Below are positions 1 through 32,270 of a stretch of DNA of 32,270 bases, piece by piece (the stretch's first letter is position 1; the number at the start of each line of letters is the position of its first letter). The stretch is from Eubacteriales bacterium (GTDB taxonomy: Bacteria; Bacillota; Clostridia; Lachnospirales; Lachnospiraceae): the NCBI GenBank assembly GCA_030524715.1, contig JAUNGB010000064.1:1-32270 (forward strand). The letters are read 5' to 3'. The notes beneath the pieces are model-generated. The model did no database searches, was not told the origin of the DNA, and saw only the letters and a program-made list of their open reading frames with translations. Both the position numbers and the translations under genes were made by a program.

Positions 1-45
1 AGTTTGCTGTATTTTATAGTTTTTGCAGGTATGGGAGAAAGGATT

Positions 46-648
46 ATGAGTGCACAAAAGGAAAAGCAGGCTCTTTCGCAGATGTCTGATATGCAGATTT
101 ACCTGAAGCTGTTTCTTACGACGCTGGCTTTGAGTGCAAGTACCTTTGGAGGCGGCTTTGTAATCATCAGTATGATGAAGCAGAAGTTTGTGGAAGAGCT
201 TGGGTGGCTGGAAGATGATGAAATGCTCGATATGACGGCTATCGCCCAGTCCTCGCCCGGGGCTCTTGGAGTTAATATAGCGATCGTGGTGGGGTATCGG
301 TTAAAAAAATTCCGGGGCGCGGTGATTTGTACTCTGGGCGCGGTCATACCGCCGTTGGTGATTATATCTGTTATTTCTGTGTTTTATAATCAGTTTAAGG
401 ATAATGCTTATATTGCCATTGCTTTGCAGGTAATGCGCGCCGGGGTGGCCGCTGTTATTGCTGATGTGGTGATAAGCCTTGCGGGAAATGTCATAAAGAC
501 AAAGAGCGTGTTGTGGATTGCCATGATGGGCATTGCATTTATCGCCGCGTGCTTTTTTAAAGTCAGCGCAGTTGTCCTGATCCTGGTATGCGGATGTATC
601 GGTCTTCTCAGGGTGATCTGTGATAAAGGGAAGGAGACGGGCAAATGA
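46..648 (+). CDS. Chromate transporter family (CHR) protein, first half-size subunit
   Basis: A 200-aa membrane protein of the CHR (ChrA) family in its short, single-domain form. Several hydrophobic segments are visible. The CHR signature appears as STFGGGFV near residues 31-38, followed by a QSSPGALGVN stretch in which the usual PGP is PGA. Family members export chromate or take up related oxyanions; the real substrate in a gut anaerobe is unknown. The ATG at 46 is chosen because GGGAGAAAGG precedes it; an in-frame TTG at 4 and ATG at 31 are less well placed. The stop overlaps the start of the next CHR gene in ATGA, so the two halves are probably made together and form a heterodimer. Confidence 0.85.
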   Translation: MSAQKEKQALSQMSDMQIYLKLFLTTLALSASTFGGGFVIISMMKQKFVEELGWLEDDEMLDMTAIAQSSPGALGVNIAIVVGYRLKKFRGAVICTLGAVIPPLVIISVISVFYNQFKDNAYIAIALQVMRAGVAAVIADVVISLAGNVIKTKSVLWIAMMGIAFIAACFFKVSAVVLILVCGCIGLLRVICDKGKETGK

Positions 649-1217
649 TTTATCTGGAATTGTTCTGGGCGTTTTTCCAGATCGGGTTATTAAGCTTCGG
701 GGGCGGATATGCGGCAGTGCCTTTGATCCAGAGCCGGATCGTAGAAACAAATCACTGGCTGGAAATGAGTCAGTTTGCGGATCTTATCACCATAGCCGAA
801 ATGACTCCGGGACCTATCGCGGTCAACAGCGCTACCTTTGTGGGGCAGCAGATCGCAGGGCTTCCGGGGGCGATAATCTGTACCTTTGGCTGTGTTTTGC
901 CTTCCTTTGTGATCGTGCTGGCTTTATCCTGGCTTTATATGAAGTACAGAAGTCTTAAGACTATGCAGGGGATACTTGAGGGACTCAGGCCGGCGGTGGT
1001 TGCCATGATCGCGTCAGCAGGGCTGTCTCTCTTGGCGCTGGCATTATTTAATTCTTCTCTGCCGCAGGTGCAGGCGGCTGATTTCAGAACTGTAGAGGCT
1101 GTTATTTTCTGTGTTTGTCTGGTTCTGCTGCGGAAAACAAAGATCGGAGCGATTCCGGTTATTTTTGGCTCCGGGATTGTCGGAACGATCATATATGCTT
1201 TCATGGGTGTGGTCTGA
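645..1217 (+). CDS. Chromate transporter family (CHR) protein, second half-size subunit
   Basis: A 190-aa membrane protein, the second short CHR subunit. It carries the family hallmarks more canonically than its partner: FGGGYAAVP near residues 18-26 and AEMTPGPIAVN near residues 51-61, followed by several membrane segments. The start codon overlaps the upstream stop (ATGA), which implies translational coupling. Paired short CHR genes replace the single long ChrA in many Firmicutes. The transported oxyanion cannot be read from sequence. Confidence 0.87.
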   Translation: MIYLELFWAFFQIGLLSFGGGYAAVPLIQSRIVETNHWLEMSQFADLITIAEMTPGPIAVNSATFVGQQIAGLPGAIICTFGCVLPSFVIVLALSWLYMKYRSLKTMQGILEGLRPAVVAMIASAGLSLLALALFNSSLPQVQAADFRTVEAVIFCVCLVLLRKTKIGAIPVIFGSGIVGTIIYAFMGVV

Positions 1218-1282
1218 TGTGCGTGTATAGTTTACAGGAAAGCCGTTTTACAGGGAAGCTGACGGTGAAGAACAGAAAAATA

Positions 1283-1315
1283 GTCACTGTTCACATCTAC
1301 GGTGTAAGCAGTAAC
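1283..1315. repeat. Family B small palindromic repeat, short form
   Basis: A 33-bp imperfect palindrome with GTCACTGTTCAC at the left and GTAAGCAGTAAC at the right. It resembles the ends of the longer family B copies at 8610, 10528 and 23513 and the short copy at 21719. It lies in the 237-bp gap between the CHR genes and the acetyltransferase. The remainder of that gap holds a possible TATAAT at 1377-1382 with no convincing -35. Confidence 0.5.
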
Positions 1316-1454
1316 AAAAATACGATAGTGATAATAAACGGGAAAGATAATGCTAGATAAAGAGAGAAGGATGTTTTATAATATCCTATGATATCAGGGG
1401 CAAAAGATCATATTTGTCATGCCTGCCCGGAAACTGCAAAATGAGGAGGAAAAA

Positions 1455-2093
1455 ATGGATAATATTACAAGAAGAGATTTGGGACTACCATATATTTCAG
1501 ATGATGCTGTTATGGAAGAGCAGAAGGTGTGCAGAAGAATTCTGCAGAGGTTAAATACAGCGGACCGTTCTGATTTTGAAGAGCTTTCCAAAATTGTGAA
1601 GGAACTGTTGGGAAAGTCAGAAGGAGCGTTTATCAATCCTCCGTTTTATTGTGATTACGGTTCTCACATTGAAGTCGGAAAGAACTTTTTTGCCAATTAT
1701 AATTGTACTATTATTGATGTGGCAAAGGTTAAGATCGGAGACAACTGCCAGATGGCCCCGAATGTAGCAATCTATACTGCAGGCCATCCCCTGCATCCGG
1801 TGTCCAGAAATTCCATGTATGAATACGGAATTGAGGTTACGGTCGGGGATAATGTGTGGATCGGAGGAAATACAGTGATTCTCCCTGGCGTACATATCGG
1901 AGATAATGTTGTTATTGGCGCGGGAAGCGTGGTCTCCAAGGATATCCCGGACTGGAGCGTGGCTGTGGGAAATCCCTGCAGAGTAATTAAAAAGATTACG
2001 GAAGAGGACAGGAAGTATTACTACAAGGATCGGGAATTTGACGAAGAGGCCTGGGCTGCGATTGAAGAGTTCGCGAAGAAGCAGGAAAAATAA
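1455..2093 (+). CDS. Sugar O-acetyltransferase (maltose/galactoside acetyltransferase family)
   Basis: A 212-aa acetyl-CoA-dependent O-acetyltransferase of the LacA/Maa left-handed beta-helix group. An N-terminal helical region is followed by hexapeptide repeats (for example IGDNCQMAPNVAIYTAGH, VGDNVWIGGN and IGDNVVIGAGSVV). The AGHPLHP segment contains the expected catalytic histidine, and VAVGNPCRVIK is the usual end of the helix. Length fits the family. The start at 1455 is set by AGGAGGAAAAA directly upstream. It sits alone, followed by a terminator, so it is probably monocistronic. The natural acceptor (maltose, glucose, a galactoside or another sugar) cannot be told from sequence. Confidence 0.9.
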   Translation: MDNITRRDLGLPYISDDAVMEEQKVCRRILQRLNTADRSDFEELSKIVKELLGKSEGAFINPPFYCDYGSHIEVGKNFFANYNCTIIDVAKVKIGDNCQMAPNVAIYTAGHPLHPVSRNSMYEYGIEVTVGDNVWIGGNTVILPGVHIGDNVVIGAGSVVSKDIPDWSVAVGNPCRVIKKITEEDRKYYYKDREFDEEAWAAIEEFAKKQEK

Positions 2094-2138
2094 AGAATCA
2101 AAAGCTGCTTAAAATTTCACATCATCTCATAAAGAGGG

Positions 2139-2179
2139 CCGGTGAACTGGGTTGACTACAGTTTATCGGTTCTTTTTTT
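2139..2179 (+). terminator. Rho-independent terminator after the acetyltransferase
   Basis: CCGGTGAACTG (2139-2149) pairs with CAGTTTATCGG (2159-2169) through two G-U wobbles, followed by TTCTTTTTTTG. The position 45 bp after the stop codon fits. Confidence 0.8.
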
Positions 2180-2256
2180 GTATATTAGAAAGTTTTATAG
2201 AAACTCCAGAATCAACCGGCGGTAGAGTTTCGTTTGCAACTTCAAATATCCGGTTA

Positions 2257-2285
2257 TTGTAGACGGACTTCTGTCAGGGTAAAAT
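2257..2285 (+). promoter_or_regulatory. Predicted sigma-A promoter of the HTH-PurM gene
   Basis: TTGTAG (2257-2262), a 17-bp spacer, and TAAAAT (2280-2285). The near-palindrome GACGGACTTCTGTC (2262-2275) overlaps the -35 and spacer and could be an operator, possibly for autoregulation. That part is inference. Confidence 0.45.
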
Positions 2286-2297
2286 ATATCAGAGACA

Positions 2298-2330
2298 GGG
2301 ATTCGGTTCAGCGTAGCTGACCCGAATCCT
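2298..2330 (+). promoter_or_regulatory. Leader stem-loop upstream of the HTH-PurM gene
   Basis: GGGATTCGGTTCAGC and GCTGACCCGAATCC form a stem of about 14 bp with one mismatch and the loop GTA. It lies at the predicted 5' end of the transcript, about 50 bp upstream of the start codon. It has no U-tract, so it is not a simple terminator. It could stabilise the mRNA, serve as a DNA operator, or be a mobile hairpin remnant. Confidence 0.5.
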
Positions 2331-2382
2331 AAACAAGATTCGCGGGCGAGACTTGAATCTTATTCAATAGGAGGACACAGAA

Positions 2383-3627
2383 ATGCTGGATAATAAGAAA
2401 ATAGCAGGATTTATTGCAAAAAAGAGAAGAGAGTCCGGGCTGACCCAGGCGGAGGTCGCGGAAAATCTCAAGGTATCCTTTCAGGCGGTATCCAAGTGGG
2501 AAAACGGGACTCTTCCCAATATTGAAATGTTAGTGGAGCTGGCTGAATTATTACACGTTACCGTGGACGAAATCCTTGCCGGAAGTGAGAAATGCGAGGA
2601 AAGCTTTTCTTACAGCAAGGCGGGGGTGGATATTTCTTATACGGATTCCATGAAAAAAGAAATGGCTGTTTACCTGAAATCAGAGGATAAGCGTGTGCTG
2701 AACGGCCTTGGCCCTTTTGCATCTTTATATGATATCGATTTTCCGGAAATCAAAAATCCGGTGTTGGTCCTGAAATCGGAGGAGCCTGGTTCCAAGCAGA
2801 AGCTTGCAATGGAATATGGCTATTGTGAATCTATCTGCCACGACATGATTAATCATCTGGTCAATGATATTGCCGTTATGGGAGCCAGGCCTCTGGCTGT
2901 ATTGGATACGATCGTTTGTGGAAATGCGGAAAAAGAGACGATAAAATCCTTTGTAAAAGGAATTTCTGCCGCCTGCCGGGAAAATGAGTGTACGTTAGTG
3001 GGCGGGGAAACATCCATACAGCCCCAGGTAGTAGACAGAGGCGTGTATATCCTGACATCCAGTATTGCCGGAATTGTATCAAAGGATGAAATTATAGACG
3101 GCTCAGCAATAGAAGAGGGCGATGCGGTACTGGCAGTGGCGTCCAACGGACTCCATACGAACGGATATTCTCTGGTACGTATGCTGATGGACAGGATTCC
3201 CCGGATAAAGCTGGACAAAGTTGAAGGAGAAACCTTTATCGAGCAGATCATGAAGCCTCATGCGCCATATTATAAAGCGCTGAAGTCCGTTACCCGCAAA
3301 TCTGGTATTCACGGAATGGCCCATATTACCGGAGGCGGAATCGAAGGAAATCTGTGCAGGATTATTCCGGATAGCCTGACAGCAGAAATCGATTTATCCT
3401 CTGTCAGGCCGCTGCCGATTTTTTCTTATATCAGAAAGACAGGAAATATAAAAGAAGAGGAAATGCTTTCCACTTTTAACTGCGGCGTGGGCCTGATCAT
3501 CGTTGCGGCAAAGGAAGAAAGCGTGCAGATCCGGAAACAGATTTCCGGATTCTATGATTGCTATGAGATTGGACAGATCAGGAAGGGAAATAAAAAAGTT
3601 GTTTTCAGGCAGCATATCGAATGGTAA
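2383..3627 (+). CDS. XRE-type HTH domain fused to a PurM-like (AIR synthase) domain
   Basis: A 414-aa fusion. Residues about 1-68 form a Cro/C1-type helix-turn-helix (GLTQAEVAENLKVSFQAVSK, then LLHVTVDEILAG). From about residue 75 to the end it aligns by eye with full-length phosphoribosylaminoimidazole synthetase (PurM): AGVDI start, VNDIAVMGARPL, LVGGETS, SNGLHTNGYSLVR, ITGGGIEGN and FNCGVGLI are all in order. The usual DGVGTK nucleotide-loop motif reads EEPGSKQ, so activity may be altered. PurM makes aminoimidazole ribotide in purine and thiamine synthesis; here it may act as a DNA-binding enzyme or a ligand sensor. AGGAGG precedes the ATG. It lies about 135 bp upstream of the SOS-type radical-SAM gene but has its own promoter. 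Whether the genome has another normal purM is unknown. Confidence 0.85.
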   Translation: MLDNKKIAGFIAKKRRESGLTQAEVAENLKVSFQAVSKWENGTLPNIEMLVELAELLHVTVDEILAGSEKCEESFSYSKAGVDISYTDSMKKEMAVYLKSEDKRVLNGLGPFASLYDIDFPEIKNPVLVLKSEEPGSKQKLAMEYGYCESICHDMINHLVNDIAVMGARPLAVLDTIVCGNAEKETIKSFVKGISAACRENECTLVGGETSIQPQVVDRGVYILTSSIAGIVSKDEIIDGSAIEEGDAVLAVASNGLHTNGYSLVRMLMDRIPRIKLDKVEGETFIEQIMKPHAPYYKALKSVTRKSGIHGMAHITGGGIEGNLCRIIPDSLTAEIDLSSVRPLPIFSYIRKTGNIKEEEMLSTFNCGVGLIIVAAKEESVQIRKQISGFYDCYEIGQIRKGNKKVVFRQHIEW

Positions 3628-3701
3628 AAGGAGAAAAGCTGAGTAATCTGTGATTGGTGATGCGGAAAAAAACATATGTTTTGATTTTTGCGAAAATTAC
3701 C

Positions 3702-3730
3702 TTGACATCTGAGAACGTGTGTTCTATAAT
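3702..3730 (+). promoter_or_regulatory. Consensus promoter with LexA (SOS) box in its spacer
   Basis: TTGACA (3702-3707), a 17-bp spacer and TATAAT (3725-3730) give a perfect sigma-A promoter. The spacer contains GAACGTGTGTTC (3713-3724), a full match to the Gram-positive LexA/DinR core GAACRNRYGTTY. Bound LexA would block RNA polymerase, so the radical-SAM operon is predicted to be silent until DNA damage. Confidence 0.88.
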
Positions 3731-3740
3731 AGGGTAAAAG

Positions 3741-3752
3741 GAACGAATGTTT
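3741..3752 (+). promoter_or_regulatory. Second LexA-like box in the leader
   Basis: GAACGAATGTTT also fits GAACRNRYGTTY, with T in the final Y position. It lies 28 bp downstream of the first box, between the -10 and the ribosome binding site. Two LexA sites about three helical turns apart would tighten repression. Confidence 0.5.
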
Positions 3753-3762
3753 GGAGGACGTT

Positions 3763-5118
3763 ATGGTAATACAGGAATCTATGAGCATAATGGAAAAACT
3801 GGAGATATTGTCGGATGCTGCGAAGTATGACGTTGCCTGTACTTCCAGCGGCGTGGACCGCAGAGGCGACGGAAGGGGAATCGGGAACAGTATTGCGGCA
3901 GGCATCTGTCACAGCTTTGCCGGGGATGGAAGGTGCATCAGCCTCCTGAAAGTTTTGTATACCAATGAGTGCGTATTTGACTGCAAATACTGTATTAACA
4001 GGGCTTCCAATGAAGTGGCGCGGGCCAGCTTCACCCCTGAAGAGATCAGCAGGCTTACGATAGAATTTTACAGGCGTAATTATATAGAAGGACTATTTTT
4101 AAGCTCCGGTGTAAAGAACAGTCCGGATGAGACGATGGAGGAACTGATCCGTTCGGTGGAGTTGCTCCGCAATCAATATCATTTTCAGGGATATATTCAC
4201 CTGAAGGTAATTCCGGGAGCGTCGCCGGAGCTTATTGAACGTGCCGGATATCTGGCAGACAGGCTGAGCGTGAATCTGGAACTGCCTACGGCAGAGGGAT
4301 TGAAGCGTCTGGCTCCGCATAAAAGCCGCAGGACTATCTTAAGGCCTATGAAACAGATTCAGATGCGTCATGGGCAGAATAAGGAGGAATTGGCTTTATA
4401 CCGCCATACTCCTAAGTTTGCCCCGGCAGGACAGAGTACGCAGATGATCATCGGAGCTACGGGGGAAAGCGATTATCAGATCCTTTCGGTGGCAGAATCC
4501 CTGTATCAGCAGTTTTCTTTAAAGAGAGTGTTTTATTCGGCCTTTGTGGCGGTCAATGAGGACAAGGAGCTTCCCATGCTTCCCCAGGGGCCTCCGCTTC
4601 TTCGGGAGCACCGTCTGTATCAGGCTGACTGGCTGCTGCGGTTTTATGGTTTTCGGGCGGAAGAACTGCTGTCGGAGAAGCATCCCAATTTCAATCTTCT
4701 TCTTGACCCTAAGTGTGACTGGGCTTTAAGCCATCTGGAACAGTTTCCTGTGGAGATCAATACGGCGGATTACCATACCCTGCTTCGTGTTCCGGGAATC
4801 GGAGAAAGGTCAGCCTCACGCATTGCCCGGGCAAGGCGGCATCATTCTCTGGATTTCCCGGATTTGAAAAAAATCGGGGTTGTACTGAAGCGGGCGTTGT
4901 ATTTTATTACCTGCAATGGTAAAATGATGTATCCCACAAAATTGGATGAGGATTATATTCTCAGGAATATGCTCGCGCCGGAAGAGCAGTTTCCGGTACA
5001 TTTTTCGGAAATTACCTATCGGCAGCTATCTCTTTTTGATGATCAGTTTCTCTCTGGCGACATTGGAAATTCAGTGATACAAACAGTTCAAAAGCCGCTT
5101 GGAGAAGGGGGATTCTGA
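3763..5118 (+). CDS. Putative DNA modification/repair radical SAM protein with HhH domain (TIGR03916-like)
   Basis: A 451-aa radical SAM protein. The [4Fe-4S] motif is CVFDCKYC (Cys 70, 74 and 77). Before it lies a conserved CTSSGVDRRGDGRGIGN stretch; after it are LFLSSGVKNSPDETMEE and KVIPGASPELI, typical of the TIGR03916 family. Residues about 330-360 (EINTADYHTLLRVPGIGERS) form a helix-hairpin-helix DNA-binding motif. Family members co-occur with uracil-DNA-glycosylase-type proteins and are assumed to act in DNA repair or modification, but as far as I know the reaction is not established. The ATG at 3763 is chosen because GGAGG sits 5 bp upstream; a TTG at 3751 is less likely. It overlaps the next gene by one base and has LexA boxes in its promoter. 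Confidence 0.92.
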   Translation: MVIQESMSIMEKLEILSDAAKYDVACTSSGVDRRGDGRGIGNSIAAGICHSFAGDGRCISLLKVLYTNECVFDCKYCINRASNEVARASFTPEEISRLTIEFYRRNYIEGLFLSSGVKNSPDETMEELIRSVELLRNQYHFQGYIHLKVIPGASPELIERAGYLADRLSVNLELPTAEGLKRLAPHKSRRTILRPMKQIQMRHGQNKEELALYRHTPKFAPAGQSTQMIIGATGESDYQILSVAESLYQQFSLKRVFYSAFVAVNEDKELPMLPQGPPLLREHRLYQADWLLRFYGFRAEELLSEKHPNFNLLLDPKCDWALSHLEQFPVEINTADYHTLLRVPGIGERSASRIARARRHHSLDFPDLKKIGVVLKRALYFITCNGKMMYPTKLDEDYILRNMLAPEEQFPVHFSEITYRQLSLFDDQFLSGDIGNSVIQTVQKPLGEGGF

Positions 5119-5897
5119 TGGATTATGAGAAAAGAGTCTTAATTTGCGAGGATACCCTGGAGGGAATTTTTTCGGCAGTATATGACGGGTGGCATTATGG
5201 CGCTAAAGGACTTAATGTGGAAATTGTTACCCGGGAACCGGACGATATAGAGTTTTTCTGTACTTATGAGACGATACCCTCTGATGGGGAAAAGGCTCAG
5301 AAGGTGGCCCGTTCCGTACGGCGTAAATTGGGATATTCTGTGTATGAGCATATCTGCTATGCAGCGGTATCCGCACATCCGGATAAAGGAACTGCTGTTT
5401 TCCGCGTGCTGCTTAAGGCGCTGGGAAATGGAAAATGCAGGCGGGATATTATGGAAGCGCTGGCAGACCCTGATGTGTGCCTGGTTGCGAAGCTTCGTAC
5501 GAAGGTGTGGCACGAACTCCACAGATTTTACGGCTTTGTCCGTTTTCGTGAAATCGGGGGAGGCGTATTGTTTGCCAGGATCACTCCGGACAATGATATC
5601 CTGCTCATGCTCGCGCCTCATTTTGCGGATCGTTTTCCGAATGAGAACTGGATGATCTATGACGCTAAAAGGCAGAAGGCGCTGCTCCATCCAAGGGGAG
5701 GGGAATATACGCTCCGCACAGGAATAAAATTGACGGAAGAATACCGGGAGGCGCCGGGAAAGACGGAAGAATATGAAGAACTTTGGAAAGCGTTCTGTAA
5801 AAGTATTACCGTGGAGGCCCGGAAGAATCCCGGACTTCAGCAGCAGTTTGTGCCGCTGAAATTCCGTCCGGATATGGTGGAGTTTGAACGCAGATAA
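5118..5897 (+). CDS. Putative DNA repair/metabolism protein, radical-SAM partner (TIGR03915/DUF4130-like)
   Basis: A 259-aa protein of the family regularly paired with the preceding radical SAM protein. Recognisable parts are ICEDTLEGIFSAVYDGW at the N terminus and, in the middle, ADPDVCLVAKLRTKVWHELH followed by HRFYGFVRFREI and LLMLAPHFADRFPNENWMIY, the DUF4130 core. In other bacteria this domain is fused to a family 4-type uracil-DNA glycosylase; here it stands alone, with no iron-sulfur cysteine set or glycosylase motif that I can see. TGATG joins the upstream stop to this start, so translation is coupled. It is probably induced with the radical-SAM gene by DNA damage. The biochemical role is unknown. 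Confidence 0.88.
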   Translation: MDYEKRVLICEDTLEGIFSAVYDGWHYGAKGLNVEIVTREPDDIEFFCTYETIPSDGEKAQKVARSVRRKLGYSVYEHICYAAVSAHPDKGTAVFRVLLKALGNGKCRRDIMEALADPDVCLVAKLRTKVWHELHRFYGFVRFREIGGGVLFARITPDNDILLMLAPHFADRFPNENWMIYDAKRQKALLHPRGGEYTLRTGIKLTEEYREAPGKTEEYEELWKAFCKSITVEARKNPGLQQQFVPLKFRPDMVEFERR

Positions 5898-5952
5898 GCA
5901 TTCCCCGCTTTAAGTGCGCAGAGTACTAAGCGGCGGGTATAAGGGGATGCTT
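5896..5952 (+). repeat. Long hairpin over the stop codon of the DUF4130-like gene
   Basis: AAGCATTCCCC (5896-5906) pairs with GGGGATGCTT (5943-5952) with one bulged T, and CCGCTT/AAGCGG pairs inside it. The structure starts within the TAA and runs into the family A repeat. There is no U-tract, so it may act as an mRNA-stabilising 3' hairpin. Confidence 0.55.
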
Positions 5953-6046
5953 ATGTCAGTGGGAGTTCAAATCTCCCACTGACAAGTCGCGTAGCGACCT
6001 GCGTTCATGAGCATGTAGCAAAGCGGAATGCGAATGTCCGCTTTAT
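5946..6046 (+). repeat. Family A intergenic repeat, copy 1 (full length)
   Basis: About 100 bp with three consecutive hairpins: GTCAGTGGGAG/CTCCCACTGAC (5955-5983), GTCGC-GTA-GCGAC (5986-5998), and AAAGCGGA/TCCGCTTT (about 6020-6045). Between them lies TGCGTTCATGAGCATGTAGC. It is closely matched in inverse orientation at 28797-28893, with partial copies at 12226, 21763 and 31249. A partial tandem echo (CTTATGAGCATGTAGGA) follows near 6069. It encodes no protein. Confidence 0.8.
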
Positions 6047-6107
6047 TGCAAGCCGTAAAGGGGCTTGCGCTTATGAGCATGTAGGAAGACGAGGGCAGGA
6101 ACAGACT

Positions 6108-8468
6108 ATGGAGAAACCAATCATCCGTATTTCCGTCAGGAATCTTGTAGAGTTTATTTTACGAAGCGGCGATCTGGACGCCCGCAGAGGTACCGGGGAT
6201 AAAGAAGCCATGCTAAAGGGAAGCCGCCTGCACAGAAAGATCCAGAAGCAGATGGGAAGCAATTACCGGGCAGAGGTTTCTTTGAAAAGAATCACAGAAT
6301 ACGACGACCTGATCCTTCAGGTGGAAGGCAGGGCTGACGGGATCCAGACAGAAGAGGATAAGGTGACCATTGATGAGATTAAGGGGATCTATGCCAATCC
6401 GGAGCATTTGAGCGAGCCGGTTATGGTACACCGTGCCCAGGCAATGTGCTATGCCAGGATTTATGCGGAAACAGAGCAGCTTGAGGAGATTGGGATCCAG
6501 ATGACCTATGTAAATCTGGATACGGAAGAAATCAGGCGTTTTCAGGAGACAATCTCCTATCAGGAGCTTGTACAGTGGTACCAGGAGCTTACGGACAAAT
6601 ATCATAAATGGCTGTCTTATCAGCTTAAATGGAAGAGACAGAGAAATGCCTCGATGGAGGGACTGGAATTTCCGTTTCCTTACCGGGAGGGCCAGAAAAA
6701 GATGGTATCAAGCGTATACCACACGATTTCGGCGGGAAAGCAGATTTTTATCCAGGCGCCTACCGGTGTGGGAAAGACCATGTCGACGGTGTTTCCAGCC
6801 GTCCGTGCTGTGGGGGAGGGAAAGGGAGAAACGATTTTTTATCTGACTGCCAAGACCATAACCAGAACCGTTGCGGAAGAGGCGTTTTCTATATTAGCGG
6901 AAAAAGGCCTGAAGTTTAAGGTGATTACCATTACCGCCAAGGAGAAACTCTGTTTCTGCGAAAAAACAGAATGTAATCCCATTGCCTGTCCCTATGCCAG
7001 AGGGCATTTTGACAGAGTAAATGACGCTGTTTTTGAACTATGGACGTCAGGACAGGCGTTCAACAGGGAAGCTTTAAGGGAACAGGCGGAGAAATGGCAG
7101 GTATGCCCTTTTGAAATGTGCCTGGATCTTGCCGTATGGGCAGATGCGGTCATCTGTGACTATAATTATGCTTTTGACCCAAATGTGCATTTGAAAAGGT
7201 TTTTTGGGGAAGGCGTTACCGGAAAATATATTTTTTTAATTGACGAAGCCCATAATCTTGTGGAGCGCGGACGGGAAATGTACAGCGCGTCCATCTGTAA
7301 AGAAGAGGTTATGGAGGTCAAAAAATTTATCAAACCTTATAGCCCGGGGCTTGCGAAGACTCTGGAGCGCGTAAATAAGCAGCTTTTAGAATTGAAAAAA
7401 GAATGTGATTCTTATATCGTAATGGAAAATCCCGGGACATTGCCTTTAAGCCTTCTCGCCGTACAGGGAGAGATGGATAAAATTCTGGAAGAGCCGCCCG
7501 GTCAGGAGGCGGTGGACGGAATCCTTGATTTTTATTTCCAGGTCAGGGATTTTTTGAGTATTGCAGAGCTGGTTGATGAGAGTTATGTGGTGTATGCGTC
7601 CCATGGGGAGGACGGAAGATTCCGTGTGAAGCTTTTTTGCGTTAATCCGGCAGGAAATCTGGAAAATTATCTTAAGAAGGGCGTCAGCGCCGTGTTTTTT
7701 TCCGCTACGCTGCTTCCGATGAACTATTACAGGAAGCTTTTGAGTACGCAGAAGGATGATTATGGAATCTATGTGACCTCGCCGTTTTCCAGAGAAAAGA
7801 GATGCATTTTAAACGGTGTGGATGTGAGCAGCCGTTATACAAGACGGAGTTATGAGGAATACCGCAGGATCGCAGAATATATTGCCCGTACCGTCTGGCA
7901 GAAAAAGGGAAATTATATGGTCTTCTTTCCTTCTTATAAGCTGATGGAAGCTGTATTGGAGGTTTATGAGTCAGAATTTTCTGTGGACTGGGTAAGGTGT
8001 ATCTGTCAGAGCGCATCGATGAATGAAAGGGAAAGAGAGTCCTTTCTGGAGGAATTTACAGAGCAGGAGGAAACACTTGTGGGCTTCTGCGTTATGGGAG
8101 GCGTTTTCTCCGAGGGGATAGATCTGATGGGAAACCGTCTTATCGGAGTGATCGTGGTGGGGACAGGGATTCCCCAGATCAGCCATGAGAGGGAGATATT
8201 GAAAAATTATTATGACCACAGAGGGGAGAACGGATTTGACTATGCATACCGTTATCCCGGGATGAATAAAGTGTTACAGGCAGCAGGAAGGGTGATCCGC
8301 ACCCAGGAGGATGTGGGCTGTATCCTGCTTCTTGACGACCGGTTCAACAGTGTACAGTACCGGAATCTGCTTCCGGTGGAATGGTCTGACTGCCGTAACT
8401 GCAGGCTGCATAGTGTAGAAAAGGAATTGAGAGACTTCTGGAATCGCGTTATGGCAAGCGATAAATAA
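6108..8468 (+). CDS. ATP-dependent DNA helicase, DinG/Rad3-type, with N-terminal RecB/Cas4-like nuclease domain
   Basis: A 786-aa protein. Residues about 1-150 resemble a PD-(D/E)XK nuclease: VEGRADGI near 71-78, then TIDEIKG near 87-93 with the expected acidic and lysine residues. The helicase follows: Walker A APTGVGKT near 218-225, a cysteine cluster (CFCEKTECNPIACPY plus WQVCPFEMC) likely to hold an XPD-type 4Fe-4S cluster, DEAH at 379-382, FFSATLLP, GGVFSEGIDLMG, and motif VI QAAGRVIRT. Such enzymes unwind 5'-3' at damaged or structured DNA. The ribosome binding site is weak. It follows the radical-SAM repair genes after 210 bp of hairpin repeats, so it may share or have its own transcript. 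The C terminus ends with a CRNCRLH motif. Confidence 0.9.
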   Translation: MEKPIIRISVRNLVEFILRSGDLDARRGTGDKEAMLKGSRLHRKIQKQMGSNYRAEVSLKRITEYDDLILQVEGRADGIQTEEDKVTIDEIKGIYANPEHLSEPVMVHRAQAMCYARIYAETEQLEEIGIQMTYVNLDTEEIRRFQETISYQELVQWYQELTDKYHKWLSYQLKWKRQRNASMEGLEFPFPYREGQKKMVSSVYHTISAGKQIFIQAPTGVGKTMSTVFPAVRAVGEGKGETIFYLTAKTITRTVAEEAFSILAEKGLKFKVITITAKEKLCFCEKTECNPIACPYARGHFDRVNDAVFELWTSGQAFNREALREQAEKWQVCPFEMCLDLAVWADAVICDYNYAFDPNVHLKRFFGEGVTGKYIFLIDEAHNLVERGREMYSASICKEEVMEVKKFIKPYSPGLAKTLERVNKQLLELKKECDSYIVMENPGTLPLSLLAVQGEMDKILEEPPGQEAVDGILDFYFQVRDFLSIAELVDESYVVYASHGEDGRFRVKLFCVNPAGNLENYLKKGVSAVFFSATLLPMNYYRKLLSTQKDDYGIYVTSPFSREKRCILNGVDVSSRYTRRSYEEYRRIAEYIARTVWQKKGNYMVFFPSYKLMEAVLEVYESEFSVDWVRCICQSASMNERERESFLEEFTEQEETLVGFCVMGGVFSEGIDLMGNRLIGVIVVGTGIPQISHEREILKNYYDHRGENGFDYAYRYPGMNKVLQAAGRVIRTQEDVGCILLLDDRFNSVQYRNLLPVEWSDCRNCRLHSVEKELRDFWNRVMASDK

Positions 8469-8516
8469 AAAAGCAGAGAGAAAAAAGCAGAGATCCTGAA
8501 AAAAATGCCAGAGTAC

Positions 8517-8544
8517 TTGACATATTAAAAATTTACGATATACT
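8517..8544 (+). promoter_or_regulatory. Predicted sigma-A promoter of glmS
   Basis: TTGACA (8517-8522), a 16-bp spacer and TATACT (8539-8544). This leaves a leader of about 145 nt that includes a family B repeat. No glmS-ribozyme core is visible. Confidence 0.7.
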
Positions 8545-8609
8545 TTACTATATTTTTGCTTTACTTTGTAAAAATGCCAGCAAATTTATATGCTGATTGT
8601 GCAAACGAT

Positions 8610-8672
8610 GTTACTGTTCACTCCCAGGCCTTACACTGGCTGCAAGGCTTGGAGCCAATAGCGTATAATTGC
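8610..8672. repeat. Family B palindromic repeat upstream of glmS
   Basis: It begins GTTACTGTTCACTCCC and contains CAGGCCTTACACTGGCTG and CAAGGCTTGG. It matches the copies at 10528 and 23513 over most of its length. It is bordered by a 9-bp direct repeat CAAACGATG (8602-8610 and 8673-8681), which may be a target-site duplication. It lies inside the glmS leader. Confidence 0.65.
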
Positions 8673-8698
8673 CAAACGATGATTAGGAGGTTAGTGCA

Positions 8699-10525
8699 AT
8701 GTGTGGAATTGTTGGATATATAGGTGAGAATCAGGCGGCTCCGATTCTTTTGGACGGACTTGCGAAGCTGGAATACAGGGGCTATGATTCTGCCGGAATT
8801 GCCATTTATGATGGGAATGAGATCAGGATGGAAAAGGTTATGGGGCGTTTGAAGGTTCTGGAAGAACTGACCCACGGAGGGGAAACTATGCCCGGATGCG
8901 CGGGAATCGGACATACAAGATGGGCGACCCATGGCTGTCCTTCGGACACCAATGCACATCCGCATTTTAATAAAGAACATTCTATTGTGGTCGTGCACAA
9001 TGGGATCATCGAAAACTATGCCAAGCTGAAAAGAAAGCTGGAGGCTAAGGGATATGAATTTCTTTCTGAAACGGATACGGAGGTTTTGGTCCACCTGCTG
9101 ACAGAATATTATGACGGGGATCCCATCGCCGCGATTGAAAGGGTTATGCGGCGTGTGGAGGGTTCCTATGCCCTGGGGATTATGTTTTTAGATCATCCTC
9201 ATCATATTTATGCGGCACGCAAGGACAGCCCGCTGATCGTAGGCGCCAGCCCTGTGGGAAATCTGATCGCTTCGGATGTGCCTGCGATTCTCCGTTACAC
9301 AAGAAATGTTTATTATATGGAAAACGAGGAGATCGTATGCCTTTCCAAAGAAAATATCAGATTTTTTAATATTGACGGTGATAAGCTGGAAAAAACTCCC
9401 ACAACTATCGATTGGGATATTGATGCGGCGGAAAAGGGCGGATATGAGCACTTTATGCTGAAGGAAATTTATGAACAGCCGAAAGCAGTTCGTGATACCA
9501 TCAGCCCCCGCCTGAAAAACAACGACGTAGTGATCGAAGAACTGGGGATGACGGACGACGAGCTCCGTGCGGTGCGCAAAATTTCTATCGTTGCCTGCGG
9601 TTCTGCTTACCATGCGGGAATTACCGGAAAATATGTCCTGGAGGGAATGGCGAGGATCCCGGTTGAGGTGGATCTTGCCAGTGAATTTCGTTACCGTAAC
9701 CCGATTTATGAAGAGGGGACGCTGGCAATTATCATCAGCCAGTCCGGAGAAACCGCGGATTCCCTTGCTGCTCTTCGGGAGGCAAAGAAGCATGGGGTTC
9801 GCGTGCTCGGCATTGTAAACGTAGTGGGAAGTTCAATTGCCAGGGAAGCAGATAATGTCATGTATACATGGGCTGGGCCGGAGATTTCTGTCGCCACCAC
9901 AAAAGCATACAGCGCTCAGATCGCCGCCTTGTATCTTCTTGCCATGAAATTTGCAAAGGTGAGGGGAACAGTAAGTCAGGAAGAATTTCTGAAAATGCAG
10001 TCAGATCTGGAGCAGCTTCCGGAGCAGATCGAAACACTGCTTGGCATGAAGGAGAAGATCCAGCGTTTTGCAAACCGTTATCTGGCTGCGGATCATATGT
10101 TCTTTATCGGAAGGGGAATTGACTATGCGATTTCTCTGGAAGGCTCTTTGAAGCTGAAAGAGATTTCTTACATCCATTCCGAGGCATATGCGGCCGGTGA
10201 GCTGAAGCATGGCACGATTTCACTGATCGAAGACGGAACTCTGGTGGTAGCCCTTGCCACTCAGGAAAATCTTTATCCCAAGACGATCAGCAATATTGTG
10301 GAAGTAAAGACAAGAGGCGCTTTTGTTATGGCCGTAACGAATTTCGGACATAAGGAAATCGAAAAAACTGCGGATTATGTGATTTACATTCCCAAGACCA
10401 ATCAGTTTTTTACAAATTCCCTGGCGATCATTCCTCTTCAGTTATTCGGCTATTATGTCTCTCTCGGACGCGGCCTGGATGTGGACAAACCAAGGAATCT
10501 GGCAAAATCCGTAACAGTGGAATAA
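8699..10525 (+). CDS. glmS: Glutamine-fructose-6-phosphate aminotransferase (isomerizing)
   Basis: A 608-aa enzyme converting fructose-6-phosphate and glutamine to glucosamine-6-phosphate, the entry step to UDP-GlcNAc and peptidoglycan. The N terminus MCGIVGYIG places the nucleophile Cys at position 2 after Met removal. RGYDSAGIA, GHTRWATHG and HNGIIEN complete the class II glutaminase domain. Two SIS domains follow (ACGSAYHAG, SQSGETADSLAAL; GRGIDYAISLEGSLKLKEISY), and the end DKPRNLAKSVTVE is the standard C-terminal tail. Length is normal. AGGAGG lies 9 bp upstream. The gene is flanked on both sides by family B repeats and appears monocistronic. Confidence 0.98.
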   Translation: MCGIVGYIGENQAAPILLDGLAKLEYRGYDSAGIAIYDGNEIRMEKVMGRLKVLEELTHGGETMPGCAGIGHTRWATHGCPSDTNAHPHFNKEHSIVVVHNGIIENYAKLKRKLEAKGYEFLSETDTEVLVHLLTEYYDGDPIAAIERVMRRVEGSYALGIMFLDHPHHIYAARKDSPLIVGASPVGNLIASDVPAILRYTRNVYYMENEEIVCLSKENIRFFNIDGDKLEKTPTTIDWDIDAAEKGGYEHFMLKEIYEQPKAVRDTISPRLKNNDVVIEELGMTDDELRAVRKISIVACGSAYHAGITGKYVLEGMARIPVEVDLASEFRYRNPIYEEGTLAIIISQSGETADSLAALREAKKHGVRVLGIVNVVGSSIAREADNVMYTWAGPEISVATTKAYSAQIAALYLLAMKFAKVRGTVSQEEFLKMQSDLEQLPEQIETLLGMKEKIQRFANRYLAADHMFFIGRGIDYAISLEGSLKLKEISYIHSEAYAAGELKHGTISLIEDGTLVVALATQENLYPKTISNIVEVKTRGAFVMAVTNFGHKEIEKTADYVIYIPKTNQFFTNSLAIIPLQLFGYYVSLGRGLDVDKPRNLAKSVTVE

Positions 10526-10527
10526 GT

Positions 10528-10592
10528 GCCGCTGTTTACTCACAAGCCCTGCACTGGCTGTAAGGCCATGACTGATAATGTATAACAGTAAC
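10528..10592. repeat. Family B palindromic repeat downstream of glmS
   Basis: It starts two bases after the glmS stop. CTGTTTACTCACAAGCCC, TGCACTGGCTGTAAGGCC and the end ATAACAGTAAC match the copies at 8610 and 23513. CTGTT and AACAG form the outer stem. It could work as the 3' hairpin of the glmS mRNA, since no separate terminator is visible. Confidence 0.65.
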
Positions 10593-10646
10593 GGATAATC
10601 ATATGGAAATAAGCATATGGAAAATACTGAATGTTAAGAAAAAGAA

Positions 10647-10675
10647 TTGCGCGCGGAGAAAAAACACGGTATACT
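10647..10675 (+). promoter_or_regulatory. Predicted promoter of the serine hydrolase gene
   Basis: TTGCGC (10647-10652), a 17-bp spacer and TATACT (10670-10675). The -35 is poor but the -10 is good. Confidence 0.5.
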
Positions 10676-10746
10676 TTAAAAACTAAATCTACTGTAGCGC
10701 TGCTCCGGTGCATCACACTCCGGGCAGTTGATAAGGGGAGAAGTAT

Positions 10747-12222
10747 ATGAGTAAACATAAGAAGATACGAAATACAGCAATCTCACTGTGCGCCGCTCTT
10801 TTGTGTATGATGGTTCCATATGGGACAGAGGCTTCCGTTGTTGTGCAGGGCAGCATGGGAAGCCTGAAATCCGTGACAGAGGAGTCGCAGGTTCTTTCCA
10901 TATCTGACGGAACCGGGAAATATCTGCTGAAAAGCGATGGGTTTTATTGCCTGAATGAGGATGGAACCCGGGCGGATAAACCGGGAATCCACTATTTTGA
11001 CCATTTTGTCATCGATGGTACGGAATTTAACGGATACTATTATCACGATGAGACAGGGAAATTTAAGGCAGGCAGCCCCCATATGGTATATATGAATAAA
11101 ATATCTCTGCTCACGGAGCAAAATGAACATTATGCATGGGCAAAGGTTTTTGACGGTTATTATATGGTGAATAATCTCGGGAAGCTTACGGCTTCACCTC
11201 AGATCCGGTATATGGATAATCTGGCATTGAACGGAAAAACCTTTAACGGCTATTATTATTTTGATGAAACCGGGCGGATGGTTACGGAGCCGGGGGTTCA
11301 CTACATAGATATGACCTCCAACGGACAGCGCTTTCAGGGGGATTATTACTTTGGAGGGACTGACGGGGTTCTGGTTCAGGAAAGCGGCGTCACACCGGAA
11401 GGTTTTCCTGTTGATGAAACCGGAAAAGTGGGAGAGATTGGAATGGAAAGCCTGCAGTCCCATCTGGAATCCATGCTCAGCGGTTATGAGGGCGAATGGA
11501 GCGTTTATGTGAAGGATCTGAATACAGAGGAAGAGATCCTTATCAATGATAAGTCCCTGTATTCCGCCAGTCTGATCAAAGCTTTTGTCATGGCAAAAAC
11601 TTATCAGGATATGGATGAGGTTCAGGAGCATGAGGGAGAGAAAATGAATGCTTCGCCGGACAGTGACGCAGTCAGGGCAAAGATAGATGATCTGCTTTGG
11701 AACATGATCACAGTCAGCGATAATGAGTCCAGTAATGAACTGGTCCGTCTGCAGTCAGAAAAGCTGGATTTTCTGGATGGAGCTGCAGAGACAAATAAAT
11801 ATCTGGAACAGGAAGGCTATACGAATACCACTGTCCAGCATACTCTTGCGCCTTCCAGCTCCCCGTCCATAGGGCTTGGCGGCAATAACAGAACGTCTGT
11901 CAGGGACTGCGGAATCCTTCTGGAGCGCATCTATAAAGGGGAATGCGTCAGTGAGGAAGCTTCGGCGGCAATGTTGGAGCTTTTGCTGAACCAGCAGGTG
12001 ACCTGGAAGATCCCTGAGGGATTGTCTGATGTGTCCGGGGATATTAAAATTGCCAATAAAACAGGAGAAACAACGGAAGACCAGCATGATATCGCTATTG
12101 TATACGGGGAGAAAACCACGTATATTCTCTGTGTGATGTCGGAGGGATGCCCCAGTGAAGATACAGCCATCAATAATATACGGGATATTTCCAGAAGCGT
12201 ATACTACTATCTGAATCTGTGA
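10747..12222 (+). CDS. Secreted serine hydrolase, class A beta-lactamase fold, with N-terminal wall-binding-like repeats
   Basis: A 491-aa exported protein. Residues 1-29 form a signal peptide. Residues about 55-225 hold imperfect aromatic/glycine repeats (FNGYYYHDETGKF, FNGYYYFDETGRM, FQGDYYFGGTDGV) like choline- or glucan-binding repeats. Residues about 235-491 form a penicillin-recognising hydrolase domain: SLIK (Ser275, Lys278), SDN at 324-326 and KTG at 438-440. I see no clear Glu166 omega-loop motif; the region reads APSSSPSIGLGGNNRTS. Hydrolysis of beta-lactams is therefore doubtful, and a wall-related or peptidase-like role is equally possible. It has its own promoter and is followed directly by a family A repeat. 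Confidence 0.85.
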   Translation: MSKHKKIRNTAISLCAALLCMMVPYGTEASVVVQGSMGSLKSVTEESQVLSISDGTGKYLLKSDGFYCLNEDGTRADKPGIHYFDHFVIDGTEFNGYYYHDETGKFKAGSPHMVYMNKISLLTEQNEHYAWAKVFDGYYMVNNLGKLTASPQIRYMDNLALNGKTFNGYYYFDETGRMVTEPGVHYIDMTSNGQRFQGDYYFGGTDGVLVQESGVTPEGFPVDETGKVGEIGMESLQSHLESMLSGYEGEWSVYVKDLNTEEEILINDKSLYSASLIKAFVMAKTYQDMDEVQEHEGEKMNASPDSDAVRAKIDDLLWNMITVSDNESSNELVRLQSEKLDFLDGAAETNKYLEQEGYTNTTVQHTLAPSSSPSIGLGGNNRTSVRDCGILLERIYKGECVSEEASAAMLELLLNQQVTWKIPEGLSDVSGDIKIANKTGETTEDQHDIAIVYGEKTTYILCVMSEGCPSEDTAINNIRDISRSVYYYLNL

Positions 12223-12225
12223 TAA

Positions 12226-12285
12226 ATCGCGCGGCAACCTGCGCGCATGAGCATGCAGCAAAGCGGAATGCGAATGTCCGCTTTA
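12226..12285 (+). repeat. Family A repeat, copy 2 (3' part)
   Basis: TCGCGCGGCAACCTGCGCGC and ATGAGCATGCAGC are followed by the core hairpin AAAGCGGA...TCCGCTTT. It matches positions about 5986-6046 but lacks the first hairpin. It starts 4 bp after the serine hydrolase stop codon. Confidence 0.75.
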
Positions 12286-12382
12286 CATCCGTTCATCGAA
12301 AAACATTCGGAATCTGCTCATTTTTTCAAAAATAGCCATATTCTTATGTCTGAACGAATATACGAAATAACAAAAAAATTGC

Positions 12383-12411
12383 TTGACCCTAACAAATTTT
12401 TAATATAGAAT
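12383..12411 (+). promoter_or_regulatory. Predicted promoter of ridA
   Basis: TTGACC (12383-12388), a 17-bp spacer and TAGAAT (12406-12411). Confidence 0.55.
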
Positions 12412-12456
12412 TAAAAAGAACGGAAATTTACAAAATCTGGAAGGGAGATATTTAGA

Positions 12457-12831
12457 ATGAAGGTTGTATATACCGATAAGGCGCCGGCAGCGATCGGACC
12501 ATATTCTCAGGCTATTATTTTGAATGACATTTTATTTACATCAGGACAGATCCCGGTAGATCCGGCGACCGGAGAAATTGCGGGAGATACCATTGAAGTA
12601 CAGGCAGATCAGGTGATGAGGAATCTCGGCGCAGTTCTTAAGGAAGCTGGTACAAGCTTTGAAAATGCGGTAAAGACTACCTGCTTTTTGGCAGATATGG
12701 GCGACTTTGCAGCATTTAATGAGGTTTATGCGAAATACTTTGTTAATAAACCGGCACGTTCCTGTGTCGCAGTAAAGACACTGCCGAAGAATGTGCTCTG
12801 CGAAGTGGAAGTTATCGCGGCGATCAAATAA
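12457..12831 (+). CDS. ridA: RidA family enamine/imine deaminase
   Basis: A 124-aa protein of the YjgF/YER057c/UK114 family, which hydrolyses reactive 2-aminoacrylate and similar enamines released by PLP enzymes. Family signatures are complete: APAAIGPYSQA near residues 9-19, FTSGQIPVDP, and the C-terminal PARSCVAVKTLPKNVLCEVEVIA, which holds the substrate-binding Arg and the catalytic-site Glu. Length is typical. AAGGGAG precedes the ATG. It is a single-gene unit between its own promoter and a terminator. Confidence 0.96.
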   Translation: MKVVYTDKAPAAIGPYSQAIILNDILFTSGQIPVDPATGEIAGDTIEVQADQVMRNLGAVLKEAGTSFENAVKTTCFLADMGDFAAFNEVYAKYFVNKPARSCVAVKTLPKNVLCEVEVIAAIK

Positions 12832-12888
12832 TAAAATCAGCAGATTTATAAGGTTTATAAAGAAAAGTCTCCGGGAAGCGGAGGCTGG

Positions 12889-12942
12889 AATCCTCCTGAA
12901 GCAGGCAGGGCAATGTCCGGAACTGTTTCAGGAGGATTTTTA
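12889..12942 (+). terminator. Rho-independent terminator after ridA
   Basis: AATCCTCCTGAA (12889-12900) pairs perfectly with TTCAGGAGGATT (12927-12938), followed by TTTAG. The loop is about 26 nt. Confidence 0.8.
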
Positions 12943-12990
12943 GTTACTTTTGGTTTTGCTAAATTGTTTGGAAACCAGAGGCGTGAGACA

Positions 12991-13019
12991 TTGCTTTTTA
13001 GTGGAAAATCATGTATAAT
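12991..13019 (+). promoter_or_regulatory. Predicted sigma-A promoter of the egsA-rlmB operon
   Basis: TTGCTT (12991-12996), a 17-bp spacer ending in TG, and TATAAT (13014-13019). Confidence 0.72.
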
Positions 13020-13125
13020 AGCAAACTGTAGCAGTGTATCCGAAAAGAAACGGAACACTGGAAATGATCGGGGATAGGATACCCGTGTTATAAAAATGAA
13101 AAGAAAGTCAGGAGGAGATAATTAC

Positions 13126-14400
13126 ATGCGAGTCGATACGGATGATTTTGCCCGACCTTGCGGGTGCGGGAAGGAGCACCACATAGACGTTCAGGAGATT
13201 TTGATTGAAGAAGGAGCCATTGAGGCGCTGGAAGAGGCCATGAATGATGGGTTCCTGAAGGAATACATTTCTCCGCTGCTCATCTGTGACACAAACACGT
13301 ATAAGGTGACAGAAGAAATCATGGAGGAGATTTATGACCGCTGCCAGGTAATCGTTCTGGAGGCAGAAGGTCTCCATGCAGATAACTATGCCGTTGAAAT
13401 TGTAGAAAACAATATGGAAGAGGATATTGACCTGATCCTGGCGGTAGGAGCCGGAACCATTCATGATATCAGCCGTTATCTTGCGTACCAGTATAAAATA
13501 CCGTTTATTTCTGTACCCACCGCTGCAAGTGTTGACGGATTCGTATCTACGGTAGCAGCTATGACCTGGGATGGCCTGAAGAAGACAATGCCTGCGGCTG
13601 CCCCCATGGCAGTATTTGCTGATACCAATATCTTCGCAAAAGCGCCGAAGCGCCTGAATGCTTCCGGCGTCTCTGATTTGTTAGGAAAATATATTTGTCT
13701 GGCAGACTGGAAGATCGCCCATCTGCTGACGGGAGAGTATTACTGTGAGTATGTTGTGGAGCTTGAGGAACGGGCGTTAAAAACAGTCCGCTCCTGTCTG
13801 CGCTCCATTGCGGCAGGGGATGAGGAAAGCTGTGAAAAGCTTATGTACGCACTGGTGCTGTCCGGCCTTGCCATGCAGATGGTGGGGAATTCCCGCCCTG
13901 CTTCCTGTGCGGAGCATCATATGTCTCACCTGTGGGAAATGGAAGTGATTAACGGGCATCTGGACGCCCTTCACGGAGAGAAGGTTTCTGTGGGGATGGT
14001 TCTGGTGCTCAGAGAATACAAACGCATTGCCCGCGCCATTCGGCAGGGAAGATGCTATGTGAAGCCTTATGAGGCTCAGGATGAGGCGCTTCTTGAAGAA
14101 ACCTTCGGAAAGAAAGGTCTTCTTGACGGTATCCGTAAAGAGAATGAGCCGGAACTTTTAAAGCAGATCAGTCCCCAGAGGCTGGAATATTGTCTGGATG
14201 AAATTGCGGATATCATTGAAGAACTCCCGGATGAAGAGAGCCTTCTCCATATGCTGGATAAAGCAGGAGCCAAGAGCAGCGTTTACGATATCGGTTTGAG
14301 CAGCGATATTATTCCTTTAAGTCTCAGGCTGTCCCCGTATGTCAGAAGACGTTTAAGCTTTCTGCGTATAAGTAAGATGCTGCAGATTAAAGGAGAATGA
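13126..14400 (+). CDS. egsA: sn-Glycerol-1-phosphate dehydrogenase (AraM/EgsA family)
   Basis: A 424-aa NAD(P)-dependent, metal-requiring dehydrogenase that reduces dihydroxyacetone phosphate to sn-glycerol-1-phosphate, the archaeal-type lipid backbone. The bacterial homologue in Bacillus (AraM/EgsA) feeds heptaprenylglyceryl phosphate synthesis. Visible motifs are the nucleotide-binding [23 protein letters not shown], and metal ligands in [11 protein letters not shown] (Asp), AEHHMSH (His) and LHGEKVSVG (His). The start at 13126 is set by AGGAGGAGA; an in-frame ATG at 13096 has no such site. The N terminus carries an unusual PCGCGKEHH cluster. It overlaps the region just before ispF, so it is coupled to an isoprenoid-pathway gene. 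Confidence 0.88.
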
Positions 14401-14402
14401 AT

Positions 14403-14876
14403 ATGCGCGTAGGAATGGGGTATGATGTACATAAGCTGGCGGAGGGAAGGGATCTGATCCTTGGGGGAGTGAAAATCCCCTGGGAAAAGGGGCTTCTTGG
14501 ACATTCTGACGCGGATGTGCTGATACATGCAGTGATGGACGCCCTTTTGGGAGCTGCCGCGCTGGGCGATATCGGGAAGCATTTCCCGGATACGGACCCT
14601 GCATATAAGGGAATCTCCAGTATAAAGCTTTTGCAGCATGTGGCAGGACTGCTCAGGGAAAACGGATATACGGTAGGGAATATTGACGCTACGATCATTG
14701 CCCAGAAGCCTAAGATGGCGCCGCATATTCCGCAAATGAGGAAAAATATGGCGGAGGCCCTGGGAATCATGGAGTCACAGCTTAATATTAAAGCAACCAC
14801 CGAGGAAGGGCTCGGCTTTACAGGAAAAGGCGAGGGAATCGCTTCCCAGGCAATCTGTCTTTTGGAAAATGCCTGA
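14403..14876 (+). CDS. ispF: 2-C-methyl-D-erythritol 2,4-cyclodiphosphate synthase
   Basis: A 157-aa enzyme of the MEP isoprenoid pathway, cyclising CDP-ME 2-phosphate to MEc[14 protein letters not shown] supplies the metal-binding Asp-X-His, [20 protein letters not shown] the third ligand and substrate loop, [11 protein letters not shown] the next conserved block, and [11 protein letters not shown] the CMP-binding C-terminal motif. Length is normal. The start at 14403 gives normal spacing from AAAGGAG; the ATG at 14397 overlapping the egsA stop is too close to it. Confidence 0.97.
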
Positions 14877-14945
14877 AATTCTCGGGCATACTCACGAAAG
14901 ACCGGTATCATGGGATTAACGGAACGGAATTGGAGGAAAGAGAAC

Positions 14946-16355
14946 ATGAAACTTTTTAATACATTAAGCCGCAGGAAAGAAGAATTTGTACCATTGGAAG
15001 AGGGAAAAGTCCGTATGTATGTGTGCGGACCTACGGTTTACAATCTGATTCATATCGGAAATGCCCGCCCGATGATTATTTTTGACACTGTGCGCCGTTA
15101 TATGGAATATAAAGGCTATGAAGTGAATTTTGTGTCTAATTTTACGGATGTAGACGATAAAATTATTAAAAAAGCCATTGAAGAGGGCGTCAGCGCTGAT
15201 GAAATTTCTAACCGTTACATTGAGGAATGCAAGAAAGATATGGCGGGAATGAATGTAAAACCGGCGACCACCCATCCCCAGGCGACCCAGGAAATCGACG
15301 GTATGATCGAAATGATCCAGACTCTGATCGATAAGGGATATGCTTACGTGGTGGAAGACGGTACCGTATATTTCCGTGTAAAGAAATTCAGCGAATATGG
15401 AAAGCTTTCCCATAAGAACCTGGACGATCTTCAGTCAGGCTTCCGTGCGCTGCAGGTTTCCGGTGAGGATCAAAAGGAAGATCCCATGGATTTTGTACTC
15501 TGGAAGCCTAAAAAAGAAGGGGAACCCTATTGGAAATCCCCGTGGTGCGACGGACGTCCCGGCTGGCATATTGAATGCTCGGTGATGTCCAAAAAATATC
15601 TCGGAGAAGAAATTGATATTCACGCAGGCGGCGAGGATCTGATTTTCCCTCACCATGAGAATGAGATCGCACAGAGCGAGTGCTGCAACGGAAAGACTTT
15701 TGCTAGATATTGGATGCATAATGGATTTTTGAACATTGATAACAAGAAAATGTCCAAGTCGTTAGGCAACTTCCGTACTGTACGTGAGATCAGCAAGCAG
15801 TATGACCTGCAGGTGCTCCGCTTCTTTATGCTGAACGCCCATTACAGAAGCCCGCTGAACTTCAGCGCGGATCTGATGGAAGCATCCAAGAATGCCCTTG
15901 AGAGGATCGTGGAAGCCGCAGGCCGCCTGAAGGACCGTAAGGCAGCCGCAGCAGTGCAGGAGCTTCAGGGGAATGAGGAAGCGCTTTTAAAAGAAACGCA
16001 GTCTTATGTGGCGAAGTTTGAAGAAGCCATGGACGATGACTTTAATACGGCAGACGCCCTGGCTGCGATTTTTGAGCTGGTGAAATTTGCCAATACAAAC
16101 GTGACAGAAAACAGTTCCTATGCATTTGCAGACGGTCTTTTGAGTATTCTTCTTAAGCTTTGTGATGTGCTTGGACTTATTGTGGATAAAAAAGAAGAGA
16201 TTTTAGATAAAGAAATAGAAGATCTGATTGCAGAACGTCAGGCTGCAAGAAAGGCTAAAAATTTTGCGAGAGCAGACGAGATCCGTGACGAGCTGCTTGG
16301 AAAGGGAATCATTCTTAAGGATACCCGTGAAGGTGTAAAATGGAAACGGGCTTAG
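14946..16355 (+). CDS. cysS: Cysteinyl-tRNA synthetase
   Basis: A 469-aa class I aminoacyl-tRNA synthetase. The HIGH motif is HIGNARP after the zinc-site MYVCGPTVYN. VSNFTDVDDKI, PGWHIECSVM, HAGGEDLIFPHHENEIAQSE (zinc His/Glu ligands) and KKMSKSLGNF (KMSKS) are all intact. The C-terminal helical DALR-type region ends in GVKWKRA. Start chosen from TTGGAGGAAAG 6 bp upstream. The last 16 bases overlap the next gene. The synteny cysS-mrnC-rlmB is typical of Firmicutes. Confidence 0.98.
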   Translation: MKLFNTLSRRKEEFVPLEEGKVRMYVCGPTVYNLIHIGNARPMIIFDTVRRYMEYKGYEVNFVSNFTDVDDKIIKKAIEEGVSADEISNRYIEECKKDMAGMNVKPATTHPQATQEIDGMIEMIQTLIDKGYAYVVEDGTVYFRVKKFSEYGKLSHKNLDDLQSGFRALQVSGEDQKEDPMDFVLWKPKKEGEPYWKSPWCDGRPGWHIECSVMSKKYLGEEIDIHAGGEDLIFPHHENEIAQSECCNGKTFARYWMHNGFLNIDNKKMSKSLGNFRTVREISKQYDLQVLRFFMLNAHYRSPLNFSADLMEASKNALERIVEAAGRLKDRKAAAAVQELQGNEEALLKETQSYVAKFEEAMDDDFNTADALAAIFELVKFANTNVTENSSYAFADGLLSILLKLCDVLGLIVDKKEEILDKEIEDLIAERQAARKAKNFARADEIRDELLGKGIILKDTREGVKWKRA

Positions 16356-16783
16356 ATCAATCAAAAGAATTGTCGCTGTTAAGGGAACTGTTCCGGCTGG
16401 AAGACAGGGATCTGCGTACCTATTCTCCCTTAACGCTTGCTTATATTGGAGACGGGGTCTATGAGCTGGTTATCCGTACCATCCTTGTGAAAAAGGGAAA
16501 CTGTCCGGTAAATCAGCTTCACAGGAAAGCAAGCAGCCTGGTAAAGGCTGCGGCCCAGTCCAGGATGATGGAAATTCTTGAGCCGGAGCTGAGCGAAGAA
16601 GAGCACAGCGTTTATAAGCGGGGCAGAAACGCTCATTCCCCTACCATGGCAAAGCATGCGACTATGGCAGATTACCGCAGGGCGACAGGCTTTGAGGCTT
16701 TGATAGGCTATCTATATTTGAAAGGAGATTACGCACGGATGTTGGAATTGATCCGTATGGGAATCAGAGAGGAAGAATTATGA
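16340..16783 (+). CDS. mrnC: Mini-ribonuclease III (23S rRNA maturation)
   Basis: A 147-aa RNase III-like protein with only the catalytic domain and no dsRNA-binding domain. It trims 23S rRNA precursor ends in Firmicutes. LAYIGDGVYELVIR near residues 29-42 carries the catalytic acidic residues, and RGRNAHSPTMAKHATMADYRRATGFEALIGYLYL is the second conserved half with the family Glu. It overlaps cysS by 16 bases and rlmB by ATGA, so translation is coupled on both sides. Confidence 0.95.
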   Translation: METGLDQSKELSLLRELFRLEDRDLRTYSPLTLAYIGDGVYELVIRTILVKKGNCPVNQLHRKASSLVKAAAQSRMMEILEPELSEEEHSVYKRGRNAHSPTMAKHATMADYRRATGFEALIGYLYLKGDYARMLELIRMGIREEEL

Positions 16784-17529
16784 GTGAACAGATTGAAGGC
16801 CGCAATGCAGTATTGGAGGCATTCCGTTCCGGCAGATGTGTGGATAAACTGTTTGTTCTGGACGGCTGCCAGGACGGTCCTGTGAGAACGATCACAAGAG
16901 AGGCACGCAAAAAAGACACTATTATCAACTATGTATCCAGGGAACGCTTGGACCAGTTAAGCGAGACAGGAGCGCATCAGGGAGTGATCGCACAGGTTTC
17001 GGCCTATGAATACTCTACTGTTGAGGACATTCTTGCAAAAGCCCGGGAGAGGGACGAGCCGCCTTTCATATTTGTGCTGGATAATATTGAGGATCCTCAT
17101 AACCTGGGCGCGATTATCCGTACTGCTAATCTTGCCGGAGCGCATGGGGTGATCATTCCCAAAAGACGTGCCGCAGGGCTGACTGCAACAGTTGTAAAAG
17201 CCTCTGCCGGGGCGCTGAATTACACTCCTGTGGCAAAGGTGACGAATCTTGTGAAAACCATTGAGGAATTAAAAGAAAAAGGGCTGTGGTTTGTGTGCGC
17301 GGATATGGACGGGGAAACCATGTACCGGCTGAACCTGACGGGCCCCATCGGTCTGGTGATCGGCAATGAGGGAGAGGGCGTCAGCCGCCTGGTTCGGGAA
17401 AAGTGCGACTTCACAGCATCAATTCCAATGTACGGGGATATTGATTCGCTGAATGCGTCTGTGGCCGCGGGAGTTCTTGCATATGAAATCGTAAGACAGA
17501 GATACAATGCCGGCGGCATAGTTAAGTGA
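16780..17529 (+). CDS. rlmB: 23S rRNA (guanosine 2'-O) methyltransferase, TrmH/RlmB family
   Basis: A 249-aa SpoU/TrmH methyltransferase. The N-terminal 70 residues form the L30e-like RNA-binding domain (IEGRNAVLEAFRSGR...GAHQGVIA). SPOUT motif 1 is DNIEDPHNLGAIIRTA, motif 2 is GLVIGNEGEGVSRLV, and motif 3 is IPMYGDIDSLNASVAAG, with the expected Asn/Arg/Glu/Ser set. ATGA overlap with mrnC. In Bacillus rae1 (yacP) follows; here a palindromic element and sigH follow instead. Confidence 0.95.
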   Translation: MSEQIEGRNAVLEAFRSGRCVDKLFVLDGCQDGPVRTITREARKKDTIINYVSRERLDQLSETGAHQGVIAQVSAYEYSTVEDILAKARERDEPPFIFVLDNIEDPHNLGAIIRTANLAGAHGVIIPKRRAAGLTATVVKASAGALNYTPVAKVTNLVKTIEELKEKGLWFVCADMDGETMYRLNLTGPIGLVIGNEGEGVSRLVREKCDFTASIPMYGDIDSLNASVAAGVLAYEIVRQRYNAGGIVK

Positions 17530-17533
17530 AGCA

Positions 17534-17620
17534 GGAGTGTGTTTGAAAATTGCTTTCTGCAGGATGTATTCCACAAAGTGGGGAATGCAGATTGCAGGAA
17601 TGAATTTTCAAACACGCTCT
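17534..17620. mobile_element. Family C 87-bp palindromic element (MITE-like), copy 1
   Basis: Ends GGAGTGTGTTTGAAAATT and AATTTTCAAACACGCTCT form near-perfect terminal inverted repeats (two mismatches), with an internal stem TATTCCACAAAGTGGGGAAT-like. It is the reverse complement of 31161-31247 with only a few differences. It lies between rlmB and sigH and could fold into one long hairpin in the mRNA. Confidence 0.85.
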
Positions 17621-17692
17621 GGCGAAACACAGGGATAATTCAGGTGGATTATAACAGAATATGTTCCTACAGGAGATACAGACGGAGGGATT

Positions 17693-18304
17693 ATGACCCG
17701 ATACGACAACTTAAGCGATGGGGAACTGCTTTCCCGATTTCGGGAAGGCGAGCCGGGAATTTCGGATTATCTGATGGAAAAATATAAAGAACTGGTTCGT
17801 AAAAGAGCGCGTGCAATGTATCTGATCGGAGGCGAGACGGATGATCTGATTCAGGAAGGGATGATCGGGCTTTTTAAGGCTGTACGAGATTATCGGGAGG
17901 ATAAAGATACCTCCTTTCAGACCTTTGCATGTCTGTGTATCGACAGACAGCTTTATAATGCGATCCAGAATTCTAACAGACAGAAGCATATGCCGTTGAA
18001 TTCCTATATATCTTTGAGCGATGAACAGGACGAGAGCAGCTTAGGCGAATTATGGGCAGAGAATCCGGAGTCTATTATCATTGACAGAGAGACTACCCAG
18101 GCTTTGGAGAAGGAAATACAGAGAATGTTAAGCCCTATGGAAAATAAGGTCCTGGATTATTTTCTGCGGGGCTATAGCTATGCCCATATTGCCGAACTTA
18201 TGGGAAAATCTCAAAAATCAATCGACAATGCCCTCCAGAGAATCCGCGGGAAGGTAAAAGACTGTGTTGAGAAATACCGGAAGACAGAAAATGTACACTC
18301 ATAA
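17693..18304 (+). CDS. sigH: RNA polymerase sigma-H-type factor
   Basis: A 203-aa sigma-70 family factor, SigH (Spo0H) type, governing the transition to stationary phase and early sporulation in Firmicutes. Region 2 reads ARAMYLIGGETDDLIQEGMIGLFKAVRDY and DTSFQTFACLCIDRQLYNAIQ; region 4 reads LSPMENKVLDYFLRGYSYAHIAELMGKSQKSIDNALQRIRGK with the DNA-binding HTH. CGGAGG precedes the ATG. It follows cysS-mrnC-rlmB as in other Firmicutes, but rae1 is absent from the usual slot. Confidence 0.93.
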   Translation: MTRYDNLSDGELLSRFREGEPGISDYLMEKYKELVRKRARAMYLIGGETDDLIQEGMIGLFKAVRDYREDKDTSFQTFACLCIDRQLYNAIQNSNRQKHMPLNSYISLSDEQDESSLGELWAENPESIIIDRETTQALEKEIQRMLSPMENKVLDYFLRGYSYAHIAELMGKSQKSIDNALQRIRGKVKDCVEKYRKTENVHS

Positions 18305-18436
18305 CATGATAATAACATGAAAAAGGATGTGACAGCATTGCACTGACAGAAACAGAGAACCATTATCACAGGAATAAGAAAACTCTGGAAAAGAAAACCC
18401 GGATCTTCAGCGGCGTATCGGAATTTCAGGTAAAAT
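18305..18436 (+). other. Gap after sigH, possible rpmG remnant
   Basis: No complete gene. A 31-codon open stretch without a proper start (about 18345-18438) contains NHYHRNKKTLEKKTRI, which faintly recalls the middle of ribosomal protein L33. L33 is the gene normally found after sigH in Firmicutes. The cysteine pairs of L33 are not visible. This is a weak resemblance only. Confidence 0.2.
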
Positions 18437-18470
18437 AAAAATAATCAGAACAAAAGTCCTGATTATTTCC
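18437..18470 (-). terminator. Terminator of tRNA-Thr (minus strand)
   Basis: AAATAATCAG (18439-18448) pairs with CTGATTATTT (18459-18468). Read on the minus strand the stem is followed by TTTTATTTTA, which suits termination of the tRNA transcript. In the plus direction the T-tract is short. Confidence 0.7.
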
Positions 18471-18484
18471 ATGTTTAAAATCGC

Positions 18485-18516
18485 CTATTAGACTATTGGA
18501 CTATTTAACTATTAGA
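18485..18516. repeat. Octamer tandem repeat (4 units)
   Basis: CTATTAGA, CTATTGGA, CTATTTAA and CTATTAGA follow one another without gaps, between the tRNA and its terminator. Function unknown. Confidence 0.7.
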
Positions 18517-18551
18517 CAATCCGAAACCTCACTATTATGCGGGTTTCAGAG

Positions 18552-18623
18552 AGCTGATGACGAGAATTGAACTCGTGACCCCTTCCTTACCAAGGAAGTG
18601 CTCTACCTCTGAGCCACATCAGC
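18552..18623 (-). tRNA. tRNA-Thr (anticodon GGT)
   Basis: The reverse complement folds as a cloverleaf: acceptor GCTGATG/CATCAGC, D-arm GGCTCAGAGGTAGAGC, anticodon stem CTTCC/GGAAG with loop TTGGTAA (anticodon GGT), and T-arm ACGAGTTCAATTCTCGT. The 3' CCA is not encoded. It has a consensus promoter at 18664-18692 and a terminator at 18437-18470, both on the minus strand. Confidence 0.93.
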
Positions 18624-18663
18624 ATTTTGAACTGCAAATCGTTTTTGCCGCTCACAGTTGATT

Positions 18664-18692
18664 ATATTACCAGAGCAATGGGAAAATGTCAA
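18664..18692 (-). promoter_or_regulatory. Promoter of tRNA-Thr
   Basis: On the minus strand TTGACA (complement of 18687-18692), a 17-bp spacer and TAATAT (complement of 18664-18669). Confidence 0.75.
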
Positions 18693-18759
18693 TACTTATT
18701 TTGAAATTTTTCAGGACTTTTTTGGGGAAAAATTATATTTACAATTTTAGCAGAAAAAC

Positions 18760-18788
18760 TTTAAAAAATCCGCTGTTTATGGTAAGAT
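18760..18788 (+). promoter_or_regulatory. Predicted promoter of glnS
   Basis: TTTAAA (18760-18765), a 17-bp spacer and TAAGAT (18783-18788). No T-box leader is visible between here and the tRNA. Confidence 0.5.
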
Positions 18789-18821
18789 ATAGATTCCAAA
18801 AGTAAGTTAGGAGGGAAAGAG

Positions 18822-20489
18822 ATGGAGAACGAAAACATTTCTAAAAATTTTATTGAGAATATTATTGATAAAGATTTGGCAGAAGGTGTTTATGACACCG
18901 TGCATACACGTTTCCCGCCGGAACCCAATGGTTATCTTCATATTGGACATGCCAAATCTATTCTTTTGAATTACGGACTTGCCCAGAAATATAACGGTAA
19001 ATTCAATATGCGTTTTGATGATACAAATCCCACCAAAGAAAAAACCGAATTTGTAGAATCCATTAAGGAAGATATTAAATGGCTGGGAGCTGACTGGGAG
19101 GACAGACTGTTTTTCGCTTCCGACTATTTTGACCAAATGTATGAGGCGGCAGTGAAGCTGATCAAGAAGGGCAAGGCGTATGTCTGCGATTTAAGCGCCG
19201 ACCAGATTCGCGAATACCGCGGGACATTGACAGAGCCGGGGAAAGAAAGCCCTTACCGTAACCGGAGCGTGGAAGAAAATCTCAGGCTTTTTGAAGAAAT
19301 GAAAGAAGGCAGATACGAGGACGGGACGAAGGTGCTTCGTGCTAAAATCGATATGGCATCCCCAAATATGAATATGCGTGACCCGGTCATCTACCGTGTA
19401 GCCCATATGACGCACCATAATACCGGAGATAAATGGTGTATTTATCCAATGTATGATTTTGCGCATCCCATCGAGGATGCCATCGAGGGAATTACCCATT
19501 CCATCTGTACGCTGGAATTTGAAGATCACAGGCCGCTGTATGACTGGGTGGTGCGTGAACTGGAATATCCCCATCCTCCCAAGCAGATCGAATTTGCAAA
19601 ACTGTATCTGACGAATGTAGTAACAGGAAAGCGTTATATCAAAAAGCTGGTGGAAGACGGCATTGTAGACGGATGGGATGATCCGCGCCTTGTGTCTATT
19701 GCAGCCCTTCGCCGCCGCGGTTTCACTCCGGAGTCCATTAAGATGTTTGTGGATTTGTGCGGCGTTTCCAAGGCGAACAGTTCTGTGGACTACGCAATGC
19801 TGGAATATTGCATCAGGGAGGATCTGAAGCTGAAACGTCCCCGTCTGATGGCAGTGCTGGATCCCATCAAACTGGTGATCGATAATTATCCGGAGGGGCA
19901 GGTGGAATATCTCGACGCTCCTAATAACATGGAAAATGAAGCCCTCGGAAGCCGGAAGATTCCCTTTGGCAGAGAACTTTATATTGAGAGGGAAGACTTC
20001 ATGATTGATCCTCCAAGGAAATATAAACGTCTTTTCCCGGGAACTGAGGTACGTCTGATGAACGCCTACTTTGTAACATGCACAGGCTTTGAGGCAGATG
20101 ATGACGGAACTGTGAGGGTAGTTCACTGCACCTACGATCCGGAAACCAAGGGAGGCAACGCGCCGGATGGACGTAAGGTAAAGGGAACTATCCACTGGGT
20201 GGAAGCATCACAGGCAGGAAAGGCGGAGGTACGCCTTTATGAAAATATTGTTGATGAGGAGAAGGGGGTATACAATAAAGAGGATGGCTCATTGAACGTT
20301 AATCCTGATTCTCTGAAAACGGTAACTGCATATGTGGAGCCGACGCTGATGGAAGCGAAAGGATACGACAGCTTCCAGTTTGTACGGAACGGATTTTTCT
20401 GCGCGGATATTCATGATTCCAGAGAAGGAGCGCCGGTATTTAATCGAATCGTATCGCTGAAAAGCTCTTTTAAGCTTCCGAAGGCCTGA
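18822..20489 (+). CDS. glnS: Glutaminyl-tRNA synthetase
   Basis: A 555-aa class Ic aminoacyl-tRNA synthetase. [17 protein letters not shown] carries HIGH, FDDTNP is the glutamine/AMP-site motif, and [20 protein letters not shown] and GWDDPRL are GlnRS-specific. The C-terminal beta-barrel anticodon domain runs from about residue 345. The KMSKS position, normally MSKR in GlnRS, reads [11 protein letters not shown] near residues 266-276, so the canonical serine is replaced. No YqeY extension is present; length matches GlnRS. AGGAGGGA precedes the ATG. Having GlnRS means the cell does not depend only on the GatCAB route for Gln-tRNA. Confidence 0.95.
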
Positions 20490-20510
20490 AAAATAAAGCG
20501 GTATCGTAAA

Positions 20511-20553
20511 GGGGCGGAGGAAAATGGAACATGGTTCTTTTCCGCTCCTTTTG
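20511..20553 (+). terminator. Rho-independent terminator after glnS
   Basis: GGGGCGGA (20511-20518) pairs with TCCGCTCC (20541-20548) via one G-U pair, with inner GAAC/GTTC pairing, followed by TTTTG. Confidence 0.75.
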
Positions 20554-20600
20554 ATATAAAAGTAAAAAATAAAACAAGAGATTATGTGGAGGGTACAAAC

Positions 20601-20993
20601 ATGAAAAAGCTCAACGTAGCGAAAAAAAACGCCTGTATGGCATGTAAAGCATGTGAAATCGCCTGTTCAGAGGCATTTTACAAAGAATTTAGAGAAGAAT
20701 ATTCCTGCATTAAGATCGGCGTAGCTAAAGATGGCGAGACACCAAAGCCGTCTGTATGCGTGCAGTGCGGCAAATGCGCAAAGGCCTGTCCGGAGGGCGC
20801 GATCACACAGAACGCAAAGGGCGTATATACCATCAATAAGAAGAAATGCGTCGGCTGCGGCAAATGTGCGGAAGCCTGTCCGTTTGGAGTTCTTGTAAAA
20901 GCAGAAGATAAGGAATATGCAAGCAAGTGTATCGCCTGCGGAATCTGCGTAAAGGCCTGTCCGATGGAAGTTCTGGAGATCAAAGAAGCATAG
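20601..20993 (+). CDS. Four-cluster 4Fe-4S ferredoxin-type electron carrier
   Basis: A 130-aa soluble iron-sulfur protein with sixteen cysteines in four CxxCxxCxxxC groups: CMACKACEIAC, CVQCGKCAKAC, CVGCGKCAEAC and CIACGICVKAC. This is the layout of HycB/CooF/DmsB-type electron-transfer subunits. No membrane segment or signal is present. It has no catalytic partner next to it, so its redox partner is unknown. The start at 20601 follows GGAGGGT; an in-frame GTG at 20586 overlaps that site. A terminator closes it at 21071. Confidence 0.9.
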   Translation: MKKLNVAKKNACMACKACEIACSEAFYKEFREEYSCIKIGVAKDGETPKPSVCVQCGKCAKACPEGAITQNAKGVYTINKKKCVGCGKCAEACPFGVLVKAEDKEYASKCIACGICVKACPMEVLEIKEA

Positions 20994-21004
20994 TCTGCAT
21001 AACC

Positions 21005-21018
21005 CGGGGCATGCCCCG
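21005..21018. repeat. Perfect 14-bp palindrome
   Basis: CGGGGCATGCCCCG, just after the ferredoxin stop. It is followed by AAAAA rather than a T-tract, so it would suit termination only on the minus strand. Confidence 0.6.
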
Positions 21019-21070
21019 AAAAATAGCAGGGAAGGAATAGCAGGCAGGAAGGAATATTCCTGAATACATA

Positions 21071-21121
21071 AAAGGCTGCGATATACTGATTCTTGTCTAT
21101 GATCAGTATTCGCAGCTTTTT
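21071..21121. terminator. Bidirectional terminator between convergent genes
   Basis: AAAGGCTGCGATATACTGAT pairs with ATCAGTATTCGCAGCTTTT, flanked by an A-run and a T-run. It serves the ferredoxin (+) and the acidic membrane protein (-). Confidence 0.9.
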
Positions 21122-21139
21122 GTACCGGATGTGCGCGGT

Positions 21140-21523
21140 TTATTCTTCAGCAGCTTCTTCTTTAGTTTCTTCGGCAGCTTTTCCAGTTTCAGCAGCAGTT
21201 TCTTCAGCTTCAGCCGGAGTTTTCTCAGTTTCGGCCGGGGTTTCAGCAGCAGCTTCAGGAGCCTCTTCCTGAGCCGGAGCTTCTTCAGCCGGTTCTTCCC
21301 ATGATTCGAAATCTTCAGAAGTTTCTTTTTCGGATGCTTCTTCCTCGGTATCGTCGGAATCTTCTTCGAAATCATCTTCAAAGTCATCATCGAAATCTGT
21401 GTCTTCGTCGCATTTGCATTTGCCTGGTTTCTTTTTAAGGACAAGCGCTGCTACAGCGCCGGCAGCGGCTGCAGTTGCAGCTCCCAATGCTACAAGTCCC
21501 CAATATTTGTTCAATTTTGCCAT
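21140..21523 (-). CDS. Small membrane-anchored acidic low-complexity protein
   Basis: A 127-aa protein of unknown function. Residues 1-6 are polar, 7-29 form one Ala-rich membrane segment (WGLVALGAATAAAAGAVAAL) followed by KKKPGKCKC, and from residue 38 on the chain is almost wholly acidic and Ala/Thr/Pro-rich with EEA, AET and PAE repeats. This suggests a single anchor with a disordered tail. AAAGGAG lies 9 bp upstream on the minus strand. The leader contains a perfect GGCCGCGCGGCC palindrome (21549-21560). Similar YtxH-like small proteins are common in Firmicutes, but I cannot assign it with confidence. Confidence 0.75.
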   Translation of the reverse strand: MAKLNKYWGLVALGAATAAAAGAVAALVLKKKPGKCKCDEDTDFDDDFEDDFEEDSDDTEEEASEKETSEDFESWEEPAEEAPAQEEAPEAAAETPAETEKTPAEAEETAAETGKAAEETKEEAAEE

Positions 21524-21654
21524 AATACCGTACTCCTTTCGTTTATTTGGCCGCGCGGCCTTTCGGGTATCCTATGGATTCCAAACAAGCTGTTTATATT
21601 GTACTACCTTTTTGGAAAAAAGAAAAGGGAAAGATGAAGAAGAAATAAAAGTAG

Positions 21655-21683
21655 TTGCGTCATTTTTTCATCCGCGTTATACT
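21655..21683 (+). promoter_or_regulatory. Predicted promoter of the maf operon
   Basis: TTGCGT (21655-21660), a 17-bp spacer and TATACT (21678-21683). The leader then contains a family B and a family A repeat. Confidence 0.58.
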
Positions 21684-21718
21684 ACAGTTGATCGGTCGAC
21701 AGTTATTATTTACAGATT

Positions 21719-21750
21719 GTTACTGTTTACTCCGCAGGCATAACAGTGAC
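21719..21750. repeat. Family B palindromic repeat, short form, in maf leader
   Basis: GTTACTGTTTAC and ATAACAGTGAC are inverted ends around a short centre. A wider inverted pair TGATCGGT/ACCGATCA (21689-21696 and about 21752-21759) encloses it. Confidence 0.6.
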
Positions 21751-21762
21751 TACCGATCAGAA

Positions 21763-21794
21763 GCAGGAAAGCGGAATGCGTACGTCCGCTTTAC
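21763..21794 (+). repeat. Family A repeat core in maf leader
   Basis: AAAGCGGA-ATGCGTACG-TCCGCTTT forms an 8-bp stem. It ends only a few bases before the maf ribosome binding site AGAGGAG, so it could influence initiation. Confidence 0.65.
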
Positions 21795-21807
21795 AAGAGG
21801 AGCGATT

Positions 21808-22407
21808 ATGAGAAAAATTATTTTGGCGTCTGCGTCCCCCAGACGCAGGGAACTGCTTGAAAGAGCAGGAGTTGTTTTTGATGTGATCCCGGGAAATGGG
21901 GAGGAACAGGTTACATGCGTTTTGCCGCAGGAAATCGTGGAAGAGCTTTCTTTAAATAAAGCCATGGCAGTTGCCGGGGAGCGGGAGGAAGGTACTTTGA
22001 TTATAGGAGCTGATACGATCGTAGTATATAAAAACCGTATTCTGGGTAAACCGAAGGACGAGCAGGATGCAATACAGACATTAACAGAACTCCAGGGAAA
22101 TACACATCAGGTTTACACAGGAGTAACTGTTCTTGAAAGAAAAAATGGGAAATGGAAGCCATATACCTTTTCTGAATGTACGGATGTGGCTTTTTATCCT
22201 GTAACAGATGAGGAAATACGAAGCTATGTCCGTACCGGAGAACCTATGGATAAAGCGGGAAGCTATGGGATCCAGGGCCTTTTCAGTATTTATGTGAAGG
22301 GCATCAGAGGAGACTATTCCAATGTGGTGGGGCTTCCGGTTGCGCGGCTTTTGTATGAGATGAAAAAGACAGGGATCGATTTGCGGTCAGGAGGAAAAAA
22401 TGATTAA
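21808..22407 (+). CDS. maf: Maf family nucleoside triphosphate pyrophosphatase
   Basis: A 199-aa house-cleaning pyrophosphatase that removes non-canonical or modified nucleotides such as dTTP/UTP analogues. LASASPRRRELL near residues 6-17 is the Maf signature; GADTIVV, LGKPKDEQDA, HQVYTGVTV and DKAGSYGIQG follow in order. AGAGGAG sits 7 bp upstream of the ATG. It overlaps the next gene by 8 bases. In Bacillus maf is linked to septum genes; here its partner is a HAD phosphatase. Confidence 0.95.
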   Translation: MRKIILASASPRRRELLERAGVVFDVIPGNGEEQVTCVLPQEIVEELSLNKAMAVAGEREEGTLIIGADTIVVYKNRILGKPKDEQDAIQTLTELQGNTHQVYTGVTVLERKNGKWKPYTFSECTDVAFYPVTDEEIRSYVRTGEPMDKAGSYGIQGLFSIYVKGIRGDYSNVVGLPVARLLYEMKKTGIDLRSGGKND

Positions 22408-23065
22408 AGCATGTATTTTTGATCTGGATGGAACACTTGCGGATACACTGGAATCTATGGCTTATGTAGCTAATGAGATTTTGGAAAAATTCGGGCTGAA
22501 GCAGCTTCCGGTGGAAAATTTTAAATATTACTGCGGCGAGGGCGCAAATATGCTGATGCGCCGCTGCCTGAAGGATGCGGGGGATCCGGAGCTTGTACAT
22601 TTCGAAGAGGGACAGAGGCTGTACCGGGAAATGTTCGCGGCCGATCCTATGTATAAAGTTACACATTACGAGGGAATGCCGGAAACAATAAAGGAAATGA
22701 AAAAAAGAGGATTAAAGCTGGCTGTGTGCTCCAATAAACCGCATCCGGCTGCGGTAAAGGTGATAGACCAGATGTTTGGCGGAGATTTTGATATGGTACT
22801 TGGCCAGAGCGACGCCATCAGACGGAAGCCTGCTCCGGACGGCCCTCTTGCAATTGCCGGGAAATTCGGCGTTAAGCCTGAAGAATGTATGTATGTGGGA
22901 GATACCAAAACAGATATGCTTACCGGAAAAGCGGCCGGAATGTTTACGGTAGGCGCTCTTTGGGGATTTCGTGACCGGGCTGAGCTTGAGGATAACGGCG
23001 CGGATGCCATTGCCAAAAATCCGGCGGAATTGCTGGAAATTATGGAGAACAGGTTGCGGAAATAA
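22400..23065 (+). CDS. HAD-family phosphatase, phosphoglycolate phosphatase-like
   Basis: A 221-aa HAD hydrolase. Motif I is FDLDGTLADT (nucleophile Asp near residue 8), motif II AVCSNKP, motif III RRKPAPDGP with the Lys, and motif IV YVGDTKTDMLTGKAAG. The helical C1 cap between motifs I and II is of the Gph/PpaX type. Substrate is not readable; phosphoglycolate or pyrophosphate are typical. It overlaps maf by 8 bases and is co-transcribed with it. Confidence 0.92.
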   Translation: MIKACIFDLDGTLADTLESMAYVANEILEKFGLKQLPVENFKYYCGEGANMLMRRCLKDAGDPELVHFEEGQRLYREMFAADPMYKVTHYEGMPETIKEMKKRGLKLAVCSNKPHPAAVKVIDQMFGGDFDMVLGQSDAIRRKPAPDGPLAIAGKFGVKPEECMYVGDTKTDMLTGKAAGMFTVGALWGFRDRAELEDNGADAIAKNPAELLEIMENRLRK

Positions 23066-23098
23066 TTTAGGAAAATGATTTAGGAAAAGGAGGAAATC

Positions 23099-23356
23099 AT
23101 GTATACGGAGGAATGTATCAGAACCTTTCTGAAAAATCAGGGGCAATTATTTGATGAACCTGTGGCAGAGACATATGAAGAGGCAGAGGAATTTCTGGAG
23201 GACTGTATGGCGGTTGTAGCTGATTCGCTGAAGGAGGTCCGGCAGTATCTGAAGGATGCAGGCGCGGATGTGGAGGGAATGACTCTGAAGGAACTGGAAG
23301 AGGCAAGCGAAGTATTTGCGCTTCCGGATGGTAAATATCTGATCGTGGAAGGATAA
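23099..23356 (+). CDS. Small acidic protein of unknown function
   Basis: An 85-aa soluble acidic protein that I do not recognise. It is mostly helical by appearance (ETYEEAEEFLEDCMAVVADSLKEVRQYLKDAG) and ends in LPDGKYLIVEG, a small strand-like tail. There is no membrane segment or metal motif. AAGGAGG sits 6 bp upstream, a strong initiation signal. It lies 33 bp after the HAD gene and before a terminator, so it is the last gene of the maf operon. Confidence 0.8.
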   Translation: MYTEECIRTFLKNQGQLFDEPVAETYEEAEEFLEDCMAVVADSLKEVRQYLKDAGADVEGMTLKELEEASEVFALPDGKYLIVEG

Positions 23357-23430
23357 GAAAAGAGTCAGGAACATCTCATACCGTGGAGGATACGGTTTGA
23401 AATCATGTCAGCTATACTGCATCAGATCAG

Positions 23431-23484
23431 AAACAGCAGGCGTATGTCCGGCAGGGAAACTCCGGATTACACCTGCTGTTTTTG
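23431..23484 (+). terminator. Terminator of the maf operon
   Basis: AAACAGCAGG (23431-23440) pairs with CCTGCTGTTT (23472-23481), with an inner TCCGG/CCGGA stem, followed by TTGG. Confidence 0.78.
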
Positions 23485-23512
23485 GTTATGATATAATAAA
23501 GAATACTCAAAA

Positions 23513-23572
23513 GTTACAGTTCACTCCCAAGCCTTGCGCTGGCTGTAAGGCCCGGTAGTGCTGAATAGTAAC
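23513..23572. repeat. Family B palindromic repeat upstream of the surface protein
   Basis: GTTAC...GTAAC ends enclose CACTCCCAAGCC, TTGCGCTGGCTGTAAGGCC. It is the clearest full-length copy. The rest of the 23357-23690 gap holds the terminator before it and a weak promoter after it. Confidence 0.7.
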
Positions 23573-23613
23573 TACGAAAGATGCGGGCCGGGGAAACTTT
23601 ATAGAAAGTTCAC

Positions 23614-23642
23614 TTGTGGTAAAGAAATAAATGCGATACAAT
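23614..23642 (+). promoter_or_regulatory. Weak predicted promoter of the surface protein
   Basis: TTGTGG (23614-23619), a 17-bp spacer and TACAAT (23637-23642). Confidence 0.4.
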
Positions 23643-23690
23643 ACAATTAAGATCACGGATCGTAAAGGGAAAGGAAAAGGAGGATGGCTT

Positions 23691-26264
23691 ATGAACGTAA
23701 AGAGGATTTGTGCAGTTGTAATGACAGTGTTATTAGTGATGTCACTGCTTCCTTCGGCTGTTTTCGCGGCGGCAGGGAAGCTGGACGGCAAGCTGAAGCT
23801 GAAGGGCAGCGCCTCTGTTGGCAGTACTTTGAGCGCCAACTATGAAAAAGCAGAGCCAGAAGGGCTGACTGATGAGGATGTAAGCTTTTCGTGGGTGAGG
23901 AAGCCGGAGGATGGCGAGTCAAAGGAGGTCGGGACCGGTAAGACTTATACGGTGGCACAGGAGGATGAAGGAAGTAAGATCGTCCTCACCATTACCGGGA
24001 TTGAAGAGAAAGGGCTGAGCGGGACTCTGACGGCTTCCACAGAAACGATTTCAGCGGCGGCTGAAGAAGAAACTTCCGGAGAGGAAGAAAGCTGGTCTGA
24101 AGAGTATACGGAAGAACAGACCGGTGAGACAGAAGAATATAATGCAGAGCCGGAAGAGACACAGGAAGAAATTCCTGAAGAACCACAGAATGCCGAGGAA
24201 CCGCAGAATACAGAAGAACCACAGAGCGCCGAGGAACCACAGAATACAGCAGAAACGCAGCAGAATGAAACTGCGGAAGAGGAATGGCACGTAGATACCT
24301 ACGAAGAAGAAACCAACGACGCGGCGGATAAAGAGGAAGAAACAACGATTCCGGATAATGTCTCAGAAGAAGAGCCTGTAACAATAGGAACTGATACGGA
24401 CGGTTCAGAGCAGAATGCTCAGTCAGAACCGCAGAATCAGGATGAAGAAGGAAAGGACGGGACAAATTCCGGAGAAGCAGAGCCCGCAGCAGAGGGCGGC
24501 GCCATCAGTATAGCGCCGGAAACCCTGACATTTGAAGCTTTGAAGGAAGGCTATCAGGAGGTTACCCAGGCGCAGACAGTTACCGTTACCAATACCGGGG
24601 ATGCGGCAATAACGCTGGCTCAGCCCAAGGCCCAGTATTTTGATATCACTGCCGTGGGAGCGTCGGCCACGGACAACATCCGGTTGGAAAAAGGCGGTTC
24701 CTGTATGTTTCTTGTAGCCCCCGCGGCAGGGCTGGCAGCGGGAACCTACAGCGATGAGTTGATTTTTGGAATCACTGAAGATGAAAGCAAACAGGCAAAA
24801 GTAACTGCTTCTGTAGAGGTGAAGGCAGAATTGCCGAAGTTTACGGCAGATCCCTCCAATATTGTTTTCGGAAGCTATACAGAAGGAGAGGATGATACTC
24901 CTGAAGTACAGACCATCACGGTAACAAATAATACGGAAGAAGCAGTTATTCTGAAACAGCCTGCAGGAGAGGTTTTCCAGGCAGGAGCTTTATCCGCGGA
25001 AACTCTGGAAGCAGGCAAGACTGTGACATTTACTCTCCAGCCGAAGACGGGACTGGAAGCAGGAGAATATAAAGAAACAATCTCAATCAGCAAGGTATCG
25101 GAAGCCGGACAGACAGAAGAACTCACCTCCGTTACAGCAGAGCTTACCGTTACCGTAAAGGAACCTGTTTATCAACTGGATGTGGAGCCGGATATGCTGG
25201 ATTTCGGAAGCAGTGAGGAAGGGTATGATACGGCTCCCGAGGCACAGAAGGTAACCATTACCAATACGGGGGATACGGAGATCACACTGGAACAGCCGAA
25301 GGCGGATTTCTTTAACGTGTCTGAACTGTCAGCCACTGTTGTAAAGCCGGGAGAGAGCGTTTCCTTTACAGTCCGCCCGAAGACGGGACTGGAAGAAAGC
25401 GATTATCTGGAAGTTATAGAGATTCCAAACGAAGCGGGAGTTCAGTGTGTGGTGAATGCAGCGTTCAGTGTGGCTGACGCAGGCAATAAGTTGATCGAAA
25501 TTCAGAAAACCGCAGATATCAAAGGGCTGGCAAATGGCACGAAGAAGACGGCAGAGGCCTTAAAACTTCCGGCATCTGTAGTTCTGCGTACTACAGAAGG
25601 AAAGGTGAAGGCGAAGGTAAGCTGGGATGTGAAGAGCAGCGCCTATGATCCGGGCAGTACGGAGGCGCAGTCTTTCTCCGTAAAAGGTAAGGTGACTCTT
25701 CCTGAAGGCGTGACCAATCCGGATGATATCAGCCTGATCACTTCTGTAAAGGTATCTGTACAGGGCTATACGCCAAAGGTAGCTTCCGCAGATGATAATA
25801 AGATTACCGGAATCGATTCGTCTAAGGGATACGTAACCAGATCAAAGATTTCCTTTACGGCAGTGGGAGCCGGAATGGATAATACAAATCCAGGAAAAGG
25901 CGATGTGCGATATGTACCTCTCAACTGGACGGTGATCAATACCAATTCGTGGACTGAGGCGCCGTATTCCGCAACCTTCGGATTGTCCCAGAGCGGAGAT
26001 TATACATTATCGGTTGTGTTTAACCGCCAGAAATTTGACGGAAGCAACTGGACGAATACAGGAGAGCAGGATACTAAAAAAGTTTCCTTCCATGTATCTC
26101 AGGCACAGCCGACCGCAACTCCATCGGCGATCAACAGAAGCGACGCCACCCGCAAGAACGCTGTACAGACAGGAGATACGACGAATGTTGTACCATTTGT
26201 AGCAGCGCTGATACTGGCTGTTGTATGCGTGGGCGGAATTATCATTTACCGCAGGAAAAAATAA
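23691..26264 (+). CDS. Large wall-anchored surface protein with tandem Hydin-like/Ig-like domains
   Basis: An 857-aa exported protein. A signal peptide covers residues 1-26, cut near VFA. An acidic linker at about 125-270 has EEPQNT/EEPQSA hexad repeats. Three tandem repeats of about 105 aa follow, each starting like (I/F)xxxPxxLxFGSxxEGYxxxPExQTVTVTNTG; these resemble ASPM-SPD2-Hydin or choice-of-anchor modules. A bacterial Ig-like domain with KVSWDVKSSAYDPG comes after. The C terminus has VQTGD, a membrane segment (VVPFVAALILAVVCVGGIII) and YRRKK, a variant LPxTG-type sorting signal. The start at 23691 is set by AAGGAGGA; an in-frame ATG at 23631 lies in the promoter region. Ligand unknown; an adhesin or wall-structure role is inferred. 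Confidence 0.85.
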   Translation: MNVKRICAVVMTVLLVMSLLPSAVFAAAGKLDGKLKLKGSASVGSTLSANYEKAEPEGLTDEDVSFSWVRKPEDGESKEVGTGKTYTVAQEDEGSKIVLTITGIEEKGLSGTLTASTETISAAAEEETSGEEESWSEEYTEEQTGETEEYNAEPEETQEEIPEEPQNAEEPQNTEEPQSAEEPQNTAETQQNETAEEEWHVDTYEEETNDAADKEEETTIPDNVSEEEPVTIGTDTDGSEQNAQSEPQNQDEEGKDGTNSGEAEPAAEGGAISIAPETLTFEALKEGYQEVTQAQTVTVTNTGDAAITLAQPKAQYFDITAVGASATDNIRLEKGGSCMFLVAPAAGLAAGTYSDELIFGITEDESKQAKVTASVEVKAELPKFTADPSNIVFGSYTEGEDDTPEVQTITVTNNTEEAVILKQPAGEVFQAGALSAETLEAGKTVTFTLQPKTGLEAGEYKETISISKVSEAGQTEELTSVTAELTVTVKEPVYQLDVEPDMLDFGSSEEGYDTAPEAQKVTITNTGDTEITLEQPKADFFNVSELSATVVKPGESVSFTVRPKTGLEESDYLEVIEIPNEAGVQCVVNAAFSVADAGNKLIEIQKTADIKGLANGTKKTAEALKLPASVVLRTTEGKVKAKVSWDVKSSAYDPGSTEAQSFSVKGKVTLPEGVTNPDDISLITSVKVSVQGYTPKVASADDNKITGIDSSKGYVTRSKISFTAVGAGMDNTNPGKGDVRYVPLNWTVINTNSWTEAPYSATFGLSQSGDYTLSVVFNRQKFDGSNWTNTGEQDTKKVSFHVSQAQPTATPSAINRSDATRKNAVQTGDTTNVVPFVAALILAVVCVGGIIIYRRKK

Positions 26265-26305
26265 TGAAACTTTGAACGAAAAGAGCCAGACAGGAATAAA
26301 AATTT

Positions 26306-26338
26306 GCAGAGACGCTGTTAAAACGGCGTCTCTTGCTG
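26306..26338 (+). terminator. Probable terminator after the surface protein
   Basis: AGAGACGC (26308-26315) pairs with GCGTCTCT (26326-26333), followed by a weak T-rich tail TGCTGT. Confidence 0.5.
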
Positions 26339-26408
26339 TCCCATGAGGAATCAGATTAAATTGTTTTAGATCGTATTTGAAAACAGAGAATGTTTATTTT
26401 TAAATTTG

Positions 26409-26435
26409 TTAGCACTCAATTAAAATGAGTGCTAA
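26409..26435 (+). promoter_or_regulatory. CIRCE operator (HrcA binding site)
   Basis: TTAGCACTC-N9-GAGTGCTAA, a perfect match to the CIRCE consensus, directly upstream of the htpG promoter. HrcA repressor bound here would hold htpG down until heat or folding stress. Confidence 0.95.
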
Positions 26436-26442
26436 ATTTCTC

Positions 26443-26471
26443 TTGACATTTGTAACAAACAGTATTACTAT
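26443..26471 (+). promoter_or_regulatory. Sigma-A promoter of htpG
   Basis: TTGACA (26443-26448), a 17-bp spacer and TACTAT (26466-26471), beginning 8 bp after the CIRCE element. Confidence 0.82.
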
Positions 26472-26558
26472 AGTGGTTAGAAAAAAACAGCGGTTATGCA
26501 GAGGACATAATTGCCAAAACCAAAAAATACTATTGAAAATTAAAGGAGTGTGGACAGC

Positions 26559-28670
26559 ATGGCTGTAAAACATGGAAGTTTATCGATCAACAGTGAAAAT
26601 ATTTTCCCGATCATCAAGAAGTGGCTGTATTCTGACCATGATATTTTTGTACGTGAAATGGTATCTAACGGATGTGACGCGATCACCAAGCTCCGTAAGT
26701 TGGAGGTCATGGGCGAATATAGCTTCCCGGACAATTATAAGGCGAGCATTCAGGTTGTAGTCAACCCGGAGGAAAAGACTCTGAAATTCATCGACAACGG
26801 TCTTGGTATGACTGCAGACGAGGTAGAAGAATACATTACCCAGATCGCATTTTCCGGCGCTACAGAATTTTTGGAGAAATACAAGGATAAGACAACAGAC
26901 GACCAGATGATCGGTCATTTCGGCCTTGGTTTTTATTCTGCCTTTATGGTAGCGGATGAGGTTCATATTGATACGCTTTCTTATAAAGAGGGCGCTGCTC
27001 CCGTTCACTGGAGCTGTGACGGAGGGACAGAATATGAAATGCAGGAAGGCAATAAGAATACGGTCGGTACAGAGATTACCTTGTTCCTCGCCGAAGACAG
27101 TGTGGAATTTTCCAATGAATACCGTATGCGTGAGGTTATAGAAAAGTATTGTTCCTTCATGCCGGTAAATATTTATCTTTCTAAGGCCGGCGCGGAACAG
27201 GAGTACGAGACTATCGACGAGTCGGAGCTGAAAGAGGATGACGTGATCGTAGAGCGTATCCATGAGGAAGCGAAGACAGAGGAAAAAGAGAACGAGAACG
27301 GAGAGAAAGAAATCGTAGAAATTTCTCCTGCTAAGGATAAAGTAAAGATCAATAAGCGTCCTGTATCCTTAAGCGATACGAATCCTTTGTGGATGAAGCA
27401 CCCCAATGACTGTACAGAAGAGGAATACAGGGAATTTTACCGGAAGGTATTCCTTGATTATAAAGAGCCTCTGTTCTGGATCCACCTGAATATGGATTAT
27501 CCGTTCAACCTTAAGGGAATTCTGTATTTCCCCAAGATCAATACAGAATATGATTCCATTGAGGGAACGATCAAGCTGTATAATAACCAGGTATTTATCG
27601 CGGACAATATTAAAGAAGTGATTCCTGAATTCCTTCTGCTCTTAAAGGGTGTGATCGACTGTCCGGATCTTCCGCTGAACGTATCACGAAGCGCTCTCCA
27701 GAACGACGGATTTGTACAGAAGATTTCTGAGTATATTTCCAAGAAGGTGGCAGATAAGCTGACAGGAATGTGCAAGACTGACAGAGAGTCTTATGAGAAA
27801 TACTGGGACGATATCAGCCCGTTTGTAAAATACGGATGTATTAAAGACAGCAAATTTGCGGATAAGCTTCATGATTATGTACTTTTTAAGAATCTTGACG
27901 GAAAATACCTGACTTTAAAAGACTGCATTGAAGAGAATAAAAAAGCAGAAGAAACTGCGGAGGCAGCAGAAACCGCAGAAACAGAGGAAATTTCAGAAAC
28001 CGCAGAAACCACGGAATCAGCAGAAACTGCAGGGGCAGCGGAAGATGAGAAGGACGGGGAAGAAAAAGAGCCGGAGAAGACGACGATCTTCTACGTGACA
28101 GATGAAGTGCAGCAGAGCCAGTATATCAATATGTTTAAAGAGGCCGGTAAGGATGCTGTAATTCTTAAGCACAATATTGACACTCCGTTTATTTCCCATC
28201 TGGAACAGAAGGAGCAGACGATCCAGTTTAAGCGTATTGACGCTGACCTGACCGAAGAGCTTCGCGAGGATGGAACTGCTGATGAAGAAACTGCTAAGAA
28301 GCTTACGGAATTGTTCCGCAAGCACCTGAATAAGGATAAGCTTGAGGTTCGGGTAGAAAAACTGAAGAATTCTTCCGTTGCCGCAATGATGACTCTCTCT
28401 GAGGAAAGCCGCCGTATGCAGGATATGATGAAAATGTACAACATGTACGGAATGGATCCAGGTATGTTCGGCGGTCAGGAGACCCTGGTGCTCAATGCAA
28501 ACCATCCGTTGGTGCAGTATATTGCTGAAAATGGAGATTCCCAGAATGCGCCTATAATCTGTGAACAGATGTATGATCTGGCGATGTTAAGCCATAAGCA
28601 GCTTTCTCCAGAGGAAATGACCAAATTTGTCCAGAGAAGCAATGATATCATGATGATGCTGACAAAATAA
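26559..28670 (+). CDS. htpG: Chaperone HtpG (Hsp90)
   Basis: A 703-aa Hsp90-family ATP-dependent chaperone. The GHKL ATPase domain shows HDIFVREMVSNGCDAI (Glu/Asn of the active site), DNGLGM, and IGHFGLGFYSAFMVAD. The middle domain contains NPLWMKHP and LPLNVSRSALQ with the catalytic Arg. The chain is longer than the usual 610-640 aa, because residues about 460-506 are an acidic Ala/Glu/Thr-rich insert (ETAEAAETAETEE and so on) within the middle domain. A shorter charged linker (ENENGEKEIVE) lies near residue 250, where Hsp90s have one. The C-terminal dimerisation domain follows. ATG at 26559 is chosen after AAAGGAG; a GTG at 26550 is too close to it. Control is through CIRCE. Confidence 0.96.
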   Translation: MAVKHGSLSINSENIFPIIKKWLYSDHDIFVREMVSNGCDAITKLRKLEVMGEYSFPDNYKASIQVVVNPEEKTLKFIDNGLGMTADEVEEYITQIAFSGATEFLEKYKDKTTDDQMIGHFGLGFYSAFMVADEVHIDTLSYKEGAAPVHWSCDGGTEYEMQEGNKNTVGTEITLFLAEDSVEFSNEYRMREVIEKYCSFMPVNIYLSKAGAEQEYETIDESELKEDDVIVERIHEEAKTEEKENENGEKEIVEISPAKDKVKINKRPVSLSDTNPLWMKHPNDCTEEEYREFYRKVFLDYKEPLFWIHLNMDYPFNLKGILYFPKINTEYDSIEGTIKLYNNQVFIADNIKEVIPEFLLLLKGVIDCPDLPLNVSRSALQNDGFVQKISEYISKKVADKLTGMCKTDRESYEKYWDDISPFVKYGCIKDSKFADKLHDYVLFKNLDGKYLTLKDCIEENKKAEETAEAAETAETEEISETAETTESAETAGAAEDEKDGEEKEPEKTTIFYVTDEVQQSQYINMFKEAGKDAVILKHNIDTPFISHLEQKEQTIQFKRIDADLTEELREDGTADEETAKKLTELFRKHLNKDKLEVRVEKLKNSSVAAMMTLSEESRRMQDMMKMYNMYGMDPGMFGGQETLVLNANHPLVQYIAENGDSQNAPIICEQMYDLAMLSHKQLSPEEMTKFVQRSNDIMMMLTK

Positions 28671-28706
28671 AATCAAGCCTGAAGATCAGGATTAAGAAAC
28701 ATTATA

Positions 28707-28761
28707 AAAAGGCTTTCCAGCGGTATTTTCTGACAGAAAAACCGGTTGGAAAGCTTTTTTT
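28707..28761 (+). terminator. Rho-independent terminator of htpG
   Basis: AAGGCTTTCCAGCGGT pairs with ACCGGTTGGAAAGCTTT, with an internal mismatch, followed by TTTTTT. Confidence 0.9.
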
Positions 28762-28796
28762 CCGGGAAAGTATTCCGCCTTGTTCTGACGCAAAAG

Positions 28797-28893
28797 TAAA
28801 GCGGACATTCGCATTCCTCTTTGCTGCACGCTCATGAACGCAGGTCGCTGCGCGACTTGTCAGTGGGGGTGAACTCCCATTAACATAAGCATT
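28797..28893 (-). repeat. Family A repeat, copy in inverse orientation (near full length)
   Basis: The reverse complement follows copy 1 (5946-6046) closely, including the GTCGC-GCA-GCGAC hairpin and TGCGTTCATGAGC block. The first stem is partly decayed and the last one has a mismatch (AAAGAGGA). It fills part of the 422-bp htpG to Spo0A-like gap; the rest of that gap is the htpG terminator and the regulatory region below. Confidence 0.8.
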
Positions 28894-28944
28894 CAAACAC
28901 TTATTACTTCAGGATTAAACTGGCGCAACGATGTGCTGGCGGAT

Positions 28945-29012
28945 TTCGATAAAACATGAGATTTTTCAAAACTTGTCGAATTTACGAAAAGCCTTTAAAT
29001 TTGTCGTATTAT
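28945..29012 (+). promoter_or_regulatory. 0A-box-containing regulatory region of the Spo0A-like gene
   Basis: TGTCGAA at 28974-28980 is a perfect Spo0A box (TGNCGAA). TGTCGTA at 29002-29008 and, on the minus strand, TATCGAA (complement of 28945-28951) each differ by one base. A possible -10 TATTAT lies at 29007-29012, overlapping the second box, but no well-spaced -35 is visible, as at activator-dependent promoters. Confidence 0.45.
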
Positions 29013-29092
29013 ATCAGATAGGCAGGGATTCTGCAGTCAGATGGGAGAAAGGAGAAGCAGAATCCAAATGAAACGGCAATGGAGGAACAAAA

Positions 29093-29419
29093 ATGAGAGA
29101 AGTATATCATTTAATCAGAAAATTAGGTGTAACATCCAAATACAAAGGATATTATTTTGTAGCGGAGGCAGTGAAAATTTCAATGGAAATGCCGGAACGG
29201 CCCATGAAGATCACAAAAGACATTTACCCCTATTTGGCAAAAAAGTTCAAATCAACTCCAATGAATGTAGAACATGATATCCGGACTGTGATTAATGTCT
29301 GTTGGACAGTAAACAGGGAGACCATGGAGGATATTGCCGGATATCATTTAACCTACCGGCCGACTAACAGTGAATTTATAGATATGCTTGCTTATTATTT
29401 GTCCCAATCAGAGCAATGA
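29093..29419 (+). CDS. Stand-alone Spo0A C-terminal (DNA-binding) domain protein
   Basis: A 108-aa protein matching only the C-terminal effector domain of Spo0A. REVYHLIRKLGVTSKYKGYYFVAEAV corresponds to the start of that domain, ITKDIYPYLAKKFKSTPMNVEHDIRTVINVCW to its HTH, and the tail NSEFIDMLAYYL to its end. The phosphoacceptor receiver domain is missing altogether; the short length with GGAGG 7 bp before the ATG indicates a true small gene, not a truncated one. It would bind 0A boxes without phosphorylation control, possibly as a competitor or a constitutive regulator. A 0A box sits upstream of its own start. Function is inferred. Confidence 0.85.
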   Translation: MREVYHLIRKLGVTSKYKGYYFVAEAVKISMEMPERPMKITKDIYPYLAKKFKSTPMNVEHDIRTVINVCWTVNRETMEDIAGYHLTYRPTNSEFIDMLAYYLSQSEQ

Positions 29420-29442
29420 TGTAAAAAGGCACTGGGAAAAAG

Positions 29443-29513
29443 GCGTTATGAAAATGGTGCCATGAAAAGGACGCTATGAAAAATGTTGCTATGAAAAGGG
29501 AACTATGAAAAAT
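29443..29513 (+). repeat. 14-bp tandem repeat with ATGAAAA in each unit (5 units)
   Basis: ATGAAAA occurs at 29448, 29462, 29476, 29491 and 29505, spaced 14, 14, 15 and 14 bp, with units like GCTATGAAAAGGGA. Several units read as overlapping ATGA mini reading frames of 5-10 codons. It sits between the Spo0A-like gene and the convergent DUF5721-like gene. Confidence 0.8.
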
Positions 29514-29515
29514 AA

Positions 29516-30019
29516 TCAAACCTCTTCAAACAGAATATGCCTGCGGCGGAAAAAGTCCAGAACCATGGAATCCCAGAGCTGCTCCAGGGATTTGTCGGGA
29601 AGGAAAGTATTCAGGGAAACCCCGGCAGTACATAAAAGCTCTTTGTTTCTGTACTGAAGATTCAGAAACAGGCCTTTGACAAGCTCCGGGGAAAAGGTTC
29701 CCCCCATTGTCTGAAGGACAGAGCGGGTCTGCGCGGCAGGAAGGAGGAATATGATCTTAAAATGAAGCGGGGTACGTTTTCCGCGTATAATAGAAAAGCA
29801 GAACGGCTTTACGTCCTTCCAGAAGGAATAAGAAATCCCCTTTTGGTCTAAAATAGTACATGTATCCGTATCAAAAAAATCCCTTCGGATACTTCCGTCA
29901 ATGGAAAAGGTATTGAAGGTGGTAATGGAGGCCTCGACCATTTCAAAATGATCAAAGGTTTCTCCGATCAGAAGCTGGTTCATAAAATCTTTAACGTCGT
30001 TAATTTTTAATGCAAGCAT
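29516..30019 (-). CDS. DUF5721-like protein of unknown function
   Basis: A 167-aa soluble protein of the type seen across Lachnospiraceae. Recognisable features are the start MLALKINDVKDFMNQLLIGETFD, FEMVEASITTFNTFSIDG, a central hydrophobic strand (HFKIIFLLP) and a C-terminal LFLNLQYRNKELLCTAGVSL. There is no signal, membrane helix or catalytic motif that I can name. TAAAGGAG precedes the ATG on the minus strand. It is the only gene in its transcription unit, convergent with the Spo0A-like gene and divergent from the DegV gene. Confidence 0.8.
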   Translation of the reverse strand: MLALKINDVKDFMNQLLIGETFDHFEMVEASITTFNTFSIDGSIRRDFFDTDTCTILDQKGISYSFWKDVKPFCFSIIRGKRTPLHFKIIFLLPAAQTRSVLQTMGGTFSPELVKGLFLNLQYRNKELLCTAGVSLNTFLPDKSLEQLWDSMVLDFFRRRHILFEEV

Positions 30020-30176
30020 TTTTTTACTCCTTTACAAACCTATTATAAGCTATTATAAATCAGAAGTGAAAAAAAGAACAGAGTTTTTATCATAAAAGTC
30101 TTTTCAAACAGGTATCTATGTGGTAATATATATGTGGTATTTAAAACTACATATAATGGAAAAGAGGACGAGATAA

Positions 30177-31016
30177 TTGAGCTATAAGATTGTAATAGAT
30201 AGTTGCGGAGAACTTTTGGAAGAATGGAAAGATGACGTACGGTTTGAATCTGTACCTCTGACACTGACAGTTGGGGGCGAGCATATCATCGACGACAGTA
30301 CATTTAATCAGAAAGAATTTTTGCAGAAAGTGGCAGCCTGCCCGGATTGTCCGAAATCCGCATGTCCCTCTCCGGAACGTTATATGAAAGCCTTTGACTG
30401 TGAGGCGGATCATGTGTATGGAGTGACCCTTTCAGCAGCGTTAAGCGGTTCTTACAACAGTGCGGTTCTTGGCAGGAATCTTCTTTTGGAGGCGAAACCG
30501 GATAAAAAGGTATATGTCTTTAATTCCAGATCGGCCTCTATCGGCGAGACGCTGATCGGAATGAAGATCCAGGAGTGCGAGGAAGCGGGATGTTCCTTTG
30601 AAGAGGTTGTGGAAAAGGTGGAAGCTTATATCAGCGAACAGCATACGCATTTTGTTCTCGAAAATCTGGAAACACTGCGGAAGAACGGGCGTCTGAGTAA
30701 GGCGAAAGCTCTGGTAGCCAGCGCTCTGAAGATCAAGCCGGTGATGGAATCTACGGATGAGGGAGAGATCGCTCAGGCTGACCAGGCAAGAGGAATGAAT
30801 AAGGCATTGATCAAAATGGTGGATCATATTGCGCAGAAAGCAACAGACAGTAAGAATAAGGTTCTGGCTATATCACACTGCAACTGTGAAGGAAGAGCGC
30901 AGATTTTAAAGGACGCCCTTCAGGAAAAGCTGAACCCCGCCCGTATTATTGTTCTGGATACCGCCGGGGTCAGCAGCATGTACGCCAATGACGGGGGCGT
31001 AATTGTTGTTATTTAA
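30177..31016 (+). CDS. DegV family fatty-acid-binding protein
   Basis: A 279-aa DegV/FakB-type protein that binds a fatty acid for phosphorylation by the FakA kinase. IVIDSCGEL near residues 4-12, SACPSPERY near 61-69, LSAALSGSYNSA near 84-95 (fatty-acid carboxylate site) and ENLETLRKNGRLSKAKA are the family motifs. The start is TTG at 30177, with AGAGGA 8 bp upstream; no ATG fits. TATAAT at 30152-30157 is a possible -10 with a weak -35. Its usual partner FakA is not in the window. Confidence 0.92.
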   Translation: MSYKIVIDSCGELLEEWKDDVRFESVPLTLTVGGEHIIDDSTFNQKEFLQKVAACPDCPKSACPSPERYMKAFDCEADHVYGVTLSAALSGSYNSAVLGRNLLLEAKPDKKVYVFNSRSASIGETLIGMKIQECEEAGCSFEEVVEKVEAYISEQHTHFVLENLETLRKNGRLSKAKALVASALKIKPVMESTDEGEIAQADQARGMNKALIKMVDHIAQKATDSKNKVLAISHCNCEGRAQILKDALQEKLNPARIIVLDTAGVSSMYANDGGVIVVI

Positions 31017-31050
31017 ATTTTTATTTTTGTAGATGAGTATTCCTGTTTGT

Positions 31051-31104
31051 GATTTGCGTTCAATTTGGTTTGCCGCTGATTTGCGTTCAATTTGGTTTGC
31101 CGCT
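31051..31104. repeat. Perfect 27-bp direct tandem repeat (2 units)
   Basis: GATTTGCGTTCAATTTGG followed by TTTGCCGCT occurs twice without a gap (31051-31077 and 31078-31104). The identity implies recent duplication. It lies just upstream of a predicted promoter. Confidence 0.9.
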
Positions 31105-31132
31105 TTTCTTTTAAAAAAAATTATGCTATAAT
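31104..31132 (+). promoter_or_regulatory. Predicted promoter upstream of the small membrane protein
   Basis: A consensus TATAAT at 31127-31132 with a poor -35 (TTTTCT, 31104-31109, 17-bp spacer). The transcript would cross the family C and A repeats before the gene at 31357. Confidence 0.38.
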
Positions 31133-31160
31133 AAAAAACATGGATATGTGAAAGCAGATT

Positions 31161-31247
31161 AGAGCGTGTTTGAAAATTCATTCCCGCAATCTGCATCCCC
31201 CACTTTGTGGGATACATCTTGCAGAAAGCAATTTTCAAACACGCTCT
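31161..31247. mobile_element. Family C 87-bp palindromic element (MITE-like), copy 2
   Basis: Perfect 18-bp terminal inverted repeats AGAGCGTGTTTGAAAATT/AATTTTCAAACACGCTCT. It is the reverse complement of 17534-17620 with only a few differences. The outermost bases read T-TAGAGCG...CGCTCTA-G, compatible with a TA target duplication, but this is not certain. A family A fragment starts at once on the right. Confidence 0.87.
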
Positions 31248-31248
31248 A

Positions 31249-31284
31249 GCGTGCAGCAAAGCGGAATGAGAATAGCCGCTTTAT
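31249..31284 (+). repeat. Family A repeat fragment next to element C
   Basis: GCGTGCAGCAAAGCGG and then ATGAGAATAGCCGCTTTA, matching the last third of copy 1. The left part of the repeat is missing exactly where element C ends. Confidence 0.65.
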
Positions 31285-31356
31285 CAGCCGCAGGCTCTGC
31301 AGCATGGATAATAATAAGTGAAAAATCCTCAAAATCAGCATAAAGGAGAATGTATT

Positions 31357-31611
31357 ATGAGCCAGAAGAAAGTGGATGCTTATAAACAGCAGAAAGCAAA
31401 CCGTGAAAAAATTATGAAAAAGGAAAAAAGGATCCTGATGGCAGAGAAGCTGGCGGCAGTAGTGGTATGTATAGCCGCAGTCTGCTGGATCGGGTATTCT
31501 GTCCATGATAAAGTAACAGCAGAGCAGGAAGCGGTAACTCAGGAGACAGTGATGGATACTTCTGCGTTGGATAATTATATAGCAGGCCTTAACGCAGAAA
31601 CAGAAGAATAA
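31357..31611 (+). CDS. Small single-pass membrane protein of unknown function
   Basis: An 84-aa protein: a strongly basic N terminus (QKKVDAYKQQKANREKIMKKEKR), one membrane segment (LAAVVVCIAAVCWIGYSV, about residues 33-50), and an acidic tail ending in ETEE. The basic-inside, acidic-outside pattern predicts N-in topology. AAAGGAG lies before the ATG at 31357; an in-frame GTG at 31318 is less likely. Not recognised as a named family. Confidence 0.78.
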   Translation: MSQKKVDAYKQQKANREKIMKKEKRILMAEKLAAVVVCIAAVCWIGYSVHDKVTAEQEAVTQETVMDTSALDNYIAGLNAETEE

Positions 31612-31646
31612 GAATGATTGTTGGAATGAGAATAATTGTTACGAAT

Positions 31647-31674
31647 AAAAATCCCCGGTAATCCGGGGATTTTT
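31647..31674. terminator. Strong bidirectional terminator
   Basis: AAAAATCCCCGG (31647-31658) pairs perfectly with CCGGGGATTTTT (31663-31674), loop TAAT. It ends the small membrane protein gene and could also stop minus-strand reading from the cold-shock gene. Confidence 0.92.
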
Positions 31675-31814
31675 GTACTTCGTTGGATAAGTGATTCGAC
31701 TTATAGATCTTCGACATTTATTCCCGTGTGCAAGAGCCAGACGGACATCCAAAGGACACCCTGACATTCTGGATGTGCTTACATGTCCATTTGGCGATTG
31801 CGGCGGGCGTTTGA

Positions 31815-32015
31815 TTATAATTTAGTAACGTTAGCAGCCTGCATTCCGCGAGCGCCTTCGGTTAAATCATAAGTTACTGCCTGACCTTCGTCAAGAGATT
31901 TGAATCCTTCGCCGTTGATTGCAGAAAAATGTACAAATACATCAGCTCCGTCTTCTCCTGTGATGAAGCCATAGCCCTTTTCTGCGTTGAACCATTTTAC
32001 AGTTCCTTTGTTCAT
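31815..32015 (-). CDS. Cold-shock protein (CspA family)
   Basis: A 66-aa single cold-shock (OB-fold) domain protein and RNA chaperone. [18 protein letters not shown] holds RNP1 (KGYGFI) and VFVHFSAI is RNP2. The ending AANVTKL is typical. The start at 32015 is set by TGGAGG 7 bp upstream on the minus strand; longer upstream reading is leader. The promoter is about 130 nt upstream, giving a long 5' leader as in other csp genes. Confidence 0.96.
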
Positions 32016-32050
32016 GATGTTACCTCCATAAAAATAAAAAGTTAAAAGAT

Positions 32051-32123
32051 ATCTGACGATAAAAATCACCAGATTTTACAGACTATATCATGTAATATAT
32101 AATCTCTAAAAACTAGTGATTTT
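32051..32123 (-). promoter_or_regulatory. Structured csp leader with alternative pairings
   Basis: In the leader RNA, the segment complementary to 32113-32123 (AAAATCACTAG) can pair with that at 32062-32072 (CTGGTGATTTT). The latter segment can instead fold locally with 32051-32059 (ATCTGGTGA with TCGTCAGAT). The two folds exclude each other, as in temperature-responsive csp leaders. Confidence 0.4.
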
Positions 32124-32150
32124 ATATTAAATAATGTAGGTTATGTCTCG

Positions 32151-32179
32151 ATTATATATCCCGCACCCTGAAATGTCAA
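32151..32179 (-). promoter_or_regulatory. Promoter of the cold-shock gene
   Basis: On the minus strand TTGACA (complement of 32174-32179), a 17-bp spacer and TATAAT (complement of 32151-32156): a full consensus. Beyond it, 32180-32270 shows no clear feature. Confidence 0.87.
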
Positions 32180-32270
32180 GGCTATTCTGAACTCTTTAAC
32201 AAAAAAAATGAATTGGCTGAAGTGAAAAGTTAAATTCCACTCTGAAGGGGGTTAAGTGGAAAGCACTCTT

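Follow-up and report, generated by a model that had tools for sequence, protein, structure and literature searches.

A radical-SAM/DUF4130 gene pair of a Lachnospiraceae bacterium is predicted to form a LexA-controlled SOS operon

Introduction

Which signal governs the gene pair that encodes a radical-SAM protein of family TIGR03916 and its TIGR03915-type partner, and in which process would these proteins act? A previous sequence-only reading of the DNA analyzed here had proposed that the pair is an SOS operon under the control of LexA. The window, by which we mean the whole stretch of 32,270 nucleotides that was analyzed, is contig C210 of a 5.28 Mb assembly consisting of 210 contigs, and the nearest named relatives according to the radical-SAM protein include several Blautia records. 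In the literature searched, we found no tested function for the first gene of the pair. A LexA site was predicted in 2013 for CAC3343-CAC3344 of Clostridium acetobutylicum (PMC3828012), and the LexA link is therefore already in print as a prediction and is not new in kind. That prediction concerns one species, and CAC3343 is identified with TIGR03916 by its given name only; neither a layout with two operators nor a clamp motif nor a comparison across phyla appears in the accessible part of the paper.

Results

Gene pair and surroundings

The locus comprises the pair, a helicase gene and a short peptide motif close to the end of the first protein:

3763..5118, + strand: TIGR03916 (rSAM_link_UDG) radical-SAM protein, 451 aa (690.7 bits; cut-off 343.5)
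5023..5037, + strand: QLSLF codons (residues 421-425) in the TIGR03916 gene, a canonical sliding-clamp-binding pentapeptide
5118..5897, + strand: TIGR03915 (SAM_7_link_chp)/DUF4130 partner, 259 aa (TIGR03915 229.1 bits, cut-off 112.25; DUF4130 158.8, cut-off 27)
6108..8468, + strand: DinG/Rad3-type helicase (over cut-off for Pfam Helicase_C_2, below it for the DinG and rad3 models of NCBIfam)

The start codon of the partner shares one base with the stop codon of the TIGR03916 gene (5118), and the helicase gene starts after a gap of 210 bp on the 3' side of the pair. Read-through from the pair is possible, in which case the helicase would be co-transcribed as a member of the operon. Among 77 loci with a readable partner end, 49 have a helicase homologue that starts no more than 1000 bp behind the pair and 6 have one farther away. 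No downstream helicase was found in the other 22; for 19 of these, the sequence continues beyond the pair for 1500 bp or more. In the gap itself (5898-6107), inverted repeats such as gtcagtgggag...ctcccactgac can be seen by eye; the Rfam matches in the window consist of a tRNA at 18552-18623. On the other side of the pair, positions 2383-3627 encode a fusion of an XRE-type helix-turn-helix with a PurM-type AIR synthase domain (272 bits for TIGR00878, over cut-off), for which no match above 100 bits was obtained in any of the 80 relative loci described below.

Promoter and predicted operators

The region upstream of the pair contains the following elements:

3670..3681, + strand: AAACATATGTTT, box with one mismatch, 5' of the -35 hexamer
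3702..3707, + strand: -35 hexamer TTGACA, read directly (12/12 promoter match together with the -10 hexamer)
3713..3724, + strand: predicted LexA operator O1, GAACGTGTGTTC, within the promoter spacer and abutting the -10 hexamer; exact on both strands
3725..3730, + strand: -10 hexamer TATAAT, read directly (12/12 with the -35 hexamer)
3741..3752, + strand: predicted LexA operator O2, GAACGAATGTTT, exact; just beyond the inferred start site at about 3737 and contiguous with the ribosome-binding site
3753..3757, + strand: GGAGG ribosome-binding site, read directly

The two hexamers are separated by a spacer of 17 nt (3702-3730) and represent the sole 12/12 promoter match in 3400-8700. The sequence-only reading had described a perfect TTGACA-17-TATAAT promoter with a box in its spacer that fully matches the Gram-positive LexA core, and both statements can be read directly from the DNA, since O1 fits GAACRNRYGTTY exactly on both strands. 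Absent from that reading, and added by the present analysis, is the second exact match to GAACRNRYGTTY, O2, which lies 28 bp on the 3' side of O1 and directly before GGAGG, with the ATG of the gene at 3763. The mismatched box at 3670..3681 is a possible weak third operator. When one mismatch is allowed, the window holds 19 matches compared to 5.2 expected, and none of 100 shuffles reaches 19.

LexA and SOS-type genes of the same genome

A single TIGR00498 match, a LexA of 206 aa (249.6 bits), is found in the genome. This protein appears to have the residues expected of a self-cleaving repressor, with a VTAG stretch, which we take to be the cleavage site, and GESM and VK stretches, which presumably carry the Ser-Lys pair. 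Of the three genes at which the motif had been proposed to be sought, uvrB has an exact box (GAACAAATGTTC), while recA (GAACATAGGTTC) and lexA (GAACGTATTTTC) have boxes with one mismatch each. The Bacillus/Clostridium-type LexA operator, GAAC-N4-GTTC/T, has been described at the same three genes (PMC4234289), and it is this motif that the genome's own LexA appears to use. Exact boxes also precede a Y-family polymerase-type gene by 33 bp, a GyrB/ParE-type gene by 104 bp and hflX by 152 bp; another overlaps the likely start codon of uvrC. In addition to the full uvrB, there is a second UvrB-like N-terminus that is cut by a contig end (G000 C148:3688 and C63:18990; L106, L107), each with an exact box; as the assembly is listed with 5.02% contamination, one of the copies may be foreign.

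Genome-wide, the exact motif is not over-represented, with 23 matches (21 places, because two palindromes are counted twice), the reversed control giving 31. Taken by itself, the motif is therefore no proof, and the evidence has to come from its place and conservation. Eight of the 21 places, including the two window boxes, are at SOS-type genes or the pair. The other 13 comprise 8 inside listed ORFs, 3 within 60 bp upstream of an ORF and 2 farther away. The three near-ORF boxes precede an adenine-methyltransferase-like gene (L014), a gene with no family (L017) and a thioesterase-like gene (L019). In L014 (G000 C159) the exact box at 1501-1512 is 51 bp before the adenine-specific DNA methyltransferase-like gene at 1564-3012, which is possibly a further LexA target.

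Operator conservation in Lachnospiraceae

Are the boxes retained in relatives of the pair? We compared 80 homologous loci, the best 80 of 199 found in genome contigs, one of which (L093) has 181 bp upstream. Within 250 bp upstream of the homologues (19,820 bp in total) there are 67 strict boxes, and the remaining 777,136 bp of these loci contain 4, which corresponds to a 584-fold enrichment; nine scrambled or reversed control patterns matched upstream of 0 to 2 loci. Exact GAACN4GTTY within 300 bp upstream is present in 61 of the 80 loci (1.2 of 80 in shuffled upstream regions), in 39 of these 61 even twice, and at least two boxes with up to one mismatch are present in 77 of 80 (3.1 in shuffles).

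Two of the four strict boxes elsewhere belong to L078 and L085 and the other two to L040 and L057, which have no exact box at the usual place; in these two, the strict box precedes the pair by 1.6 kb. An extra gene for a RarA-type AAA ATPase is situated before the pair in L040 (3401-4846) and L057 (3513-4838), and the exact box is ahead of this gene. The RarA-type ATPases have NCBIfam matches of up to 480 bits, below the cut-offs of the models, and the proteins of L040 (from the second start) and L057 begin with MEQLSLF, a clamp-type peptide.

The position of the boxes relative to the promoter is also retained. For most of the relatives inspected, the start of O2 follows the -35 hexamer by 28-33 nt and is thus close to the start site. 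O1 either occupies the spacer, usually 1 or 5 nt past the -35 hexamer, or precedes that hexamer (around -27). Two box spacings, 24-30 and 55-58 bp, are common, and these alternative positions of O1 would account for them; the layout deviates in L038, L039 and L056. Where a locus has both a box with up to one mismatch and a predicted promoter, a box lies over the top-ranked promoter or the 20 nt behind it in 44 of 50 Lachnospiraceae loci (20.8 expected by random placement) and in 43 of 54 Bacillota loci of the sample below (12.1 expected). No promoter was predicted in 29 of 80 and 26 of 90 loci, respectively.

Bacillota and other lineages

In genomes drawn evenly from Bacillota, which were assigned to this phylum by inference from named relatives, TIGR03916 is over cut-off in 91 of 398, about a quarter. 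From these 91 genomes, 90 loci including that of the window were examined (neither G209 nor the partial second match of G145 is included; the upstream region of L160 is mostly N, and those of L161, L193 and L196 are shorter than 300 bp). Between 300 bp upstream and 30 bp past the start, exact GAACN4GTTY occurs in 55 of the 90 loci compared to 1.25 of 90 in shuffles, and in 76 when one mismatch is permitted. The promoters of homologues, to which the sequence-only reading had pointed as a check, thus carry the box in both samples.

LexA is over cut-off in 49 of 50 genomes searched among the 91, and 23 of 30 lexA promoters examined have exact GAACN4GTTY. The remaining seven are from one genus (g140; L184-L190, L230-L235, L237), in which the lexA promoters have GAATGTATGTTT (six) or GAATATATGTTT (one) instead of the exact GAAC box, and the pair is preceded by GAATATATATTC (six) or GAATATGTATTC (one), with no GAAC box. 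A drift of the operator from GAAC to GAAT common to lexA and the pair is suggestive only, as it concerns one genus and an AT-rich palindrome. In G368 (C38, L166), a LexA/S24-type frame of 64.9 bits, below cut-off, is located 84 bp upstream of the TIGR03916 match, and a search for a GAAC box at this gene gave none.

Relatives of TIGR03916 are also found in several other phyla, and on 158 plasmid records and 10 records of a phage collection. Because LexA operators differ among lineages, operator switching provides an independent test. Twenty of the 158 plasmid records were taken, from 40 listed, for variety and before their promoters had been seen (13 alphaproteobacterial, 1 betaproteobacterial, 1 Acinetobacter, 2 Bacteroidota, 1 Gemmatimonadota and 2 Clostridia). 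All 13 alphaproteobacterial homologues have exact GAAC-N7-GAAC within 200 bp upstream, a pattern absent from the other 53,536 bp of these loci, and ten control patterns gave at most one upstream match each. The Caballeronia homologue, a single record, has CTGTATAAATATACAG, of the CTGT-N8-ACAG type, and exact GAACN4GTTY is present within 200 bp in the Pusillibacter and Acetoanaerobium plasmid records and in a faecal phage contig. No convincing LexA-type site was seen upstream of the Acinetobacter, Bacteroides, Parabacteroides and Gemmatirosa homologues. Acinetobacter is not known to possess LexA. Two Bacteroides species have been reported to be without LexA homologues (PMC8565304). The occurrence of three LexA operator types in three lineages, the third in one record, places the pair in the DNA-damage response.

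Motifs and domains of the two proteins

The TIGR03916 protein combines a CX3CX2C motif (C70/C74/C77) and a radical-SAM fold with a helix-hairpin-helix (HhH) domain. Three additional cysteines N-terminal to the radical-SAM motif, C26, C49 and C58, are each kept in 189 of 190 TIGR03916 homologues and represent a candidate site for a second Fe-S cluster. Near the C-terminus, a clamp-type motif is found in 155 (strict) or 181 (relaxed) of the 190 homologues, compared to 0.5 and 9.1 expected from shuffled tails, and in 1 of 885 windows from the protein bodies. The QLSLF tail of the window protein has low pLDDT and fits a QL[S/D]LF or QxxLF peptide in an accessible tail, in keeping with the canonical sliding-clamp-binding pentapeptide consensus (PMC12309361). 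Judging from this motif, the radical-SAM protein is probably tethered to the replication clamp (DnaN) through its C-terminal tail.

The 259-aa partner matches DUF4130 and TIGR03915 and has no uracil-DNA glycosylase (UDG) domain. The same holds for all 152 Bacillota partners whose end could be read, in which at most 54 residues follow DUF4130; a UdgX-type UDG domain is fused to DUF4130 in all four alpha- and betaproteobacterial partners scanned. The predicted fold of the partner may resemble that of RecJ/Cdc45-type DHH proteins, the DHH motif being apparently absent, and in a weak, non-significant profile alignment EIVTREPDDIEFF is at the place of INIDHH of NrnA. Whether the partner should be counted as a DHH-like protein is, in our judgment, evenly balanced.

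Discussion

Taken as a whole, the TIGR03916-TIGR03915 locus is best explained as an SOS operon, to which we assign a probability of about 0.9. The prediction of LexA control over the radical-SAM pair is upheld by two boxes, their placement on the promoter, conservation and the genome's own SOS genes, and as a prediction we regard it as close to certain. Could the box nevertheless be a chance 12-mer in an AT-rich promoter, without regulatory meaning? The exact motif is not enriched in the genome, and eight of the 13 places away from SOS-type genes and the pair lie inside listed ORFs, as would be compatible with chance. Upstream of the 80 homologues, however, the enrichment is 584-fold, and there are the second box, the placement on the promoter and, in other lineages, the use of the local LexA motif instead. 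A chance origin was rejected on the basis of the upstream enrichment, the shuffles and the operator switching, and its probability is negligible. Very improbable, too, is that the boxes serve another repressor sharing GAAC-N4-GTTC, for instance an S24 repressor of phage type or another LexA paralogue. More than one LexA/S24-like match is indeed present in many of the Bacillota genomes searched, and the S24-type frame next to the TIGR03916 gene of G368 would suit such a regulator, but the genome of the window has a single TIGR00498 match and the same motif at uvrB, recA and lexA, and the operators of the alpha- and betaproteobacterial homologues correspond in type to those described in the literature for LexA from their own groups or from E. 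coli.

Two further explanations accept SOS control and concern what the pair does. It might be a DNA-modification or phage-defence system, with SOS control answering phage replication, as the modification/repair in the family name, the plasmid and phage-collection records, and the match of the helicase to the type IV CRISPR DinG model (386.9 bits) might suggest. We consider this quite unlikely, because the pair is matched by no PADLOC model, the helicase adjoining it in 49 of 77 loci is of a repair type, a RarA-type gene stands before it in two, and the clamp motif and HhH domain fit replication-coupled repair; moreover, 8 of the 10 phage-collection records are faecal "Bacteriophage sp." entries of 4.5 to 43.8 kb, of which the one opened is marked UNVERIFIED. 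Alternatively, the pair could be a uracil-type base-excision module as for COG1573-COG4277, for which base excision of misincorporated nucleotides has been proposed (PMC8565304), with the glycosylase supplied by another gene. The UdgX-type fusions in the four proteobacterial partners speak for this reading, whereas the short ends of the 152 Bacillota partners leave no such domain; from these ends, the SOS-controlled core seems to consist of the radical-SAM protein and DUF4130, and the UDG looks like an add-on. We rate the uracil-type module as unlikely, and a role of the SOS-controlled pair in DNA repair, which we infer, as very likely.

Given the boxes, promoter, pair and conservation that were seen or computed here, known LexA biology suggests how the operon would be switched. 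LexA bound to O1 in the promoter spacer and to O2 at the start site would block RNA polymerase; RecA filaments on damaged DNA would trigger LexA self-cleavage, upon which the TIGR03916-TIGR03915 pair, perhaps together with the helicase, would be made. According to its sequence, the radical-SAM protein would bind DNA through the HhH domain and be held at the replication clamp by the QLSLF tail, where a SAM-derived radical, perhaps aided by a second Fe-S cluster, would act on a damaged nucleotide. The possibly DHH-like partner, apparently devoid of the DHH motif, probably helps to recognize or process DNA. That the reaction is a radical repair of a damaged base or crosslink is rather speculative. 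Somewhat short of even odds, and hence tentative, is the broader picture of a widespread, SOS-induced, clamp-tethered machine, in which a radical-SAM protein with a probable second Fe-S cluster and a degenerate RecJ/Cdc45-like DHH partner would carry out radical lesion repair at stalled forks, extended in some lineages by a RarA-type ATPase of the same operon or a partner-fused UdgX.

We take TIGR03916 to belong to COG4277. A COG1573-COG4277 operon, with a proposed LexA site, is part of the Bacteroidetes SOS regulon, and for Verrucomicrobia and Alphaproteobacteria the same paper refers to a UDG-based system under SOS control (PMC8565304). Like the window pair, this operon is predicted to be controlled by the local SOS repressor; it differs in that its partner includes a uracil-DNA glycosylase, which the window partner lacks, and in its operators, GGA-N5-TCC or CTAA-N5-TTAG (PMC8565304) as opposed to GAAC-N4-GTTC/T. 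The word "radical" is absent from the main text of the C. difficile LexA paper (PMC4234289). For Streptomyces venezuelae, LexA ChIP-seq enrichment and mitomycin C RNA-seq data exist for a radical-SAM gene, vnz_31145, the radical-SAM family being unstated in the accessible part of that source (PMC9380542). The spore photoproduct lyase SplB, named as SOS-linked (PMC8565304, PMC3765255), is a radical-SAM DNA repair protein, as the window protein is proposed to be; the TIGR03916 family has the HhH domain and the clamp-type motif, and the SplB model is not among the NCBIfam matches of the window protein.

What our analysis adds to the published predictions is breadth, the two-operator layout, the UDG-less Bacillota partners, the three extra near-universal cysteines and the clamp-type motif, which says where the pair probably works. 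If the repair reading is true, DNA repair by a radical-SAM enzyme that is not a spore photoproduct lyase would represent new repair chemistry.
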